Positions 1 through 64,000 of a stretch of DNA of 64,000 bases are shown in pieces. The stretch's first letter is position 1, and every line of letters begins with the position of its first letter. The notes under the pieces are model-generated. The model was given only the letters and a program-made list of their open reading frames with translations, did not search any database and was not told where the DNA came from. Origin of the DNA: Pseudoflavonifractor phocaeensis. Lineage in GTDB: Bacteria > Bacillota > Clostridia > Oscillospirales > Oscillospiraceae. The position numbers and the translations under genes are program-made. Location: NCBI RefSeq assembly GCF_021531815.1, contig NZ_JADYUM010000012.1, positions 1-64,000 of the forward strand, read 5' to 3'.

Positions 1-574
1 GGTCGGGGACCATGATCACCTGCATCCCGGCTCCACGGGCGGACAGGATGCCGTTGCGGCTGTCCTCCACGGCGACGGCGCGGGCGGGGTCGACGCCCAG
101 AGAGCGGCAGGCCAGGGTGTAGATCTCCGGGTCAGGCTTGCTGTGGACCACCTGGTCGCCGGTGGTCATGGTCTGGAAATATTGCCCCAGCCCGGTGCGC
201 CCCATGCGGTACTGGGTGCGGTCCCGGTAGGTGGAGGTGGCCAGGGCCACCGGAACACGGCGCTCCCGCAAAAAGGACAGAACCTCATGAACGCCCGGCT
301 TGAGGGGGACGCCCTCCTGTTCCATGTGCTCCATGGCACGGCGGGAGCCGTTGGTCAAAAAAGCCTCTCCCGGGAAATCTGCCCCGAACATCCGGGTCAT
401 CTCGGATAAAATATCCGCCCGGCTCCGGCCCACAAAGTGGAGGTAGTGCTCTGCGGGCTGGGGACAGCCCATTTCAGCGCCGATCTCCCGCCAGGCACGG
501 CGGCCCAGGTTTTCGGTGTCGAAAAGAACTCCGTCGGCGTCGAAGACCACGCCGTCAAATACCGGCCCGATCAT
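1..574 (-). CDS. HAD-superfamily hydrolase (beta-phosphoglucomutase-like), partial
   Basis: About 191 codons are visible; the 3' end lies beyond the window edge. The N-terminus has HAD motif I (VVFDADGVLFDTEN, nucleophile Asp and acid/base Asp), followed by a helical cap region, a motif II-like ALATST, the motif III lysine in SKPDPEIY and motif IV in VEDSRNG. This arrangement is typical of the PGMB/phosphatase subgroup that hydrolyses or isomerises small phosphorylated metabolites; the substrate cannot be told. Its ATG overlaps the purD stop (ATGA), so it is translationally coupled as the last visible gene of the purine operon. A housekeeping nucleotide- or sugar-phosphatase role is possible but is only an inference. 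Confidence 0.85.
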   Translation of the reverse strand, partial: MIGPVFDGVVFDADGVLFDTENLGRRAWREIGAEMGCPQPAEHYLHFVGRSRADILSEMTRMFGADFPGEAFLTNGSRRAMEHMEQEGVPLKPGVHEVLSFLRERRVPVALATSTYRDRTQYRMGRTGLGQYFQTMTTGDQVVHSKPDPEIYTLACRSLGVDPARAVAVEDSRNGILSARGAGMQVIMVPD

Positions 575-1827
575 ACCTTGCCGATGTCGGTACGGAAGTG
601 CATGTCCTGCCAGGTGATAGGCTTGCAGGCGGCGTAGGCCTTGGCGATGGCATCCTCCAGGTTGGAGCCCACAGCGGTGACACCCAGCACCCGTCCGCCG
701 GCGGTGACGATCTCACCCGCCTCGTTCCGGGCGGTACCGGCGTGGAAGACCACGGCCTGCTTCCCTGCCTCCTCCAGACCGGAGATGGGGTAGCCCTTCT
801 CGTAGGCCACGGGATAGCCGCCGGAGGCCAGCACGATGCAGCAGGCGGCGCCCTGCTTCCATTTGATGTCCACCTGGTCCAGGGTGCCGTCCACACAGGC
901 CTGGAAAATATCCATCAGGTCGGTGTCCAGCATGGACAGGATGGGCTGGGTCTCGGGGTCGCCGAAGCGGGCGTTGTACTCCACCACCTTGGGGCCGTCC
1001 TGGGTGAGCATCAGGCCGAAGTAGATGACACCCTTGAAGGGCCGGCCCTCGGCCTTCAGAGCTTCCACGGTGGGCAGGAAGATCTCCCGGGTGCACCGCT
1101 GGGCGATCTCCGGGGTGTATTTGGGGGAGGGGCAGAAGGCGCCCATGCCGCCGGTGTTGGGACCCTGGTTGCCGTCGTAGGCCCGTTTGTGGTCCTGGCT
1201 GGACAGCATGGGGACCAGGTGCTCCCCGTCGCAGAAGGCCAGCACGGTGACCTCGGGGCCGACCATGCACTCCTCAATGACCACGGTGGAGCCGGAGGCG
1301 CCGAACTTGTGGTCCTCCATCATCTCCCGGACAGCCTGCTGGGCCTCCTCCACCGTCTGGGCCACCACCACGCCCTTGCCCAGGGCCAGACCGTCGGCCT
1401 TGACCACGATGGGAGCGCCCTGCTCCTGGATGTAGGCCAGGGCCTTGTCCAGCTCGGTGAAGGTCTCATACTTGGCGGTGGGGATGTGGTATTTTTTCAT
1501 CAGGGACTTGGAGAAGGCCTTGCTGGCCTCGATGATGGCGGCGTTGGCCCGGGGACCGAAGGCGGGGATGCCGGCGGCCTCCAGAGCGTCCACCATGCCC
1601 AGGGCCAGGGGATCGTCGGGGGCCACCATGACAAAGTCCATGGCGTTCTCCTTGGCCCACTTGACCATGTTCTCCACGTCGGTGGCCTTGACGGGGACGC
1701 AGGTGGCCACCTGGGCGATGCCCGCGTTGCCGGGGGCGCAGTACAGTTCCGTTACCTTGGGGCTCTGGGCCAGTTTCCAGCAGATGGCATGCTCGCGGCC
1801 GCCGCCGCCTACCACTAATACTTTCAT
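571..1827 (-). CDS. purD: Phosphoribosylamine-glycine ligase (GARS)
   Basis: PurD joins phosphoribosylamine and glycine with ATP to make GAR, the second step of de novo purine synthesis in the cytosol. The 418-residue product has the usual family length. It opens with the Rossmann-like KVLVVGGGGREHA, has ATP-grasp residues (VVKADGLALGKGVVVA; EECMVGPEVTVLAF) and the metal-binding VEYNARFGDPETQ near residue 290. The start is taken at the second of two adjacent ATG codons (1827), which sits at the best distance from the SD AGAGGTG; a GTG at 1836 lies inside that SD. It is downstream of the AICAR formyltransferase gene in the purine operon and overlaps the HAD gene by 4 bp. Confidence 0.96.
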   Translation of the reverse strand: MKVLVVGGGGREHAICWKLAQSPKVTELYCAPGNAGIAQVATCVPVKATDVENMVKWAKENAMDFVMVAPDDPLALGMVDALEAAGIPAFGPRANAAIIEASKAFSKSLMKKYHIPTAKYETFTELDKALAYIQEQGAPIVVKADGLALGKGVVVAQTVEEAQQAVREMMEDHKFGASGSTVVIEECMVGPEVTVLAFCDGEHLVPMLSSQDHKRAYDGNQGPNTGGMGAFCPSPKYTPEIAQRCTREIFLPTVEALKAEGRPFKGVIYFGLMLTQDGPKVVEYNARFGDPETQPILSMLDTDLMDIFQACVDGTLDQVDIKWKQGAACCIVLASGGYPVAYEKGYPISGLEEAGKQAVVFHAGTARNEAGEIVTAGGRVLGVTAVGSNLEDAIAKAYAACKPITWQDMHFRTDIGKV

Positions 1828-1848
1828 CATTCGCACCTCTTATTCTAA

Positions 1849-3021
1849 TCAATGATGGAACAGTCTGATGCCTGTAAAGGCCATGACCATGTTGTACTTG
1901 TTGGCGGTCTCGATGACCAGGTCGTCCCGGATGGAGCCGCCGGGCTGGACGATGTAGTCCACGCCGGACTTGCGGGCCCGCTCCACATTGTCGCCGAAGG
2001 GGAAGAACGCGTCGGACCCCACGGTGACGCCGGAGAGTTGGGCGATCCAGGCCTTCTTTTCCTCCTGGGTCAGGACGTCGGGCTTGACCTTGAAGGTGGT
2101 CTGCCACACCCCTTCGGCCAGCACGTCGTCGTGCTCCTCGGAGATGTACAGGTCGATGGCGTTGTCCCGGTTGGGGCGGCGGATGCCGTCCACGAACTGC
2201 AGGCCCAGCACCTTGGGGTGCTGCCGCAGCCACCAGATGTCCGCCTTGTCGCCGGCCAGGCGGGTGCAGTGGATGCGGCTCTGCTGGCCGGCGCCCACGC
2301 CGATGGTCTGACCGTTCTTCACGTAGCAGACGGAGTTGGACTGGGTGTATTTCAGGGTAATGAGGGCCAGCATCATATCGTTTTTGGCCTGCTGGGACAA
2401 CGTCTTGTTTTCGGTGACGATGTTGGTCAGCATGTCCTCGGTGATGGCCAGGTCGTTGTAGCCCTGCTCAAAGGTGATGCCGAAGATGTTCCGGCGCTCG
2501 ATGGGGGCGGGGGTGTAGTTGGGGTCGATCTGGATGACGTTGTAGCCGCCCTTGCGCTTGGTCTTCAGAATGGCCAGGGCCTCGTCGGTGTAGCCGGGAG
2601 CGATGACGCCATCGGACACCTCCTCCGCCAGAACCCGGGCGGTGTCGGCGTCACAGACGTCGGACAGGGCCGCCCAGTCGCCGAAGGAGCACAGCCGGTC
2701 GGCCCCCCGGGCCCGGACATAGGCGCAGGCGATGGGGGACAGGTCCCCTTCGGGGGCCAGGTAGATCTGCCGCTCCACGTCGGACAGGGGCAGGCCCAGG
2801 GCCGCCCCGGCGGGGGAGACGTGCTTGAAGGAGGCGGCGGCGGGCAGGCCGGTGGCCTTTTTCAGGGCCTTCACCAGCTGCCAGGAGTTGAGGGCGTCCA
2901 TAAAGTTGATATAACCCGGACGGCCGTTGAGTACGGCCAGGGGCAGCTCGCCCTGCTCCATGAAGATGCGGGCGGGCTTCTGGTTAGGGTTGCAGCCGTA
3001 TTTCAGTTCCAGTTCGGTCAT
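1849..3021 (-). CDS. purH: AICAR formyltransferase, stand-alone domain of PurH
   Basis: This 390-residue protein corresponds only to the AICAR transformylase half of bifunctional PurH (normally about 510 to 520 residues); the N-terminal IMP cyclohydrolase domain is absent. It begins at the domain boundary (KYGCNPNQKPARIF) and keeps the catalytic Lys-His pair (SFKHVSPAGAALG). It would transfer a formyl group from 10-formyl-THF to AICAR to give FAICAR. The cyclohydrolase step is then supplied by the PurO-type enzyme just upstream. ATG 3021 has the SD AAAGGA 9 nt away; longer starts have no SD. A 687-bp repeat element separates it from purO, so its expression may depend on readthrough of the element. 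Confidence 0.93.
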   Translation of the reverse strand: MTELELKYGCNPNQKPARIFMEQGELPLAVLNGRPGYINFMDALNSWQLVKALKKATGLPAAASFKHVSPAGAALGLPLSDVERQIYLAPEGDLSPIACAYVRARGADRLCSFGDWAALSDVCDADTARVLAEEVSDGVIAPGYTDEALAILKTKRKGGYNVIQIDPNYTPAPIERRNIFGITFEQGYNDLAITEDMLTNIVTENKTLSQQAKNDMMLALITLKYTQSNSVCYVKNGQTIGVGAGQQSRIHCTRLAGDKADIWWLRQHPKVLGLQFVDGIRRPNRDNAIDLYISEEHDDVLAEGVWQTTFKVKPDVLTQEEKKAWIAQLSGVTVGSDAFFPFGDNVERARKSGVDYIVQPGGSIRDDLVIETANKYNMVMAFTGIRLFHH

Positions 3022-3056
3022 AAGACACATCCTTTCTAAAGATAAAACGGGAGGCA

Positions 3057-3743
3057 TAAATTTTCGTTTATAGGGTTAGGAGATTTCGCCGCTGCGGTGG
3101 CGAGTGACTTTTGGAGCCATCCAAAAGTAACCAAAAGATGGCCGGGGGACGGCCAGGCCGGCCTCGGGCTGCGCCCTCCGCCGCCAAGGGCCTTACCCCC
3201 GGACCCCACTACGGGAGCCCAGCGGCCCTGCGTTGAACCCAAGCCGCAAAATTTGATTTGCCCCACACCGCCTTTTTGCTTCGCAAAATTCGGAGGTTTT
3301 GCGGGGGATCAGCAATACAGCCCGCCTCGACACGGGGAAAACCTGTTCTTGATGCGTCTTACTCCTGTGGCCCGCCGGGGCCGCCCGGTGGGACGTGCCA
3401 CTGAATTAAGTTTTGCACAACGGGGCGGGGCAGCGCGGCCAAGAATCACGCCGCACAATTCGGAAACTCAGGTGCCGATATTCAGCGGTTGCCTGTATTC
3501 AAATTCACTCCGCTCAGGGCCGAAGGCCCGGAAAGAGGGGCAGCAAAACCAGGAAATGAGCGCCGGACGCAAGGAAGGCTTTTTTGTAGGACGCCCCTTG
3601 GGGGCCGGGGCCGAAGCCCCGGAGATTTTTTGGGTACTTTTGTATCTCTACAAAAGTACCTCGCCCGAGGGCGAAACATCCCTATCTCCCGTCCCGCCCG
3701 CAGGCGAAATTAAAAATCCATTTCACCGATAAACGAAAATTTA
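3057..3743. mobile_element. MITE-like repeat element, copy 1 (long form)
   Basis: A 687-bp non-coding element between purO and purH. Perfect terminal inverted repeats: TAAATTTTCGTTTAT at 3057-3071 and its complement ending at 3743. It holds two strong hairpins: ACTTTTGGA/TCCAAAAGT with a 4-nt loop near 3108-3131, and TACTTTTGTA/TACAAAAGTA near 3638-3661. Outer TA dinucleotides suggest TA-target insertion. The terminal TAA on the minus strand is the stop codon of purO. A 211-codon open frame (3097-3732) crosses it, but it tracks the repeat rather than a protein family. Copy 4 is the same long form in the opposite orientation. Confidence 0.8.
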
Positions 3744-4448
3744 TCCGTGTTTGTTGATGATAACGGTATCCCGTTCTCCAGTGGACAGATCCATGTATTG
3801 GACGAACAGGGATACCTTGTTGTCCTCGTTCAGGCTGGCCCACAGTGCATTGGCCAGCGTCTTGGCGTCAGGCGCGGTGATGGCCACCTTCCGGGGCTCT
3901 CCCTCGAAGGAGGGCAGGGGGTCCCGGTTCTCCTGATAGGTGTGGATAAAGCGGCCTTCGCCGGCCTTGGGATGGTCGTAGCCGAAGAAGTACCGGCAGC
4001 AGCAGGAGGGGTCGCCGTCGTCGGACTTCAGGATGGACAGGGCGAAGCTGCCGTCCTTGTGGAGCAGGCCGGAGATCCGGGGGGTGTAGTTGGGGCCGTC
4101 GGGCTCAAACTCCCGGGTGCGGAGAGGCTGGGCGAAGACCTGACCCGCCAGCAGGCCGTCCCGGATGGTGTCCGTCTGGTCCCCGTTGGTGACCACGGTG
4201 TCGTCCCCCACGATGCGGACGGGGTGGTAAATAATGAGGGAGGGGTCGGTCATCTTGCTCTCGTCGTAGGCTTTGGTGCGGATACCGTCCCCGGTAGTCT
4301 CAAAGACCCGGTTGCGGCTGTTTTCGCTGCGGCCCATGATGAAATAGGCGATGACCGCCTTTTTGTCATCAGCGGAACGGCCCAGAACAATGCCCCGGCC
4401 GGGATAGGGGTGGTCGCGCAGCAGCTGGTTCAGATCGAGTGTTTTCAT
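3741..4448 (-). CDS. purO: IMP cyclohydrolase, PurO type
   Basis: The 235-residue product belongs to the PurO family first known from archaea (residues such as HPYPGRGIVLG and AYFIMGRSENSRNRVF at the N-terminus). It closes the ring of FAICAR to give IMP, the last step of the pathway, and is unrelated to the PurH cyclohydrolase domain. It pairs with the stand-alone AICAR formyltransferase downstream. Start ATG 4448 follows SD GAGGAGG by 7 nt. It is preceded by a ZTP riboswitch with a terminator, so the two last steps appear to be controlled separately from the upstream pur genes. Its TAA stop is the terminal TAA of repeat copy 1. Confidence 0.93.
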   Translation of the reverse strand: MKTLDLNQLLRDHPYPGRGIVLGRSADDKKAVIAYFIMGRSENSRNRVFETTGDGIRTKAYDESKMTDPSLIIYHPVRIVGDDTVVTNGDQTDTIRDGLLAGQVFAQPLRTREFEPDGPNYTPRISGLLHKDGSFALSILKSDDGDPSCCCRYFFGYDHPKAGEGRFIHTYQENRDPLPSFEGEPRKVAITAPDAKTLANALWASLNEDNKVSLFVQYMDLSTGERDTVIINKHG

Positions 4449-4470
4449 AAAAGATCCTCCTCAAATCAAG

Positions 4471-4504
4471 TAAAAAGAGCGCACCAATGCAGAGCACGGT
4501 GCGC
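4471..4504 (-). terminator. Intrinsic terminator of the ZTP riboswitch expression platform
   Basis: On the minus strand GCGCACC (4504-4498) pairs with GGTGCGC (4485-4479) and is followed by TCTTTTTA. The 5' arm overlaps the conserved CUGGGC end of the ZTP aptamer, so ligand binding should compete with terminator formation. A second copy of GGGCGCACC lies upstream at 4592-4600 and could also pair with the 3' arm. Confidence 0.8.
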
Positions 4505-4570
4505 CCAGACGGTCGGCAGTTCAGAGGCGGCGCTCCCTGTGGTCCATTCCACTTCCGTCAGTTGTGCCGC
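4500..4570 (-). promoter_or_regulatory. ZTP (pfl) riboswitch aptamer upstream of purO
   Basis: The minus strand carries the hallmark pfl/ZTP elements in order: AACTGACGGA, GTGGAAT...ACCACA hairpin, GGGAGCG, and the 3' GCCGACCGTCTGGGCG. These match the known ZTP aptamer consensus closely. The RNA senses ZMP/ZTP (AICAR and its triphosphate), the signal for lack of 10-formyl-THF, and turns on folate-dependent and purine genes. Here it sits between purN and purO and so would gate the AICAR-consuming steps (purH domain, purO) and purD. Its ligand is the substrate of the stand-alone formyltransferase downstream. Confidence 0.88.
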
Positions 4571-4617
4571 TTGATTCCATTGTGAGATTTGGGTGCGCCC
4601 GGTGGGTGAGTCCGAAA

Positions 4618-5244
4618 TCAGAGTACGCGGACGGTCCGACCCTCCACCTTCAGCCGGTCCTGGCAGAACAGGGAGACGGCCTGGGGCAGGATCTTCCACT
4701 CGCACTGCTCCATGATGCGCCGCTGGAGCACCTCGGGGGTGTCGTCAGGCAGCACCTCCACCGCTTTTTGCAGGACGATGGGGCCGGCGTCGCATTCCTC
4801 GGTGACAAAGTGGACGGTGGCGCCGGACAGCTTCACCCCGTAGGCCAGGGCCTTCTCATGGACATGGAGGCCGTAGCAGCCCTTGCCGCAGAAGGAGGGG
4901 ATGAGGGAGGGGTGGATGTTGAGGACCGCGTTTTCATAGGCCTGGAACAGCTCTCCGGTGACGATGGTCATGAAGCCCGCCATCACCACCAGCTGAATGT
5001 CCAGCTGGCGCAGCTTTTCCACCAGGGCCTGAGTCATGGCCTGGGTACTGGGGTAGTCGGCCCGGGCCAGCACATAGCCAGGGATGCCGGCCTTTTGGGC
5101 CCGCTCCAGGGCGTAGGCATCGGAGGCGGAGGAGATGACGGCGGTGATCTGGCCGCCTATGATCTCGCCCCGGTCCTGCGCGTCGATCAGAGCCTGGAGG
5201 TTGGTCCCGCCGCCGGAGACCAGGACCGCGATATTTTTGGTCAT
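4618..5244 (-). CDS. purN: Phosphoribosylglycinamide formyltransferase (GART)
   Basis: PurN formylates GAR with 10-formyl-THF to FGAR. The 208-residue protein has the family length and motifs: VSGGGTNLQALID at the N-terminus for the phosphate, NIHPSLIPSF with the catalytic Asn and His, GATVHFVTEE, and the catalytic Asp in DAGPIVLQ. It lies in the purine operon between purM and the ZTP riboswitch. The ATG follows an AGGATGTACC-type SD. It uses the same folate donor as the formyltransferase downstream, which fits a folate-responsive switch in the gap that follows it. Confidence 0.96.
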   Translation of the reverse strand: MTKNIAVLVSGGGTNLQALIDAQDRGEIIGGQITAVISSASDAYALERAQKAGIPGYVLARADYPSTQAMTQALVEKLRQLDIQLVVMAGFMTIVTGELFQAYENAVLNIHPSLIPSFCGKGCYGLHVHEKALAYGVKLSGATVHFVTEECDAGPIVLQKAVEVLPDDTPEVLQRRIMEQCEWKILPQAVSLFCQDRLKVEGRTVRVL

Positions 5245-5278
5245 AGGTACATCCTCCGAATTTGGTGTGGGAGCGGGC

Positions 5279-6322
5279 TTACGCCAGGGTGACGCCGTCG
5301 TCGCCCTTGACCACGGAGCCGATCTGGTAGGCGGTCTCGCCGGCCTCCTTCAGGACAGCCAGGGCCTGCTGGGCCTGGGCGGCGGGAAGGGCCAGGATCA
5401 TGCCGATGCCCATGTTGAAGGTGTTGTACATGTCCCGCTCGGGGATGTTGCCCTGCTTCTGGATCAGGCCGAAGATGGGCAGGCGGGGGAAGGAGTCCAG
5501 CTGGATCTGGGCGGTGAGGCCCTCGGTCATCATGCGGGGCACGTTCTCGTAGAAGCCGCCGCCGGTGATGTGGCTGATGGCGTGGATGTCCACACCGTCT
5601 TTCAGCAGGGCCTTGACGGCCTTCACATAGATCCGGGTGGGAGTCAGCAGGGTCTCGCCCAGGCTCTTGCCGTCCAGCTCCGCCACAGGGGAGGTCAGAT
5701 CGGCGTGCTCCACGTCAAAAACCTTCCGGACCAGGGAGAAGCCGTTGGAGTGGACACCGGTGGAGGCCAGGCCGATGAGGACGTCGCCCTCAGAGAGACG
5801 CTTGCCGTCGATGATCTTCTCCTCGTCCACGATGCCCACGGAGAAGCCGGCCACGTCGTAGTCGTCGTCCGCCATGAGGCCGGGGTGCTCGGCGGTCTCG
5901 CCGCCCACCAGGGCGCATTCGGACTGGCGGCAGCCCTCGGTGATGCCGGAGACGATCTCGGCGATGTGGACGGGATCGTTCTTGCCGCAGGCGATGTAAT
6001 CCAGGAAAAACAGGGGGGCGGCGCCGCCGCAGATGATGTCGTTGACGCACATGGCCACGCAGTCGATGCCGATGGTGTCATGCTTGTTCATGAGCTGGGC
6101 TAGGCGCAGCTTGGTGCCCACGCCGTCGGTGCCAGACACCAGCACGGGCTTCTTCATGCCGGCCACATCGGGGGCGAACATGCCGCCAAAGCCGCCCAGG
6201 GTGCCCATGACCCCGGGGATATAGGTGGACTCCACCATGGGCTTGATGCGCTTGACCGCTTCGTACCCGGCGGTCACGTCCACGCCGGCGGCGGCGTAGG
6301 ACTCGGAATGGGAGTTCTTCAT
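5279..6322 (-). CDS. purM: Phosphoribosylformylglycinamidine cyclo-ligase (AIR synthetase)
   Basis: PurM converts FGAM to AIR with ATP. The 347-residue product shows the AIRS-family signatures SGTDGVGTKLRLAQ, GGAAPLFFLDYIA, GGETAEHPG, GLASTGVHSNGFSLVR and HITGGGFYENVPR. The start is ATG 6322 with SD GGAGG 8 nt upstream; a longer open frame reaching 6565 runs into purF and has no SD. It lies 34 bp upstream of purN and 76 bp after purF in the operon. Confidence 0.96.
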   Translation of the reverse strand: MKNSHSESYAAAGVDVTAGYEAVKRIKPMVESTYIPGVMGTLGGFGGMFAPDVAGMKKPVLVSGTDGVGTKLRLAQLMNKHDTIGIDCVAMCVNDIICGGAAPLFFLDYIACGKNDPVHIAEIVSGITEGCRQSECALVGGETAEHPGLMADDDYDVAGFSVGIVDEEKIIDGKRLSEGDVLIGLASTGVHSNGFSLVRKVFDVEHADLTSPVAELDGKSLGETLLTPTRIYVKAVKALLKDGVDIHAISHITGGGFYENVPRMMTEGLTAQIQLDSFPRLPIFGLIQKQGNIPERDMYNTFNMGIGMILALPAAQAQQALAVLKEAGETAYQIGSVVKGDDGVTLA

Positions 6323-6398
6323 CACTAAAACCTCCAGATAATGAATAGAGGGGTGGGCGGGGACACATCCCCGGCCCGCGAAATGCAAGGAGAAAGTC

Positions 6399-7820
6399 TT
6401 ACTCTTTGCCGCTCCAGCAGTAGGTGCACACCTTGTCCTTGTCGATTCCGATGGCCTCCAGCAAGCCTTCCAGGGACTGGTAGCCCAGGGAGTCGAAGCC
6501 GAACTTCTCGCAGATGGTCTTGAGCATGCACTGGCCCCGCTCGGTCTTGGCGTCGGCATACTCATCCAAGTGCTTCTGGCCCTCGTCGCCCTCCAGCTCC
6601 TGGACGGTGCGGCGGGCCAGCAGCTCCATCTCGGAGTTGCTGCTGGAGAAGTTCAGGTATTTGCAGCCGTACATGATGGGGGGGCAGGCGGAGCGCATGT
6701 GGACCTCCTTGGCCCCGGACTCGTAGAGAAATTCCACCGTCTCCCGCAGCTGGGTGCCCCGGACGATGGAGTCGTCCACAAAGAGCAGCTTCTTGCCCTG
6801 AATCAGCTCAGGAACGGGGATCTGCTTCATCTTGGCCACCTGGTTGCGGACCTTCTGGTTGGTGGGCATGAAGGAACGGGGCCAGGTGGGGGTGTACTTG
6901 ACGAAGGGGCGGGCGAAGGGGATATGGCTGGCGTTGGCATAGCCGATGGCGTGGGGCAGGCCGGAGTCGGGGACGCCGGCCACGAAGTCCACGTCCTGGG
7001 CCAGCCCCCGCTCCTTGTCGGCGCGGGCCATGATCTCGCCGTTCTTATACCGCATGACCTCCACGTTGACACCCTCGTAATTGGAGTTGGGGTAGCCGTA
7101 GTAGGTCCACAGGAAGGCGCAGATCTTCATGTCCTTCCCGGCGGGGGACAGGGTCTCGTAGCCGTCGGCGGTGAGCTTTACGATCTCCCGGGGGCCCAGC
7201 TCGTAGGCGTCCTCATAGCCCAGCTTGTGGTAAGCGAAGGACTCGAAGGAGACGCAGCAACCCTCCTCGTTGCGTCCGATGAGGACGGGGAGGCGGCCCA
7301 GCTTGTCCCGGGCGGCGATGATGCCCTCGGGGGTGAGAATCAGGATGGTGGCGGAGCCGTCGATGAGCTCCTGGGCATGGAGGATGCCGGACACCAGGTC
7401 CTCCTTCTGGTTGATGAGGGCGGCGATGAGCTCGGTGGCGTTGACCTTGCCGGAGCTCATGGCCATGAACTGGTGGCCGTGGTCGGAGAAGTAGGTCTCC
7501 ACCAGCTTTTCCGCGTTGTTGATGATGCCCACGGTGGAGATGGCGTACAGACCCAGGTGGGACCGGACCAGCAGGGGCTGGGGGTCGGTATCGCTGATGC
7601 AGCCGAAGCCGCAGTGGCCGTGGAAGTCGGCCAGGTCCTTTTCAAATTTGGTGCGGAAGGGGGTGTTTTCGATGTTGTGGATCTGGCGCTGAAAGCCGTC
7701 CGTTTCATCGTAGACGATCATGCCGCCCCGGCGGGTGCCCAGATGGGAGTGGTAGTCCACTCCGAAGAAAATATCCAGGGACACGTCCCGCTTGGATACG
7801 GCGCCAAAAAAGCCTCCCAT
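6399..7820 (-). CDS. purF: Amidophosphoribosyltransferase-like protein lacking the catalytic N-terminal Cys
   Basis: The 473-residue protein aligns over its whole length with PurF, which makes phosphoribosylamine from PRPP and glutamine. The phosphoribosyltransferase half is intact (LLFVDDSIVRGTQ for PRPP, KYTPTWPRSFMPTNQ). Four cysteines in the expected iron-sulfur positions are present (KICAFLW, YGCKYLN, VCTYC). However the mature N-terminus reads MGGFFGAVSKRD, so the catalytic nucleophile Cys of the glutaminase (normally Met-Cys-Gly or a propeptide then Cys-Gly) is Gly. No upstream in-frame start supplies one. The enzyme may use ammonia directly, or be a paralogue beside a canonical PurF elsewhere; the sequence cannot decide. 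It lies between purC and purM. Confidence 0.88.
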   Translation of the reverse strand: MGGFFGAVSKRDVSLDIFFGVDYHSHLGTRRGGMIVYDETDGFQRQIHNIENTPFRTKFEKDLADFHGHCGFGCISDTDPQPLLVRSHLGLYAISTVGIINNAEKLVETYFSDHGHQFMAMSSGKVNATELIAALINQKEDLVSGILHAQELIDGSATILILTPEGIIAARDKLGRLPVLIGRNEEGCCVSFESFAYHKLGYEDAYELGPREIVKLTADGYETLSPAGKDMKICAFLWTYYGYPNSNYEGVNVEVMRYKNGEIMARADKERGLAQDVDFVAGVPDSGLPHAIGYANASHIPFARPFVKYTPTWPRSFMPTNQKVRNQVAKMKQIPVPELIQGKKLLFVDDSIVRGTQLRETVEFLYESGAKEVHMRSACPPIMYGCKYLNFSSSNSEMELLARRTVQELEGDEGQKHLDEYADAKTERGQCMLKTICEKFGFDSLGYQSLEGLLEAIGIDKDKVCTYCWSGKE

Positions 7821-7891
7821 GGAGTTCCTCCTCGAACTGATATAGAATCGGTAGAATCAGGCCGCCGTTGGCCTGGGAAAATAAAGCCGGA

Positions 7892-8602
<711 letters not shown>

Positions 8603-8674
8603 GATAGACGTTCCTTCCTTTTTCAAGAAATTTTATATGTGAGATCAAACCATTTGACAGCGGATGGACAGGAG

Positions 8675-9166
8675 TTACGCCAACTCAGCCTGGAGCTTGG
8701 CCTCCTTCTCGGCGATCTGGGCGGCCATCTTCTCCCGGGCCGCGTCCAGCTTGGCGGCCAGCTGGTCGTCGGAGACGGCCAGGATCTGAGCGGCCAGGAC
8801 GGCGGCGTTTTTGGCGCCGTTAATGGCCACGGTGGCCACGGGGATGCCGCTGGGCATCTGGACAGTGGCCAGCAGGGCGTCCAGACCGTCCATGGCGCCG
8901 CCCTTCATGGGAATGCCGATGACGGGCAGGGTGGAGTTGCCGGCGAAGGCGCCGGCCAGGTGGGCGGCCATACCGGCGGCGCAGATGAGGACGCCGAAGC
9001 CGTTCTTCCGGGCATTTTTGGCAAATTCCGCGGCGGCGGCGGGGGTGCGGTGGGCGCTGAGGATATGGGCCTCATAGGGGATGCCGAATTCCTTCAGCTG
9101 GGCGCAGGCGCCCTTGACCACCGGCCAGTCGGAATCAGAACCCATGATAATGGCGACTTTCTTCAT
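8675..9166 (-). CDS. purE: 5-(carboxyamino)imidazole ribonucleotide mutase / AIR carboxylase
   Basis: The 163-residue PurE carries the family's [17 protein letters not shown] and [15 protein letters not shown] segments. It forms CAIR, the substrate of the adjacent purC product. No purK is visible in the window, so whether it acts on N5-CAIR (class I) or directly on AIR and CO2 (class II) is open. The C-terminal 30 residues are an extra charged helix. ATG 9166 follows SD AGGAG by 8 nt. It is the first large gene after the leader attenuator. Confidence 0.95.
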
Positions 9167-9185
9167 GTGATAGCTCCTTCCTATC

Positions 9186-9222
9186 AAAAAAGTTCAGGCT
9201 ATCTGCGCATACAGATAGCCTG
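9186..9222 (-). terminator. Leader terminator (attenuator) before purE
   Basis: Perfect 11-bp stem CAGGCTATCTG/CAGATAGCCTG with a 6-nt loop, followed on the minus strand by AAC and six T. It lies directly upstream of the purE SD and 8 nt after the stop of the leader ORF, the layout of a transcription attenuator. Confidence 0.82.
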
Positions 9223-9230
9223 GTCAGGTT

Positions 9231-9305
9231 TTATCGGTGGATTTTGGGCGTGCTGGGGCCATGTCCGAACTGCTGCATGGGACAAAACAGACGAGAGCAG
9301 ATCAT
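9231..9305 (-). CDS. Short leader ORF (24 codons) of the purine operon
   Basis: A 24-codon frame starting at ATG 9305 with a strong SD (GGGGGAGG, 8 nt spacing). It begins MICSRLFCPMQQF and ends TPKIHR. It sits between the operon promoter and an intrinsic terminator, as leader peptides of attenuators do. There is no run of one codon, but two Cys, two adjacent Gln and three Pro are present. No homology is claimed. Its translation could set whether the terminator forms; alternatively it is a small secreted or regulatory peptide. Confidence 0.5.
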   Translation of the reverse strand: MICSRLFCPMQQFGHGPSTPKIHR

Positions 9306-9359
9306 GACAGGAACCTCCCCCATTGGAATCAAGGCGTTGCGCCCAACATCTCGGATTTT

Positions 9360-9388
9360 ATTCTATCGAAAAAAGGCAGATTTTGCAA
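9360..9388 (-). promoter_or_regulatory. Sigma-A promoter of the purine operon
   Basis: On the minus strand TTGCAA (9388-9383), a 17-bp spacer and TAGAAT (9365-9360). The leader RNA then runs about 130 nt to the terminator at 9222-9186. Confidence 0.8.
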
Positions 9389-9480
9389 GAGGTGATAACA
9401 TTTTCGTGAGCTTGTACAAGGAAAGGGAAAAAAGGGCGGGTAAAGTTGTCAGCCCGGGGCATACCCGGCGGGAAGAGAGG

Positions 9481-10572
9481 TCAAAGCAGTCCCGCAGTGC
9501 TCAGAATCCGGCTGACCTCCCGGGCGCGGTTGGGCCAGGCGGCCTGGGCGCCATAGTCCCGCCGGCGCTGGGAGACGAACCCCGGAGCCTCCTCCAGGGC
9601 GTGGCGGCACAGGGTGACGAACTCCTGCTGGTCGTGGGCCCCGTAGATCACGTCGGGGAACCGCTCCACCTGGTCGGGCCAGAGCATGGATACCACCGGC
9701 TTTCCGGTGGACAGGTATTCATAGACCCGGGTGGGCACCACTCCGTCGTCCTGCCGGTCGTCCCGGAGAAAGTTCAGCAGCACGTCGCAGCGGTAGAGCC
9801 AATCGGGCACCTGGTCCAGGGAGCAGGGCCCGGCCAGCACCACATTAGGCTGCCGCTCCAGACGGGGGAGCAGGCGGTTGCCCTCCCGGCGGCCCAGAAG
9901 CAGGAAGGTCCAATGGGGGCACTCCCGGGCGGCATAGAGGAGGGGGGACAGGTCCACGTCCTCACGTATGGTGCCCGCCCAGCCCAGCACGGGGCCGGAA
10001 GCCTGGGGCAGGGGGTCGGAGCGGAGGGAGGCGGTCTCTCCGGAGAACAGGGGGAAGTTGACTCCGTTGGGCAGCAGGGCGATGTTGGGACTGCAGGGGG
10101 ACAGCCGCTCCCCCAGCAGGGGGGAGGCCACGAAGACCACGTCGGCGGCGTTGGCCAAACTGCCCTCCCAGATGGGGGGCAGGTCCTCCCATTCCCGGTC
10201 GCAGTCATAGACCAGACCGCTGTAGTCCAGCTGGTCCAGCAGGTGGATGTGTTCCGGACTGGAGGTCCAAAGAAGGGGGGAGCGGAACCGGTGCCGGGCG
10301 GCCTGCTCCGCGATAAAACGGCCCAGCTTGCGCTGGCCCAGGCGGAAGAGCCCCCCGTACCGCTCCTCCATGGGCAGAAGGAGGGGGGGCAGGGTGTAGG
10401 CCGTCACATTGGGGCGGACCTTGCGGCCCTTTTCCCGGAAGGACCGGTCCATCGGTCCCGCGGCGGGGGAAAAATACAGCACCTGGGTGTCCTTCAGCCG
10501 GGAGATCAGCTGTTGGGTCCGGCCGGGCGTGGAGCTCCAGGGCTTGTTGGACAGGCATAGGATCTGCCGCAC
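9481..10572 (-). CDS. Glycosyltransferase, GT-B fold (family 4-like)
   Basis: The 363-residue product resembles GT-B glycosyltransferases of cell-surface polysaccharide synthesis. Visible features are an N-terminal acceptor half (ILCLSNKPWSSTPGRTQQL), the VLGWAGTIRED turn at the start of the donor half, and the donor-site VVPTRVYEYLSTGKPVVS near residue 285 with the conserved Glu. No membrane segment or signal peptide is evident, so it should act on the cytosolic face. The start is GTG 10572 with SD AGGAGG 9 nt upstream. It is separate from the pur operon: the pur promoter lies downstream of its stop. Substrate unknown. Confidence 0.82.
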   Translation of the reverse strand: MRQILCLSNKPWSSTPGRTQQLISRLKDTQVLYFSPAAGPMDRSFREKGRKVRPNVTAYTLPPLLLPMEERYGGLFRLGQRKLGRFIAEQAARHRFRSPLLWTSSPEHIHLLDQLDYSGLVYDCDREWEDLPPIWEGSLANAADVVFVASPLLGERLSPCSPNIALLPNGVNFPLFSGETASLRSDPLPQASGPVLGWAGTIREDVDLSPLLYAARECPHWTFLLLGRREGNRLLPRLERQPNVVLAGPCSLDQVPDWLYRCDVLLNFLRDDRQDDGVVPTRVYEYLSTGKPVVSMLWPDQVERFPDVIYGAHDQQEFVTLCRHALEEAPGFVSQRRRDYGAQAAWPNRAREVSRILSTAGLL

Positions 10573-10651
10573 GTTGGGAAGCCTCCTAAAATCAAAAGTA
10601 ATGAATTGGTTCGGGATTTGTGAGGTTCAGGTGAAATCGGGGAAATGTACC

Positions 10652-10680
10652 TTGCGCAACAGGACAAATGCGGCTATAAT
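10652..10680 (+). promoter_or_regulatory. Sigma-A promoter for the PAP2-aminotransferase pair
   Basis: TTGCGC, 17-bp spacer, TATAAT. The transcript would have a leader of about 125 nt before the PAP2 gene. Confidence 0.75.
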
Positions 10681-10814
10681 GAAACCTGAATCTAAATGGA
10701 GCGGTTGGACGGTCCGGGGAACATGCCTGCGGTGACCGCCCCATACTCAGAACATACACTGTGTCCATTATAAGTGACGGGGAAGACCTGGTCAAGGAGC
10801 GGGAGGTGAAAAAT

Positions 10815-11351
10815 ATGTTAGGTGCCCTGCAGAGTGTTGACGAGGGGATTTTGCTGGCCCTACAGGCGGTACACAGCGATTTTCTGGATCCTCTGGTGGA
10901 GGCCTATACCTGTACGGGCAACGCGGGGATGATCTGGATCCTGCTGTCCCTGGCCATGCTGTGCTACCAGCCCACCCGCCGGGCGGGGGTCCTGGCCCTG
11001 TGCGCCATGGCGCTGGGCCTGGTGTGCACCAACATGATCCTGAAGCCCCTGGTGGCCCGGCCCCGGCCCTGGCTGGACGTGGCGGGACTGGTCCCCCTCA
11101 TCCAAGAGCCGGACCCCAATTCCTTCCCCTCGGGCCACACCTGCGCCGCCTTTGCCGCGGCCGTGATCTTCTGGCGGGCCCTGCCGGAAAGCTGGGTGGG
11201 GACCAAGGCCCTGACGTTGACCATGGCCTTTCTGATGGGCCTGTCCCGGCTGTATGTGGGGGTCCACTATCCCTCGGACGTGGTGGCCGGAGCGCTGGTG
11301 GGTTACGCCTGCGCCTGGTCCGTATGGCATGTTTATCTGCTGCGCCGGTAG
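10815..11351 (+). CDS. PAP2-family membrane phosphatase
   Basis: The 178-residue integral membrane protein has all three phosphatase motifs: KPLVARPRP, PSGH and SRLYVGVHYPSD, with the catalytic His in the second and third. Five or so hydrophobic segments are visible. Such proteins dephosphorylate lipid pyrophosphates such as undecaprenyl pyrophosphate, or phosphatidylglycerol phosphate, on the outer face of the membrane; which one is not decidable here. Start ATG 10815 follows GGGAGGTG. It appears cotranscribed with the aminotransferase 48 bp downstream. Confidence 0.9.
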   Translation: MLGALQSVDEGILLALQAVHSDFLDPLVEAYTCTGNAGMIWILLSLAMLCYQPTRRAGVLALCAMALGLVCTNMILKPLVARPRPWLDVAGLVPLIQEPDPNSFPSGHTCAAFAAAVIFWRALPESWVGTKALTLTMAFLMGLSRLYVGVHYPSDVVAGALVGYACAWSVWHVYLLRR

Positions 11352-11399
11352 AGAAGGCGGCGCGGAAAAATACAGATAAAGAGAAAGAGGAGAATGGAA

Positions 11400-12254
11400 A
11401 TGAAGGAAGTAGGATATTATAACGGGACCATCGGTCCCCTGGCGGAGATGACCGTCCCCATGGGGGACCGGGCTCTGTACTTCGGCGACGGCATCTATGA
11501 GGCCACCTGCGTGGCCAACCGGGTGCCCTTCGCCCTGGACGACCACCTGGACCGGATGTACAACAGCCTGCGGCTGCTGGAGATCCCCTTCACCATGGAG
11601 CGGGAGCAGGTCAAGGCGGAGCTGCAGAAGGTCATCGACGCGGCGGAGGAGACCCCTGTCCAGTTCCTGTACTGGCAGGTCACCCGGGGCGTCTGTCCCC
11701 GGAACCACCCCTTCCCCCCGGCGGACGTACATCCCAGCCTGATGATCTATGTGAAGCCCCACACCATGAAGTCCATGGACAAGCCCTATAAGCTCATCTC
11801 CATGGAGGACATCCGGTTCAAGCTATGCAACATCAAGACCCTGAACCTGATCCCCAGCGTGCTGGCCAACCAGCGGGCGGTGGAGCACGGCTGTGACGAG
11901 GCGGTGCTCCACCGGGGCAGCCGGGTCACCGAGTGCGCCCACAGCAACATCTCCATCCTGAAGGACGGCGTGCTGCGCACCGCCCCCACCGACGAGCTGA
12001 TCCTTCCCGGCATCACCCGGAAGCACCTGCTGGCCCTGGCCAAGGAGCACGGCATCCCCACCGACGAGCGGCCCTTCTCCATGGTGGAGCTGATGAACGC
12101 CGACGAGGCCATCGTCACCAGTTCCAGCGCCCTGTGTATGCGGGTGGAGTCCATCGACGGTATCCCCGTGGGCGGTAAGGATCCCCAGCGGCTGAAGCTG
12201 CTCCAGGACGCCTACTGGGAGAAGTTCCAGCGGGAGACGCAGCCTGCCAAGTAA
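11400..12254 (+). CDS. Class IV aminotransferase, probably D-amino acid aminotransferase
   Basis: The 284-residue PLP enzyme has fold-type IV signatures: YFGDGIYEATCV near residue 27, the PLP lysine in CNIKTLNLIPSVLA near 145, TECAHSNISI (Glu near 179) and VTSSSALCMRVESIDG near the C-terminus. Similarity of the N-terminus (YYNGTIGPLAEMTVPMGDRALYFGD) favours D-alanine aminotransferase, which would supply D-Glu/D-Ala for peptidoglycan; branched-chain or 4-amino-4-deoxychorismate activity is not excluded. ATG 11400 is preferred over ATG 11394, which lies only 1 nt from the SD GAGGAG. Confidence 0.85.
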   Translation: MKEVGYYNGTIGPLAEMTVPMGDRALYFGDGIYEATCVANRVPFALDDHLDRMYNSLRLLEIPFTMEREQVKAELQKVIDAAEETPVQFLYWQVTRGVCPRNHPFPPADVHPSLMIYVKPHTMKSMDKPYKLISMEDIRFKLCNIKTLNLIPSVLANQRAVEHGCDEAVLHRGSRVTECAHSNISILKDGVLRTAPTDELILPGITRKHLLALAKEHGIPTDERPFSMVELMNADEAIVTSSSALCMRVESIDGIPVGGKDPQRLKLLQDAYWEKFQRETQPAK

Positions 12255-12299
12255 AAAGAATGAAAACAGCCCCCGGCGTTTTGGAAACGCCGGGGGCTG
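12251..12299 (-). terminator. Intrinsic terminator between convergent genes
   Basis: Perfect 15-bp stem CAGCCCCCGGCGTTT/AAACGCCGGGGGCTG with a 3-nt loop. On the minus strand it is followed by TTTTCATTCTTTTT, so it mainly serves the uracil-DNA glycosylase gene; the stem may also slow plus-strand transcription after the aminotransferase. Confidence 0.85.
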
Positions 12300-12306
12300 C
12301 GCTGTC

Positions 12307-12882
12307 TCAATAGGTGTGGGTGCATACCTCACGGATCTTGGCCTGGAGGCTTTTCAGGTCCTGGAAGGTGTCGGGGCGTTTGCTGGGGTCCCGGAGGATG
12401 GCGGCGGGGTGGTACAGGGCGGTCATCTGGACCCCGGCCTTGGTAAACCACTGGCCGTGTTCCTTGGTGATCTTGAAATCCTCCCGGATCAGACGGGTGG
12501 CGGCGATGCGCCCCAGGCAGACGATGATCTTGGGCCGGAGCAGAGCCACCTGATTCCGAAGGTAGCCGATGCAGGCGTCCTGCTCTGTGTTCAGGGGGTC
12601 CCGGTTCTGGGGCGGACGGCACTTGACAATGTTGGCGATGTACACGTTTTTCTTCCGGTCCAGGTCGATGAGCTCCAGCATGTCGTCCAGCAGCTTGCCG
12701 CCCCGGCCCACGAAGGGCTCGCCCTGGAGGTCCTCGTTTTCACCGGGGCCCTCGCCGATGCACATGACCTCGGCGTCCCGGGGGCCCACGCCGAAGACCA
12801 CGTTGTGCCGGGTGTCAGCCAAGGCGCACTTCTGGCAGGCCATGCAGGTCCGCTCCAGCGCCTCCCAATTTAACATCGCCAT
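12307..12882 (-). CDS. Uracil-DNA glycosylase, type 4 (Fe-S)
   Basis: The 191-residue product is a family 4 UDG, which removes uracil from DNA. It shows the Fe-S cysteines CMACQKC near residue 13 and later Cys in VKCRPPQNRDP and IVCLGRIAA, the active-site GEGPGENED (family form GEAPG) and the C-terminal YHPAAILRD motif. Start ATG 12882 follows AAAGGAT. It lies downstream of comM on the same strand, with a 92-bp gap, and ends at a strong terminator. Confidence 0.94.
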   Translation of the reverse strand: MAMLNWEALERTCMACQKCALADTRHNVVFGVGPRDAEVMCIGEGPGENEDLQGEPFVGRGGKLLDDMLELIDLDRKKNVYIANIVKCRPPQNRDPLNTEQDACIGYLRNQVALLRPKIIVCLGRIAATRLIREDFKITKEHGQWFTKAGVQMTALYHPAAILRDPSKRPDTFQDLKSLQAKIREVCTHTY

Positions 12883-12974
12883 CCGTGTTTCATCCTTTCT
12901 TACGGCCGGTGACCGGTATCAAACAGGCCGCCGGAGTTTTCCTGCCCCGGCCATTGCGGGGAGGAAAGGCGGGA

Positions 12975-14483
12975 CTACCGCCTCAAATATTCCGGCGGGC
13001 GGTACTGGAGGGCCTCGGCCAGGTGGGGGACCTGAATGGTCCCGCTGCCCTCCAGATCGGCGATGGTCCTGGCCACCCGCAGGATGCGGTCGTAGCTCCG
13101 GGCGGTGAGGCCCATCCGCTCAAAGGCACCCTTCATCAGCCGCTGGCAGCTCTCATCCAGCGCGCAGAACCGGTCCAGTTCGTCCCGTTCCAGCCGGGCG
13201 TTGCAGGGGGCGGTCTGGCGGCGGCGCTGGAGGTCCCGGGCCTCGTTGACCCGTTCCCGGACCATGGCGGAGGGCTCGGAGCGCTCCTGCTGGGACAGCT
13301 CCTCAAACTCCAGGGCTGCCACCTCCACAAAGATGTCGATGCGGTCCAGCAGGGGACCGGACAGCCGGGAGAGATACTTCTTTACCTCACTTTCCGTACA
13401 GCGGCACCGGCCCGAGGGGTGGCCGTACCAGCCGCACTTGCAGGGGTTCATGGCGCATACCAGCATGAACCGGCTGGGGTAGGTGACGGTGCCCGAGGCC
13501 CGGGAGATCTGGACCTGTCCGTCCTCCAGGGGTTGGCGCAGCACCTCCAGCACCTCCTTGGGGAACTCGGGCAGCTCGTCCAGAAACAGCACCCCGTTGT
13601 GGGCCAGGGAGATCTCTCCCGGCCGGGGGTTGGAGCCGCCCCCCGCCATCCCCATGGGGGAGACGGTGTGGTGGGGGGACCGGAAGGGACGCGCGTCGAT
13701 GAGGGGGTGTTCCGAGGTGGTGAGCCCCATGACGGAGTGGATCTCGGTGGCCTCCAGGGCCTCCCGGTGGCTCATGCGGGGGAGAATGCCGGGCAGGCGG
13801 CGGGCCAGCATGGACTTGCCAGACCCCGGCGGGCCGGACATGAGGATGTTGTGGCCGCCGGCGGCGGCGATCTCCAGGGCCCGCTTCACCTGCTCCTGGC
13901 CCTTCACCTGGTCAAAGTCGGGACCCTGGACGGCGTCAGACCCGGGACGCCAGGGGGCGGCGGGAAGGATGGGCTCCTCCCCGGACAAGTGGCGGACCAG
14001 CTGGGCCACGTCGCGGACGGGGTAGACAGTGGGACCCTCCGCCAGGGTGGCCTCGGCGGCGTTGTCCTCGGGGACATAGATGGCTTCTATCCCCTCCCGC
14101 TTGGCAGCCAGCGCCATGGGCAGCATCCCGGCGCAGGGCCGCAGGGCGCCGGACAGGGACAGTTCCCCCAGAAAGGCGCAACTCTGCTCCCGCAGCTTCA
14201 GCTGGCCTCCGGCGGCCAGAATGCCTACCAGCATGGGCAGGTCGTAGAGGGTGCCCACCTTCTTCAGGTGGGCGGGGGCCAGATTGACGGTGATACGGCT
14301 GACCGGGAAGGTAAACCCACAGTTCTTGATGGCGGCGCGTACCCGCTCCCGGGCCTCGTTGACGGCGGCGTCAGGCAGACCCACAACTGTGAAGGCGGGC
14401 AGACCGCCGGACAGGTCGCACTCTGCGGACACCAGGTAGCCGGACACGCCATGCAGCCCCAGCGAGCGGACAGAACATACCAT
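12975..14483 (-). CDS. comM: YifB/ComM family Mg-chelatase-like AAA+ ATPase
   Basis: The 502-residue protein has the N-terminal ChlI domain (CDLSGGLPAFTVVGLPDAAV), the Walker A GPPGSGKSMLARRLPG near residue 216, Walker B GVLFLDELPEF, and a C-terminal Mg-chelatase domain. Four Cys in NPCKCGWYG...CRCTE form the zinc-like site typical of the family. ComM drives branch migration during integration of DNA in natural transformation; in Clostridia the role is inferred. Start ATG 14483 follows GGGAGG; the frame open to 14522 has no SD. Confidence 0.94.
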   Translation of the reverse strand: MVCSVRSLGLHGVSGYLVSAECDLSGGLPAFTVVGLPDAAVNEARERVRAAIKNCGFTFPVSRITVNLAPAHLKKVGTLYDLPMLVGILAAGGQLKLREQSCAFLGELSLSGALRPCAGMLPMALAAKREGIEAIYVPEDNAAEATLAEGPTVYPVRDVAQLVRHLSGEEPILPAAPWRPGSDAVQGPDFDQVKGQEQVKRALEIAAAGGHNILMSGPPGSGKSMLARRLPGILPRMSHREALEATEIHSVMGLTTSEHPLIDARPFRSPHHTVSPMGMAGGGSNPRPGEISLAHNGVLFLDELPEFPKEVLEVLRQPLEDGQVQISRASGTVTYPSRFMLVCAMNPCKCGWYGHPSGRCRCTESEVKKYLSRLSGPLLDRIDIFVEVAALEFEELSQQERSEPSAMVRERVNEARDLQRRRQTAPCNARLERDELDRFCALDESCQRLMKGAFERMGLTARSYDRILRVARTIADLEGSGTIQVPHLAEALQYRPPEYLRR

Positions 14484-14637
14484 GTTGAAACCTCCCGGGC
14501 AGAATGAGATGGTCCTCCCCACCTGCGGCAGATGGGGAAATATGTTCCTATTTTAGCCCTTTTGGCCAGAGATTGCAACCGGGCATCTCTCGGGTTTTTG
14601 AGAAAGCTGAATTTTGAGAAATAAGGGTTACAAACGG

Positions 14638-15104
14638 TAAATTTTGGTTTATCGCCCTAAGGCACCTAAAACCTATGTTATGTAGGGCAAGGGCTTTGCC
14701 CTTGCCTTTTCTGGGTAGACAAAATACTGGGAAAAATTTGCGCACTGGAACACTTCGCTTGCGGGCGGGACGGGAGATGGGATGTTTCGCCCCCCGGGCG
14801 AGGTGCTTTTGTAGAGATACAAAAGTACCCCAAAAATCTCCGGGGCCCCGGCCCCCCAGGGGCGTCCTACAAAAAGGTCTGCCTCGCATCCGGCGCCCAT
14901 CCCCTGGTTTTGCTGCCCCGCCTTCCGGGCCTTCGGCCCTGGGTCGGGGAAACTTGGATTGGGACAGCCGCTGAATCCTGCGCCTGGGTTTCACAACTGT
15001 GCGGCGTGGTCCTGGACTGCGCTGGCCCGCTCCACAGCACAGCTTGATTCATCGGCAACCACTCATACAGAGCGTATCATTGCTGCCCCATAAACTAAAA
15101 TGGA
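14638..15104. mobile_element. MITE-like repeat element, copy 2 (short form)
   Basis: A 467-bp element between comM and the histidine kinase gene. The left end reads TAAATTTTGGTTTAT (14638-14652); the right end ATAAACTAAAATGGA is a degraded complement. It carries the TACAAAAGTA-type hairpin (14812-14829 region) and the short GGGCAAGGGC/GCCCTTGCC stem near 14683-14706, like copy 3, but lacks the ACTTTTGG module of copies 1 and 4. Only 7 bp separate its right end from the TAG stop of the kinase gene. The rest of the 628-bp gap (14484-14637) shows no gene. Confidence 0.75.
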
Positions 15105-15111
15105 TAAAGGA

Positions 15112-16563
15112 CTAACCCCGTTCGTCCGGTTCTTCACACAGCGGCAGCACAAACGTGATCCGAGTGCCCACATCCACCCGGGACACCACCTCGAACCAAC
15201 CGCCGTGGCGGTCTACGATCCACTTGGCGATGGATAAACCCAGGCCGGTGCCGCCGGTCTTGCGGTCCCGGGACTGGTCGGCGCGGTAAAACCGCTCGAA
15301 AATGTGGGGGATCCCCTCGGGGGGGATGCCCATTCCCTCATCCTGAACGGTGACCCGGGCATAGCCCTGGTTTACTGTCACCCGCAGGTAGACCTTATCC
15401 CCTTGGCTGCTGTATTTCACGCTGTTGTCCATCAGCACCCGCATCAGCTGCTTCATCAGGCCGGGGTCTGCGAACACCGTCACCGGTTCCTCACCCCACC
15501 GGGGCAGGAACAGCCGGTCGGGATGGATCATCTCCTCCTCCCGGAGCACCTCGCCGGCCAGCCGGGTCAGGTCCAGCCGTTCCTTTTTCACCGGCTGGGA
15601 GTCGTTGTCGCCCCGGGCCAAGAAAAGCAGCTGTTCCACCAGCCGTTCCATGGCCGCGGCCTCAGACCGGATGGCATCGATGGACTCCTGAAGGGCTTCC
15701 GGGTCTGACTTGCCCCAGCGGTCCAGCAGGGCGGCGTAGCCCTGGATGACGGCGATGGGGGTGCGCAGCTCGTGGCTGGCGTCGGAGACAAAACGCATCT
15801 GCGCGGTGTACGCCCGGTTCACCCGGTCCAGCATGTCGTTGATGGCCTGGGCCACGCCCCGCAGCTCCTTCTGGGTGGCCAGAAGATCGATGCGGCTGTC
15901 CAGGTGCTTGGCGTTGATCTTATCCAACTCTCCCGCCAGGTTTTCCAGCTCCCGCCGTGACATGTGTGTCATGGAGTTGAGGCGGGAGGCGGTGGCGGCC
16001 AGGTCCTGGATGGGCCGCAGCACCTTGCGGATGGCTCGGTTGTTTCGGAACAGGTTGGTCAGCAGGGACAGCCCCTGGCAGACCAGCAGAGCCATGCCCG
16101 CCCAGTACAAAGTCCGGAAGATCCCGGCCAGCTCCACCCTGACGGCGTAGGGACGCCCGCCGTTTGGCAGCTCCACGGTGTAGTAGCTGCTCAAGTTCCA
16201 GCTGCGCAGGCCGTCTTTGGTCTCATCCCGCAGGGGAAGCCAGGAGAAGGCCGACAGCTCATAGCCCTCCGGCGCCCTGTCCAGGGGAGCGATGGTATAG
16301 TCGCTGGCCTCCATCCAGGGGATGGCGTCGGCGGTGGGCACTCCGCGCTCCGCCACAAGGGCGGCCACATCGGCGCAGCGGTTCTCGGCATAAAAGACCA
16401 GGCCCACCAGCGCCATCAGCACCAGCAGCAGGTCCATGACCAGAAAGATCCCCAGCTGCCGCAGGAAAAAACCGCTGTTCAGCCGGAAGACCAGGGAGGA
16501 GTCCCGGGCCGCGGTGATGGGGTCCGCCGGGGGCGGGTTTCGAAACCGGTTTTTTTTGACCAC
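15112..16563 (-). CDS. Sensor histidine kinase
   Basis: The 483-residue kinase has two membrane segments (about residues 35-57 and 150-170) around a roughly 90-residue external sensor, a HAMP-like linker, the phospho-acceptor His in SDASHELRTPIAVIQGY, and ATPase boxes (MDNSVKYSS, DEGMGIP, GGTGLGLSIAKWIVDRHGG). It would phosphorylate the response regulator encoded upstream in the same operon. The start is GTG 16563 after GGAGGGAG. The flavodoxin-like gene lies between kinase and regulator. Its stop is 7 bp from repeat copy 2. Signal unknown. Confidence 0.92.
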   Translation of the reverse strand: MVKKNRFRNPPPADPITAARDSSLVFRLNSGFFLRQLGIFLVMDLLLVLMALVGLVFYAENRCADVAALVAERGVPTADAIPWMEASDYTIAPLDRAPEGYELSAFSWLPLRDETKDGLRSWNLSSYYTVELPNGGRPYAVRVELAGIFRTLYWAGMALLVCQGLSLLTNLFRNNRAIRKVLRPIQDLAATASRLNSMTHMSRRELENLAGELDKINAKHLDSRIDLLATQKELRGVAQAINDMLDRVNRAYTAQMRFVSDASHELRTPIAVIQGYAALLDRWGKSDPEALQESIDAIRSEAAAMERLVEQLLFLARGDNDSQPVKKERLDLTRLAGEVLREEEMIHPDRLFLPRWGEEPVTVFADPGLMKQLMRVLMDNSVKYSSQGDKVYLRVTVNQGYARVTVQDEGMGIPPEGIPHIFERFYRADQSRDRKTGGTGLGLSIAKWIVDRHGGWFEVVSRVDVGTRITFVLPLCEEPDERG

Positions 16564-16608
16564 AGATACTCCCTCCTTCCAAGCTTTTTCCAGGGAAGAA
16601 GCTGCCGC

Positions 16609-17115
16609 TCAGCCCTGCTCCCTCAGCCACTTCCGAATCGTGTCCAGATTCTGATAGGCCACAAAGCTGCCGCCCTTCAAGTACATGTCCAGCTGGGCCT
16701 GCTCCTCCGGGGTGCGGCGGCTACCCTTGTCCTGGAGCGCCTCGCGGTCAGACCGGGTGGCCATGTTCACCATACGCCGCTTCAGCCAACCCACCTTTTT
16801 GGGGGCATACCCGCCCTGGAGATAGAAGATAGGCGCATTGGGTACATAGTTGGCCTTGCTCAGGGTGGATAGGGCCTGGGACCCGGGCGGGGTCATACCT
16901 ACGCCGCAGGCCGCCTTGACAGTAAAATGTTTGACCGCCTGGTCGATCCCCTGGATGTGTCCGGCCATCAGCGGACCCATGAACAGCACTTCGTCTTCGA
17001 GGCCCAGCTTCTCCTGGGCCTGGTCCAGCTCATAGAGCTTCAGCTTCTCCGCCTTGGACAGCATCTCGGCGTACTCTTTGGTGAATCCGGTGTTGGATTT
17101 GTAAACAATGACCAC
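16609..17115 (-). CDS. Flavodoxin-like protein
   Basis: The 168-residue cytosolic protein starts VIVYKSNTGFTKEYAEM, a P-loop-like FMN phosphate-binding segment of the flavodoxin fold, followed by LEDEVLFMGPLMAGHIQG. The second half (LKRRMVNMATRSDREALQ) is helical and not diagnostic. The start is GTG 17115 with SD AAAGGAG 9 nt upstream; an open frame to 17163 has no SD. It is encoded between the response regulator and its kinase, so a redox role tied to this two-component system is possible, but only by context. Confidence 0.78.
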   Translation of the reverse strand: MVIVYKSNTGFTKEYAEMLSKAEKLKLYELDQAQEKLGLEDEVLFMGPLMAGHIQGIDQAVKHFTVKAACGVGMTPPGSQALSTLSKANYVPNAPIFYLQGGYAPKKVGWLKRRMVNMATRSDREALQDKGSRRTPEEQAQLDMYLKGGSFVAYQNLDTIRKWLREQG

Positions 17116-17200
17116 TGTGGACCGCTCCTTTTGTGTTGTTATATTTGTGAGAGTGCGAGGCAAAGTCCGGCTTGCCGGCTCACGGCAGCCAAACGCGGCA

Positions 17201-17875
17201 TTATTCGTCTTTGATCACATATCCCACGCCACGGACGGTATGAATCAGTTTGATGCCGAAGGCCTCGTCGATCTTGCTGCGCAAAAAGCGGATGTACACA
17301 TCTACAGAATTGGTTTCTCCCACGAAGTCAAAGCCCCACACGCTGTCCAGCAGGGCTTCCCGGGTCAGGACCCGGCCCTTGTTTTCCAGCAGGTGGCACA
17401 GCAGGTCGAATTCTTTCTTTGTCAATTCCACCTCCTGGCCCCTGACAGTGACCCGGTGGCGATCAATATCCATGGACAACTCGCCTGCGGTGAGGACCTG
17501 GCTGTCGTGCCCGCCGTGGTTCCGCAGGGCGGCCCGGATCCGGGCCAACAGCTCCTCGATGGCGAAGGGTTTGGTGATGTAGTCATCCGCTCCGGAATCC
17601 AGGCCGGACACCTTGTCCATGACGCTGTCCCGGGCGGTGAGCATGATGACGGGGAGCTGGCTCTCCTTCCGCAGGCGGCGCAGCACCTCCATCCCCGACA
17701 GCTGGGGCAGCATGATGTCCAGCAGCACCAGGTCGAACTCCCCGGACCGGGCCCACTCCAGACCGGTGCGGCCGTCAAAGGCCTTTTCCACCCGGTAGCC
17801 CTCATACTTCAGCTCCATCTCCACCATACGGGCCAATTTTTCCTCGTCTTCCACCAAAAGGATCCGTTCTCCCAT
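17201..17875 (-). CDS. OmpR/PhoB-family response regulator
   Basis: The 224-residue regulator has a receiver domain (acidic pair in LLVEDEEK, phospho-acceptor Asp in LVLLDIMLPQLSG, Thr in MLTARD, Lys in TKPFAIEE) and a winged-helix DNA-binding domain ending VRGVGYVIKDE. It follows the DUF4342 gene by 14 bp and precedes the flavodoxin-like and kinase genes. A pair of CATTAA direct repeats with 11-bp spacing upstream of the operon is a candidate binding site for it. Confidence 0.95.
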   Translation of the reverse strand: MGERILLVEDEEKLARMVEMELKYEGYRVEKAFDGRTGLEWARSGEFDLVLLDIMLPQLSGMEVLRRLRKESQLPVIMLTARDSVMDKVSGLDSGADDYITKPFAIEELLARIRAALRNHGGHDSQVLTAGELSMDIDRHRVTVRGQEVELTKKEFDLLCHLLENKGRVLTREALLDSVWGFDFVGETNSVDVYIRFLRSKIDEAFGIKLIHTVRGVGYVIKDE

Positions 17876-17889
17876 ATCCCTTCACCTCA

Positions 17890-18468
17890 TCACTGACCGT
17901 CTTTTTTGTTCCGGGTGTATTTGTCATGCTGGCTGCGCAGCTCGTCCATGACCTGCCGGCCCAGGTCGGCAGCTCCGTCCGCCACATTTCCCATCATGTT
18001 GTTGATGCCGTCCCGCTCCAGGTCTGGGCCGGAAAACCGGTAACGGAAGCCGAAGAAAAGCCCCAATATCAACAGAGGCAGCGTCACATAGAGGGCGAAG
18101 ACCAGCAGCAGGATCAGGATGAGCACCGGCAGGGCGGTGACCGGCTGGTCCTTCCGCCAGATCTCCAATTCGTTGTCCAGCAACAAATAGCGGATGCGGC
18201 TGAAAATATTCATTCTGGGACGCGCTTTTTTTTCTTCTGGGAGGGGCTGCGGCAGAACGTCGGCTTGGTTTTCCTGAGCTGCGGCGGTATGTTCGCCCCG
18301 GGTGGAGTAATAAGCCTCCTCGGGACGGGGGATGGCCCCTTTCTCCTCCAGGTAGATCAGGGCGTCCAGCAGATTGCCGCCGCTGTACTCCAGTGCCTCC
18401 TTGGCCTGGGCGTAGCTGACGTCGGCCTTTTCCCGCAGACGCTCCACCTGTTCCAATGTGATCTCCAT
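17890..18468 (-). CDS. DUF4342 (UBA-like) membrane protein
   Basis: The 192-residue protein has an N-terminal three-helix DUF4342/UBA-like domain (ITLEQVERLREKADVSYAQAKEALE, interrupted here for brevity, residues 3-45), a charged linker, and one or two membrane segments at about 113-145 (LPVLILILLLVFALYV). The C-terminus is hydrophilic. Function unknown. It is the first gene of the operon with the response regulator, flavodoxin-like protein and kinase, so it is probably a target or modulator of that system. Confidence 0.8.
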   Translation of the reverse strand: MEITLEQVERLREKADVSYAQAKEALEYSGGNLLDALIYLEEKGAIPRPEEAYYSTRGEHTAAAQENQADVLPQPLPEEKKARPRMNIFSRIRYLLLDNELEIWRKDQPVTALPVLILILLLVFALYVTLPLLILGLFFGFRYRFSGPDLERDGINNMMGNVADGAADLGRQVMDELRSQHDKYTRNKKDGQ

Positions 18469-18537
18469 AAAATGGCTCCTTTCGCCCGGTCGGCTCCTGA
18501 TGGTCAGCCTCAGGGTACCACGACCGGCTTGAAAGAA

Positions 18538-18565
18538 ATTTTACCGATCATTAAAATTGCATTAA
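18538..18565 (-). promoter_or_regulatory. Candidate response-regulator site and promoter of the DUF4342 operon
   Basis: On the minus strand two TTAATG repeats (18565-18560 and 18554-18549) are spaced 11 bp, the geometry used by OmpR/PhoP-family dimers. A TAAAAT (-10) follows at 18543-18538, and the repeats cover the -35 position, as in activator-dependent promoters. The remaining 18570-18715 has no gene. Confidence 0.5.
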
Positions 18566-18715
18566 GTATTTGTTTGCCCATGGGAACCAAACCCCGCGCG
18601 GGGCGGGCGTTATTCCCCTGCCCACAGTATAGCATGCCTGCCGCCGCAAAAAAAGACAAACTTTCAACGTGAAAATTCACCTCGTTAGCACACTGAAATA
18701 CAGAAAAATTTTCTC

Positions 18716-18744
18716 TTGACAAACGGGAATGGGGGACGTATAAT
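18716..18744 (+). promoter_or_regulatory. Sigma-A promoter of the aspS-gatCAB operon
   Basis: Consensus TTGACA and TATAAT separated by 17 bp, directly upstream of a T-box leader. Confidence 0.9.
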
Positions 18745-19027
18745 CCGTCCATAATATTTCAAAAGCGCCGACGAAGACCGCGCTCCACGGCGTCCAACAG
18801 AGAGACCGGGCCACTGTGCTGAAAGCCCGGTTGGGAAAGACGGAGACGCGCAACACTTCCGAGCTGACAGTTCGAAGCATTCCGCTTGAGGGCTGTCCGT
18901 CTTCCCCACGTTACCGGGGCTCGAAAGAGGTTCCTTGTTGGAGGAGCAACGCGGGTGGTACCGCGGAATCATGGAAACGATGATTTCGTCCCGGGTCGTA
19001 TTGTTGATACGACCCGGGACGTTTTTT
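18745..19027 (+). promoter_or_regulatory. T-box leader (tRNA-sensing riboswitch)
   Basis: The T-box sequence proper is AACGCGGGTGGTACCGCGG at 18948-18966, preceded by the stem I region with AGAGAGACCGGG near 18800. It ends in a 15-bp terminator (CGTCCCGGGTCGTAT and its complement, 18987-19021) with a run of six T. Uncharged tRNA should allow readthrough into aspS-gatCAB. From the genes it should read tRNA-Asp or tRNA-Asn; a GAC triplet near 18862 is a candidate specifier but the fold was not computed. Confidence 0.92.
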
Positions 19028-19068
19028 GTTCCGGGGACGTATCCAAGGCAGAAAGGAATGTGAAAACC

Positions 19069-20388
19069 ATGGAATTTGTCACCGGAACACAGAAAACCGC
19101 CATTACTGCATCTGAGATCGCCTCCGGCGCGCTGGATGGACAGACCGTCACCGTCAAGGGCGCGGTCCATGCCCTGCGGGAGCTGGGCGGCATCGACTTC
19201 ATCACCCTGCGCCTGCGGGACGGCGTTCTCCAGTGCGTCTGCGGGCCTGAGGGCCTGCCCGAGGGGCTGACGGAGGAGTGCACGATCGCCGTGACCGGCG
19301 CCCTCCGGAGAGAGGAACGGGCTCCCGGTGGCCGGGAACTGGCGATGGAGTCCCTTCAGATCCTGTCCCGTCCCGCCGAGGCCATGCCGGTCCCTGTGTC
19401 CAAGTGGAAGCTGAACCTGAATCTGGACACCGAGTTGGGCCTGCGTCCGGTGGTGCTGCGCAACCTGCGGGAGCGGTCGGTGTTCAAGATCCAGGAGGGC
19501 CTGTCCCGGGCCTTCCGGGAGTACCTGACAAAGGAGGGCTTCACCGAGATCCACACCCCTAAGATCGTCCACGCCGGAGCCGAGGGCGGCAGCAATATTT
19601 TCCGCCTGGACTACTTTGGAAGAAAGGCCTTCCTGGGCCAGTCCCCCCAGTTCTATAAGCAGACCATGGTGGGCGTGTTCGAGCGGGTCTTTGAAGTGGC
19701 CCCCGTCTTCCGGGCTGAAAAGCACAACACCCAGCGCCACCTGAACGAGTACACCTCCCTGGACTTCGAGATGGGCTATATCGACTCCTTTGAGGACATC
19801 ATGGCCATGGAGGCCGGCTTCCTGAAATACGCCATGGAGCTGCTGAAAGCCGAGTACGCCGACGATCTCAAGCGGCTGGACGTGGAGCTGCCCGAGGTGG
19901 ATAAGATCCCTGCCGTCCGCTTTGACGAGGCCAAGCGGCTGGCCGCTGAGAAGTACGGCCGCCCCATCCGGGACCCCTTCGACCTGGAGCCCGAGGAGGA
20001 GCACAACATCGGTCGCTACTTCAAGGAGGAGTATGGCGCCGACTTCGTGTTCGTCACCCACTACCCCACCAAGAAGCGCCCCTTTTACGCCATGGACGAC
20101 CCTGCCGACCCCCGCTACACCCTGTCCTTCGACCTGCTGTTCCGGGGCATGGAGGTGACCACCGGCGGCCAGCGCATCCACGACTACCAGGCCCAGGTGG
20201 AGAAGATGCTGTCCAAGGGGATGCACCCCGAGGAGTTTGAGAGCTACCTGATGATCCACAAGCACGGCATGCCCCCCCACGGCGGCCTGGGCATCGGCCT
20301 GGAGCGGCTCACCGCCCGGCTGTGCGGCCTGGACAACGTGCGCTACGCCAGCCTGTTCCCCCGGGATTTGAACCGGCTGGAGCCCTAA
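19069..20388 (+). CDS. aspS: Aspartyl-tRNA synthetase, archaeal type (probably non-discriminating)
   Basis: At 439 residues this class II synthetase is much shorter than bacterial AspRS (about 590) and lacks the GAD insertion; it resembles the archaeal/eukaryal type. It has an N-terminal OB-fold (residues 15-100), motif 2 (FEVAPVFRAEKHNTQRHLNE), FDLLFRGMEVTTGGQR, and motif 3 (GLGIGLERLTARL). Linkage to gatCAB and to a T-box suggests it charges both tRNA-Asp and tRNA-Asn, the Asp-tRNA-Asn then being amidated by GatCAB. Start ATG 19069; an in-frame GTG 9 nt earlier overlaps the SD. Confidence 0.93.
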   Translation: MEFVTGTQKTAITASEIASGALDGQTVTVKGAVHALRELGGIDFITLRLRDGVLQCVCGPEGLPEGLTEECTIAVTGALRREERAPGGRELAMESLQILSRPAEAMPVPVSKWKLNLNLDTELGLRPVVLRNLRERSVFKIQEGLSRAFREYLTKEGFTEIHTPKIVHAGAEGGSNIFRLDYFGRKAFLGQSPQFYKQTMVGVFERVFEVAPVFRAEKHNTQRHLNEYTSLDFEMGYIDSFEDIMAMEAGFLKYAMELLKAEYADDLKRLDVELPEVDKIPAVRFDEAKRLAAEKYGRPIRDPFDLEPEEEHNIGRYFKEEYGADFVFVTHYPTKKRPFYAMDDPADPRYTLSFDLLFRGMEVTTGGQRIHDYQAQVEKMLSKGMHPEEFESYLMIHKHGMPPHGGLGIGLERLTARLCGLDNVRYASLFPRDLNRLEP

Positions 20389-20412
20389 ATGCGGAGGAAA
20401 GGAGCAAATGCT

Positions 20413-20700
20413 ATGAAGATCACGACAGAAATGGTCGATTACATCTCCGTCCTCTCCCGGCTGAAGCTGCCGGAGGAGGAGAAGGAGAAGATGACGGGCG
20501 AGCTGGAGCAGATCATCGCCTATATGGACACCCTGAACGCCCTGGACACCAGCAGCGTGGAGCCAATGAGCCACGTGTTCCCGGTGAAAAACGTGCTGCG
20601 GGAGGACGAGGTGGTCCCCTCCTTCGACCGGGCCGAGCTGCTGAAAAACGCCCCCAAGGCGGACGAGGAAGCCTTCCTGGTCCCCAAGACGGTGGAATAA
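20413..20700 (+). CDS. gatC: Asp/Glu-tRNA amidotransferase subunit C
   Basis: The 95-residue GatC wraps around and stabilises GatA in the amidotransferase that turns Asp-tRNA-Asn or Glu-tRNA-Gln into the amide form. It shows the family pattern of an N-terminal helix (VDYISVLSRLKLPEEE), MDTLNALDTSSVEPMSHVF and the conserved LREDEV...LLKNAP. Start ATG 20413 follows AAAGGAG by 8 nt. It is 12 bp upstream of gatA. Confidence 0.96.
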   Translation: MKITTEMVDYISVLSRLKLPEEEKEKMTGELEQIIAYMDTLNALDTSSVEPMSHVFPVKNVLREDEVVPSFDRAELLKNAPKADEEAFLVPKTVE

Positions 20701-20712
20701 GGAGGAGCGACG

Positions 20713-22185
20713 ATGAAAGAGATTTTGAACCTGACCGCCCTCCAGCTGGGCGCGGCCATCCGGAAGGGGGAGGTCAGCCCCGTGGAGGCCGCCAGGGCCG
20801 CCCTGGAGCAGATCGAGGCCACCAAGTCCGACAACGCCTTCGTGGCCCTCACCGCCGAGGCTGCTTTGCAGCGGGCCGAGGAAGTGGGCAAAAAGATCGC
20901 CGCCGGGGAGCTGACCGGCCCGCTGGCCGGCGTGCCCCTGGGCATCAAGGACAACATCTGTACCCGTGGCGTGTCCACCACCTGCGCCTCCAAGATTTTG
21001 ACGGGTTTTGAACCCCCCTACAACGCCACCCTGGTGGAGAAGCTGGACGCCCTGGGGGCCGTCTCCCTGGGCAAGCTGAACATGGACGAGTTCGCCATGG
21101 GCTCCACCACCGAGACCTCTTTTTATGGTCCCACCCACAACCCCTGGGACGCCGGACGGGTGCCCGGCGGTTCCTCCGGCGGCGCGGCCGCCGCGGTGGC
21201 GGCCCGCTCCTGCTGGTACGCCATCGGCTCGGACACTGGCGGCTCCATCCGCCAGCCCGCCGCCTACTGCGGCGTCACCGGCATCAAGCCCACCTACGGT
21301 ACCGTGTCCCGCTACGGCCTCATCGCCTACGCCTCCTCCCTGGACCAGATGGGTCCCCTGGCCCGGGACGCCGCCGACTGCGCTGCCGTCCTGGACGCCG
21401 TGATGGGCAAGGACCCCCGGGACGGCACCTCCCTGGACGTCCCCGCCGGAAACCTGTTGGCCGGTCTCACCGGGGATGTGCGGGGCATGAAGATCGGAAT
21501 CCCCGCCGACTGCTTCGGGGACGGCCTGGACCCCGAGGTGAAAAAGAGCGTGCTGGCCGTGGCCGACGTGCTGCGCGCCCGGGGCGCGGAAATCGTGGAG
21601 TTCACCTTCCCGGTGATGGAGTATGTGGTGCCCACCTACTATATCATCGCCGCCGCCGAGGCCAGCTCCAACCTGTCCCGGTTCGACGGGGTCAAGTACG
21701 GCTGGCGGGCCGAGGGGTACGAGGATCTCACCGACCTATATAACCGCACCCGCACCGAGGGCTTCGGCTCCGAGGTGAAGCGCCGCATCCTGCTGGGCAC
21801 CTTCGTGCTGTCCTCCGGCTACTACGACGCCTACTATAAAAAGGCCCTCCAGGTGAAGGGGCTCATCAAGCAGGCCTTTGACGACGCCTTCGGCAAGTGC
21901 GACCTGATGCTCACCCCCGTGGCCCCCACCACCGCCCCCAGAATCGGCGAGAGCCTGTCTGATCCTTTGCAGATGTACCTGTCCGACATCTATACCGTGT
22001 CGGTGAACCTGGCCGGCCTGCCCGGCCTGTCCATGCCCTGCGGCTTCGACTCCAAGGGCATGCCCATCGGGGCCCAGCTCATCGGCCCCGCCCTGGGGGA
22101 GGCCAAGGTGCTGAACGCCGCCCACGCCTTCCAGCTGGATACCGACTACCATAAACAATCCCCCGTAGGAAAGGAGGCGCGCTGA
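20713..22185 (+). CDS. gatA: Asp/Glu-tRNA amidotransferase subunit A
   Basis: The 490-residue amidase-family subunit releases ammonia from glutamine. The Ser-cisSer-Lys triad is visible: Lys in GVPLGIKDNI, the Ser-Ser of VPGGSSGGAAAAVA, and the nucleophile Ser in GSDTGGSIRQPAAYCG. Length is normal. The ATG follows GGAGGAGCGACG. It is one nucleotide short of touching gatB and forms one transcript with aspS, gatC and gatB. Confidence 0.97.
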   Translation: MKEILNLTALQLGAAIRKGEVSPVEAARAALEQIEATKSDNAFVALTAEAALQRAEEVGKKIAAGELTGPLAGVPLGIKDNICTRGVSTTCASKILTGFEPPYNATLVEKLDALGAVSLGKLNMDEFAMGSTTETSFYGPTHNPWDAGRVPGGSSGGAAAAVAARSCWYAIGSDTGGSIRQPAAYCGVTGIKPTYGTVSRYGLIAYASSLDQMGPLARDAADCAAVLDAVMGKDPRDGTSLDVPAGNLLAGLTGDVRGMKIGIPADCFGDGLDPEVKKSVLAVADVLRARGAEIVEFTFPVMEYVVPTYYIIAAAEASSNLSRFDGVKYGWRAEGYEDLTDLYNRTRTEGFGSEVKRRILLGTFVLSSGYYDAYYKKALQVKGLIKQAFDDAFGKCDLMLTPVAPTTAPRIGESLSDPLQMYLSDIYTVSVNLAGLPGLSMPCGFDSKGMPIGAQLIGPALGEAKVLNAAHAFQLDTDYHKQSPVGKEAR

Positions 22186-22186
22186 T

Positions 22187-23617
22187 ATGACCTGGGAAAC
22201 TGTCATCGGTCTGGAGACCCATGTGGAGCTGGCCACCAAGACCAAGATATTTTGCTCCTGCACCACCGAGTTCGGCGGCGCGCCCAACACCCACTGCTGC
22301 CCCGTGTGTACCGGCATGCCCGGCACCCTGCCTGTGGTCAACCGGCAGGTGGTCCGGTTCGCCGCCAAGGCCGGCCTGGCCCTGAACTGCGAGATCACCC
22401 GGTACAACAAGTTTGACCGGAAGAACTACTTCTACCCCGACCTGCCCAAGGCCTACCAGGTGTCCCAGCTCTACCTGCCCATCGCCCGGAACGGCCGGGT
22501 GCCCATCAAGACCGAGTCGGTGGAAAAGGACATCCGCATCCATGAGCTGCACATGGAGGAGGACGCGGGCAAGCTGGTCCACGACCCCTGGATCGACCAG
22601 ACCAAGTGCGACTACAACCGCTGCGGCGTGCCCCTGATCGAGATCGTCACCGAGCCCGATTTCCGCTCCGCCGACGAGGTCATCGCCTACCTGGAGAAGC
22701 TGAAATCCACCCTGGAGTACCTGGGGGTGTCCGACTGTAAGATGCAGGAGGGATCTCTCCGCTGCGACGTGAACCTGTCCGTCCGCCCCGCCGGCAGCAC
22801 CGAGCTGGGCACCCGCACCGAGATGAAGAACCTGAACTCCTTCAAGGCCATCTCCCGGGCCATCGAGTATGAGGCCCGCCGCCAGATCGAGCTGATCGAG
22901 GAGGGCAAGCGGGTGGTCCAGGAGACCCGCCGCTGGGACGACAACAAGGACGCCACCTTCTCCATGCGCTCCAAGGAGAACGCCCAGGACTACCGCTACT
23001 TCCCCGAGCCCGATATCCCGCCTCTGGAGCTGTCCCAGGAGTATCTGGAGCAGCTGCGGGCTGAGCAGCCCGAGATGGCGGAGGCCAGAAAGGCACGCTA
23101 TCAGGAACAGTACGGCCTGCCCGAGTATGACGCGGGCATCCTCATCAGCCAGAAGGCCCTGGTGGACTTCTTCGAGGAGACGGTGGCCCTGGGGGCCCCC
23201 GCCAAGGAGGTGTCCAACTGGATGCTGGGCGACATGATGCGCCGGCTGAAGGACGAGGAGCTGGAGCCCAAGGACATGAAGCTGACCCCCGCCAACCTGG
23301 CCAAGCTCATCAAGCTGATTGCCGACGGCAAGATCAACCGCAACACCGCCGCCAAGGTCTTCCGGGCCATCTTCCCGGACAACGCCGACGCGGAGGAGTA
23401 TGTGAAGACCCACGGTCTGGAACAGGTCAACGACGCCGGACTGGTGGCCCAGGTGGTGGAGAAGGTCTTTGCCGCCAACGAATCCGCAGTGGCCGATTAC
23501 CGGGCCGGCAACCAGAAGGTCATGGGCTTTTTGGTGGGCCAGGTCATGAAGGAACTGAAGGGCAAGGCCGATCCCAAGGCCGTCAACCAGGCGGTACGGG
23601 AAAAATTGGAGGGCTGA
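22187..23617 (+). CDS. gatB: Asp/Glu-tRNA amidotransferase subunit B
   Basis: The 476-residue subunit binds the mischarged tRNA and activates the carboxylate. It begins with the family's VIGLETHVEL, has the zinc-site cysteines (FCSCTTEFG, HCCPVCTGMPG), RKNYFYPDLPKAYQ, and the C-terminal YqeY-like helical tail (residues 330-476). The ATG follows AAGGAGG. It is the last gene of the operon and is followed by an intrinsic terminator at 23746. Confidence 0.97.
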   Translation: MTWETVIGLETHVELATKTKIFCSCTTEFGGAPNTHCCPVCTGMPGTLPVVNRQVVRFAAKAGLALNCEITRYNKFDRKNYFYPDLPKAYQVSQLYLPIARNGRVPIKTESVEKDIRIHELHMEEDAGKLVHDPWIDQTKCDYNRCGVPLIEIVTEPDFRSADEVIAYLEKLKSTLEYLGVSDCKMQEGSLRCDVNLSVRPAGSTELGTRTEMKNLNSFKAISRAIEYEARRQIELIEEGKRVVQETRRWDDNKDATFSMRSKENAQDYRYFPEPDIPPLELSQEYLEQLRAEQPEMAEARKARYQEQYGLPEYDAGILISQKALVDFFEETVALGAPAKEVSNWMLGDMMRRLKDEELEPKDMKLTPANLAKLIKLIADGKINRNTAAKVFRAIFPDNADAEEYVKTHGLEQVNDAGLVAQVVEKVFAANESAVADYRAGNQKVMGFLVGQVMKELKGKADPKAVNQAVREKLEG

Positions 23618-23650
23618 GTCCGCCGATTGTGGGGCAACAAAAAACGGATA

Positions 23651-23695
23651 CACAATATATTGCGACTTGAAGGCGAAATAAAAATATATATTGTG
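23651..23695. repeat. AT-rich inverted repeat downstream of gatB
   Basis: CACAATATAT (23651-23660) and ATATATTGTG (23686-23695) form a 10-bp inverted repeat around a 25-nt loop in a short AT-rich tract. No function can be assigned. Confidence 0.5.
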
Positions 23696-23745
23696 AGCCG
23701 TAACGGAAAGTGTAAACTAAATAGAACATTAGTTTTATATCGAAA

Positions 23746-23780
23746 AACCGCTGATTTTCCAGGAAATCGGCGGTTTTTTT
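23746..23780 (+). terminator. Intrinsic terminator after gatB
   Basis: Stem AACCGCTGATTT/AAATCGGCGGTT (one G-U pair) followed by seven T. Confidence 0.85.
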
Positions 23781-23804
23781 CTTTTCAAATTGCGAAAAAA
23801 ACTC

Positions 23805-23833
23805 TTGCAATTTATGTCAACAGCCCTTATACT
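23805..23833 (+). promoter_or_regulatory. Sigma-A promoter of the dcw cluster (mraZ)
   Basis: TTGCAA, 17-bp spacer, TATACT, followed within 10 bp by the GTGGGG repeats. Confidence 0.82.
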
Positions 23834-23842
23834 AAAACCATG

Positions 23843-23898
23843 GTGGGGCAAAGTGGGGTAAAATCCCCATAAAAGAAATTAAAGTGGGGGAGAGGTGG
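23843..23898 (+). promoter_or_regulatory. MraZ operator repeats
   Basis: GTGGGG at 23843 and 23853 (10-bp spacing), again at 23884, and GTGG at 23895. Regularly spaced GTGG/TGGG repeats just upstream of mraZ are the known binding pattern of this autorepressor. The last pair overlaps the SD of mraZ. Confidence 0.7.
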
Positions 23899-23903
23899 AC
23901 AGC

Positions 23904-24317
23904 ATGACTGGCACGTACGAGCACAGCATCGATGCCAAGGGCCGTCTGTTCATCCCTGCCAAGCTCCGGGTGGAGCTGGGCGAGACCTTCTACCTGGCCA
24001 TGGGCGTGGACGCCTGTCTGGCCATTTATCCCCAGTCCACCTGGGACCGCTTCACCGAAAAATTTGCCTCTCTGCCCATGAGCCAGTCCAAGGCTATGCG
24101 CCCCCTGTTCGCCAACGCCACCAAATGTGAACTGGACGCCCAGGGCCGCATCGTCATTCCCCAAAAGCTGCGCAAGTACGCCGGACTGGAGAAGGATGCC
24201 GTCATTATCGGGGTCAATGACCGGGCGGAGATCTGGGCGGCCGACACCTGGAACGCCCAGGAGGAAGAAATGACGCCTGAAAAGATGGCCGCCTGTATGG
24301 CGGAACTGGGGTTCTGA
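23904..24317 (+). CDS. mraZ: Transcriptional regulator MraZ
   Basis: The 137-residue protein is a tandem of two AbrB-like swapped-hairpin domains with the DxKGR-type motifs: SIDAKGRLFIPAKLR and ELDAQGRIVIPQKLR. MraZ binds repeats at its own promoter and controls the division and wall gene cluster. Start ATG 23904 with SD GAGAGG; the upstream in-frame GTG at 23895 lies in the SD. It is 1 bp upstream of rsmH. Confidence 0.96.
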   Translation: MTGTYEHSIDAKGRLFIPAKLRVELGETFYLAMGVDACLAIYPQSTWDRFTEKFASLPMSQSKAMRPLFANATKCELDAQGRIVIPQKLRKYAGLEKDAVIIGVNDRAEIWAADTWNAQEEEMTPEKMAACMAELGF

Positions 24318-24318
24318 T

Positions 24319-25317
24319 ATGGCAGAAACGAATGGAACCTTCACCCACCGTCCGGTACTGCTGGACGAGTGCATTGAGGCGCTGAACATCCGGCCCGACG
24401 GGATCTATCTGGACGGCACCCTGGGCCGGGCGGGCCACAGCCGGGAGATCGCCAGGCGGCTCACCACCGGACGGCTCATCTGCGTGGACCGGGACCAGGC
24501 TGCTTTGGACGCCGCGCAGGACCGGCTGGCCGATTGGATGGACAAGGTCACCCTGGTCCACAGCAACTTCGACCGGATCGACGCCATTTTAAACGACCTG
24601 AGCCTGAGCGGTGTGGACGGGATGCTTTTCGACCTGGGGGTGTCCTCGCCCCAGTTGGACGACGGCTCCCGGGGCTTCTCCTACATGGCGGACGCGCCCC
24701 TGGACATGCGGATGGACCGCAGCGAGGGACTGACCGCCGCCGACGTGGTCAACACCTGGAGCCAGGAGGAGCTGCGCCGCATCCTGTTCCAGTACGGGGA
24801 GGAGCGGTGTGCCGGCCAGATCGCCGCCGCCATCGTCCGCCGCCGGGCGGACAAGCCCGTCGAAACGACCCTGGAGCTGGTGGAGGTCATCAAAAGCGCC
24901 ATGCCTGCCAAGGCGTTAAGGGAGAAGCAGCACCCGGCCAAACGCAGCTTCCAGGCCATCCGCATCGCGGTCAACGACGAGCTGGCCTCGGTGGACCGGA
25001 TGATCCGGGGGGCGGTGCCCCGCCTGAATAAAGGAGGGCGGCTGGCCGTCATCACCTTCCATTCCCTGGAGGACCGGATCGTGAAAACGGGCCTGGCGGA
25101 GTTCGCCAAGGGCTGCACCTGTCCGCCGGACTTTCCGGTGTGTGTCTGCGGCAAGACTCCGGACGTGAAATTAGTGAACAAAAAGCCCATTCTCCCCACG
25201 GAGCGGGAGGTGGAGGAGAACCCCCGGGCCCGGAGCGCCAAGCTGCGGGTGGCGGAGAAGTTGAAGGACCCCCCGCCGGTCCCGGCGTATAAAGGAAACC
25301 TGAGAGAAATGGAGTGA
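24319..25317 (+). CDS. rsmH: 16S rRNA (cytosine-1402-N4)-methyltransferase
   Basis: The 332-residue SAM-dependent methyltransferase (MraW) begins HRPVLLDECIEAL, has the SAM loop YLDGTLGRAGHS, the FDLGVSSPQLDDGSRGFSY motif and C-terminal ITFHSLEDRIVK. It methylates C1402 in the ribosomal P site. Position between mraZ and ftsL is the standard dcw order. It overlaps the region of the ftsL SD. Confidence 0.97.
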   Translation: MAETNGTFTHRPVLLDECIEALNIRPDGIYLDGTLGRAGHSREIARRLTTGRLICVDRDQAALDAAQDRLADWMDKVTLVHSNFDRIDAILNDLSLSGVDGMLFDLGVSSPQLDDGSRGFSYMADAPLDMRMDRSEGLTAADVVNTWSQEELRRILFQYGEERCAGQIAAAIVRRRADKPVETTLELVEVIKSAMPAKALREKQHPAKRSFQAIRIAVNDELASVDRMIRGAVPRLNKGGRLAVITFHSLEDRIVKTGLAEFAKGCTCPPDFPVCVCGKTPDVKLVNKKPILPTEREVEENPRARSAKLRVAEKLKDPPPVPAYKGNLREME

Positions 25318-25322
25318 GCGCC

Positions 25323-25886
25323 ATGGCTGCCCGCCGACGCAATACAACCGCATACCACACCTATGGCAGCGTAGCCTACGCCCCCGCCTATGACGGCTCC
25401 GCCGTCCGCGTTCCCCGCCGGGAGGAAGAACTCCAGCGGGTCCCCCAGCCCCGGACCAGAGAGCGGGCGCGGCAGAAGGAACTGACCCGGGCCCAGGTAC
25501 AGGTCCGGGAGGCGGGGCAGGTAGCCCCTTTCGCCGTGGTGGGATTTGTGGCGGTGGCGGTCTTTGCCGCCCTGCTGCTGCTGAGCTATGTCCAGTACAC
25601 CGTCCTCAGCAGCGAGATGGTCTCCCTGCGCAGCGAGATGAGTTCCCTCCAGAAGGAGAACGCCACCCTGTCCGCCCAGTACGAAAAGGTGTTTGACATG
25701 GATACCATCCAGGCAGCTGTGGGAGACACCATGGTCCGGCCCACCAGTGACCAGGTGGTCTATATCGACCTGTCCGAGCCCGACACCGTGGTGGTGTACG
25801 GCGAGCAGGCCGGAGAGAACAGTCTGGTGAGCGCCGTGAAGGAGCTGGGCGCGGTTCTGGGTGAGTTTATAGAATATTTCCGGTGA
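25323..25886 (+). CDS. ftsL: FtsL-like cell division protein
   Basis: The 187-residue bitopic protein has a long basic cytoplasmic N-terminus (residues 1-65), one membrane segment (FAVVGFVAVAVFAALLLLSY, about 66-86), then a short coiled coil (MVSLRSEMSSLQKENATLSAQYEK). This topology and the place between rsmH and the transpeptidase gene identify it as FtsL of the divisome; sequence conservation is low, as usual for the family. Start ATG 25323, 5 bp after the rsmH stop. Confidence 0.85.
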   Translation: MAARRRNTTAYHTYGSVAYAPAYDGSAVRVPRREEELQRVPQPRTRERARQKELTRAQVQVREAGQVAPFAVVGFVAVAVFAALLLLSYVQYTVLSSEMVSLRSEMSSLQKENATLSAQYEKVFDMDTIQAAVGDTMVRPTSDQVVYIDLSEPDTVVVYGEQAGENSLVSAVKELGAVLGEFIEYFR

Positions 25887-25923
25887 ACCGGCAATATAGT
25901 TGAGCGACGAAAGAAACATTCAG

Positions 25924-25952
25924 GGGCGCAAGAAAGGAATTTTCTTGCGCCC
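25924..25952 (+). repeat. Intercistronic hairpin upstream of the PBP gene
   Basis: Perfect 12-bp arms GGGCGCAAGAAA/TTTCTTGCGCCC with a 5-nt loop, ending 13 nt before the SD of the next gene. There is no T-run, so it is more likely an mRNA processing or translation control structure than a terminator. Confidence 0.6.
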
Positions 25953-25977
25953 TTCTACCGCTAAGGGGGAATTTCAA

Positions 25978-28434
25978 ATGCGGGAAAGACAGGAGCGGGC
26001 CGGGGACCGGACGGGAGGCGCCCCCCGGGGCGCCCACTCCAAACGGGTGATCCTCCGCCGGACGCTGTTCCTGATGGTGGTGTGCGGCGTGCTGTTGTTC
26101 GTGCCGCTGATCTGGAAGCTGTGGGACATCGCCATCGTCCACCACGAGGACTACCAGCAGAAGGCCAGCGACCAGCAGACGCTGGACCTGTCGGTGTCCG
26201 CCAGCCGGGGCAATATCTATGACCGGAACGGAAACGTGCTGGCCATGTCGGCCACGGTGTACGATCTGATCCTCTCCCCCAGGGATCTGGTCCAGGACCG
26301 GGTGCCCCAGAAGAACTACACCGACGAGGAGACCAAGGTGTTCGACGAGGCGGCCTGGAACGCCGCGGTGGAGGCGGAGCAGGACAAACTGATCCGGGAC
26401 CTGATGGAGCTGCTTCCCGGTCTGGACCAGGAGCGGCTGGAGAGCCAGGTCCGGGACACCACCAAGGCCTATAAGGAGATCAAGACCAAGATCGAGGAGG
26501 AGGACGTGGAGGCCATCCGGAACTATATCACGGAGAACAAGACCACCCACTACCTCTATTTGAAGCCGGGCACCCGGCGCTACTACCCCTACTCCAGTCT
26601 GGCGGCCCAGGCCCTGGGCTTTGTCAACGCCGAAGGGGGCGCGGTGGGCATCGAGGCGGCCTACGATGATGTGCTGGAGGGGACCGCCGGACGGGTGGTC
26701 ACCACCAAGACCGCCCGGGGCACCCAGATGTACAACAGCTATTCCGAGTTCATCGACGCCATCGACGGCTACGACCTGACCCTGACCATCGACGCCACCA
26801 TCCAGTCCTACGCGGAAAAGACCCTGGAGGAGGGGATCAAGGAGTTCGACGTCCGGGAGGGGGCCTTCTGCATCGTCATGAACCCCAAAACCGGGGCCGT
26901 CATGGCCATTGCCAGTTCCCCGGATTTTGACCCCAATAACTACTCCACCATCGTGGATGACCTGCTTCTCAAGGAGATGGAGGAGGAGGCCAACTCCCTT
27001 TTCGCCAGCCTGAAGGCCAACAACACCGAGGGGCTGACGGAGACGGAGCTCTTCGAGAAGGCCCAGGCCCAGGCCTACTCCAACGCGGTCAATACCCAGT
27101 GGCGCAGCCGGGCCGTGGACTCCCGGTATGAGCCGGGCTCCACCTTCAAAGCTCTGGTGTTGGCCGCCGCCCTGGAAGAAGGGGTGGTGACGGAGAGCGA
27201 CACCTTCTACTGCCCCGGCTATTATAATGTGTCCGGCTGGCCCAAACCCATCGCCTGTTCTAAAAAAGCGCCGGGCCACGGCAGTCAGACCCTGGCGGAG
27301 GCGGTGCAGAACTCCTGCAACCCCGCCTTCATGATGATCGGCCAACGGCTGGGCATCGACAAGTTCTATGACTACTTCGAGGCCTTCGGACTGAAGGAGA
27401 AGACAGGCATAGACCTGCCCGGCGAGGCCAGCTTGGCCAAGAACATCTGGGACCGGGACGCCATGACCAACGTCAACCTGGCAACCGCTTCCTTCGGCCA
27501 GCGCTTTGAGGTCACCCCGCTCCAGATGATCACTGCCTTTTCCGCCGTCATCAACGGAGGCAACCTGGTCCAGCCCTATGTGGTCCAGTCCGTCAGCACC
27601 AAGGACGGCACTGTGGTGCAGAACACCGAGACCACCGTGGTCCGCCAGGTGGTGAGCCAGGAGACCAGCCAGCGGGCCACCAAGATCCTGGAGAGCGTGG
27701 TGTCTGACGGCACTGGCGGCAACGCCTATGTGGCGGGCTACCGCATCGGCGGCAAGACCGGCTCCTCTGAGGTAGGCCTGGAGCAGGACCACACCCTGGT
27801 GTCCTTCATGGGCTTCGCCCCCGCCGACGACCCGGAGGTCATCGTCCTGCTGGCCTATGACCGGCCCCAGGTGGCGTCTCCCCACAGCAACTATTCCACC
27901 ACCGGCGTCTACATCAGCGGCGGCAACATGGCCGCCAAAAAAGCCGGCCCCCTGATCGCAGAGATCCTGGACTATATGGGGGTGGAGAAGAAGTACACCA
28001 AAGAGGAGTCCGCCGCCGTGGATGTGTCCACCCCCCGGGTCACCGGTAAAACGGTCACTGACGCGGCCAAGGCCCTGGCAGAGAAGAACCTGAAGTACCG
28101 CGTGGTGGGGGAGGGCGACACCGTCACCCACCAGGTCCCGGCGTCCGGCGCCTCGGTCCCCGGCGGCTCCACTGTGGTGCTGTACCTGGGCGGCGCCGTC
28201 CCGGAGGAGACCGGAACGGTGCCCGACGTGGTGGGCCTGGGCTATGAGACGGCCAGGAAAAAGCTGGAGGAGGCAGGGTTCTTTATGCGGGCCTCCGGCG
28301 CGTCCACCTACTACGGCAACTCCACCACCGCGGAGGGGCAGAGTGTCGCCGCCGGCGAGACCCTGGCCACTGGCACCGTCATCGACGTCCAATTCTCCAA
28401 TATGGTGGAGGACGGCCCGGTAAACGCAGGATAA
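25978..28434 (+). CDS. Class B penicillin-binding protein with two PASTA domains (FtsI/SpoVD-like)
   Basis: The 818-residue transpeptidase has a short cytosolic tail, one membrane segment (about 28-46), a PBP dimerisation domain (ASRGNIYDRNGNVLA), a transpeptidase domain with the Ser of YEPGSTFKALV, SCN and KTGSS motifs, and two C-terminal PASTA domains (about 690-815). It makes septal or spore-cortex peptidoglycan crosslinks outside the membrane. Its dcw position favours FtsI; Clostridia often have SpoVD as well. ATG 25978 follows GGGGGA. The TAA stop is the terminal TAA of repeat copy 3; without the element the frame would stay open for 25 more codons to a TGA at 28897. Confidence 0.93.
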   Translation: MRERQERAGDRTGGAPRGAHSKRVILRRTLFLMVVCGVLLFVPLIWKLWDIAIVHHEDYQQKASDQQTLDLSVSASRGNIYDRNGNVLAMSATVYDLILSPRDLVQDRVPQKNYTDEETKVFDEAAWNAAVEAEQDKLIRDLMELLPGLDQERLESQVRDTTKAYKEIKTKIEEEDVEAIRNYITENKTTHYLYLKPGTRRYYPYSSLAAQALGFVNAEGGAVGIEAAYDDVLEGTAGRVVTTKTARGTQMYNSYSEFIDAIDGYDLTLTIDATIQSYAEKTLEEGIKEFDVREGAFCIVMNPKTGAVMAIASSPDFDPNNYSTIVDDLLLKEMEEEANSLFASLKANNTEGLTETELFEKAQAQAYSNAVNTQWRSRAVDSRYEPGSTFKALVLAAALEEGVVTESDTFYCPGYYNVSGWPKPIACSKKAPGHGSQTLAEAVQNSCNPAFMMIGQRLGIDKFYDYFEAFGLKEKTGIDLPGEASLAKNIWDRDAMTNVNLATASFGQRFEVTPLQMITAFSAVINGGNLVQPYVVQSVSTKDGTVVQNTETTVVRQVVSQETSQRATKILESVVSDGTGGNAYVAGYRIGGKTGSSEVGLEQDHTLVSFMGFAPADDPEVIVLLAYDRPQVASPHSNYSTTGVYISGGNMAAKKAGPLIAEILDYMGVEKKYTKEESAAVDVSTPRVTGKTVTDAAKALAEKNLKYRVVGEGDTVTHQVPASGASVPGGSTVVLYLGGAVPEETGTVPDVVGLGYETARKKLEEAGFFMRASGASTYYGNSTTAEGQSVAAGETLATGTVIDVQFSNMVEDGPVNAG

Positions 28435-28823
28435 ATTTTCGTTTATAGGACAGCAGTCTGTGCGCTGTAGGACGAACCGGTGCGGGTTTCCGCTGAATCA
28501 AGCTGCACACAATGGTGCGGATCAGCGCAGTCACGGACCACGCCGCACGATTTGGAATCTCAGGCTCCAGTATTCAGCGGCGATCCGGATTCCGGTTCGC
28601 TCCACCCAGGGCCGAAGGCCCGGAGATTTTTTGGGTACTTTTGTATCTCTACAAAAGTACCTCGCCCGGGGGCGAAACATCCCCATCTCCCGTCCCGCCC
28701 GCAGACGAAGTTTTCAAGTGCGCAGATTTCTCTCAGTATTTCGGATACCTGGAAAGGCAAGGGCAGAGCCCTTGCCTACATAACATAGGTTTTAGGTCCC
28801 ATAGGCTGATAAACGAAAATTTA
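28432..28823. mobile_element. MITE-like repeat element, copy 3 (short form)
   Basis: A 392-bp element between the PBP gene and murE with perfect ends, TAAATTTTCGTTTAT at 28432 and its complement ending 28823. It has the TACTTTTGTA/TACAAAAGTA hairpin near 28637-28660 and the GGGCAAGGGC stem near 28758-28778. It is the reverse orientation of copy 2 relative to the plus strand. Its first three bases are the stop codon of the PBP gene. No credible protein is encoded. Confidence 0.82.
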
Positions 28824-28904
28824 CCGATACAGGATTATTCGGTATCGATTCCCGGCGACGCAAATCTTAGATAGAATGAAACTCACCCGTGAGGGGTGAC
28901 ACCC

Positions 28905-30395
28905 ATGAAGCTGCGCGACCTTTTGGCCGGCGTCCCCCTCAGGGGGGAGCATCCTGATCTCGATATGGAAATTTCTTCCATATCCCATGACACCCGGACC
29001 CTTGTCCCCGGCGCTCTGTTCGTGGCTATGCCGGGAGACAAGACCGACGGACACCGTTATATTCGCCAAGCCCTGGACCGGGGGGCGGCGGCGGTCCTGT
29101 GCCAGACTCCGCCCGGCGGTCCCGGACCCTGGCTGGTGACGGAGGACAGCCGGCTGGCCCTGGCCCTGGTCTCGGCCAACTGGTTTGGCCGGCCGGGGGA
29201 CGGGATGACCCTCATCGCCGTCACCGGTACCAACGGCAAGACCACCACCAGCAGCTTGATCAAGGAGATGTTGGAGGGTACCCTTGGGACCAAGGTGGGC
29301 CTGGTGGGCACCAACCGGAACATGGTGGGGCAAATGGAACTGCCCGCCCACCGCACCACCCCGGAGAGCTATGAGCTCCAGGCGCTCCTGCGCCGGATGG
29401 CCGACGAGGGCTGTACTCATGTGGTGATGGAGGCCTCCTCCCACGCCCTGGTCCAGCACCGGACGGCGGGGCTCACCTTCGACGTGGGGGTGTTCACCAA
29501 TCTGACCCAGGACCACCTGGACTACCACCGGACCATGGAGGAGTACCGGGCGGCCAAGGGGCGGCTGTTCCGCCAGTGCCGCCGGGCGGTGCTGAATCTG
29601 GATGATGAGGCGGGCCGCTGGTATCTGGATCGGCTGCCCTGTCCCGGGTTCACCTATTCGGAGAACCGGGCCCAGGCGGACCTGACCGCCCGGAATATTC
29701 GTCTGTTCCCCAGCCATGTGGAGTTTGAGGCGGTGACTCTGGGCCATATTTCCCGGGTGCACCTACCTATCCCCGGGGGCTTCTCCATCTACAACGCCCT
29801 GGCCGCCCTGTCAGCAGGACTGTGCCTGGAGTTAGACCTGGCAAGCATGGCCGCCGTTCTGCGCAGCGTCCACGGGGTGAAGGGACGGGTGGAGATCGTG
29901 CCCGTCCCCCGGGCCTACACGGTCCTCATCGACTATGCCCACAGTCCCAACGCCCTGGAAAATATTCTGATGACCGCCCGGGATTTTACAGCGGGGCGGC
30001 TCATCTGCCTCTTTGGCTGCGGCGGGGACCGGGACCGGACCAAACGCCCCATCATGGGGAGCGTGGTCCAGGAGCTGGCGGACCTGGCGGTGGTCACCTC
30101 CGACAATCCCCGGAGTGAGGAACCGGAGGCCATTATCGCTGACATTCTGACGGGAATGACGCCTGATCCGGAACGGGTCCATGTGGAGCCCGACCGGGCC
30201 CGCGCCATCGGCTGGGCGCTGGCCCAGGGACGTCCGGGGGACGTGATCGTTCTGGCGGGAAAGGGACATGAGACTTACCAGGAGATCCGCGGGGTACAGT
30301 ACCCCATGGACGAGCGGGAGATCGTGAAAAAATGGTTTGAAACCGCCCCGGAACGACAAGAAAGGACTGGAAATATCCCGGCGGGCATAGTATAA
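28905..30395 (+). CDS. murE: UDP-MurNAc-tripeptide synthetase
   Basis: The 496-residue Mur ligase adds the third amino acid to UDP-MurNAc-L-Ala-D-Glu. It has the ATP loop TGTNGKTTTSS near residue 110, the middle-domain MEASSHAL with the carbamylated-Lys region after it, and the meso-diaminopimelate signature TSDNPRSEEP near 405. This predicts meso-DAP peptidoglycan and fits the lysA gene in the same window. ATG 28905 follows GAGGGG by 8 nt; the GTG at 28896 lies in that SD. It follows repeat copy 3. Confidence 0.96.
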   Translation: MKLRDLLAGVPLRGEHPDLDMEISSISHDTRTLVPGALFVAMPGDKTDGHRYIRQALDRGAAAVLCQTPPGGPGPWLVTEDSRLALALVSANWFGRPGDGMTLIAVTGTNGKTTTSSLIKEMLEGTLGTKVGLVGTNRNMVGQMELPAHRTTPESYELQALLRRMADEGCTHVVMEASSHALVQHRTAGLTFDVGVFTNLTQDHLDYHRTMEEYRAAKGRLFRQCRRAVLNLDDEAGRWYLDRLPCPGFTYSENRAQADLTARNIRLFPSHVEFEAVTLGHISRVHLPIPGGFSIYNALAALSAGLCLELDLASMAAVLRSVHGVKGRVEIVPVPRAYTVLIDYAHSPNALENILMTARDFTAGRLICLFGCGGDRDRTKRPIMGSVVQELADLAVVTSDNPRSEEPEAIIADILTGMTPDPERVHVEPDRARAIGWALAQGRPGDVIVLAGKGHETYQEIRGVQYPMDEREIVKKWFETAPERQERTGNIPAGIV

Positions 30396-30450
30396 TAATA
30401 GGCCGCAAACACAGCCAGCAAAAGAGAAAGAAAACCTGGAGGTTTCCGAT

Positions 30451-31437
30451 ATGACGTATATACTGAGTTTCATCGTGGCCTTTGGCGTGGCCGCCATTTT
30501 GGGTCAGATCCTGATCCCCCTGCTGCGCCGCCTGAAGGCGGGGCAGGCCATCCGGGAGGACGGCCCCACCTGGCACATGTCCAAGCAGGGCACCCCCACC
30601 ATGGGCGGCCTGATGTTCATCGCGGCCATCGGAGTGGCCGTGGTGGTGGCGGGGTGGGATGAGATGAGAATGGGCAGCTGGAACCATGTTTATGTGTTTC
30701 TGTTCGCCCTGGTCTTTGGCGTCATCGGATTTATCGACGACTTCCAGAAGCTGCGCCACCATGCCAACGAAGGGCTCACCGCTCCCCAGAAGTTTCTGCT
30801 TCAGCTGGCGGCGGCGGTGGCCTTCACCGTCCTGCTCCGCGGGACCGGCTATCTGACACCCAACCTGTATATTCCCTTTTTTAATGTGGAGCTGCCTCTG
30901 CCCTGGGTGGTCTACATGGTGTTTGCCGCTTTTGTCATGGTGGGTACCGTCAACGCGGTAAATCTGACCGACGGCGTGGACGGCCTGGCCACCGGCGTCA
31001 CCATCCCCGTGGCCCTGTTCTACGTGGCGGTTTCCGCCTGGTACGGGCGCAACGACCTGACTGTTGTGGCGGCGGCCCTGGCAGGCGGCCTGTCCGCCTT
31101 CCTGATCTACAATTTCCACCCGGCCAAGGTGTTTATGGGCGACACCGGCTCCCTGTTCCTGGGGGGCATGGTGTGCGGAATGGCATTTGCCCTGAATATC
31201 CCCCTGATCATCCCGGTGGTGGGCCTTGTCTATGTGCTGGAGGTGCTGTCCGACATCATCCAGGTGGTTTATTTTAAGAAGACCCACGGCAAGCGGTTTT
31301 TCCGCATGGCGCCCCTTCACCACCACCTGGAGCTGGGCGGGTGGAGCGAGATGAAGCTGTTTTGTGTCTTCTCCGGCGCCACCCTGGTCCTGAGTGTGCT
31401 GGCTTTCCTGGGCGTGATGAACCGGTACCCCATGTGA
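30451..31437 (+). CDS. mraY: Phospho-MurNAc-pentapeptide translocase
   Basis: The 328-residue integral membrane enzyme makes lipid I on the cytosolic face. About ten hydrophobic segments are seen, with the family motifs GTPTMGGLMF, DDFQKL (catalytic Asp pair), NAVNLTDGVDGLA, FMGDTGSL and HHHLELGGWSE. Start ATG 30451 after CTGGAGG. murF, which normally sits between murE and mraY, is missing here. Confidence 0.97.
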   Translation: MTYILSFIVAFGVAAILGQILIPLLRRLKAGQAIREDGPTWHMSKQGTPTMGGLMFIAAIGVAVVVAGWDEMRMGSWNHVYVFLFALVFGVIGFIDDFQKLRHHANEGLTAPQKFLLQLAAAVAFTVLLRGTGYLTPNLYIPFFNVELPLPWVVYMVFAAFVMVGTVNAVNLTDGVDGLATGVTIPVALFYVAVSAWYGRNDLTVVAAALAGGLSAFLIYNFHPAKVFMGDTGSLFLGGMVCGMAFALNIPLIIPVVGLVYVLEVLSDIIQVVYFKKTHGKRFFRMAPLHHHLELGGWSEMKLFCVFSGATLVLSVLAFLGVMNRYPM

Positions 31438-31495
31438 CGGCCGGGAACATATCCTGGCGGTTGTCCCCATACCTGTCTGAAACGAGGTGATCCCA

Positions 31496-32719
31496 GTGTC
31501 CCGAAAACCAAAACGCGACCTGACCATGGAGGAGCAGCTGGCCCGGGGCCCTGTGGACCTGCCCTTCCTTATGCTGACCATGATGCTGGTGGGCATCGGG
31601 CTCATCATGGTCTTTTCCGCCTCCTATGCCTCGGCGCTGTATGACAACAGCGCCAGTGTGGGTAACAACCCCCTGTTTTACATCAAGCGCCAGGCCATGT
31701 TTGCCGCTGCCGGACTGGTGGTCATGTACCTGGTTTCCAAGATCAACTACCAGACCCTGCGGGTGCTGTCCATCCCCCTGCTGGCCGGCTCCATCGGTCT
31801 GCTGGTGCTGGTGCTGACCCCCCTGGGCGTCACCATCAACGACGCCCAGCGTTGGCTGAAAATGTTCCTGGTGGCCGGCCCCACCTTCCAGCCCTCGGAG
31901 ATCGCCAAGGTGGCCGTCATCATCTTTTTCGCCGCCCGCCTGTCTAAGCGGGACACGGAGAAAAAGCGGAAATTCACCAACCGGACCCTCACCGGACGGA
32001 CGCTGAACCGGCTGGAGCGCATCGGCTTTCTGGAGTTGATACCCTACGGCCTGGTGCTGGGGACCGTGTTGGTCCTGGTGGTGCTGGAGCCCCACATGTC
32101 TGGTACCATCCTGATCATGGTGGGGGCGGCTTCCGTCCTGTTCGCCGCCGGCATCCACATGGGCTGGTTCGTCTCCCTGGGTTCCATCGCCGTGGCGGGG
32201 CTGGCCTTCATCATTTTCAACACCAAATATATGACCTCCCGCATCAACCTGTGGCTGGACCCTTGGCTGGACCCCCAGGGCAAGGGCTACCAGACCATCC
32301 AGTCTCTGCTGGCCATCGGCTCCGGCGGCCTGTTGGGCCTGGGTCTGGGCAACAGCCGGCAGAAGCTGCTGTACATCCCCGAGCCGGAGAACGACTTTGT
32401 CTTTGCCATCGTGGTGGAGGAGCTGGGCTTTGTGGGGGCGGCCATTGTGCTGCTGCTGTTTGCCCTGCTGATCCTCCGGGGCTACTGGCTGGCCATCCAC
32501 GCCCGGGACAAATTCGGCGCCCTGACTGTGGTGGGCATCATCACCCTGCTGGCGGTCCAGGTGTTTTTGAACATCGGCGTGGTCACCAACCTGATCCCCA
32601 ATACCGGCATTTCTCTGCCCTTTTTCAGCTACGGCGGCACCGCCCTGATGATCCATATGGCGGAAATGGGGATCGTCTTGAGCATTTCCCGGCAGATCCC
32701 GGCCCCGAAAAACGATTAG
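31496..32719 (+). CDS. ftsW: SEDS-family peptidoglycan glycosyltransferase FtsW
   Basis: The 407-residue polytopic protein polymerises septal glycan strands together with the class B PBP. It has ten predicted membrane segments and SEDS motifs FQPSEIAKVA, NDFVFAIVVEELGFVG, and the C-terminal TGISLPFFSYGGTAL. The start is GTG 31496, 6 nt after the SD GAGGTG; an earlier GTG is part of the SD. It lies directly after mraY (murD is absent) and before a large hairpin and murG. Confidence 0.95.
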   Translation: MSRKPKRDLTMEEQLARGPVDLPFLMLTMMLVGIGLIMVFSASYASALYDNSASVGNNPLFYIKRQAMFAAAGLVVMYLVSKINYQTLRVLSIPLLAGSIGLLVLVLTPLGVTINDAQRWLKMFLVAGPTFQPSEIAKVAVIIFFAARLSKRDTEKKRKFTNRTLTGRTLNRLERIGFLELIPYGLVLGTVLVLVVLEPHMSGTILIMVGAASVLFAAGIHMGWFVSLGSIAVAGLAFIIFNTKYMTSRINLWLDPWLDPQGKGYQTIQSLLAIGSGGLLGLGLGNSRQKLLYIPEPENDFVFAIVVEELGFVGAAIVLLLFALLILRGYWLAIHARDKFGALTVVGIITLLAVQVFLNIGVVTNLIPNTGISLPFFSYGGTALMIHMAEMGIVLSISRQIPAPKND

Positions 32720-32723
32720 ATCA

Positions 32724-32773
32724 GGGATATGAGACAGGAGACGAGGAACTCCTTCTCTTCTGTCTCATGTCCC
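32724..32773 (+). repeat. Long hairpin between ftsW and murG
   Basis: GGGATATGAGACAG and CTGTCTCATGTCCC (one G-U pair) close a stem of about 14 bp around an inner, partly paired 22-nt loop. It fills half of the 89-bp gap. No T-run follows, so an mRNA stability or processing role is more likely than termination. Confidence 0.6.
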
Positions 32774-32808
32774 TTGTCCTGTGACCTGAAATAAACGAGG
32801 TGTAACGA

Positions 32809-33927
32809 ATGAATATCCTCTTTACCTGCGGAGGTACCGCCGGACATGTGAATCCGGCCGTGGCCTTGGCCCGTATCTTCCAGGAGAAGCACCCCGGCTG
32901 CCGGGTGCTCTTTGTGGGAGCCGACGGAGGAATGGAGAACAAACTGGTGCCCAAGGAGGGCTATCAGATCCGTTCCGTGACCATCACCAATTTCCACCGC
33001 TCCTTCGCTCCGGCGGACGTCGTCCACAACCTGGGAACGCTGGTGAATATGCAGAAGTCCAAGAAGCAGGCCAAAGCCATTCTGGACGAGTTCAAGCCCG
33101 ACCTGGTGGTGGGGACGGGGGGATACGCCTCCTTCCCTGTGGTCAACGAGGCCGCCCACCGGGGCATTCCCACCGCCGTCCACGAGTCCAACGCCGTTCC
33201 CGGCCTGACCACCAAGGCCCTGTCCAGGGTGGTGGACCGGGTGATGGTGGGCTTTGAGGAGAGCCGGGCCCACTACGACGACCCCTCCAAGGTGGTGGTC
33301 ACCGGCACCCCGGTCCGGGGCGACTTTTTCAAGTATACTCGGGAGGAGGCCCGGGCAAAGCTGGGGTTCACCGACAACCGGCCCCTGCTGCTGTCCTACT
33401 GGGGGTCTCTGGGGGCGGAAGTCATGAACCAGAAGATGGTAGATTTTCTGGCCAAGGAGTGCTATGAGGGCGCGCCCTACCGCCACATCCACGGGGCGGG
33501 GCGGGATTTCCCCTGGATGCAGGAGGAACTGCTCCGCCGGGGCCTGAAGCTGGGGGACAATGGCATCGAGGTCCGGGAGTATATCTACGATATGCCTCTG
33601 GTCATGGCCGCCGCCGACCTGGTGCTGTGCCGGGCGGGCGCCTCCACCATCTCGGAGCTCACCGCCATCGCCAAGCCAGCCGTGCTGGTGCCCTCCCCCA
33701 ACGTCACCGCCAACCACCAGGAGAAGAACGCCCGGGTGCTGGCTGACCAGGGCGCCGCCGTGCTCCTGCGGGAACAGGACTGTGTGGAAAACACCCTTTA
33801 TGATACCGCGGCCCTTCTGCTCCGGGAGAAGGAACGCCGGGAGGGCATGGTCAAGGCTCTGAAGGCCATGGCCGTTCCCAACGCCGGGGAGAAGATCTAT
33901 GAGACCCTCCTGGCAATTATGAAGTAA
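32809..33927 (+). CDS. murG: Lipid II synthase (UDP-GlcNAc transferase)
   Basis: The 372-residue GT-B enzyme adds GlcNAc to lipid I on the inner membrane face. It begins with the diagnostic LFTCGGTAGHVNPAVAL, has GTGGYASFP, HESNAVPGL, and the donor-site LVLCRAGASTISELTAIAKPAVLVP near residue 270. The ATG follows CGAGGTG. Its TAA stop is the terminal TAA of repeat copy 4; before insertion the stop would have been TAG. Confidence 0.97.
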   Translation: MNILFTCGGTAGHVNPAVALARIFQEKHPGCRVLFVGADGGMENKLVPKEGYQIRSVTITNFHRSFAPADVVHNLGTLVNMQKSKKQAKAILDEFKPDLVVGTGGYASFPVVNEAAHRGIPTAVHESNAVPGLTTKALSRVVDRVMVGFEESRAHYDDPSKVVVTGTPVRGDFFKYTREEARAKLGFTDNRPLLLSYWGSLGAEVMNQKMVDFLAKECYEGAPYRHIHGAGRDFPWMQEELLRRGLKLGDNGIEVREYIYDMPLVMAAADLVLCRAGASTISELTAIAKPAVLVPSPNVTANHQEKNARVLADQGAAVLLREQDCVENTLYDTAALLLREKERREGMVKALKAMAVPNAGEKIYETLLAIMK

Positions 33928-34724
33928 ATTTTCTTTTAGCGGCCCATGGGCCCGGAAGCCTGTGTAATGTAGGGCAAGGGCTCTGCCCTTGCCTTTGGTG
34001 GCCGTTATTCTGCGTTCAGGTAGGGCGTCCCCTTAGGGCCGCCGCGGTAAGGAACCACGGACACTGGAGCATCGCCTGCGGGCGGTACGGGGGATTAGGG
34101 AAGTTTCGCCCTCGGGCGAGATACTTTTGTAGAGATACAAAAGTACCCCAAAAGATCTCCGGGGCTTCGACCCCGGCCCCCGAGGAGAGTTCGATTGGGA
34201 AAGTGTTCCTTGCGTCCGGCGCGCAAAATTCGGTTCTGTTGCCTCTTTTTCCGGGCCTTCGGCCCTGAGTGAAACGAATTTGGATAAGAACAGCCACCGG
34301 ATGTCAGCGCCTGGGGCTCCGAATTGTGCGGCGTGGTTCCTGACTGTGCTGCCCCGCCCCGCTGTGCAAAACTAGATTCAGTGGCACGTCCCACCGGGCG
34401 GCCCCGGCGGGCCACGGAAATAAGAAGCATCAAGAACAGGTTTTGCCCGTACCGAGGCGGGCTGAATTGTTGATCCCCCGTAAAACCTCCGAATTTTGCG
34501 AAGCAAAAGGCGGTGTGAGTCAATTCAAATTTTGCGGCTTGGGTTTCGCGCAGGGCCGCTGGGCTCCCGTAGTGGGGTCCGGGGGTAAGGCCGTTGGCGG
34601 CGGAGGGCGCAGCCCGAGGCCGGCCTGGCCGTCCCCCGGCCATCTTTTGGTGACTTTTGGATGGCTCCAAAAGTCACTCGCCGCCGCAGCGGCGAAATCT
34701 CCCAACCCTATAAACTAAAATTTA
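33925..34724. mobile_element. MITE-like repeat element, copy 4 (long form)
   Basis: An 800-bp element between murG and murA. The ends are TAAATTTTCTTTTAG (33925) and ATAAACTAAAATTTA (ending 34724), diverged but still complementary. It carries the TACTTTTGTA/TACAAAAGTA hairpin near 34120-34146, the GGGCAAGGGC stem near 33971-33993 and the ACTTTTGGA/TCCAAAAGT hairpin near 34651-34676. It is copy 1 in inverted orientation, with two regions more. A minus-strand open frame (34095-34670) matches parts of the frame in copy 1, as expected from DNA similarity. The remaining gap to murA (34725-34823) has no gene. Confidence 0.8.
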
Positions 34725-34823
34725 GCATCATTTATCATCAACTGTATCTTTTACCCTCACAGAAACCAATTCCCGCTTTTTCGCATAGGATAGCCTGAAT
34801 CAACGAGGTTTGGAGGCTATCCC

Positions 34824-36077
34824 ATGAGCAGTTATCGAATCGAGGGCGGACGTCCGCTGGACGGCTGCCTGAAGGTCCAGGGGGCCAAGAACAGCGTACT
34901 GCCCATTCTGGCCGCCACGCTGCTGGCCCCCGGCCAGAGCACCATCCACAACTGCCCCGACCTGTCCGACGTGTCCGCTACCCTGGACATTCTGGCCCTG
35001 CTGGGCTGCCGGGTGGACCGGGAGGGGGACACCGTCACAGTGGACGCCTCGGTGCTGACCCGTGCCGGTATTCCCGACCGGCTGATGCGTGAGATGCGCT
35101 CCTCCGTGATCTTTCTGGGGGCGCTGTTGGCACGGCTGGGGACGGCGGAGCTGTCCTACCCCGGCGGCTGCGAGCTGGGTCCCCGGCCCATCGACCTCCA
35201 CCTGGCGGCCCTGCGGACTCTGGGCGCTGAGATTCGTGAGGAACAAGGCTGCCTGCGCTGCCGGGGGAACGGGAACATGCGCGGCCGGGAGCTGTGCCTG
35301 TCCATGCCCAGCGTGGGAGCAACGGAAAACGCCATGCTGGCCGCCTGCGGCTGTCCCGGCGTCACCGCCATCGTGGGCGCGGCCCGGGAGCCGGAGATCG
35401 TGGACCTGCAAAATTTCCTCCGGGCCATGGGGGCCGAGGTCACCGGCGCGGGAGGCTCGGTCATCTGTGTCCGGGGCGGAAGGAGCCTTCACCCGGCGGA
35501 GTACCGGGTGGTGGGGGACCGGATCGCTGCCGCCACCTATTTGTGCGCGGCGGGGGCCGCCGGGGGCCGGGTGGAACTGACCGGCGTGGAACCGGGCCAT
35601 CTGACGGCGGTACTGACCTGCCTGGAGCAGGCGGGGTGTGCCGTCCATACTGGGCCGGAGGCGCTCTCTCTGGAGTGCTGTGCCCCGCTGAAAGGGATCG
35701 CTCCGGTGCGTACCGCCCCCTACCCCGGTTTTCCCACTGACGCCCAGGCCCTTCTCATGGCCGCTCTGGCGGGGGGAGAGGGGACCACCATGTTCGTGGA
35801 AAACATCTTCGACAGCCGTTACCGCCATGTGGATGAACTGTGCCGGATGGGCGCGGACATCCAGGTGGCCGGGCGGGTGGCGGTGGTGACCGGCGTGGGG
35901 AAGCTCCACGGCGCGGCGGTGCGGAGCACCGACCTGCGGGGCGGGGCGGCGCTGGTGGTGGCCGGACTGGGGGCTGAGGGAGTAACCACGGTCTCCGGCC
36001 TGCGGCATATCCGCCGGGGCTACGACGGGTTGGACCGGGGACTGCGGGCCCTGGGGGCCCGGATCTGGGAAGAATGA
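34824..36077 (+). CDS. murA: UDP-GlcNAc 1-carboxyvinyltransferase
   Basis: The 417-residue enzyme makes the first committed step of peptidoglycan synthesis, transferring enolpyruvate from PEP to UDP-GlcNAc. It has the KN pair in VQGAKNSVLP (residues 18-27), the fosfomycin-target Cys in YPGGCELGPRPIDLH near residue 115, and PGFPTDAQALLMA near 300 with the catalytic Asp. Start ATG 34824 after a weak GAGGTTTGGAGG-type SD. In most dcw clusters murC lies here. The stop overlaps an upstream alternative start of the divIB gene. Confidence 0.95.
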   Translation: MSSYRIEGGRPLDGCLKVQGAKNSVLPILAATLLAPGQSTIHNCPDLSDVSATLDILALLGCRVDREGDTVTVDASVLTRAGIPDRLMREMRSSVIFLGALLARLGTAELSYPGGCELGPRPIDLHLAALRTLGAEIREEQGCLRCRGNGNMRGRELCLSMPSVGATENAMLAACGCPGVTAIVGAAREPEIVDLQNFLRAMGAEVTGAGGSVICVRGGRSLHPAEYRVVGDRIAAATYLCAAGAAGGRVELTGVEPGHLTAVLTCLEQAGCAVHTGPEALSLECCAPLKGIAPVRTAPYPGFPTDAQALLMAALAGGEGTTMFVENIFDSRYRHVDELCRMGADIQVAGRVAVVTGVGKLHGAAVRSTDLRGGAALVVAGLGAEGVTTVSGLRHIRRGYDGLDRGLRALGARIWEE

Positions 36078-36133
36078 GGGAACAACCGCCGCGGACGTTC
36101 CGCCCGCGAGCCTACGATACACAGGAGAATGCC

Positions 36134-36988
36134 ATGGCATCAGCGAGAAACAACCGCAGACGCAGACGGGGCAGAGGCCGCCTTGGCCCTCTGTTCAAGC
36201 TGCTGTGCGTCCTGGCGGTGATCGTGGCCCTGACCATGGGAGCCACCGTGTTTTTCCAGGTGGAGACGGTGGTGGTCTCGGGCAACAGCCGCTATACCGA
36301 GGAGGTGGTGGTCCGGGCCACCGGGATCCAGGTGGGGGATAACCTCTACCGCATGAATAAGAACCAGATCGCCGACAAGGTGCTGCGGGAATTGCCCTAT
36401 ACCCGGGACCTGCGCATCCGCCGCAGCCTGCCCAGCACCATCATTATCACCATGACCGAGTGGGAGGCGGTGGCCCGGGTGAAGGCGCCGCCCGCCGGAA
36501 CGCAGGTGTCTGCCGCGGCGGCGGAGAGCGCCCCGGAGGGGGACGGCTCCAGCCAGGAGAACGCCCCCGAGGTGGCCTCGGAGGACTGGCTCATCAGTGT
36601 GGGCGGCAAGCTGCTGGAGCCCGCTCCGGCGGACAGTACCGCCATAGAGGTGTCCGGCGTCACGCCGCTGATGCCCCGGGCGGGCACCATGCTGGCCCTA
36701 CCCCAGGAGGAGCAGCCCAAGTATGACGCCCTGCTGGCCCTGCTGGCCGCTCTGGAGGAGCGGGGCATGATGGGAGCGGTGGAGTCCATCCGCCTGGAAT
36801 CCACTCAGGTGGTCATGGGCTATCTGGGGCGCTTCCAGGTGAAAATGCCCCTGAATTCCGACTTCGACTATAAGCTGCGGGCCCTGGAGGCGGCGGTGGC
36901 GGAGACGGAGAAGACCCTGGGAGACCAAACCTCCGGGACCTTCGACCTGACCCAGGAGGAGTGCACCGCGGTGTATTCTCCCGATTAA
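36134..36988 (+). CDS. ftsQ: Cell division protein FtsQ/DivIB
   Basis: The 284-residue bitopic protein has a very basic N-terminus (NNRRRRRGRGR), one membrane segment (LLCVLAVIVALTMGATVFF, about 22-42) and an external POTRA domain (VETVVVSGNSRYTEEVVV to IIITMTE), then a variable beta domain. It is a scaffold of the FtsQLB complex. An acidic Ser/Glu-rich insert (about 110-135) is unusual. ATG 36134 has SD AGGAG 6 nt away; an in-frame ATG at 36074 overlaps the murA stop and would add 20 residues, with a weaker SD. Confidence 0.88.
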   Translation: MASARNNRRRRRGRGRLGPLFKLLCVLAVIVALTMGATVFFQVETVVVSGNSRYTEEVVVRATGIQVGDNLYRMNKNQIADKVLRELPYTRDLRIRRSLPSTIIITMTEWEAVARVKAPPAGTQVSAAAAESAPEGDGSSQENAPEVASEDWLISVGGKLLEPAPADSTAIEVSGVTPLMPRAGTMLALPQEEQPKYDALLALLAALEERGMMGAVESIRLESTQVVMGYLGRFQVKMPLNSDFDYKLRALEAAVAETEKTLGDQTSGTFDLTQEECTAVYSPD

Positions 36989-37029
36989 GGTAAATTTCTG
37001 GAAAGTTTGGTCAAAAACGTGTTTTTCTC

Positions 37030-37058
37030 TTGACCTGCCAGGAAAAGAGCGATACAAT
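37030..37058 (+). promoter_or_regulatory. Sigma-A promoter of ftsZ
   Basis: TTGACC, 17-bp spacer, TACAAT, 88 bp upstream of the ftsZ start, giving ftsZ its own transcript besides the cluster. Confidence 0.78.
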
Positions 37059-37145
37059 ATAACAAAATATTGACATCTCAGCGGGGGTCCCCACACAATA
37101 GCTTGTTTTTCGGGGAACTTCGACATGTACATAGGAGGAAGGAAC

Positions 37146-38297
37146 ATGGCCTTCGGATTGGATATGGGTCCCGACAGCGTGGTTAATATCAAAGTGATCG
37201 GTGTGGGCGGCGGCGGCAACAACGTGGTCAACCGCATGGTGCGCACCGGCACCAAGGGCGTGGATTTCATCGCCGTCAATACAGATAAGCAGGCGTTGGC
37301 TGTCTCCAGCGCCACTATGAAGATCCAGATCGGCGAGAAGCTGACCAACGGCCAGGGTGCCGGCTCCGATCCTGAGGTGGGCCGCAAGTCCGCCGAGGAG
37401 AACCGCACCCAGATCTCCAAGGCCCTGGAGGATGCCGACATGGTGTTTATCACCGCCGGTATGGGCGGCGGAACCGGCACCGGCGCGGCCCCCATCGTGG
37501 CGGATATTGCCAAGGAGCTTGGGGTCCTCACCGTGGGCGTGGTGACCAAGCCTTTCCGATTTGAGGGCATGCGCCGGATGAAACAGGCGGAGGGCGGCAT
37601 CGCCGAGCTGCGCAACAAGGTGGACTCCCTGGTCATCATCCCCAACGAGCGCCTGAAGCTGGCCACCGACCAGAAGATCACCATGGTCAACGCCTTTGAG
37701 ATTGCCGACGATGTGCTCCAGCAGGCCGTCCAGTCTATCTCCGACCTGATCAAAAACACCGGATTCATCAACCTGGACTTCGCCGATGTGTCCGCCGTCA
37801 TGAAGGACGCCGGCCGGGCCCACATGGGCGTGGGCCGCGCCGCCGGCAAGAACAAGGCTGAGGAGGCCGCCCGCATGGCCATTTCCAGCCCCCTGCTGGA
37901 GACCTCCATCAACGGCGCCCGGGGCGTGCTGATCAATGTCACCGGCTCCATGGACATCGGCCTGGAGGAAGTGGAGACCGCCGCCAACCTGGTCCAGGAG
38001 GCTGCCCACCCCGACGCCAACATCATCTTCGGCGCCGCCTTCGACGAGAGTCTGGAGGACGAGATCCGGGTCACCGTCATTGCCACCGGCTTTGACGAGG
38101 CCCCCGCGGCTGTTTCCGCCCCCGCCCCCGCGGCCAAGGAGGCTCCCAGAGCCGCTGCTCCCGCCGCAGCCGCGCCTGCTGCTCCGGTTGCCTCTCAGGA
38201 GGCGGCCCAGCCCGAGGCACCCGAGGCCGAGGAGAAGCCTTCGGTCAGTGACGATGACTGGGACATTCTGGAGCGCATTTTCAGCAAAAAGCGGTAA
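37146..38297 (+). CDS. ftsZ: Cell division GTPase FtsZ
   Basis: The 383-residue tubulin homologue forms the Z ring. It has the nucleotide loop [16 protein letters not shown], the tubulin signature [12 protein letters not shown], and the T7 loop [11 protein letters not shown]. The GTPase core is followed by an Ala/Pro-rich linker of about 45 residues (from residue 325) and the tail [14 protein letters not shown], which differs from the common DIPxFLR-type peptide. ATG 37146 follows TAGGAGG. ftsA, its usual neighbour, is absent. Confidence 0.97.
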
Positions 38298-38305
38298 GAT
38301 AAAAA

Positions 38306-38341
38306 GCAAAACCCGCGTCCAGTGACGGACGCGGGTTTTTT
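38306..38341. terminator. Intrinsic terminator between ftsZ and lrgB
   Basis: Stem ACCCGCGTCC/GGACGCGGGT with a loop of 6 nt, T-run on the plus side and A-run on the other, so it can serve both convergent genes. Confidence 0.87.
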
Positions 38342-38372
38342 ATGCGTTTGGGGATTTCCAAAAGAAGGCCGC

Positions 38373-39053
38373 TCACAGGAACAGAACCAGAATGGAAGTG
38401 AGGATGCCGCAGACGCACAGGGAGACGGAACTCATGGCTCCCTGGAGGGGGCCGATCTCCAGGGCCTTGGAGGTGCCGATGGCGTGGCTGCTGGCGCCGA
38501 TGGCCACGCCCTCGGCCACGGGATCGGTGATCCGGAAGAGCTTTGCGAACAGGGGGGACAGCATGGCTCCCTCCACTCCTGTGATGACCACCGAGGCGGC
38601 GGTGATGCCCTGGATGCCGCCCCGGCTCTCGGAGATGCCCACGGCGATGGCGGTGGTGATGCTCTTGGGGACCATGGAGGCGGTGAACATGTCCTCTGTG
38701 GCGAAGAACCAGCAGAAGGCCAGTACCACGGCGATGCTGGTGAGGCTGCCCATGAGGCAGCCCGCCAGAACAGGCAGGAAGTGGGACCGGAGGATCTGGC
38801 GCTGCTGGTAGATGTTCAGGGCCAACACCGCCGTGGCCGGACCCAGCATCAGCTTGATGATGCTGCCGCCGGCGTTGTAGTCCTCCAGGGAGACGTGGAA
38901 CAGGGTCATGACTCCGATGACCAGCAGGGCGGCCACCAGCACCGGGTTGCAGACCAGAAGCCCGGTGCGCTTCTGGAGCCAGAGGGCAAAGACCCAGCAG
39001 GCGGCGGTGAGGGTCAGGCCGAAAAAGGGGGAAGAGAAAAGGGCCTCAGTCAT
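38373..39053 (-). CDS. lrgB: LrgB/CidB-family membrane protein
   Basis: The 226-residue polytopic protein belongs to the LrgB/CidB/YohK family, partner of LrgA, linked to control of murein hydrolases and, in some bacteria, to pyruvate or glycolate export. Conserved segments are MLGPATAVLALNIYQQR, MVPKSITTAIAVGISESRGG and GASSHAIGTSKALEIG. It overlaps the lrgA stop by 8 bp. Confidence 0.93.
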   Translation of the reverse strand: MTEALFSSPFFGLTLTAACWVFALWLQKRTGLLVCNPVLVAALLVIGVMTLFHVSLEDYNAGGSIIKLMLGPATAVLALNIYQQRQILRSHFLPVLAGCLMGSLTSIAVVLAFCWFFATEDMFTASMVPKSITTAIAVGISESRGGIQGITAASVVITGVEGAMLSPLFAKLFRITDPVAEGVAIGASSHAIGTSKALEIGPLQGAMSSVSLCVCGILTSILVLFL

Positions 39054-39417
39054 GGGAGTTCCCTCCCTTCCGGTCCAGCCGCCGGATCAGCAGCTGAACA
39101 GTCCATGCGGTGACCAGGTAGACAACGGGAGTGGTTGCCAGGGTGATGACCAGAAAGGGGATGAACCGGGCTTTGAGGATCTCGGCATACTCCAGAGTCC
39201 CCACCAGGGAAGGAATAAAGAACATCCCCATGTTGGCGATGAAGAAGCTGGAGAGCAGCTGGATGTGCCTGGGCTTGACGGCTTCGGTGAGCAGCAGAAC
39301 GGCCAGGATCAGCATACTGATGACGCTGGCGGGGAAAGTGAAGGGGAGAAGGGCGGTGATGCCCTCGGAGAGAAGACAGATGCCGAAAATAATGGAGATC
39401 TCTCCCATGATACGCAT
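39046..39417 (-). CDS. lrgA: LrgA/CidA-family holin-like protein
   Basis: The 123-residue protein has four membrane segments and the family patterns FPASVISMLILAVLLL and FFIANMGMFFIPSLVG. It is the holin-like partner of LrgB. Start ATG 39417 follows GAGGTG; a GTG at 39426 is within the SD. No LytSR regulator genes are next to it in this window. Confidence 0.92.
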   Translation of the reverse strand: MRIMGEISIIFGICLLSEGITALLPFTFPASVISMLILAVLLLTEAVKPRHIQLLSSFFIANMGMFFIPSLVGTLEYAEILKARFIPFLVITLATTPVVYLVTAWTVQLLIRRLDRKGGNSHD

Positions 39418-39470
39418 AACAGTCACCTCGACATGTTAAAATGGAAAATAGCGCGGGGGAAGGGGGGCAA

Positions 39471-39501
39471 ACAAGCCGCCGCGGGCGGGGCCGCGGCGGC
39501 T
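39471..39501 (-). terminator. Terminator after lysA
   Basis: Perfect 11-bp GC-only stem AGCCGCCGCGG/CCGCGGCGGCT with a 6-nt loop, followed on the minus strand by TTGTTTG. Confidence 0.7.
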
Positions 39502-39567
39502 GAAAGAACGGAGCGGGCGTCGGGATCTGGCGGGCAGTTGGGCCTGGCGCTGATTTTTCGATGGGGC

Positions 39568-40827
39568 TCAGTCCCAGATAGCGGTGGCGAAGTAGTCCTC
39601 GGGGGTCTCGGCCCGACGGATCAGACGGGTCGAGCCATCCTCACACAGCAGGACCTCGGCGGAGCGCAGGCGGCCATTATATTGGTAGCCCATGGCGTGG
39701 CCGTGGGCGCCGGTGTCGTGGATGACCAGCAGGTCGCCGATGTCGATCTTGGGCAGCATCCGGTCCACGGCGAACTTGTCGCAGTTCTCACACAGGGAGC
39801 CGGTGACGTCGTACTTGTGGTCGCAGGGCTGGTCCTCCTTGCCCATGACGGTGATGTGGTGGTAGGCGCCGTAGATGGCGGGGCGCATCAGGTTGGCGGC
39901 GCAGGCGTCCACGCCGATATAGTCCTTGTAGGTCAGCTTCTCATGGAGGACACGGGTGACCAGATGGCCATAGGGGGCCAGCATAAACCGGCCCAGCTCG
40001 GTGCACAGGGACACGTCGCCCATGCCGGCGGGGACCAGGATCTCCTCATAGGCCTTCCGGACGCCCTCGCCGATGACGGCGATGTCGTTGGCGGGCTGCT
40101 CCGGGCGGTAGGGCACGCCTACGCCGCCGGACAGGTTGATGAAGGTGATGTGGCAGCCGGTCTCCTCCTTCAATTCCACCGCGACCTTGAACAGAATGGC
40201 GGCCAAGGCGGGATAATACTCGTTGGAGATAGTGTTAGAGGCCAGGAAGGCGTGGATGCCGAACTCCTCAGCGCCCAGCTCCTTCAGGCGCTTGAAGGCC
40301 TCGGTCATCTGGGAACGGGTCATGCCGTACTTGGCGTCGCCGGGGTTGTCCATGACCTGGAAGCCCTCTTTGCTCTCACCCAGGGTGAAGACACCGCCGG
40401 GATTATACCGGCAGGAGATCTTCTTGGGGATATAACCCAGGGTACCCTTCAGGAAGTCGATGTGGCTGATGTCGTCCAGATTGATGGTGGCGCCCAGCTG
40501 GGCGGCCAGGGCGAACTCCTCGGCGGGGGTGTCGTTGGAGGAGAACATGATCTCGCCGCCCCGGAAGCCGCAGCGGTCAGACATCATCAGCTCGGTGAGG
40601 GAGGAGCAGTCCACGCCGCAGCCCTCCTCCTTCAGGATCTTCAGGATCTGGGGGTTGGGGGTGGCCTTCACGGCGAAAAACTCCTTGTAGCCGGGGTTCC
40701 AGGAGAAGGCCTTGTACAGGGCGCGGGCATTTTCCCGGATGCCTTTCTCGTCGTAAAGGTGGAAGGGGGTGGGGTACTGGTCGGTGATGGGCTGGAGCTG
40801 TTCCAGGGTGACAAAGGGCTTTTTCAT
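39568..40827 (-). CDS. lysA: Diaminopimelate decarboxylase
   Basis: The 419-residue fold-type III PLP enzyme converts meso-DAP to lysine. The PLP lysine is in FFAVKATPNPQIL near residue 54, with NLSGGVGVPYRPEQ, ELGRFMLAPYGH and, near the C-terminus, GSLCENCDKF, the conserved Cys/Asp active-site segment. The start ATG 40827 follows a GGAGCCC-type SD. It is a single gene with its own promoter and terminator. Confidence 0.93.
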   Translation of the reverse strand: MKKPFVTLEQLQPITDQYPTPFHLYDEKGIRENARALYKAFSWNPGYKEFFAVKATPNPQILKILKEEGCGVDCSSLTELMMSDRCGFRGGEIMFSSNDTPAEEFALAAQLGATINLDDISHIDFLKGTLGYIPKKISCRYNPGGVFTLGESKEGFQVMDNPGDAKYGMTRSQMTEAFKRLKELGAEEFGIHAFLASNTISNEYYPALAAILFKVAVELKEETGCHITFINLSGGVGVPYRPEQPANDIAVIGEGVRKAYEEILVPAGMGDVSLCTELGRFMLAPYGHLVTRVLHEKLTYKDYIGVDACAANLMRPAIYGAYHHITVMGKEDQPCDHKYDVTGSLCENCDKFAVDRMLPKIDIGDLLVIHDTGAHGHAMGYQYNGRLRSAEVLLCEDGSTRLIRRAETPEDYFATAIWD

Positions 40828-40919
40828 ATCCGCGGGCTCCTTTACAGTTTAATAGGAAAAGCACTGAAAAATTCTCCCGATATGGGAGAGAATAGGCACA
40901 AAAAAGGAAAATCATGTAT

Positions 40920-40948
40920 AGTTTATCCAGATAAGGAAAAAAAGTCAA
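40920..40948 (-). promoter_or_regulatory. Sigma-A promoter of lysA
   Basis: On the minus strand TTGACT (40948-40943), 17-bp spacer, TAAACT (40925-40920). A bulged hairpin ATTCT...GAAT followed by TTTTT lies in the leader (about 40867-40892) and might attenuate. Confidence 0.72.
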
Positions 40949-41030
40949 TGGCGGAACAGACAACAAGGGAAGAATGGGGGGAGATTCTTTTGCCGGTTTC
41001 AGAAAAAACACCAAAAATCGACATTTTCTC

Positions 41031-41059
41031 TTGCACCTTTGGAGGGATTCTGATATGAT
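41031..41059 (+). promoter_or_regulatory. Sigma-A promoter of the uraA leader
   Basis: TTGCAC, 17-bp spacer, TATGAT, upstream of the leader peptide and attenuator. Confidence 0.75.
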
Positions 41060-41087
41060 GATTCGGAAAGTGAAAGGAGGGGATACC

Positions 41088-41159
41088 GTGGCTGAAATGG
41101 AGCGGTTTACGCGGCTGTTGCTTGGGTACGGTATCAGTGCCTTTTTCTCTGTTCGCTGA
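41088..41159 (+). CDS. Leader peptide of uraA attenuator (23 residues)
   Basis: A GTG-initiated 23-codon frame with a strong SD (AAAGGAGG, 7 nt spacing). It reads AEMERFTRLLLGYG after the start and ends ISAFFSVR. The C-terminal codons lie in a pyrimidine run CCTTTTTCTCTGTTC, and the stop overlaps the 5' arm of an intrinsic terminator. This is the layout of pyrBI-type, UTP-sensing attenuation, where RNA polymerase pausing in the U-run lets the ribosome block the terminator. Confidence 0.7.
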   Translation: MAEMERFTRLLLGYGISAFFSVR

Positions 41160-41187
41160 CAATCACTTGGCGTGGTTGTCTTTTTTT
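41158..41187 (+). terminator. Attenuator terminator before uraA
   Basis: GACAATCA/TGGTTGTC (one G-U) with a 7-nt loop and seven T. The 5' arm begins inside the leader stop codon. Confidence 0.82.
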
Positions 41188-41233
41188 GTGTGTAGGTTCC
41201 AAAACATGATGAGTTGAAGGGAGAAAACGAAAG

Positions 41234-42589
41234 ATGAATCAAAACGACGCCATCTATGACGCCCGCGTCCTCGGCACCCCCAAGATGCTGGTCCTGGGCG
41301 TTCAGCACATGTTCGCCATGTTCGGCGCCACCGTGCTGGTCCCCGCCCTCACCGGCCTGTCCGTCTCCGCCACCCTGCTGTTCGCCGGCCTGGGCACCCT
41401 GCTGTTCCACCTGCTGACCAAGATGAAGGTCCCCGCCTTCCTGGGCTCCTCCTTCGCCTTTATCGGCGGCTACGCCGCCATCGCCCCCATGCTGCCTGAC
41501 GCCTCCGGCAACGCCACCATCCCCAACACCGAGATGCTGCCCTACGCCTGCTTCGGCGTGGCCTGCGCCGGCCTGATGTATGTGATCCTGGCCGCCCTGT
41601 TCAAGGTGTTCGGCACCAAGGCGGTCATGCGCTACTTCCCCCCCATCGTCACCGGCCCCATCATCATTTGTATCGGCCTGACCCTGTCCAAGACTGCCAT
41701 CGACTCCTGCCGTACCAACTGGCCCATCGCCCTGGTGGCCATTCTGGTCGTGGTAGCCTGCAACATCTGGGGCAAGGGCATGGTCAAGATCATCCCCATC
41801 CTGCTGGGCGTGATCGCCTCCTATGTGGTGGGCGCCCTCACCGGAAACGTGGATTTCACCGCTGTGCAGGAGGCGGCCTGGATGGGCCTGCCCTTCCAGT
41901 TTGAGAACACCCTCTTCGGACTGTTTACCCGCCCCAATCTGGACACCGGCCTGCTGGTGACCTCCGCCGTGACCATCATGCCCCTGGCCCTGGCCACCAT
42001 GGTGGAGCACATCGGCGACATGTGCGCCATCTCCTCCACCTGTGAGCGCAACTACCTGGAGGACCCCGGCTTCCACCGCACCCTGCTGGGCGACGGCCTG
42101 GCCACCACCCTGGCCTCCCTGTTCGGCGCTCCCGCCAATACCACTTACGGTGAGAACACCGGCGTGCTGGCCCTGAGCAAGGTCTACGACCCCAAGGTCA
42201 TCCGCATCGCCGCCGGCCTGGCCATCCTGTTCTCCTTCAGCCCCAAGTTCGCGGCCCTGGTCTCTGCTATGCCCCAGGCCACCATGGGCGGCGTGTCCAT
42301 GGTCCTCTACGGCATGATCTCCGCTGTGGGCGTGCGCAACGTGGTGGAGAACCAGGTGAATTTCTCCAACAGCCGCAACGTCATCATCGCCGCGCTGATC
42401 ATGGTGCTGGCCATCGGCGTCAACTACTCCGGCGCTGTGACCTTCAGCCTGGGCGGCGCCTCCATCAGCATGTCCGGCCTGGCCGTGGCCGCCATCGCCG
42501 GCATCCTGCTCAACGCCATCCTGCCGGGCAAGGACTACGAGTTCGGCACCGACCAGAAGGGCGATACCTCCGTGAATTTCAAGGTCTGA
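41234..42589 (+). CDS. uraA: Uracil permease, NCS2 family
   Basis: The 451-residue transporter has about 14 hydrophobic segments and the UraA residues: GVQHMFAMFGATVLVP, the substrate Glu in ATMVEHIGDMCAI and the second Glu in ANTTYGENTGVLALS. It imports uracil with protons across the inner membrane. The pyrimidine-type attenuator upstream supports uracil over xanthine. Start ATG 41234; a terminator follows at 42617. Confidence 0.94.
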   Translation: MNQNDAIYDARVLGTPKMLVLGVQHMFAMFGATVLVPALTGLSVSATLLFAGLGTLLFHLLTKMKVPAFLGSSFAFIGGYAAIAPMLPDASGNATIPNTEMLPYACFGVACAGLMYVILAALFKVFGTKAVMRYFPPIVTGPIIICIGLTLSKTAIDSCRTNWPIALVAILVVVACNIWGKGMVKIIPILLGVIASYVVGALTGNVDFTAVQEAAWMGLPFQFENTLFGLFTRPNLDTGLLVTSAVTIMPLALATMVEHIGDMCAISSTCERNYLEDPGFHRTLLGDGLATTLASLFGAPANTTYGENTGVLALSKVYDPKVIRIAAGLAILFSFSPKFAALVSAMPQATMGGVSMVLYGMISAVGVRNVVENQVNFSNSRNVIIAALIMVLAIGVNYSGAVTFSLGGASISMSGLAVAAIAGILLNAILPGKDYEFGTDQKGDTSVNFKV

Positions 42590-42616
42590 TCCCCCCGCTT
42601 CTTTCGGAGCTTCCAA

Positions 42617-42650
42617 GCCCGCCGCGCAGCGATCCGCGGCGGGCTTTTCC
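42617..42650 (+). terminator. Intrinsic terminator after uraA
   Basis: 12-bp stem AAGCCCGCCGCG/CGCGGCGGGCTT followed by a short T-run. Confidence 0.82.
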
Positions 42651-42707
42651 TGCCTGAAAGGCGCCTCTAAAAAAATTAAAAAAAAGATTAAATCACGGGG
42701 AAGGTCC

Positions 42708-42736
42708 TTGCGTGCGAGTGGAAAATAGGATAGAAT
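42708..42736 (+). promoter_or_regulatory. Sigma-A promoter
   Basis: TTGCGT, 17-bp spacer, TAGAAT, 48 bp upstream of the small helical protein gene. Confidence 0.72.
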
Positions 42737-42784
42737 AGGTCCATCAACGGGAAACCGTATTGCTTAAAAGGAGGTTCATGACAC

Positions 42785-43165
42785 ATGGGATTTTTTGATA
42801 CTCTGAAGGACCGCGCCACCGATCTGGCCCAGGCCGGCGTGGCCCAGTCCAAGCGCCTGGCGGAGATCGCCAAGCTGAAGACCGCCAACATGGGCGAGGA
42901 GGACACTATCAAGAAGGCGTACATCGAACTGGGCAAGCTGTACTATGCCGAGAAGGGCACCGCGCCCGACGGCGCCTATGCCGCCGCCTGTGAGAAGATC
43001 ACCGCCGCCAAGGCCGCCATCGAGGTCAACAACGAGCGCATTGCCGAGTTGAAGGAGAGCGAGGACGGAGAGGTCCAGACCAGCGACTTTGAAGTCGATC
43101 CGGTGCAGGAGGCCGAGCCCGCCGCCGATGAGCCTGCCGCCGAGGAGCCCAAGACGGAGGAGTAA
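42785..43165 (+). CDS. Small helical protein of unknown function
   Basis: The 126-residue cytosolic protein is not recognised as a named family. Residues 1-95 are helical and look like a small coiled-coil stress or envelope-associated protein (FFDTLKDRATDLAQAGVAQS, KKAYIELGKLYYAEKG). The C-terminus is an acidic Glu/Ala/Pro tail. It has its own promoter, a strong SD (AAGGAGG) and a terminator, so it is a well expressed single-gene unit. Function unknown. Confidence 0.8.
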   Translation: MGFFDTLKDRATDLAQAGVAQSKRLAEIAKLKTANMGEEDTIKKAYIELGKLYYAEKGTAPDGAYAAACEKITAAKAAIEVNNERIAELKESEDGEVQTSDFEVDPVQEAEPAADEPAAEEPKTEE

Positions 43166-43190
43166 GCGCCCCGTCTTTGATCCACTGACC

Positions 43191-43228
43191 ATACCCTGCC
43201 GCAGTACGGTGCGGCGGGGTATTTTTTT
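43191..43228 (+). terminator. Intrinsic terminator
   Basis: 13-bp stem ATACCCTGCCGCA/TGCGGCGGGGTAT (one G-U) and seven T. Confidence 0.88.
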
Positions 43229-43278
43229 GCATGTTTTGCTTCCGACCGGGGATACTGGGGGAGAAAAGGGGGGAGTTT

Positions 43279-43467
43279 ATGGAGCAGTTTTACCGTCACC
43301 CCAGGGAGGTGGTGGGCAGCGACCCGGAGCTGCTGGCGTACTGGAACCAGATCCCGCCCAAGGCCCGGCTGCGGCTGCTGGACAGCACCATCACGGTGTC
43401 CACCTTGGGAGAACTGAAAAAACTGGCGGAGGAGCTGGGGACCGACACCACGGTCCCGCCCGGCTGA
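43279..43467 (+). CDS. Small hypothetical protein
   Basis: 62 residues from ATG 43279 with SD GGGGGG 5 nt upstream. It reads as two or three amphipathic helices (MEQFYRHPREVVGSDPE..., KKLAEELGTD). No family is recognised. The frame is open further upstream to 43231 without an SD. It precedes the ArsC/Spx-like gene by 114 bp. Confidence 0.55.
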   Translation: MEQFYRHPREVVGSDPELLAYWNQIPPKARLRLLDSTITVSTLGELKKLAEELGTDTTVPPG

Positions 43468-43581
43468 AATCCGGAGACGGCGGGTTGCGGGACCGGCAAA
43501 AACATGGTATAGTCATGCTGGAATTGGAACGGATCATTTCTGAGCGAGATGACCGCAATCTCAAAAAGGGAGCGTGACACC

Positions 43582-43929
43582 ATGCTGTTTGTAGAGTACC
43601 CCAAATGCAGCACCTGCCAGCGGGCCAAAAAATTCCTGGACGCCCACGGCGCCGCCTATACTGACCGCCACATCAAGGAGGACCGGCCCTCGGCGGAGGA
43701 ACTGCGTATCTGGCAGCAGGCCAGCGGCCTGCCCCTCAAGAAATTTTTCAACACCTCCGGACTGCTGTACAAATCCATGGGCCTGAAGGACAGGCTGCCC
43801 GGTATGAGTGAGGAGGAACAGCTGGAGCTGCTGGCCTCTGACGGGATGCTGGTGAAGCGCCCCATTCTGGTGGGGGACGGTTTTGTGCTGGTGGGCTTCC
43901 GGGAAGGGGAATGGGAAGCCAGACTCTGA
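43582..43929 (+). CDS. ArsC/Spx/YffB-family thioredoxin-fold protein
   Basis: The 115-residue protein has the ArsC-like fold: N-terminal EYPKCSTCQRAKKFLDAHG with a CxxC, DRHIKEDRPSAEEL, the LKKFFNTSGLLYKSMGL helix and the cis-Pro region VKRPILVGDG. Families of this type include Spx regulators, arsenate reductases and YffB. The Arg residue needed for arsenate reduction is not obvious, so an Spx/YffB-like redox role is as likely. Start ATG 43582 with SD GGGAG. Confidence 0.85.
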   Translation: MLFVEYPKCSTCQRAKKFLDAHGAAYTDRHIKEDRPSAEELRIWQQASGLPLKKFFNTSGLLYKSMGLKDRLPGMSEEEQLELLASDGMLVKRPILVGDGFVLVGFREGEWEARL

Positions 43930-44090
43930 GAATTCAGAAAACGATTTGGAAATATATCCCGCCCATGGGGCGGGACAGGCAGGGAAAAGAAGGTATCCCC
44001 CGAATCACGGCCCCGGGCACTCGCAGGGCTGGAAAGTCTGGAAGGGCTCTCCACGGTTGAGGAGGTCCAGGGACGGCCATAATGAAGAAG
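43930..44090 (+). other. Non-coding stretch, possible small RNA or leader
   Basis: No convincing ORF. It contains CCCGCC/GGCGGG and other GC-rich stems and runs into the terminator at 44091. It might be the 3' UTR of the ArsC-like gene or a separate structured RNA. Confidence 0.3.
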
Positions 44091-44117
44091 CGGGCGGCGA
44101 TCGTGCCGCCCGTTTTT
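44091..44117 (+). terminator. Intrinsic terminator upstream of spoIVB
   Basis: CGGGCGGC/GCCGCCCG with a 6-nt loop and five T. It lies inside a longer open frame from ATG 44082, which argues that spoIVB starts downstream at GTG 44148. Confidence 0.8.
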
Positions 44118-44147
44118 CATGATGATGGTGATGAAGGGGGTGGAACA

Positions 44148-45257
44148 GTGGAACAAGAGCCAAGACAAAAAAGCGGTCCCGGCTTCGTCCTGCTGGCGGC
44201 GGCAGTGTGTCTGGTACTGGGCGCCTGCCTGTTCAGGGGCTGGGTCCATCCTGCGGCAGTGCCGGCCTCCGGAGTGCTGGAACTGCCCGGGACCGCCCGG
44301 ACGGCCGCAAAGGCGTCTTCGGTAGGGCGGACGGTGATCCCGGTGGGAAAAGCGGTGGGTATCAAGCTCTTTTCCGACGGGGTACTGGTGGTGGGCCTGT
44401 CCCCGGTGGAGACGGAGGAGGGAGCCCGCTATCCGGGGCGGGACTGCGGACTGAAGGCCGGTGATGTGATCACCCACATCGACGGAGACGAAGTGGATAC
44501 CATTGAGGAGATCCAGAGCTTGGTGGCCAGCCGGGAGGGGCAGCCGCTGACCATCCAGGCCATGCGGGGACAGAAACAGGTCCAGCTGACGGCTGCGGCG
44601 GTGGAGAACAGCCAGGGGATCTATCAGCTGGGGATCTGGCTCCGGGACTCCATGGCGGGGATCGGCACTGTGACCTTCTATGACCCGGCCAGCGGCGTGT
44701 TTGCCGCCCTGGGCCACGGGATCAACGATGTGGATACCGCCATGCTCATGCCGCTGGAATCCGGCAGCATCATGGCGGCCACCGTATCCGACGTGAAAAA
44801 GGGGCAGAGCGGCCAGCCGGGGGAACTGCACGGCCAGTTTGACCTGACCCGGGACCTGGGGACCCTGTACGCCAACACCGGACTGGGGATCTTCGGGCGG
44901 ATGACGGAGGACGCAGTGGAAACGGAGCGCGATCCCATGCCGGTGGCCAGCCGGGACCAGGTGAAGACGGGGGGGGCCACGATCCTGTCCAACATTCGGG
45001 GGGACCGGGTGGAAGAATTTTCCGTCCGGATCACCCATGTGTCGCCCAATGAGGCGGGGAACCGGAACCTGATGATTCAGGTCACCGACCCCAGGCTGCT
45101 GGAGCAGACCGGCGGGATCGTCCAGGGTATGTCTGGCAGCCCCATCCTGCAAAATGGCCGAATCGTGGGAGCGGTGACCCATGTTCTGGTCAATGATCCC
45201 AGCCGTGGATACGGTATCCTGATCGAAAACATGCTGGAGGCCGCGGTAGGCGGCTGA
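44148..45257 (+). CDS. spoIVB: SpoIVB peptidase (S55), sporulation signalling protease
   Basis: The 369-residue protein has one N-terminal membrane segment (GFVLLAAAVCLVLGACLF), a PDZ domain (about residues 95-165, CGLKAGDVITHIDG) and the S55 serine protease domain with the His of ALGHGIND and the Ser of GMSGSPILQNGRIVGAVTHV. SpoIVB is made in the forespore, crosses to the intermembrane space and triggers pro-sigma-K processing. It lies directly upstream of spo0A, the usual order in Firmicutes. GTG 44148 with SD GGGGG is chosen because a terminator lies upstream. Confidence 0.94.
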   Translation: MEQEPRQKSGPGFVLLAAAVCLVLGACLFRGWVHPAAVPASGVLELPGTARTAAKASSVGRTVIPVGKAVGIKLFSDGVLVVGLSPVETEEGARYPGRDCGLKAGDVITHIDGDEVDTIEEIQSLVASREGQPLTIQAMRGQKQVQLTAAAVENSQGIYQLGIWLRDSMAGIGTVTFYDPASGVFAALGHGINDVDTAMLMPLESGSIMAATVSDVKKGQSGQPGELHGQFDLTRDLGTLYANTGLGIFGRMTEDAVETERDPMPVASRDQVKTGGATILSNIRGDRVEEFSVRITHVSPNEAGNRNLMIQVTDPRLLEQTGGIVQGMSGSPILQNGRIVGAVTHVLVNDPSRGYGILIENMLEAAVGG

Positions 45258-45267
45258 CAGGGCGGGA

Positions 45268-45298
45268 GGCCTCCTTTGACCGTGAGTCAAAGGAGGCC
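45268..45298 (+). terminator. Hairpin after spoIVB
   Basis: Perfect 13-bp stem GGCCTCCTTTGAC/GTCAAAGGAGGCC with a 5-nt loop. There is no T-run, so termination is not certain. Confidence 0.55.
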
Positions 45299-45385
45299 GC
45301 GCCTTGCCGGGGACTGTGTCCCTTTATGGAAAAGGATGGCGAGGAAAGACGAAAACCCGAAGAAAAGGCGAAAAAATGCAAAATT

Positions 45386-45392
45386 TTCGACA
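45386..45392 (-). promoter_or_regulatory. 0A-box (Spo0A site) upstream of spo0A
   Basis: TTCGACA on the plus strand equals TGTCGAA on the minus strand, matching the TGNCGAA Spo0A box. It lies about 50 bp upstream of the spo0A promoter, which suggests autoregulation. Confidence 0.5.
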
Positions 45393-45443
45393 AAAATATC
45401 AAAAAATCTGGCCAAAAAGTTGCTAAAACGCGTCAAAAATGTC

Positions 45444-45472
45444 TTGCGTATGCTGTCTGATTATGGTACATT
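45444..45472 (+). promoter_or_regulatory. Promoter of spo0A
   Basis: TTGCGT, 17-bp spacer, TACATT. The upstream 45340-45440 is very AT-rich compared with the surroundings. Confidence 0.6.
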
Positions 45473-45543
45473 ATAGGCAGCTAGTTGAAACGCGCGGGCC
45501 CAGTGCGAAGCGAGATGTTCAGTATGTTTCAGGAGGAATCATT

Positions 45544-46305
45544 ATGGAGATTGTAAAGCGTGTTTTGCTTGCGGATACCGGAGAGGATTTCCGAAGAAAT
45601 CTTGCTGCGGGTTTTGCCAAAGAACCGGATATGCAGGTGATCGGTCAGACGGGCGACGGAGCCGAGCTGCTCCGCATGGCCCGGGAACTGGAGCCGGATG
45701 CTGTGGTCATGGAGCTGGTGCTTACCGGCATGGACGGTATGGAAGTGCTGGAGGGGCTGGCCAAGCTGGACCGCAGGCCCAAGATCATTATTCTGTCCAG
45801 CTATGTCCGGGGAAATGTGGCGGACATGGCGGCGGCCCGAGGGGCGGACTACTACCTGACCAAACCCTGTAATGCGGAGATGGTGTTGGAGCGGGTCCGT
45901 CAGCTTACATCGGCAAACGGCCTGGACCCTGAGGAAGAGAAAAGAGTAAATCTGGAGACCCAGGTGACCGCCATCATTCACGAGGTGGGGGTCCCCGCCC
46001 ATATCAAGGGGTACCAGTACCTGCGGGAGGCCATTCTCATCGCGGTGCAGGACATGGACGTCATCAATGCCGTGACCAAAGTGCTCTATCCCGAGGTGGC
46101 CAAGCGGTTTGGAACCACCGCCAGCCGGGTGGAGCGGGCGATCCGCCACGCCATCGAGGTGGCCTGGGACCGGGGCGATCTGGAAACTCTGCAGAAGTAC
46201 TTCGGGTACACGGTGTCCAATACCAAAGGCAAGCCCACCAACAGCGAGTTCATTGCCATGATCGCCGACCGGCTCCAACTCCAGCGGAAAAAGGTCGGTC
46301 TGTGA
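45544..46305 (+). CDS. spo0A: Sporulation master regulator Spo0A with altered receiver
   Basis: The 253-residue protein has a receiver domain (1-120) and the Spo0A-specific DNA-binding domain (about 140-253), which is near-perfectly conserved ([52 protein letters not shown]). The receiver is unusual: the phospho-acceptor position is Glu57 (VVMELVL, normally LVLDIIM), the acidic pair is Asp11-Thr12, and the conserved Pro after the acceptor is lost; Ser85 and Lys107 remain. It may be constitutively active or controlled without phosphate. ATG 45544 follows AGGAGG by 7 nt. Confidence 0.95.
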
Positions 46306-46377
46306 GGCCCATCCCGGCGGCGCGGGCTGGAACAAGGCGGCGGAAAGCGCCGGCATGGGCCTGTTCCGGGGAAGTGC

Positions 46378-46406
46378 TTGAGTTTTCCCGCGATCCGTGC
46401 TAGAAT
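46378..46406 (+). promoter_or_regulatory. Sigma-A promoter of the TSCPD gene
   Basis: TTGAGT, 17-bp spacer, TAGAAT, 23 bp upstream of the start. Confidence 0.72.
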
Positions 46407-46428
46407 GCCGGAGAAAGGTGGGAGATCC

Positions 46429-46671
46429 ATGACAATTCAGTATACACCCAGAGGAGTCTGCTCCAGACGGTTCACCATTGACGTGGAGGACGGAGTGATC
46501 CGGAAAATCGAAGTGGTGGGCGGATGCAGCGGCAACCTGCAGGGCATTTCCTCCCTGCTGAAAGGGATGAAGGTGGAGGAGGCGATCAGCCGCATGGAAG
46601 GGATCCGCTGCGGAATGAAGCCGACCTCCTGCCCAGACCAGATTGCCCAGGCGCTGAAGGCCTGCCTGTGA
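46429..46671 (+). CDS. TSCPD-domain protein
   Basis: The 80-residue protein is a stand-alone TSCPD domain, found also at the C-terminus of some ribonucleotide reductases. It shows GVCSRRFTIDVEDGVI, VGGCSGNLQGISSLLKGM and the eponymous motif in CGMKPTSCPDQIAQAL. Function unknown; metal or nucleic-acid binding through its Cys residues is a guess. ATG 46429 follows GGTGGGAG. Confidence 0.88.
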   Translation: MTIQYTPRGVCSRRFTIDVEDGVIRKIEVVGGCSGNLQGISSLLKGMKVEEAISRMEGIRCGMKPTSCPDQIAQALKACL

Positions 46672-46696
46672 AGGTAGAAATGGGAATAACAGGAAA

Positions 46697-46740
46697 AGCG
46701 GACGGAATAGGCCACTGAGTCTGCTCCGTCTGCTTTTTTT
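46697..46740 (+). terminator. Intrinsic terminator after the TSCPD gene
   Basis: AGCGGACGGA/TCCGTCTGCT (one G-U) with an 18-nt loop and seven T. The rest of 46741-46974 is AT-rich, with a TGACGAA (46868) resembling an 0A-box and no convincing gene. Confidence 0.75.
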
Positions 46741-46974
46741 GCCTGAGGAAAGAGCAGGCGGAGAACCGTTCCATTTCAGACATGGAAGGCAGAAAAAGGA
46801 GGGTGGTCCAAAAATGGAGGATGGACAGGCAAAAATTGCAGCGGATAGGCGTGTCAAGGCAAAAAATGACGAAAATCCTGCAAAAGAGTCCGGGAAAAGT
46901 GGAGAATATATTCATATTTTTCAAAAGAGACGAAAGAAAATATGCAAAACAGGAAAGCGACTTTGAAAAATATA

Positions 46975-47003
46975 TTGCTTTTTTATCCCAGGTACAGTAT
47001 AAT
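46975..47003 (+). promoter_or_regulatory. Sigma-A promoter of the TAXI transporter
   Basis: TTGCTT, 17-bp spacer, TATAAT. Confidence 0.75.
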
Positions 47004-47071
47004 AACTGTGGTTCCGCAAGAGAAATCATTGTGACGAAGCAAATCGAATCATGAATTGGAGGAATTGAAAC

Positions 47072-48127
47072 ATGAAGAAGAAACTTGCTCTCGCCCTGGC
47101 TGCCGCTATGATGCTGAGCCTGGCTCTGACCGGCTGCGGCGGCAACGACAAGCCCGCCAGCACTGGCTCCGCCGACAAGCCCGCCGTCAGCGCTTCTGCC
47201 AGCGCTGCCACCAGCGAGCCCGCCGGCCTTGGCCCCAAGGATGGCGGCAGCAACCTGACCTTCACCACCGGCGGTGAGACCGGTACTTACTACGGCTTCG
47301 GCAACGTCATCGCCAACAAGGTGGGCGACCTGACCAGCACCTCTGTCAAGGCTATCACCTCCGGCGGCTCCGCTGCCAACATCCAGGCCCTGGAGGACGG
47401 CGACGCCCAGCTGGGCTTCGTGCAGTCCGACGTTATGGTCTACGCCTACAACGGCGAGCGCACCTTTGCTGAGACCGGCGCTTCCACCGGCTTCTCCACT
47501 GTGGCCAACCTGTACATGGAGCAGGTCCAGATCGTGACCGTCGACCCCAGCATCAAGACCGTTGCTGACCTGGCCGGCAAGAAGGTCTCCGTCGGCGCCG
47601 CCGGCTCCGGCGTGTACTTCAACGCCGTTGACGTTCTGGGCATCTATGGCCTGGACATCGAGAAGGACATCGTCCCCACCTACCAGTCCTTCGGCGATTC
47701 CGCCGAGGCTCTGAAGGACGGCCAGATCGACGCCGCCTTCATCGTGGCCGGCGCTCCCACCACCGCTGTCACCGACCTGGCCTCTGGCCGTGAGATCTCT
47801 CTGGTCAGCCTGGACGAGGAGCACATCGCCAAGCTGATCGAGGCCTCCCCCTACTACAGCAAGGCCACCATCGCCAAGGACACCTATGGCACCGCTGAGG
47901 ATGCCACCACCGTGGCCGTGGGCGCTGTTGTCATCGCCCGCGACGACGTGTCCGACGTGGACGTGTACAACTTCCTGTACGGCGTGTTCGAGGACATCCC
48001 CAACCTGTCTCACGGCAAGGCCGCTGAGCTGGACCTGGACTTCGCCGCTTCTGTCACCTCCATCGGCTATCACCCCGGCGCTGTCGCCTACTTCGCTGAC
48101 AAGGGCATCGAGGTCCCCGCGAAGTAA
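47072..48127 (+). CDS. TAXI-family TRAP transporter solute-binding lipoprotein
   Basis: The 351-residue protein has a lipoprotein signal (LALTGCGG, lipidated Cys about residue 21), a Ser/Ala-rich linker, and a TAXI-type binding domain (FTTGGETGTYYGFGNVIANKV; VDPSIKTVADLAGKKVSVGAAGSG). It would catch a carboxylate substrate such as glutamate or a dicarboxylate outside the membrane and deliver it to the permease downstream. Codon use is strikingly optimised, in line with high expression. The substrate is not evident. Confidence 0.92.
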   Translation: MKKKLALALAAAMMLSLALTGCGGNDKPASTGSADKPAVSASASAATSEPAGLGPKDGGSNLTFTTGGETGTYYGFGNVIANKVGDLTSTSVKAITSGGSAANIQALEDGDAQLGFVQSDVMVYAYNGERTFAETGASTGFSTVANLYMEQVQIVTVDPSIKTVADLAGKKVSVGAAGSGVYFNAVDVLGIYGLDIEKDIVPTYQSFGDSAEALKDGQIDAAFIVAGAPTTAVTDLASGREISLVSLDEEHIAKLIEASPYYSKATIAKDTYGTAEDATTVAVGAVVIARDDVSDVDVYNFLYGVFEDIPNLSHGKAAELDLDFAASVTSIGYHPGAVAYFADKGIEVPAK

Positions 48128-48162
48128 TTTGACACTGGCTTAAATACGGACCAATCATGGAA

Positions 48163-48193
48163 CGGCTGCGGCGGGCCCAGCCCGCCGCAGCCG
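48163..48193 (+). repeat. Intercistronic hairpin between binding protein and permease
   Basis: Perfect 13-bp stem CGGCTGCGGCGGG/CCCGCCGCAGCCG with a 5-nt loop and no T-run. Such stems often stabilise the mRNA of a highly expressed binding protein relative to its permease. Confidence 0.65.
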
Positions 48194-48300
48194 CCCTGTT
48201 ACCGTCCAAATCACAGAACAGATGCGTCCGCGCCGGGCGGGACGCGGAGGCATGTGTCCTGTGGTAATAAGTGCCAACGCTAGGAGAAAGGAGACAATTT

Positions 48301-50313
48301 ATGGAATCAAAAGACAATGAAAAGCTGTTAGAGCCTCAGGTGGAAGATTCCTCTGTGGGTACTGCGGCTGATGTGGACGAGGTCATGAAAAAATATGACC
48401 GTGAGTCCAACACACGCATCTGGGAGGGTACGCCCAAACTGATCGTGCGCGCCATGGGTATTGCGTTCTCCTGTTACTGTATCTTCTCCACCCTGAAAGG
48501 CTGGCCCACCCTTCCGGAGCAGAAGCTAAATATTTTCCTGGGCCTGATCCTGATCATGGGCTACCTGCATTACCCCATCAAAAAAGGTTCTAGCCGGGTC
48601 AATTACCTGCCCTGGTATGACCTGATCATCATGATCGCCGGAGCCTTCCCCTTCTTCTACTTCGCGTGGAACGCCAATACGGTCATTCAGTTGGCCACCC
48701 GTGTGACCCGCGACCCCAAGATGGTGGTCTTTGCCATCGTCGGCGTGCTGGCCCTGATGGAGCTGTGCCGCCGCTGCGTGGGCATCCCCATCCTGTGCGT
48801 GCTGGGCGCCCTGCTCGTCTATACCTTCGCCAACGTCCGGTTCGGCAAGGTGATCTATGACCTGTTCTACACCACCAGCGGCGTGATGGGCACCCCCATC
48901 AACGTCTGCCAGAAGTACATCGTCGTCTTCATTATCTTCGGCGCGTTCCTGGAGCGCACCGGCATCTCCAACTTCTTCATCAACCTGGCGAACTGCGTGG
49001 CCGGCTCCTCCGCCGGCGGTCCCGCCAAGGTGGCCGTCATCTCCTCCGCCCTGTGCGGCATGGTGTCCGGCTCCTCCGTGGGCAACACCGTGACCACCGG
49101 CTCCGTCACCATCCCCATGATGAAGAAGACCGGCTACAAGGGCGAGTTTGCCGGCGCCGTGGAGGCCGCGGCTTCCACCGGCGGCCAGATCATGCCCCCC
49201 ATCATGGGCGCCGCCGCCTTCCTGATGGCCGAGTACATGGGCATCCCCTACGCCCAGGTGGCCCTGAAGGCCATCCTGCCCGCCGTGCTGTACTTCACCG
49301 GCATTTACATCGCCGTCCATCTGGAGGCCAAGAAGCTGGGCCTGAAGGGCATCCCCAGGGAGGAGCTGCCCAAGTTCAGCAAGCTGCTGCCCAAGATCTA
49401 CCTGCTGCTGCCCCTGGTGGTCCTGGTGGTCCTGGTTTCCACCCAGGCCCGCACCATGCAGATGTCCGCCGCCATCGCCATCGTAGTCACCGTGATCGTG
49501 GGCGTGATCAACAATTTTGTCAATAAGGCGGCCGGGATCGATGAGCCCACCGAGCAGTTCACCGTGACCAAGTTCTTTGACGCTCTGGAAGCGGGCGGCA
49601 AGAGCGCCGTCACTGTGGCCGTGGCCTGCGCCATGGCCGGTCTGGTCGCCGGCTGTATCACCACCACCGGCCTGGCCTCCACCCTGATCACCACCATCGT
49701 CAAGGTCTCCGGCGGCAAGGCCATCATCGCCCTGTTCCTGACCATGGTCTGCTGCATCATCCTGGGCATGGGCGTGCCCACCACCGCCAACTTCTGTATC
49801 ATGGCTTCCACCTGCGCCCCCATCCTGATGGATGCCCGCATCGGTATCGTGCCTGTGGCCGCCTACTTCTTCGTCTTCTACTTCGGCATCGTGGCCGACA
49901 TTACCCCGCCCGTGGCCTTGGCCGCCTATGCCGGCTCCGCCATCGCAAAGGCGCCTCCCATGAAGACCGCCCTCAACGCCACCCGGCTGGCCATCGCCGC
50001 CTTCGTGGTGCCCTATATCTTCGCCTTCAGTCCCGTCATGCTCTTTGAGTTTGCCGAGGGTACCTCCACTGTGTTCATGGTGGTCCAGGTCATCCAGATC
50101 TGCATCACTTCCCTGTTGGGCCTGTTCGGCATTGCCGCCGCTCTGAACGGCTTCCTGTTCCGGCCCATCAATCCCCTGTTCCGCATCGTGATGATCGCGG
50201 GCGGCCTGTGCATGATGATCCCCGGCACCCTGACCGATGTGATCGGCCTGGTGGTCGTGGGCGGCGTGTACTTCCTGCAGCGCGCGGGGGCCAAGAAGGC
50301 CGCCAACGCCTGA
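48301..50313 (+). CDS. TRAP transporter fused permease (4TM/12TM)
   Basis: The 670-residue membrane protein fuses the small and large TRAP permease subunits, as is typical for TAXI systems. It has about 16 or more hydrophobic segments and DctM-like repeats (GMVSGSSVGNTVTTGSVTIPMMKKTGY; GGQIMPPIMGAAAFLMAEY; GLVAGCITTTGL; GMGVPTTANFCIMAS). It works with the binding lipoprotein upstream as a Na+- or H+-driven importer. ATG 48301 follows AAAGGAG. Confidence 0.93.
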   Translation: MESKDNEKLLEPQVEDSSVGTAADVDEVMKKYDRESNTRIWEGTPKLIVRAMGIAFSCYCIFSTLKGWPTLPEQKLNIFLGLILIMGYLHYPIKKGSSRVNYLPWYDLIIMIAGAFPFFYFAWNANTVIQLATRVTRDPKMVVFAIVGVLALMELCRRCVGIPILCVLGALLVYTFANVRFGKVIYDLFYTTSGVMGTPINVCQKYIVVFIIFGAFLERTGISNFFINLANCVAGSSAGGPAKVAVISSALCGMVSGSSVGNTVTTGSVTIPMMKKTGYKGEFAGAVEAAASTGGQIMPPIMGAAAFLMAEYMGIPYAQVALKAILPAVLYFTGIYIAVHLEAKKLGLKGIPREELPKFSKLLPKIYLLLPLVVLVVLVSTQARTMQMSAAIAIVVTVIVGVINNFVNKAAGIDEPTEQFTVTKFFDALEAGGKSAVTVAVACAMAGLVAGCITTTGLASTLITTIVKVSGGKAIIALFLTMVCCIILGMGVPTTANFCIMASTCAPILMDARIGIVPVAAYFFVFYFGIVADITPPVALAAYAGSAIAKAPPMKTALNATRLAIAAFVVPYIFAFSPVMLFEFAEGTSTVFMVVQVIQICITSLLGLFGIAAALNGFLFRPINPLFRIVMIAGGLCMMIPGTLTDVIGLVVVGGVYFLQRAGAKKAANA

Positions 50314-50360
50314 CCCCGTTAGAGAGCGAAATGTACCAAAGCGATCCAGAAATAGCGTAA

Positions 50361-50395
50361 GGAGGCGTCCGGCCAGGCCGGACGCCTCCTTTTTG
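50361..50395 (+). terminator. Intrinsic terminator after the TRAP permease
   Basis: 14-bp arms GGAGGCGTCCGGCC/GGCCGGACGCCTCC, then five T. Confidence 0.88.
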
Positions 50396-50464
50396 ATGGG
50401 ACGATGGGGAAGGGAAACAAAACATTGCGCGCCCTTCCGGGCACAGCGGGAGGACGGGACAAAC

Positions 50465-50500
50465 AAAAGCTCTGGCTTGCGGCGGCAAGCCAGAGCTTTT
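50465..50500. terminator. Bidirectional terminator before the dacF-like gene end
   Basis: A perfect 16-bp stem AAAAGCTCTGGCTTGC/GCAAGCCAGAGCTTTT with a GGCG loop, A-rich and T-rich sides on both strands; it should serve the minus-strand carboxypeptidase gene. Confidence 0.82.
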
Positions 50501-50517
50501 ATGACCGGATGCGTGAT

Positions 50518-51882
50518 TCATCTCCTGCGGGTGCCCCGGTAATTACCCCGGGTCCGGGAACCCACGCCGGAATGGTAACGCCGGCGCTTGCGAAATACGG
50601 TCAGCCGCAGCGTGATCAAAACAATGACGGCAAGCACCAGGATCAGCGCCAGCTTAACCCAGGACTGTTGGAAAAAGGCGATAAACTGGGCCTTTTTGTA
50701 CAGCAGATCGGAGCGCTCCACCGAGGTGACCGCCACCAGATCCAGGGTGCCGTAGACCTCGTCCTCGTAGGACAGCTTCATGGTGCCCAGTACCTGTCCC
50801 TCCTGGACAGGGGCCTCTACTTCATGGGAAAACAGTGTGATTTCAGTCTGGATCTGCTCCAAATCCAGGTCCTTGGGGAGCGTCCGGGTGATGGAGCCCT
50901 GGGGCTTTACCATCACCTCGTCTGCCTGCCGGGAGAGGGTGACGGCCACTTTGGCCACCGGCTCGCTGCCCTTGGTGATGGTCACCCGCTCGAAATTGGC
51001 GAAGCCCCATTTCAGCAGCTTGGTGCTCTCGGTGAACTGGCCCTGACGGAGCTTTTCATAGCCGGGATCTTCAATGGGTCCGGAGCCCAGCACCACGGAG
51101 ACCAGCAGGGTGTCGCCGTCCTCCGCCGCCGCCACCAGACAGCGGCCCGCCTCGTCGGTGGTACCCGTTTTGCCGCCGATGCACTTGTCGTAGACATATC
51201 CGGCGTAGTGCAGGTTGGAGATCAGGCCGTTGGTGTTGTAGTAGAGGCGCTCGCCGGAGAGGTTGGTGGCGGGGACAGTGTGGCTGGCGGTCCCAATAAT
51301 GGTGCGGAACAGGTCGTATTCCAGCGCCGCGGTCATAAACAGGGAGATGTCGTAGGCGGTGGTATAGTGGTCGTCGTTGTGGAGGCCGTGGGGATTGGCG
51401 AAATGGGTGCCCTGACAGCCCAGCTCCCCGGCCTTCCGGTTCATGTGGGCCACGAATTCCTCAATGCTGCCGTCCACCGCTTCGGCCAGCGTCTTGGCCG
51501 CGTCGTTGGCGGAGGGGAGGAGAAGGCAGTAGAGCAGTTCCAGAACCGTCAATTGTTCCCCTGTCTTCAGGTTGGCGGTGGACTCGTCGGCGAAGGACTT
51601 CCGGGCGGCCAGCTCGCTGACGGTGACCACGGTGTCCTCCGTCAGCTGTCCCGACTCCAGGGCTTCCATGACCAAAAGCGCGGTCATCACCTTGGTGATG
51701 CTGGCGGGATAGGCCTTGTCGTAGGCGTTCATGTCGTAGAGGACCTCGCCGTAGTTGGCGTCCACCAGCACCGCGTTGCGGCACTGGAGCGTTGGCTCCT
51801 CCAGGGCGAAGGCGGAGGGGGACAGCAGGGAAAGGACCAGGGGAACGAGCAGCAGAAAGGAGAGAACACGATATTTTTTCAT
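50518..51882 (-). CDS. D-alanyl-D-alanine carboxypeptidase, DacF/PBP5 type
   Basis: The 454-residue protein has a signal peptide (YRVLSFLLLVPLVLSLLSPSAFA), a peptidase S11 domain with SxxK (PASITKVMT), SxN (LPSANDAA) and KTG (GGKTGTTDEAG) motifs, a C-terminal PBP5-like domain, a membrane segment near 415-435 and a basic tail. It trims the terminal D-Ala of the peptidoglycan stem. DacF is a forespore enzyme in Bacillus, but a sigma-A promoter is seen here. Start ATG 51882; the frame open to 51954 lacks an SD. Confidence 0.94.
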   Translation of the reverse strand: MKKYRVLSFLLLVPLVLSLLSPSAFALEEPTLQCRNAVLVDANYGEVLYDMNAYDKAYPASITKVMTALLVMEALESGQLTEDTVVTVSELAARKSFADESTANLKTGEQLTVLELLYCLLLPSANDAAKTLAEAVDGSIEEFVAHMNRKAGELGCQGTHFANPHGLHNDDHYTTAYDISLFMTAALEYDLFRTIIGTASHTVPATNLSGERLYYNTNGLISNLHYAGYVYDKCIGGKTGTTDEAGRCLVAAAEDGDTLLVSVVLGSGPIEDPGYEKLRQGQFTESTKLLKWGFANFERVTITKGSEPVAKVAVTLSRQADEVMVKPQGSITRTLPKDLDLEQIQTEITLFSHEVEAPVQEGQVLGTMKLSYEDEVYGTLDLVAVTSVERSDLLYKKAQFIAFFQQSWVKLALILVLAVIVLITLRLTVFRKRRRYHSGVGSRTRGNYRGTRRR

Positions 51883-51954
51883 AGGAAAATCTCCGTATGT
51901 ATGGTATACTGTTACTATACGCGGCACAGCGCCGCGGAAAGGTGTGTAAGACAC

Positions 51955-51983
51955 ATTATATCAAAGGGCGGTGTGGTCCGCAA
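51955..51983 (-). promoter_or_regulatory. Sigma-A promoter of the carboxypeptidase gene
   Basis: On the minus strand TTGCGG (51983-51978), 17-bp spacer, TATAAT (51960-51955). Confidence 0.75.
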
Positions 51984-52000
51984 GAGCTGGGGGGAGAAAG

Positions 52001-52396
52001 ATGGCTGGAATATCCCGGTATGAAAAGGCAGTACTGGGGCTGACGGCGGCTTTCCTGCTGTTTACCGGCGGCTGGTTCCTGGCCCGGCAGAACACCGCCG
52101 CGCCCTATGAGGTGACCACCACCCAGACGGTCCGGCCCCAGACGGAGGCCGCCCCCTCGGCCGCTGGGGAGGAGAGCCGCCCCGACAGCCTGATGGAGGG
52201 GGAGGTCATCGACCTGAATACCGCCGATGTGTATGAGCTCCAGCGGCTGCCCGGGATCGGAGAGAAGCGGGCCCAGGCCATTGTGGCGTACCGGGAGGAG
52301 CACGGCCCCTTCCAGTCGGTGGAGGACCTGACCCGGGTGTCCGGGATCGGGGAAGGCGTCTTGGCTGGCTTGAGGGAGTATGCTTCGGTTGGATAG
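52001..52396 (+). CDS. ComEA-like helix-hairpin-helix membrane protein
   Basis: The 131-residue protein has one membrane segment (AVLGLTAAFLLFTGGWFLA), a linker, and a C-terminal pair of helix-hairpin-helix motifs (IDLNTADVYELQRLPGIGEKRAQAIV and LTRVSGIGEGVL). ComEA-type proteins bind DNA outside the membrane in transformation; this one lacks the longer SLBB domain. It fits with comM elsewhere in the window, but no other competence gene is near. It overlaps the following gene by 17 bp. Confidence 0.85.
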   Translation: MAGISRYEKAVLGLTAAFLLFTGGWFLARQNTAAPYEVTTTQTVRPQTEAAPSAAGEESRPDSLMEGEVIDLNTADVYELQRLPGIGEKRAQAIVAYREEHGPFQSVEDLTRVSGIGEGVLAGLREYASVG

Positions 52397-52979
52397 GAAA
52401 AAAAGAACTGCGCCGCTCCGTCCGGCTGATTGGATCACAGCCGGGAGGGGAGTTCTGGCCCTTTTGCTGCTGTTTCCCAAGCCGCTGTCGGCGGAATTTT
52501 ATGGAATCTATACCCTGGCCGGGCTGTCGGATGCGGCGGACGGCACCGTGGCCCGGCGGACCGGGACCCAGAGCGAGGCGGGCGCACGGCTGGACAGCGG
52601 GGCGGATCTGATGCTTTTGTGTGCCGCCGCCTTCCGGCTGCTGCCCGGATTGTGGAGGGCGGTCCCGGCCTGGATGTGGGCCGGCGGCCTTCTGGCGGCC
52701 CTACTCCGTTGCGGAGCCTATTGGGTAGGCTGGCGGCGGCACAGGACCTTCGCGCCGCCCCATACGCTGTGCAACAAATTGACAGGGCTGGCATTGTTTG
52801 CTGTCCCGTACGGTCTGGCAATGCTCCCGCCGGGAAAAGCGCTGGCGGTCCCCTGCGGACTGGCGGTCCTTTCGGCGGCAGAGGAGCTTTGGATCACCTG
52901 GAAAAGAAAGAAGCCCGACCCCGAACTCCGGGGAGCTTGGGAGCTGTATTTCCCCAACGGGACTGAGATTGAGGAGTAG
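52380..52979 (+). CDS. CDP-alcohol phosphatidyltransferase family protein
   Basis: The 199-residue membrane protein has the complete CDP-alcohol phosphotransferase motif, D-x2-DG-x2-AR-x8-G-x3-D-x3-D, seen at residues 50-76 (SDAADGTVARRTGTQ, then GARLDSGAD). Four or five membrane segments follow. It probably makes phosphatidylglycerol phosphate or a related lipid; which one cannot be told. The ATG overlaps the ComEA-like gene and the stop lies 6 bp before the response regulator gene. Confidence 0.88.
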   Translation: MLRLDRKKRTAPLRPADWITAGRGVLALLLLFPKPLSAEFYGIYTLAGLSDAADGTVARRTGTQSEAGARLDSGADLMLLCAAAFRLLPGLWRAVPAWMWAGGLLAALLRCGAYWVGWRRHRTFAPPHTLCNKLTGLALFAVPYGLAMLPPGKALAVPCGLAVLSAAEELWITWKRKKPDPELRGAWELYFPNGTEIEE

Positions 52980-52985
52980 AATACG

Positions 52986-53690
52986 ATGGCAAAGATTTTA
53001 GTGGTAGATGACGAGCAGGTGCTGGTCAAGGGCATCAAATTCAACCTGGAGCACGAGGGCTACCAGGTGGAGGTGGGCTACGACGGGGAACAGGCGGTGG
53101 AACTGGCCCGGGAGGGCCGCTTCGACCTGATCATTTTGGACCTGATGATGCCCAAGATCGACGGCCTCCAGGCATGTATGCGGATCCGGGAGTTCTCCAA
53201 CGTGCCGGTCATCATGCTGACGGCCAAGGGGGAGGACGCGGACAAGATCATGGGCTTCGAGTGCGGAGCGGACGACTACATCACCAAGCCCTTCAACATT
53301 CTGGAACTGAAGGCCCGGGTCAGGGCCTTGCTGCGCCGGTCGGGCGCCGCGGTGCAGAAGCAGTCCGGCGGCGTTCTGACGGCGGGCCATATCCGCCTGG
53401 ACTCCGGGGAGCGGGCGGCCTGGAAGGACGGGGAGCGGGTGGAGCTCACCGCCAAGGAGTTTGACCTGATGGAGCTGCTGATGCGCAATCCGGGGCGGGT
53501 GTACAGCCGGGAGAACCTGCTGAACGTGGTATGGGGCTATGAGTATATCGGGGACTACCGGACGGTGGATGTCCATGTCCGCCGCCTGCGGGAGAAACTG
53601 GAGCTGGACCCCGCCAACCCGGAGTATATCCGTACCAAGTGGGGCGTGGGCTACTATCTGGCCAGTCAGGCGGAGCATAAAAACGGCTGA
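52986..53690 (+). CDS. OmpR/PhoB-family response regulator
   Basis: The 234-residue regulator has a receiver (LVVDDEQVL, Asp in LIILDLMMPKIDG, Thr in MLTAKG, Lys in TKPFNILE) and winged-helix DNA-binding domain ending RTKWGVGYYLA. It is paired with the kinase 29 bp downstream. The type resembles PhoP/WalR regulators of phosphate or cell-wall genes. Confidence 0.95.
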   Translation: MAKILVVDDEQVLVKGIKFNLEHEGYQVEVGYDGEQAVELAREGRFDLIILDLMMPKIDGLQACMRIREFSNVPVIMLTAKGEDADKIMGFECGADDYITKPFNILELKARVRALLRRSGAAVQKQSGGVLTAGHIRLDSGERAAWKDGERVELTAKEFDLMELLMRNPGRVYSRENLLNVVWGYEYIGDYRTVDVHVRRLREKLELDPANPEYIRTKWGVGYYLASQAEHKNG

Positions 53691-53719
53691 TCCGCTGCAA
53701 CAGGAGAGAAGGTGCGGAA

Positions 53720-55207
53720 ATGAACGGGACTGGAGAAGAAAAACGGAAAAAGGTGCCCTTTTTTTCTACCCTCCAGATGAAATACGCCATGAGCTACCTG
53801 GTGATCTTCGCCGTGGTCCTGGTGCTGCTGAACACCTACCCTGTGCTGGCCTCCCAGGAGCTGCTGTTCACCTCCAAGCGGGACTCCCTGAAAAGTCAGG
53901 CGGCGGTGATGGCCTCGGCCCTCATGGAATTGGAGTCCCTGTCCGCCGACCAGGTGGTCCGGGTGATGAATATGCTGGACAACATGGGCTTGACCCGCAT
54001 TCTGGTCACCGATCCCGCCGGGCTGGTCCTCTATGACAGTACCCGGGACAGTGAGGACGGGGAGGACCCGGGCGGAGAGGAAACGGAACCGGAGTACCGC
54101 TATGCCCTGTACCAGGAGGTGGTATCCGCCCTGCGGGGGAACGACGTGTTCTATTCCCGCTACTCTGACAAGGTCTTCACCTCCACGGCGGCCTGCCCCA
54201 TTATTTACCGTGGCATGGTCATCGGGGCCATCTACATCCTGGAGGTGGACAGCGCCCAGGGCGCCCTGCTGCTCAGCCTCCAGCAGAACCTGCGCAATAT
54301 TTCCCTGGTGATCGCGGTGGTCACTCTGCTGATGAGCGCCCTGTTCTCCAAAATGCTGACCACCCGAATGGCGGCCCTGCTGCGTGCCATCCGGATCGTG
54401 GGGGAAGGGGAGTACGGCCACCGGCTCCAGCCCGCCGGACGGGACGAACTGGCCCAGCTGGCGGAGGAATTCAACCAGCTCACGGACCGCCTCCAGGTGA
54501 CGGAGGAGGTGCGGCGGCGTTTCGTCTCCGACGCCAGCCATGAGTTGAAGACCCCTTTGGCTTCCATTCAGCTGCTGTCCGACTCCATTCTCCAGAACGA
54601 GCAGATGGACCAGGAGACCGTGCGGGATTTTGTGTCTGACATCGGGGAGGAGGCCAAGCGCCTCACCCGGATCACCGAGCACCTGCTGGCACTGACCCGT
54701 CTGGACAGCCTGCCGGCGGAGAAGACGGAGCCGGTGGATGTGTCCGCCGTGGCGGAGCGGGCGGTCAATATGCTGACCCCGGTGGCCGATACCGCGGGGG
54801 TCACCATCCGGGCCGAGACCAAACCGGGGTGTCTGATCCGCTGCACCAACGACGATTTGTACCAGATCTGCTTCAATCTGATCGAAAACGCCATCAAATA
54901 CAACTTTGCCGGGGGCTACGTCTATGTGTCCACCCATAAGGATGGGGACCAGATCCTCATTGAGGTGGCGGATACCGGGATCGGCATCCCGGAGGAGGAA
55001 CTGACCAAGGTGTTTAACCGGTTCTACCGGGTGGACAAGGCCCGCTCCCGGGCGGCGGGGGGGACCGGCCTGGGGCTGTCCATTGTCCGGGACACCGTCC
55101 GGCGACACGGCGGCTGGGTCACTGCCCGCCGCCGCAATCCGGAGGGCAGCGTGTTCACCGTGGGATTTCCCCGGTATGTCCCGGACCCGGAGGAGGAATT
55201 ACCATGA
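53720..55207 (+). CDS. Sensor histidine kinase (PhoR/WalK-like)
   Basis: The 495-residue kinase has two membrane segments (about 22-44 and 192-212) around an external sensor of about 145 residues with a PAS-like fold, a HAMP domain, the acceptor His in SDASHELKTPLASIQLL, and ATPase motifs (ENAIKYNF, ADTGIGIPEEEL, GGTGLGLSIVRD). It phosphorylates the upstream regulator. Its TGA stop overlaps the ATG of the GerMN lipoprotein gene (ATGA). Confidence 0.94.
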   Translation: MNGTGEEKRKKVPFFSTLQMKYAMSYLVIFAVVLVLLNTYPVLASQELLFTSKRDSLKSQAAVMASALMELESLSADQVVRVMNMLDNMGLTRILVTDPAGLVLYDSTRDSEDGEDPGGEETEPEYRYALYQEVVSALRGNDVFYSRYSDKVFTSTAACPIIYRGMVIGAIYILEVDSAQGALLLSLQQNLRNISLVIAVVTLLMSALFSKMLTTRMAALLRAIRIVGEGEYGHRLQPAGRDELAQLAEEFNQLTDRLQVTEEVRRRFVSDASHELKTPLASIQLLSDSILQNEQMDQETVRDFVSDIGEEAKRLTRITEHLLALTRLDSLPAEKTEPVDVSAVAERAVNMLTPVADTAGVTIRAETKPGCLIRCTNDDLYQICFNLIENAIKYNFAGGYVYVSTHKDGDQILIEVADTGIGIPEEELTKVFNRFYRVDKARSRAAGGTGLGLSIVRDTVRRHGGWVTARRRNPEGSVFTVGFPRYVPDPEEELP

Positions 55208-55725
55208 AAATGAGATGGATCATCCTTCTCCTGGCCCTGTGTGCGCTGGCGGCCGGGATCGCCGGGTGCAGGGGAGAGAAACCGGAGGAACAGGCGGGCT
55301 ATGTGCTCTATTTTGCGGCCGGAAGCGGGGAAAACCATGGCCCGGCCCTGGGAACGGAGGCCTATACCGGGCCCCTCTCCGTCGCCGGGGGAGTGGAACC
55401 CATGCCTTCGGAACTGGTCCAGGCCCTACTGGCGGGGCCGGCCTCGGAGGACCTGCGCTCTCCCTTCCCCAAGGGGATCACGCTGCACCGCTGTGAGTTT
55501 GACCCGGACCAGCCGGGGCATTTGAAGGTGCACTTATCCGAACAGTACGGAGAGCTGACGGATATATCCCTGACCCTGGCGGATTACGCCATTGTCCTGA
55601 CATTGAACCAATTGGAGAATGTGGAGTCGGTGGAGATCATCTCCGGCGGCTATGCGGCCAACTACCGCAGCCACCAGATCCTGACGGCGGCGGAGGCCCT
55701 GCTGACGGACGAATTGGCGGATTGA
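55204..55725 (+). CDS. GerMN-domain lipoprotein
   Basis: The 173-residue protein has a lipoprotein signal (LLALCALAAGIAGC, Cys near 22) and a GerMN domain (YVLYFAAGSGE, VEPMPSELVQALLAGPAS, LTLADYAIVLTLNQLENV). The domain is found in the spore germination protein GerM and in LpqB-type partners of two-component systems. Coupled to the kinase, it may modulate it in the membrane, as LpqB does MtrB in actinobacteria; that is inference. Confidence 0.87.
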   Translation: MKMRWIILLLALCALAAGIAGCRGEKPEEQAGYVLYFAAGSGENHGPALGTEAYTGPLSVAGGVEPMPSELVQALLAGPASEDLRSPFPKGITLHRCEFDPDQPGHLKVHLSEQYGELTDISLTLADYAIVLTLNQLENVESVEIISGGYAANYRSHQILTAAEALLTDELAD

Positions 55726-55744
55726 GTCCCCAAGTGGTTTGCTC

Positions 55745-55773
55745 TTGACTTCTCCTGCCAAAGACGGTATCTT
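55745..55773 (+). promoter_or_regulatory. Sigma-A promoter of metY
   Basis: TTGACT, 17-bp spacer, TATCTT. Confidence 0.68.
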
Positions 55774-55836
55774 AGTCATGTTAGTGTGTCAGAACGCGGG
55801 CGTGCCCGCCGGAAACCAGAGAAAGAAGGAAGCCCA

Positions 55837-57120
55837 ATGAGCGATTATAAGATGAATACCAAGTGCGTCCAGAGCGGCTACACTCCCGGAAACGGAGAGC
55901 CCCGCCAGATCCCCATTATCCAGTCCACCACCTTTAAGTATGCCACCAGTGAGGATATGGGCAAGCTCTTCGACCTGGAGGCCGACGGCTATTTCTATAC
56001 CCGCCTTCAGAACCCCACCAATGACTATGTGGCGGCCAAGATCTGCGACCTGGAGGGCGGCACCGCCGCTATGCTCACCTCCTCCGGCCAGGCGGCCAAC
56101 TTCTATGCCATCTTCAACATCGCCAACTGCGGCGACCATGTGGTGGCTTCCTCCACCATCTACGGCGGCACCTACAACCTGTTCCATGTGACCATGCGGA
56201 AGATGGGCATTGAATTCACCTTCGTGGAGCCCGACTGCTCCGACGAGGAGCTGGAGGCGGCCTTCCGTCCCAATACCAAGGCCGTGTTCGGTGAGACCAT
56301 CGCCAATCCCGCCCTCACCGTCTTTGACATCGAGCGCTTCGCCAAGGCGGCTCACGCCCACGGTGTGCCCCTGATCATCGATAACACCTTCGCCACCCCT
56401 GTCAACTGCCGGCCCTTCGAGTGGGGCTGTGACATCGTCACCCACTCCACCACCAAGTACATGGACGGCCATGGCGCCGGGGTGGGCGGCTGTATCGTGG
56501 ACAGCGGCAAGTTTGACTGGATGGCCCACGCCGAGAAGTTCCCCGGCCTGTGCACCCCCGATGACAGCTACCACGGCATCACCTACGCCGAGCGGTTCGG
56601 CCAGGCGGGCGCCTTTATCACCAAAGCCACCGCTCAGCTCATGCGGGACTTCGGTTCCATCCAGTCCCCCCAGAACGCCTTCCTGCTGAACCTGGGCCTG
56701 GAGAGCCTCCATGTCCGCATGGCCCGTCACTGTGAGAACGGCCTGGCCGTGGCCAAGTTCCTGAAAAACCATCCCAAGGTCAGCTTTGTCACCTATCCCG
56801 GCCTGGAGGGAGACAAGTATTACGACCTGGCCCAGAAGTACATGCCCAACGGCACCTGCGGCGTGGTGTCCTTTGGCGTCAAGGGCGGACGAAAGGCCGC
56901 TGAGACCTTCATGAAGCACCTGAAGCTGGCGGCTATCGAGACCCACGTGGCCGACGCCCGCACCTGCTGCCTCCATCCCGCCTCCGCCACCCACCGCCAG
57001 ATGAACGACGCGGAGCTGGTGGCTGCCGGCATCACTCCCGACCTGGTGCGCATGTCCTGCGGCATTGAGGACGCGGAGGACCTGATCGCCGACATCGCTC
57101 AGGCGCTGGAGCAGGTGTAA
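55837..57120 (+). CDS. metY: O-acetylhomoserine sulfhydrylase
   Basis: The 427-residue PLP enzyme of the Cys/Met metabolism family turns O-acetylhomoserine and sulfide into homocysteine. It shows YTRLQNPTNDYVAAKI, the PLP Asp region IIDNTFATPVNCRPFEWG, the PLP Lys in HSTTKYMDGHG near residue 205, and SLGVE-type VRMSCGIEDAEDLIADI at the end. Length fits MetY (about 430) rather than cystathionine gamma-synthase (about 390). ATG 55837 follows AAGGAAG. Confidence 0.93.
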   Translation: MSDYKMNTKCVQSGYTPGNGEPRQIPIIQSTTFKYATSEDMGKLFDLEADGYFYTRLQNPTNDYVAAKICDLEGGTAAMLTSSGQAANFYAIFNIANCGDHVVASSTIYGGTYNLFHVTMRKMGIEFTFVEPDCSDEELEAAFRPNTKAVFGETIANPALTVFDIERFAKAAHAHGVPLIIDNTFATPVNCRPFEWGCDIVTHSTTKYMDGHGAGVGGCIVDSGKFDWMAHAEKFPGLCTPDDSYHGITYAERFGQAGAFITKATAQLMRDFGSIQSPQNAFLLNLGLESLHVRMARHCENGLAVAKFLKNHPKVSFVTYPGLEGDKYYDLAQKYMPNGTCGVVSFGVKGGRKAAETFMKHLKLAAIETHVADARTCCLHPASATHRQMNDAELVAAGITPDLVRMSCGIEDAEDLIADIAQALEQV

Positions 57121-57187
57121 GTGTCATCAACTATCATACATGGGGCGGGCGGCACTGGGTGCCGCCCGCCGGCCAAGGAGGAACACC

Positions 57188-57574
57188 ATGAAAAATTCGG
57201 GAATCGTTCTGATGTATAACTGCTCCGGACCGGAGTTTTCCAAGCTGCGCCAGATCTTTGCCATGCTGCGTCTGCGGATGCGGGTGGTGGGACCGGACCG
57301 CTACCAGGTGCCTCTGGGCGAGTTGGCCGCGGGGAAGGGAGAGCCTGCCGCGGAAGCGGGGGAGGCCATTCCTGAGACCATGCTGGTCTTCTGCGGCCTG
57401 GGAGACGCGCTGCTGCACCAAGTGCTGGAGGTCATCCGGGTGGCTAAGCTGCCTCCCATCGACCTGAAGGCGGTCATGACGGAAACGAACCGGGAGTGGA
57501 ATACCCACCAGCTCTGCGAGGAGCTGCGTAAGGAGCGGGAGGCCATTGCGGCCCAGCAAAAAGCGGGAGAATAA
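57188..57574 (+). CDS. DUF3783 protein
   Basis: The 128-residue cytosolic protein matches the small DUF3783 family in its C-terminal half (LDLKAVMTETNREWNTHQLCEELRKERE in outline, residues 95-122). The N-terminal MKNSGIVLMYNCSGPEFSKL is also conserved in appearance. Function unknown. Start ATG 57188 follows AAGGAGG. It may be cotranscribed with metY (67-bp gap). Confidence 0.78.
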   Translation: MKNSGIVLMYNCSGPEFSKLRQIFAMLRLRMRVVGPDRYQVPLGELAAGKGEPAAEAGEAIPETMLVFCGLGDALLHQVLEVIRVAKLPPIDLKAVMTETNREWNTHQLCEELRKEREAIAAQQKAGE

Positions 57575-57606
57575 CGGGCCAATTGGGGTAAATCACAAAA
57601 ATCCCG

Positions 57607-57635
57607 TTGACAAATCCTGCCCGGGACAGTATAAT
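57607..57635 (+). promoter_or_regulatory. Sigma-A promoter of tRNA-Leu
   Basis: Perfect TTGACA and TATAAT with 17-bp spacer. Confidence 0.9.
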
Positions 57636-57664
57636 AATCTAGCGGTTTGAAAAAACCGCACTTT

Positions 57665-57751
57665 GCGGCTGTGCTGGAATTGGTAGACTGGCAAGCTTGA
57701 GGTGCTTGTGTCCGGATGGGCGTACGGGTTCGACTCCCGTCAGCCGCACCA
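57665..57751 (+). tRNA. tRNA-Leu (anticodon GAG)
   Basis: Acceptor stem GCGGCTG/CAGCCGC, anticodon stem CAAGC/GCTTG with loop TTGAGGT (anticodon GAG, reads CUC/CUU), a long variable arm as in class II tRNAs, T-loop GGTTCGACTCC and an encoded CCA end. It is a single-gene unit between its own promoter and terminator. Confidence 0.97.
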
Positions 57752-57755
57752 GGTC

Positions 57756-57790
57756 GCTGCGAACGTTTTTCGTTCGCAGCGGCTTTTTTA
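57756..57790 (+). terminator. Intrinsic terminator after tRNA-Leu
   Basis: 10-bp stem GCTGCGAACG/CGTTCGCAGC with a T5 loop, then GGC and six T. Confidence 0.88.
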
Positions 57791-57884
57791 TTGTCGTAGC
57801 ATGCCGTCCGGCTGCCCCTGGGTCATTTGCGGCGGAGCGTGAAATTGCTTTTCCGGTGAAAAAACTGGCAAAAATAAAATTACA

Positions 57885-57913
57885 TTGACACAAGAATGAA
57901 ATCTCCGTACAAT
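57885..57913 (+). promoter_or_regulatory. Sigma-A promoter of the antiporter gene
   Basis: TTGACA, 17-bp spacer, TACAAT, 35 bp upstream of the start. Confidence 0.8.
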
Positions 57914-57947
57914 GGTCCCTAGAGAAGAAAGAGGAGGTTCCATTGAA

Positions 57948-59282
57948 ATGGATGTTAAGGAGAGGAACGTAACAAGCAATCCCATCGCGCTGCTGCCCAT
58001 CGGCGTCTTTCTGGTGCTGTATCTGGGCCTGGGTATCGTCTTTGAGTACATCATGGGGATCGAAATGGGCTTTTACAGCATTCCCATCGTGGTGGTGTTC
58101 CTGGCGGCCCTGCTGGTGGCCTGCCTGCAAAACCGGAGTCTGAGCTTTGACGACAAGCTGGCTGTCATGGCCCGGGGGGTAGGCGACAAGAACATCATGA
58201 CCATGATCCTAATCTTCCTGGTGGCCGGCGTCTTTGTGGGCGTCACCGGGCGGGACAGCGCCGAGGCGGTGGCCTACTTCCTGCTGTCCATCACCCCCGC
58301 GTGGGCTTCCGTGGCGGTGCTGTTTGTGGCGGCCTGCTTTGTGTCCACCGCCATGGGCACCTCCTGCGGCACCATTACCTTGATCGTACCCATCGCCGTA
58401 GCTGTGTCCAAGGTCTCCGGTTTCTCCCTGCCCCTGTGCATCGGCTCCGTCATGGGCGGCGCCATGTTCGGCGACAACCTGTCCTTCATTTCCGACACCA
58501 CCATCGCCGCCTGCAACACACAGGGCTGCGCCATGCGGGACAAGTTCCGGGCCAACTTCAAAATCGCCATGCCCGCCGCCATCGCCACTCTGGCCCTGAT
58601 CCTGGCCTTTTCCTTCAGCGCCGGTGTGGACCACATCCAGAGCCCGGAGTACAATATGCTGCTGCTGATCCCCTATGTGCTGGTGCTGGCGGGGGGGATC
58701 GCGGGCCTGAATGTGTTCCTGGTGCTGCTGGTGGGCATTTTCTCCGGCGTTCTGATCACCCTGGGCACCGGTACCGTGGACAGCATGAGCCTGCTGGGCG
58801 CCATGGGCTCCGGCGCCTCCAGCATGTTTGAGACCATCATGGTCACCGTCCTGGTGTCCGCCATGTGCGGCCTGATCCGGGAGTACGGCGGTTTCGCGGC
58901 ACTGCTGTCCTTCATCCGCCGGGTGTTCAAGGGCAGGGTGGGCGGCCGCCTGGGCGTGGGCCTGCTGGTGGGCGCCATGGACATCGCCACCGCCAACAAT
59001 ACCGTGGCCATCGTCATGGCGGGCCCCATCGCCAAGGAGATCAGCGAGGAGTACGGCATCACCCCCAAGGAGTCCGCATCCCTGCTGGATACCTTCTCCT
59101 GCATTTTCCAAGGGATCATCCCCTACGGCGCCCAGATGCTGCTGGCCATCTCCGCGGCCGCCGCTTTGGACTGTACCGTGTCTGCTTTTGAGATCCTGCC
59201 CTGCCTGTTTTACCCCTATATGCTGGCCGTGGCCTCCATGGTGTATATCCTGTTTGGAGCTGGCAAGCAGAAGAAAGTATAA
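57948..59282 (+). CDS. NhaC-family Na+/H+ antiporter-like transporter
   Basis: The 444-residue membrane protein has about 11 to 12 hydrophobic segments and NhaC/ion-transporter features (GTSCGTITLIVPIAVAVS; GGAMFGDNLSFISDTTIAA; MDIATANNTVAIVMAGPIAKE). Members exchange Na+ for H+ or, in some cases, organic solutes such as malate and lactate; the substrate is not fixed. ATG 57948 follows GAGGAGG by 10 nt. Confidence 0.88.
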   Translation: MDVKERNVTSNPIALLPIGVFLVLYLGLGIVFEYIMGIEMGFYSIPIVVVFLAALLVACLQNRSLSFDDKLAVMARGVGDKNIMTMILIFLVAGVFVGVTGRDSAEAVAYFLLSITPAWASVAVLFVAACFVSTAMGTSCGTITLIVPIAVAVSKVSGFSLPLCIGSVMGGAMFGDNLSFISDTTIAACNTQGCAMRDKFRANFKIAMPAAIATLALILAFSFSAGVDHIQSPEYNMLLLIPYVLVLAGGIAGLNVFLVLLVGIFSGVLITLGTGTVDSMSLLGAMGSGASSMFETIMVTVLVSAMCGLIREYGGFAALLSFIRRVFKGRVGGRLGVGLLVGAMDIATANNTVAIVMAGPIAKEISEEYGITPKESASLLDTFSCIFQGIIPYGAQMLLAISAAAALDCTVSAFEILPCLFYPYMLAVASMVYILFGAGKQKKV

Positions 59283-59301
59283 ATTCTGGAACATGGAACG
59301 A

Positions 59302-59334
59302 GGGACTGCCGCGTGACCCGCGGCGGTCCCTTTT
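59302..59334 (+). terminator. Intrinsic terminator after the antiporter gene
   Basis: 12-bp arms GGGACTGCCGCG/CGCGGCGGTCCC (one mismatch or wobble) and TTTT. Confidence 0.78.
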
Positions 59335-59460
59335 GCTTTGAAAAAATTTTGAAAAATTTCAGGGAAGAGGAAGGAATTCGCGGGCGGATTTCGTATATTA
59401 AGATTATAACTGGAATTATGACCTGAACCGGTTGTACTCCGAAGGAAGGAGGCGTCTGCC

Positions 59461-60465
59461 ATGACGCTGAGAGAACAGTTCCAGCAGCGGGAGGAGGCCA
59501 TGCTGTCTCCTTACGCCTGCCGCTCGGCCCAGACCCGGGGACGCCAGCGGCCGGAGGAGGAGTGCGCGGTCCGGACGCCCTTTCAGCGGGATACGGACCG
59601 GATCGTCTACTCCAAGGCGTTTCGGCGCCTGAAACACAAGACCCAGGTGTTTCTTCAGCCCGAGGGGGACCACTACCGCACCCGGATGACCCACACCCTG
59701 GAGGTCAGCCGCATCGCCCGGACCATCGCCCGGGCCCTGTCGCTGAACGAGGACCTGACGGAGGCCATCGCCCTGGGCCATGACCTGGGCCACACCCCCT
59801 TTGGCCACGCCGGAGAGCGGGCGCTGAACGACCTGATGCCCGGAGGCTTTGCCCACTACCAGCAGTCGGTGCGGGTGGTGGAGCGGCTGGAGAAAAACGG
59901 CGAGGGGCTGAACCTGACCTGGGAGGTGCGCAACGGTATCCGGTGCCACACCAAGGGAGAGAACGCCGCCACGCTGGAGGGACAGATCGTCCGGCTGGCC
60001 GACCATATCGCCTATATCAACCACGACATTGAGGACGCCCTGCGAGGCGGGATCATCTTTCCCATGGACATCCCTCTGGAGGTCGCCAATGTGCTGGGCT
60101 TTACCCACAAGGCCCGGATCGACGCCCTGGTCCGGGACGCCATCGAAGCCAGCCAGGGACAGCCAGAGATCCGGCAGTCCCCCGGTGTGCGGGAGGCCAT
60201 GTTGGCCTTGAAGGACTTTATGTTCGACAGCGTGTATACCAATCCCTTGGCCAAGGGGGAGGAAGGCAAGGCCCAGGACATGCTGCGGATGCTCTTTGAA
60301 TACTATCAGAAGGACCCCGACCAGCTGCCTGATGACTTTCAGGCCATCCGTGCCGAGGAGGGCGTGGACCGGGCGGTGTGCGATTACATCGCCGGCATGA
60401 CCGACCCCTTTGCTGTGGAGCGGTTCAAGGAACTGTTTATCCCCATGGGCTGGACGGTGAAATAG
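59461..60465 (+). CDS. dgt: Deoxyguanosinetriphosphate triphosphohydrolase-like protein
   Basis: The 334-residue HD-domain protein has the metal motif H...HD...D (TRMTHTLEVSRIARTIA; ALGHDLGHTPFGHAGE; RLADHIAYINHDIED). Dgt hydrolyses dGTP to deoxyguanosine and triphosphate. In Firmicutes it is the usual first gene before dnaG and rpoD, as here. The last 73 bp, including the stop, are repeated at 60623-60695. Confidence 0.93.
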   Translation: MTLREQFQQREEAMLSPYACRSAQTRGRQRPEEECAVRTPFQRDTDRIVYSKAFRRLKHKTQVFLQPEGDHYRTRMTHTLEVSRIARTIARALSLNEDLTEAIALGHDLGHTPFGHAGERALNDLMPGGFAHYQQSVRVVERLEKNGEGLNLTWEVRNGIRCHTKGENAATLEGQIVRLADHIAYINHDIEDALRGGIIFPMDIPLEVANVLGFTHKARIDALVRDAIEASQGQPEIRQSPGVREAMLALKDFMFDSVYTNPLAKGEEGKAQDMLRMLFEYYQKDPDQLPDDFQAIRAEEGVDRAVCDYIAGMTDPFAVERFKELFIPMGWTVK

Positions 60466-60466
60466 G
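60394..60466 (+). repeat. Direct repeat A: 3' end of dgt
   Basis: 73 bp from GGCATGACCGAC to AATAGG; 70 of 73 positions equal the copy at 60623. The difference in coding sense is Lys versus Gln at one codon (FKELF/FQELF); the other two are synonymous. Confidence 0.92.
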
Positions 60467-60622
60467 GCCGGCGATGGGGCCCCATCGCAGATGGGGCGGC
60501 GCGGTAAGCGCCGTAAATTCGAAGGGCCGCAGGCCCGGAGAATTTCCGCAGGGGCGGATTCACTCCGCCCCGAGGATTTGAAAATCAAAAGGGCTCCCGC
60601 GGGGCTGTGCCCCGTGGGAAAG
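60467..60622. other. GC-rich insert between the dgt-end repeats
   Basis: 156 bp, rich in short hairpins (GATGGGGCCCCATC, GGGCCGCAGGCCC, GGGGCTGTGCCCC) and with no gene. It is bounded by the two 73-bp direct repeats and resembles neither flank, as expected for an inserted element or its remains. The rest up to 60776 (60696-60776) holds only the dnaG upstream region. Confidence 0.6.
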
Positions 60623-60695
60623 GGCATGACCGACCCCTTTGCTGTGGAGCGGTTCCAGGAGCTGTTTATCCCCATGGGTTGGACGGTGAAATAGG
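60623..60695 (+). repeat. Direct repeat B: displaced copy of the dgt 3' end
   Basis: A 73-bp copy of the dgt end with its TAG stop, but cut off from the gene. After it begins unrelated sequence (TTTTCGGCACG) leading to dnaG. Confidence 0.92.
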
Positions 60696-60776
60696 TTTTC
60701 GGCACGAAACGGATAGAATTTCCGCCGGGTGGCTAAAACTAGAGGCGTAAGGCTTTGACAGAAAGGAGGGGGCTTT

Positions 60777-62543
60777 TTGGCGTTCCCAGAGCGTTTTTTG
60801 GACGAATTGCTGGCCCGGACCGACATTGTGGACCTGGTATCCGAGTCGGTCCATTTGACGAAAAAGGGGAACAGCTATTGGGGCTGCTGTCCCTTTCACA
60901 GTGAGAAGACCCCTTCTTTCCATGTGGTCCCGGACCGTCAGATCTACAAGTGCTTTGGCTGCGGCAAGGGAGGCGGCGCCATCAACTTTGTCATGGAGCT
61001 GGAAAACCTGCCCTTCCGGGACGCGGTGGCGGTGTTGGCCAAGCGGGCGGGCATGGCGGTCCCCGACGCGGGGGGAGGTTCCTCGCCGGGAATGCGGGAG
61101 CGCCGGGACAGGCTGTTGGAGATCAACAAACAGGCCGCCCGGGCCTTCCACAAGTGGCTGTATACGCCTCAAGGGGCGGAGGGACTGGCCTACCTGCAAA
61201 AACGGGGGCTGTCCAAGGCCACGTTGACCAACTTCGGCCTGGGGTTTGCGCCCAACAGCTGGGACGCCCTCATCCGGGAGCTGGGACAGCAGGGCTACGA
61301 CAAGCGGGACCTGCTGGACGCGGGTCTGGCCGTCAGCAACAAGGACGGCCGCATCTACGACCGCTTCCGCAACCGGGTCATGTTTCCCATCATCGACATC
61401 CGCGGCAGCGTCATCGGCTTCGGCGGCCGGGTGATGGACGATTCCACCCCCAAATATTTGAATTCCCCGGATACTCCGGTGTACAACAAGAGCCGGAACG
61501 TGTTTGCCCTGAACATCGCCAAAAAGTCCAAGGCGGGCCGGGTCATCCTCACCGAGGGATATATGGACACCATCGCCCTCCACCAGGCAGGCTTTGACAG
61601 CGCGGTGGCCTCCCTGGGTACCTCACTGACGGAGGAGCACGCCCAACTGCTGTCCCGGTACTTCAAGGAAGCGGTCATCTCCTACGATGGGGACAAGGCG
61701 GGGATCGCCGCCGCCCAGCGGGCCATTCCCCTGTTGGAGAAGGCGGGGCTGAAGGTGAAGGTCCTCCGGGTGACGGGGGCAAAGGACCCGGACGAGTTTA
61801 TCAAGGCCTATGGCCGGGACGCCTTTGCCCGGCTGCTGGATAAGAGCGAGAACCAGGTGGACTACCGTCTGGCCCAGATCCAGGGGAAATACGACCTGGA
61901 GGACGATAACCAGCGGGTGGCCTTCCTCCAGGAGGCGGCCCAGATGATCTCCACCCTCCACAGCGCGGTGGAGCGGGAGATCTACGGCGGACATGCCGCC
62001 CAGACGGCGGGGGTCACCCCGGAGACCATGGCCCAGGAAGTGAACCGAGCCCTGAAAAGCCGCCTGCGCAAGGCGCGGAAGCAGCAGGAACGCCGGGACC
62101 TGGCCCCGGCCAGCCAGCTCCAGCCCAAAAACCGGGGGCTGCGCTATGAAAATATCCGCTCCGCCCGGGCGGAGGAGGGGGTCCTCCGGCTGATCCTGCT
62201 GGACCCGTCGCTGCTGGACCGGATGGAAGGCCTGACAGGGGCGGAGTTTTCCTCCCCGCTGTTGGGAAAGACCTTCGATCTGCTCCGCCAGCGGGCGGAG
62301 GAGGGCCTGTCGCCCCATCTGGCGGCGCTGGCCGAGGACCTGACCGGGGAGGAGATGGACCACCTGGCCCAGGTGGCCGCCCAGCCGGAATCCACCGCCC
62401 ATTCCGACCGATCCATCCGCGACTACATATCGGTCATCCGGGGAGAGGGGCTCCTGCGGGGCGGAAGCCCGGAGGATGACCTGCTGCGGGCGGCACAAAA
62501 GAAATATTTAGAAAAGAAAGCATATATGGAGGAGAAACCATGA
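60777..62543 (+). CDS. dnaG: DNA primase
   Basis: The 588-residue primase makes RNA primers at the replication fork. It has the zinc-binding domain (Cys38, His41, Cys59, Cys62), the RNA polymerase domain with the TOPRIM residues EGYMDTIAL and YDGDKAG, and a DnaB-binding C-terminal domain. The start is TTG 60777, with SD AAAGGAGGGGG; no ATG fits. The stop overlaps the rpoD ATG (ATGA), as in the macromolecular synthesis operon. Confidence 0.97.
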
Positions 62544-63853
62544 GCACCAAGAAGACCGTACACACCATCACGGCGGAGCAGAAAGAGAAAATGGACAAGC
62601 AGGTGGACATCCAGAACCGCATGGAAGCCGGTAAAATCGAGATCATGAAGGTGGTCGGCAATATTCCCGGCGCGGAGAAGCTGGCCGACCTGATCGAGCG
62701 GGGCAAGAAGAAGGGCAAGCTGTCCTCCTCCGAGCTGCTGGACGTGTTGGAGGATATGGATCTGGGCACCGAGCAGATGGACAAGATCTATGATACCCTG
62801 GAAAACCTGGGGATCGATACCGTGGGGGACTACATCCCTGAGCTGCCCGATGACGCGGAGCCCCCGCTGGAGGCCATGGAAGAGATCTCCGAAGAGGAGA
62901 TCGTAGACCCCAACACCATGGTGGATTCCTTCGGCACCGATGACCCGGTGCGGATGTATTTAAAGGAGATCGGCAAGGTGAACCTGCTCAGTTCTGACGA
63001 GGAGATCGAGCTGGCCCAGGCCATGGCGGCGGGGAACGACGCCAAGACCCAGCTGGAGGAGCTGGAGGCCGCGGGGGAGGAGATCCCCGAGGAGCTGCGC
63101 ACCGAGCTGAACAAGCTCATCAAAAAGGGTGAGCGTGCCAAGCAGCGGCTGGCTGAGGCCAACCTCCGTCTGGTGGTGTCCATCGCCAAGCGCTATGTGG
63201 GCCGGGGCATGCAGTTCCTGGACCTGATCCAGGAGGGTAACCTGGGCCTGATCAAGGCGGTGGAGAAGTTTGACTACACCAAGGGCTATAAGTTCTCCAC
63301 TTACGCCACCTGGTGGATCCGCCAGGCCATCACCCGGGCCATCGCCGACCAGGCCCGGACCATCCGTATTCCCGTCCACATGGTGGAGACCATCAACAAG
63401 GTGATTCGCGTCTCCCGCCAGTTGCTCCAGGAGCTGGGCCACGATCCCACCCCCGAGGAGATCGCCGCCGAGATGAACATGCCTGTGGAGCGGGTGCGGG
63501 AGATCCTGAAGATCGCCCAGGAGCCCGTCTCCCTGGAGACCCCCATCGGCGAGGAGGAGGACAGCCATCTGGGCGACTTCATCCCCGACGAGGACGCCTC
63601 TGAGCCCGCCGAGGCCGCTTCCTTCACGCTGCTGAAGGAGCAGCTGGTGGAGGTGCTGTCCACTCTTACTCCCCGGGAGGAGAAGGTACTCAAGCTGCGC
63701 TTCGGCATTGAGGACGGCCGCACCCGTACCCTGGAGGAAGTGGGCAAGGAGTTCAACGTCACCCGGGAGCGGATCCGCCAGATCGAGGCCAAGGCCCTCA
63801 GAAAACTGCGCCACCCCAGCCGCAGCAAGAAGCTGAAGGACTTTTTAAACTAA
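62540..63853 (+). CDS. rpoD: Primary sigma factor (sigma-A/RpoD)
   Basis: The 437-residue sigma factor has region 1.1 (about 20-110), region 1.2 ([12 protein letters not shown]), 2.1-2.4 ([37 protein letters not shown]), region 3, and 4.2 ([23 protein letters not shown]). It directs promoter recognition; the many TTGACA-17-TATAAT promoters in this window fit it. It overlaps dnaG by 4 bp and is followed by a strong terminator. Confidence 0.98.
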
Positions 63854-63881
63854 GCGTATCTGCAAGAAAAGCAAAAAATAA

Positions 63882-63925
63882 GACCGGGCCGGATGCACCA
63901 AAGTGTGTCCGGCCCGGTCCTTTTG
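63882..63925 (+). terminator. Intrinsic terminator after rpoD
   Basis: A long stem GACCGGGCCGGA.../...TCCGGCCCGGTC with loop CCAAAG region, followed by CTTTTG. Confidence 0.85.
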
Positions 63926-63947
63926 TAAATATTTCTTATTCCAGCTG

Positions 63948-64000
63948 TCACGGCCGCTTTTCCTTGACCTTCGGGGGAAATTGGCGGTCAAACTCCTCCA
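63948..64000 (-). CDS. Possible 3' end of a minus-strand gene, partial
   Basis: Read on the minus strand, the last bases encode EEFDRQFPPKVKEKRP and a TGA stop at 63950-63948, in a frame that opens at the window edge. It converges on rpoD and shares the terminator region. Only about 17 codons are visible and no family can be named. Confidence 0.35.
   Translation of the reverse strand, partial: EEFDRQFPPKVKEKRP

Follow-up and report, generated by a model that had tools for sequence, protein, structure and literature searches.

Inverted-repeat elements lie flush with stop codons across the genomes of Pseudoflavonifractor phocaeensis and a sister species

A family of inverted-repeat elements in Pseudoflavonifractor phocaeensis supplies stop codons to many of the genes that it adjoins, and this flush position at stop codons is real and genome-wide. 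The window, by which we mean the whole 64,000-nucleotide stretch of DNA that was analysed, carries four copies. An initial annotation reported that the terminal TAA of copies 1, 3 and 4 is exactly the stop codon of the neighbouring gene, whereas copy 2 ends a few bases beyond a stop, and our coordinates agree with it at all four places:

3057-3743, no strand assigned: copy 1, 687 bp, whose right end supplies the stop codon (3743-3741) of a minus-strand IMP cyclohydrolase (purO-like) gene
14638-15104, no strand assigned: copy 2, 467 bp, with a degenerate right end, 7 bp past the stop codon of a histidine kinase gene
28432-28823, no strand assigned: copy 3, 392 bp, whose left end gives a penicillin-binding protein (PBP) gene its stop codon (28432-28434)
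33925-34724, no strand assigned: copy 4, 800 bp, whose left end gives murG its stop codon (33925-33927)
28432-28449, plus strand: terminal inverted repeat of copy 3, TAAATTTTCGTTTATAGG, with the stop codon as bases 1-3
28806-28823, minus strand: the matching inverted repeat at the opposite terminus of copy 3
3741-4448, minus strand: IMP cyclohydrolase-like gene (PF07826), ended by copy 1
15112-16563, minus strand: histidine kinase gene (HisKA, HATPase_c), adjoining copy 2
25978-28434, plus strand: PBP gene with PASTA domains, ended by copy 3
32809-33927, plus strand: murG (glycosyltransferase 28 domains), ended by copy 4

Removing copies in silico also gives what had been described: TAG in murG without copy 4 and, without copy 3, a PBP frame that stays open for 25 codons, to a TGA 5 nt before murE. 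Two other features of the window are a ZMP/ZTP riboswitch (RF01750; 4496-4575, minus strand) directly upstream of the IMP cyclohydrolase gene ended by copy 1 and, at 60394-60695, two 73-nt copies of a sequence that are 96% alike and 229 nt apart.

The ends of the repeat are inverted copies of TAAATTTTnGTTTATnGG; in the window, copy 2 has an imperfect right end and copy 4 an imperfect left end. TAAATTTTnGTTTAT is the motif for matching ends of the family. For the window's genome (2.67 Mb, 45 contigs), a pattern search and a DNA similarity search yielded the element list, with entries curated by hand from the pattern matches. Terminal inverted repeats are present, the pattern search of this genome returning 48 matches with at most 2 mismatches versus 0 for the reversed pattern. 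Both ends are paired in 27 of 44 entries, and in 30 entries of the corresponding list for the sister genome (G040), with many of the others at contig ends. For unpaired ends in the window's genome, partner ends with at most 2 mismatches occur only 449-673 bp away, and none was found at 1-3 kb. Complete copies measure 392-800 bp in the window's genome and 145-794 bp in the sister, where 23 of the 30 complete copies fall between 196 and 307 bp and constitute a short family. Median pairwise likeness is 96% within that short family and 81% among copies in the window's genome. The termini read TA on both sides. Stop-free stretches inside copies reach 228 codons, coding status aside, and the two copies that we tried folded strongly (z -7.3 and -5.4). 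PF13358, the only family tried in looking for an IS630-type transposase, matched in neither genome, while a control was found in 3 of 14 genomes.

The initial annotation had suggested tabulating genomic copies against the nearest stop codon, and doing so carries the pattern well past the window. Genes were called with a simple codon-usage script, and some of its calls are weak or wrong (doubtful ones include a 93-bp gene preceding L166 814 and the right-hand neighbour of L156 2244). The 44 catalogued entries of the window's genome have 71 ends, of which 36 face the 3' end of a gene, 34 face a 5' end and 1 faces no gene. Bases 1-3 of the repeat form the stop codon at 20 of the 36 3'-facing ends (19 TAA and one TGA from a mutated end), and two further genes end at a TAG made of bases 8-10, inside the terminal repeat. 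The nearest called start codon to the 34 5'-facing ends lies 22 nt away. True copy number in this genome is probably higher than listed, because many contigs end in a repeat.

The sister list comprises 47 entries with 77 ends, six spurious single entries having been left out. Thirty-six of these ends face the 3' end of a gene, 18 of them exactly at the stop, and the other 41 face a 5' end, with one called start (L170) 3 nt away. One of the 36, the right end at L156, is probably a gene-calling error, since the neighbour at the orthologous position is murE, encoded on the opposite strand. The counts exclude L090, where a decayed end seemingly forms a stop. Stops are supplied in both orientations of the element, as had been noted for the window: among the 18 flush ends in the sister, the two end types of the short family account for 7 and 7, and the other 4 are other end types.

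Occupied sites are common to the two species. At least 14 lie beside orthologous genes in both, a lower bound and not a sharing rate, as common sites were seen mostly in stretches fetched for elements. Interiors were compared in 8 of the 14 site pairs, and six pairs have no detectable likeness, one shares 26 bp and one shares 111 of 563 bp. The content at common sites is probably younger than the site itself, because the short copies of the sister are more alike (96%) than flanking DNA is between the species (72-93%). At L158 6800-6835, the stop is still made by the remnant of an old end (TAAATTTTAG), with the start of a newer element 23 nt downstream, a possible intermediate of element replacement; this was the only clear case in a search for extra ends inside or beside complete elements. 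Stop codons may, as a tentative proposal, serve as long-lived docking sites at which repeat positions outlast speciation and interiors are swapped for unrelated modules by a process that spares the terminal repeats and the stop. On a larger scale, gene order at L070 11311-14134 compared with L158 726-13108 fits an inversion of ~10 kb between inverted copies, and downstream synteny is lost in relatives at L084, a non-stop site.

How the elements came to lie at stops is constrained by their junctions. The initial annotation proposed that a TA-specific insertion turns a TA-containing stop into TAA at no cost. If a TA-duplicating element had entered TAA or TAG, its removal would have to return one of these stops. 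When we rejoined the flanks of flush elements in silico, the result was TAC 10 times, TAT 3 times and TAG once in the window's genome (n=14), and TAC 9 times, TAT 6 times and TAG once in the sister (n=16). The expectation that removal gives back a stop therefore fails in all but one of 14 and one of 16 cases. In 28 of the 30 flush elements a pyrimidine follows the far-side TA; the exception in the window's genome is murG, and at the same site in the sister a T follows the mutated far end.

On the near side, a purine precedes the stop at 19 of 20 flush ends in the window's genome and at 18 of 18 in the sister (37 of 38 in total), compared with 148 of 231 and 79 of 126 among last codons in the background. 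Ends of other elements mostly adjoin a purine too (30 of 37 and 42 of 43). The junction resembles a purine-TA-pyrimidine target, seen from the far side, to which a stop has been joined at the near side. Three sites that are empty in one species permit a comparison of the gap with and without an element. One gap is 44 nt shorter with the element (85 versus 41), whereas the other two are not shorter (25 versus 24 and 28 versus 38 nt), so spacer loss at these two sites was slight or nil. The far-side flanks of flush elements, with medians of ~38 and ~37 nt, are shorter than element-free codirectional gaps of at least 20 nt (medians 88.5 and 90) but not shorter than all element-free codirectional gaps pooled (medians 37.5 and 29).

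These junctions separate the parts of the original proposal. The excess at stops, the occurrence in both orientations and the low cost to the protein stand; insertion of a TA-duplicating element into TAA or TAG with regeneration of TAA is mostly contradicted, because it predicts A or G after TA and mostly C or T is found. Such plain TA insertion is consistent with stops at or near the same codon in relatives, with the two genes that do rejoin to TAG (murG and the L161 gene of the sister) and with the two empty sister sites that show no gap loss. The 28 of 30 flush elements that rejoin to TAC or TAT, and flanks favouring a purine-TA-pyrimidine sequence that stops do not fit, make it an unlikely explanation overall.

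We give an equally low probability to an element that inserts directly at the native stop or replaces it, so that the third base of the stop is lost or replaced and the far flank starts right after the native stop. Two loci read as this predicts. At L062, the empty sister site reads CAATAAGCC and the occupied copy CAA/TAA.../GCGG; at L066, one relative reads CTGTAACCAC versus CTG/TAA...TTA/CCAC. These are the only two alignable examples, however, and they lie in diverged intergenic DNA; moreover, no TA transposon is known to behave in this way regularly. Site-specific recombinase and rolling-circle models, considered by reasoning alone, were dropped because both end types sit equally often at stops.

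A further question is how far the pattern exceeds chance. Stop codons make up 9.1% (window's genome) and 8.0% (sister) of the TA sites into which an element could insert without breaking a gene. Entries lie at stops in 20 of 44 cases in the window's genome (p ~5e-10, computed with 45 as the denominator) and in 18 of 47 cases in the sister (p ~8e-9). When complete elements are compared with TA sites in the same gap, 14 of 24 are flush in the window's genome versus 6.4 or 7.7 expected (p 1e-4 or 0.001), and 16 of 32 in the sister versus 9.9 or 12.9 expected (p 0.004 or 0.08). The excess over other TA sites that had been predicted is present genome-wide; relative to same-gap TA sites it is clear, at about two-fold, in the window's genome and marginal in the sister. 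Part of it is the scarcity of other TA sites in short codirectional gaps. Scarcity could in principle be the whole explanation, the stop often being the sole harmless TA site of a short gap, and local TA sites do predict 6.4-7.7 of 24 and 9.9-12.9 of 32 flush elements, the stricter null giving p 0.08 in the sister. The observed 14 and 16, the position of the window's genome above both nulls and a far-side base showing that stop TAs are no ordinary targets make scarcity alone improbable.

Elements that are not flush tend to lie behind a terminator. Using our own rule for intrinsic terminators, we find one in 13 of 16 non-flush stop-facing ends with spacers of 31-130 nt and in 6 of 6 with spacers above 130 nt (one being a probable gene-calling error), versus 0 of 10 with spacers of at most 30 nt (one with a spacer of 0 by the script and one the L158 remnant). 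Element-free gaps of 31-130 nt have a terminator in 8 of 35 codirectional and 15 of 20 convergent cases. The 16 ends divide into 7 convergent (6 with a terminator), 5 codirectional (4) and 4 without a known far side (3). The far end is known for 30 flush elements; at 28 of them it faces a gene start, which places the element between codirectional genes, and at the remaining 2 it faces a 3' end, one of them a probable gene-calling error. Selection for function, with the repeat kept right behind genes as a 3' processing or termination module, would accommodate the strong folding and the positions common to both species. It is slightly less probable still than scarcity, as six of the eight compared common sites have no detectable common interior and the 28 codirectional placements are ones in which a terminator could cut an operon.

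The proteins appear to keep their native ends. We compared C-termini with element-free relatives for five of the 20 flush genes, those with loci at hand. Counted by locus in these relatives, murG has its stop at the same residue in 42 of 76 (69 of 76 at most 2 residues off), the L091 gene in 9 of 16 (15 of 16), the L066 gene in 16 of 16 (16 of 16) and the L072 gene in 7 of 19 (19 of 19). PBP is the weakest of the five, with 7 of 28 at the same residue, 18 of 28 at most 2 residues off and 10 of 28 outside that range. In the three closest element-free genomes that read well, the PBP end is identical (G042, G008) or three residues longer in frame, ending nearby (G064). Truncation is unlikely in the tested genes, because in most element-free relatives the protein ends no more than two residues away, and the comparison bears out, for these five, the low protein cost that the initial annotation had anticipated. 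It is likewise unlikely that the ancestral PBP gene ran through the 25 codons left open when copy 3 is removed, since PBP in most element-free relatives ends at or near its present position. The idea that elements entered tyrosine codons near the gene end and removed the C-terminus, for which the mostly TAC or TAT rejoined codons could be cited, is contradicted by the ends in all five genes and is scarcely credible. Downstream of PBP (L175-L204), several element-free relatives seem by eye to carry other repeat-like sequences that start no more than a few bases from the stop.

The explanation that we favour, with middling confidence in it as a whole, is that the repeat is a lineage-specific MITE-like family with TA-ended inverted repeats and a mosaic, hairpin-rich interior, whose copies persist mainly where they are harmless: flush with a native stop, its TAA replaced in place, or behind the gene's own terminator. 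It builds on direct observations of the anatomy, the flush positions, the native ends in five genes, the two-species sites and the unrelated interiors at most compared sites. Copies would insert into the gap just past a stop, at purine-TA-pyrimidine sites, and the bases between the TAA of the stop and the TAA of the element, being free of constraint, would then be lost, often via a shared (purine)TAA. The flush state would be stable, since any deletion beyond it would damage the gene. When a new element inserts into an old one, the same end-to-end deletion may operate, which would leave site and stop in place and change the content. Against this reading stand the two of three empty sites without a shorter gap, far flanks no shorter than the pooled codirectional gaps, the lack of a match to PF13358, the one transposase family tried, and the existence of ends 1-30 nt from a stop without a terminator. 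The 16 non-flush ends also include 7 in convergent gaps, which often hold a terminator in any case.

The family is narrowly distributed. In a survey of 64 genomes of the genus, 9 have a match, and more than one match occurs only in the window's genome and G040 (72 matches). Across 300 genomes drawn from the family, G040 not among them, 24 have a match and none has more than 2 apart from the window's genome. Interior pieces of copy 3 match 30 of the 64 genus genomes, the window's genome and G040 among them; the other genus genomes with interior pieces are not rich in repeat ends.

Among open-licence papers, we found none on Pseudoflavonifractor repeats or on insertion into stop codons. The closest precedent for stop supply is the BOX element of Streptococcus pneumoniae, which, according to the consulted parts of its description, supplies the stop codon of 36 genes without strong evidence of truncation (PMC3049150). 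As described in those parts, BOX resembles the present repeat in being modular, variable in length and hairpin-forming, in having terminal repeats and in supplying stops without evident truncation (here in five genes) (PMC3049150). The likeness to BOX, with its boxA, boxB and boxC modules, is one of description. An exact-junction statistic and sister-species sites with exchanged interiors appear here and not in the consulted parts of that paper (PMC3049150).

Other repeats offer partial parallels, drawn from excerpts of the cited papers. RUP of S. pneumoniae is, like our family, a short inverted-repeat element inserted at sites with TA (PMC2229807); unlike it, RUP is ~107 bp long and linked to the IS630-Spn1 transposase, whereas PF13358 has no match in either genome here. 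Enterobacterial ERIC and RU and the Coxiella QMITE2 are similarly MITE-like repeats able to sit at the 3' ends of genes, but in the excerpted cases they extend or fuse the protein, whereas here the first codon of the repeat stops the frame (PMC2759123, PMC5896051). More generally, the cases in these excerpts have repeats fusing with, extending or cutting genes (PMC2229807, PMC2759123, PMC5896051, PMC6382973). What stands out as unusual here is that interiors turn over at sites that stay put.

These results carry a caution, in that removing a repeat in silico need not return the ancestral gene end. They also provide a counted, two-species case in which a mobile-looking repeat is a coding part, the stop, of many genes at no visible cost. 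The two genomes offer a system for asking how repeats persist in compact genomes and how their content changes while their sites stay.
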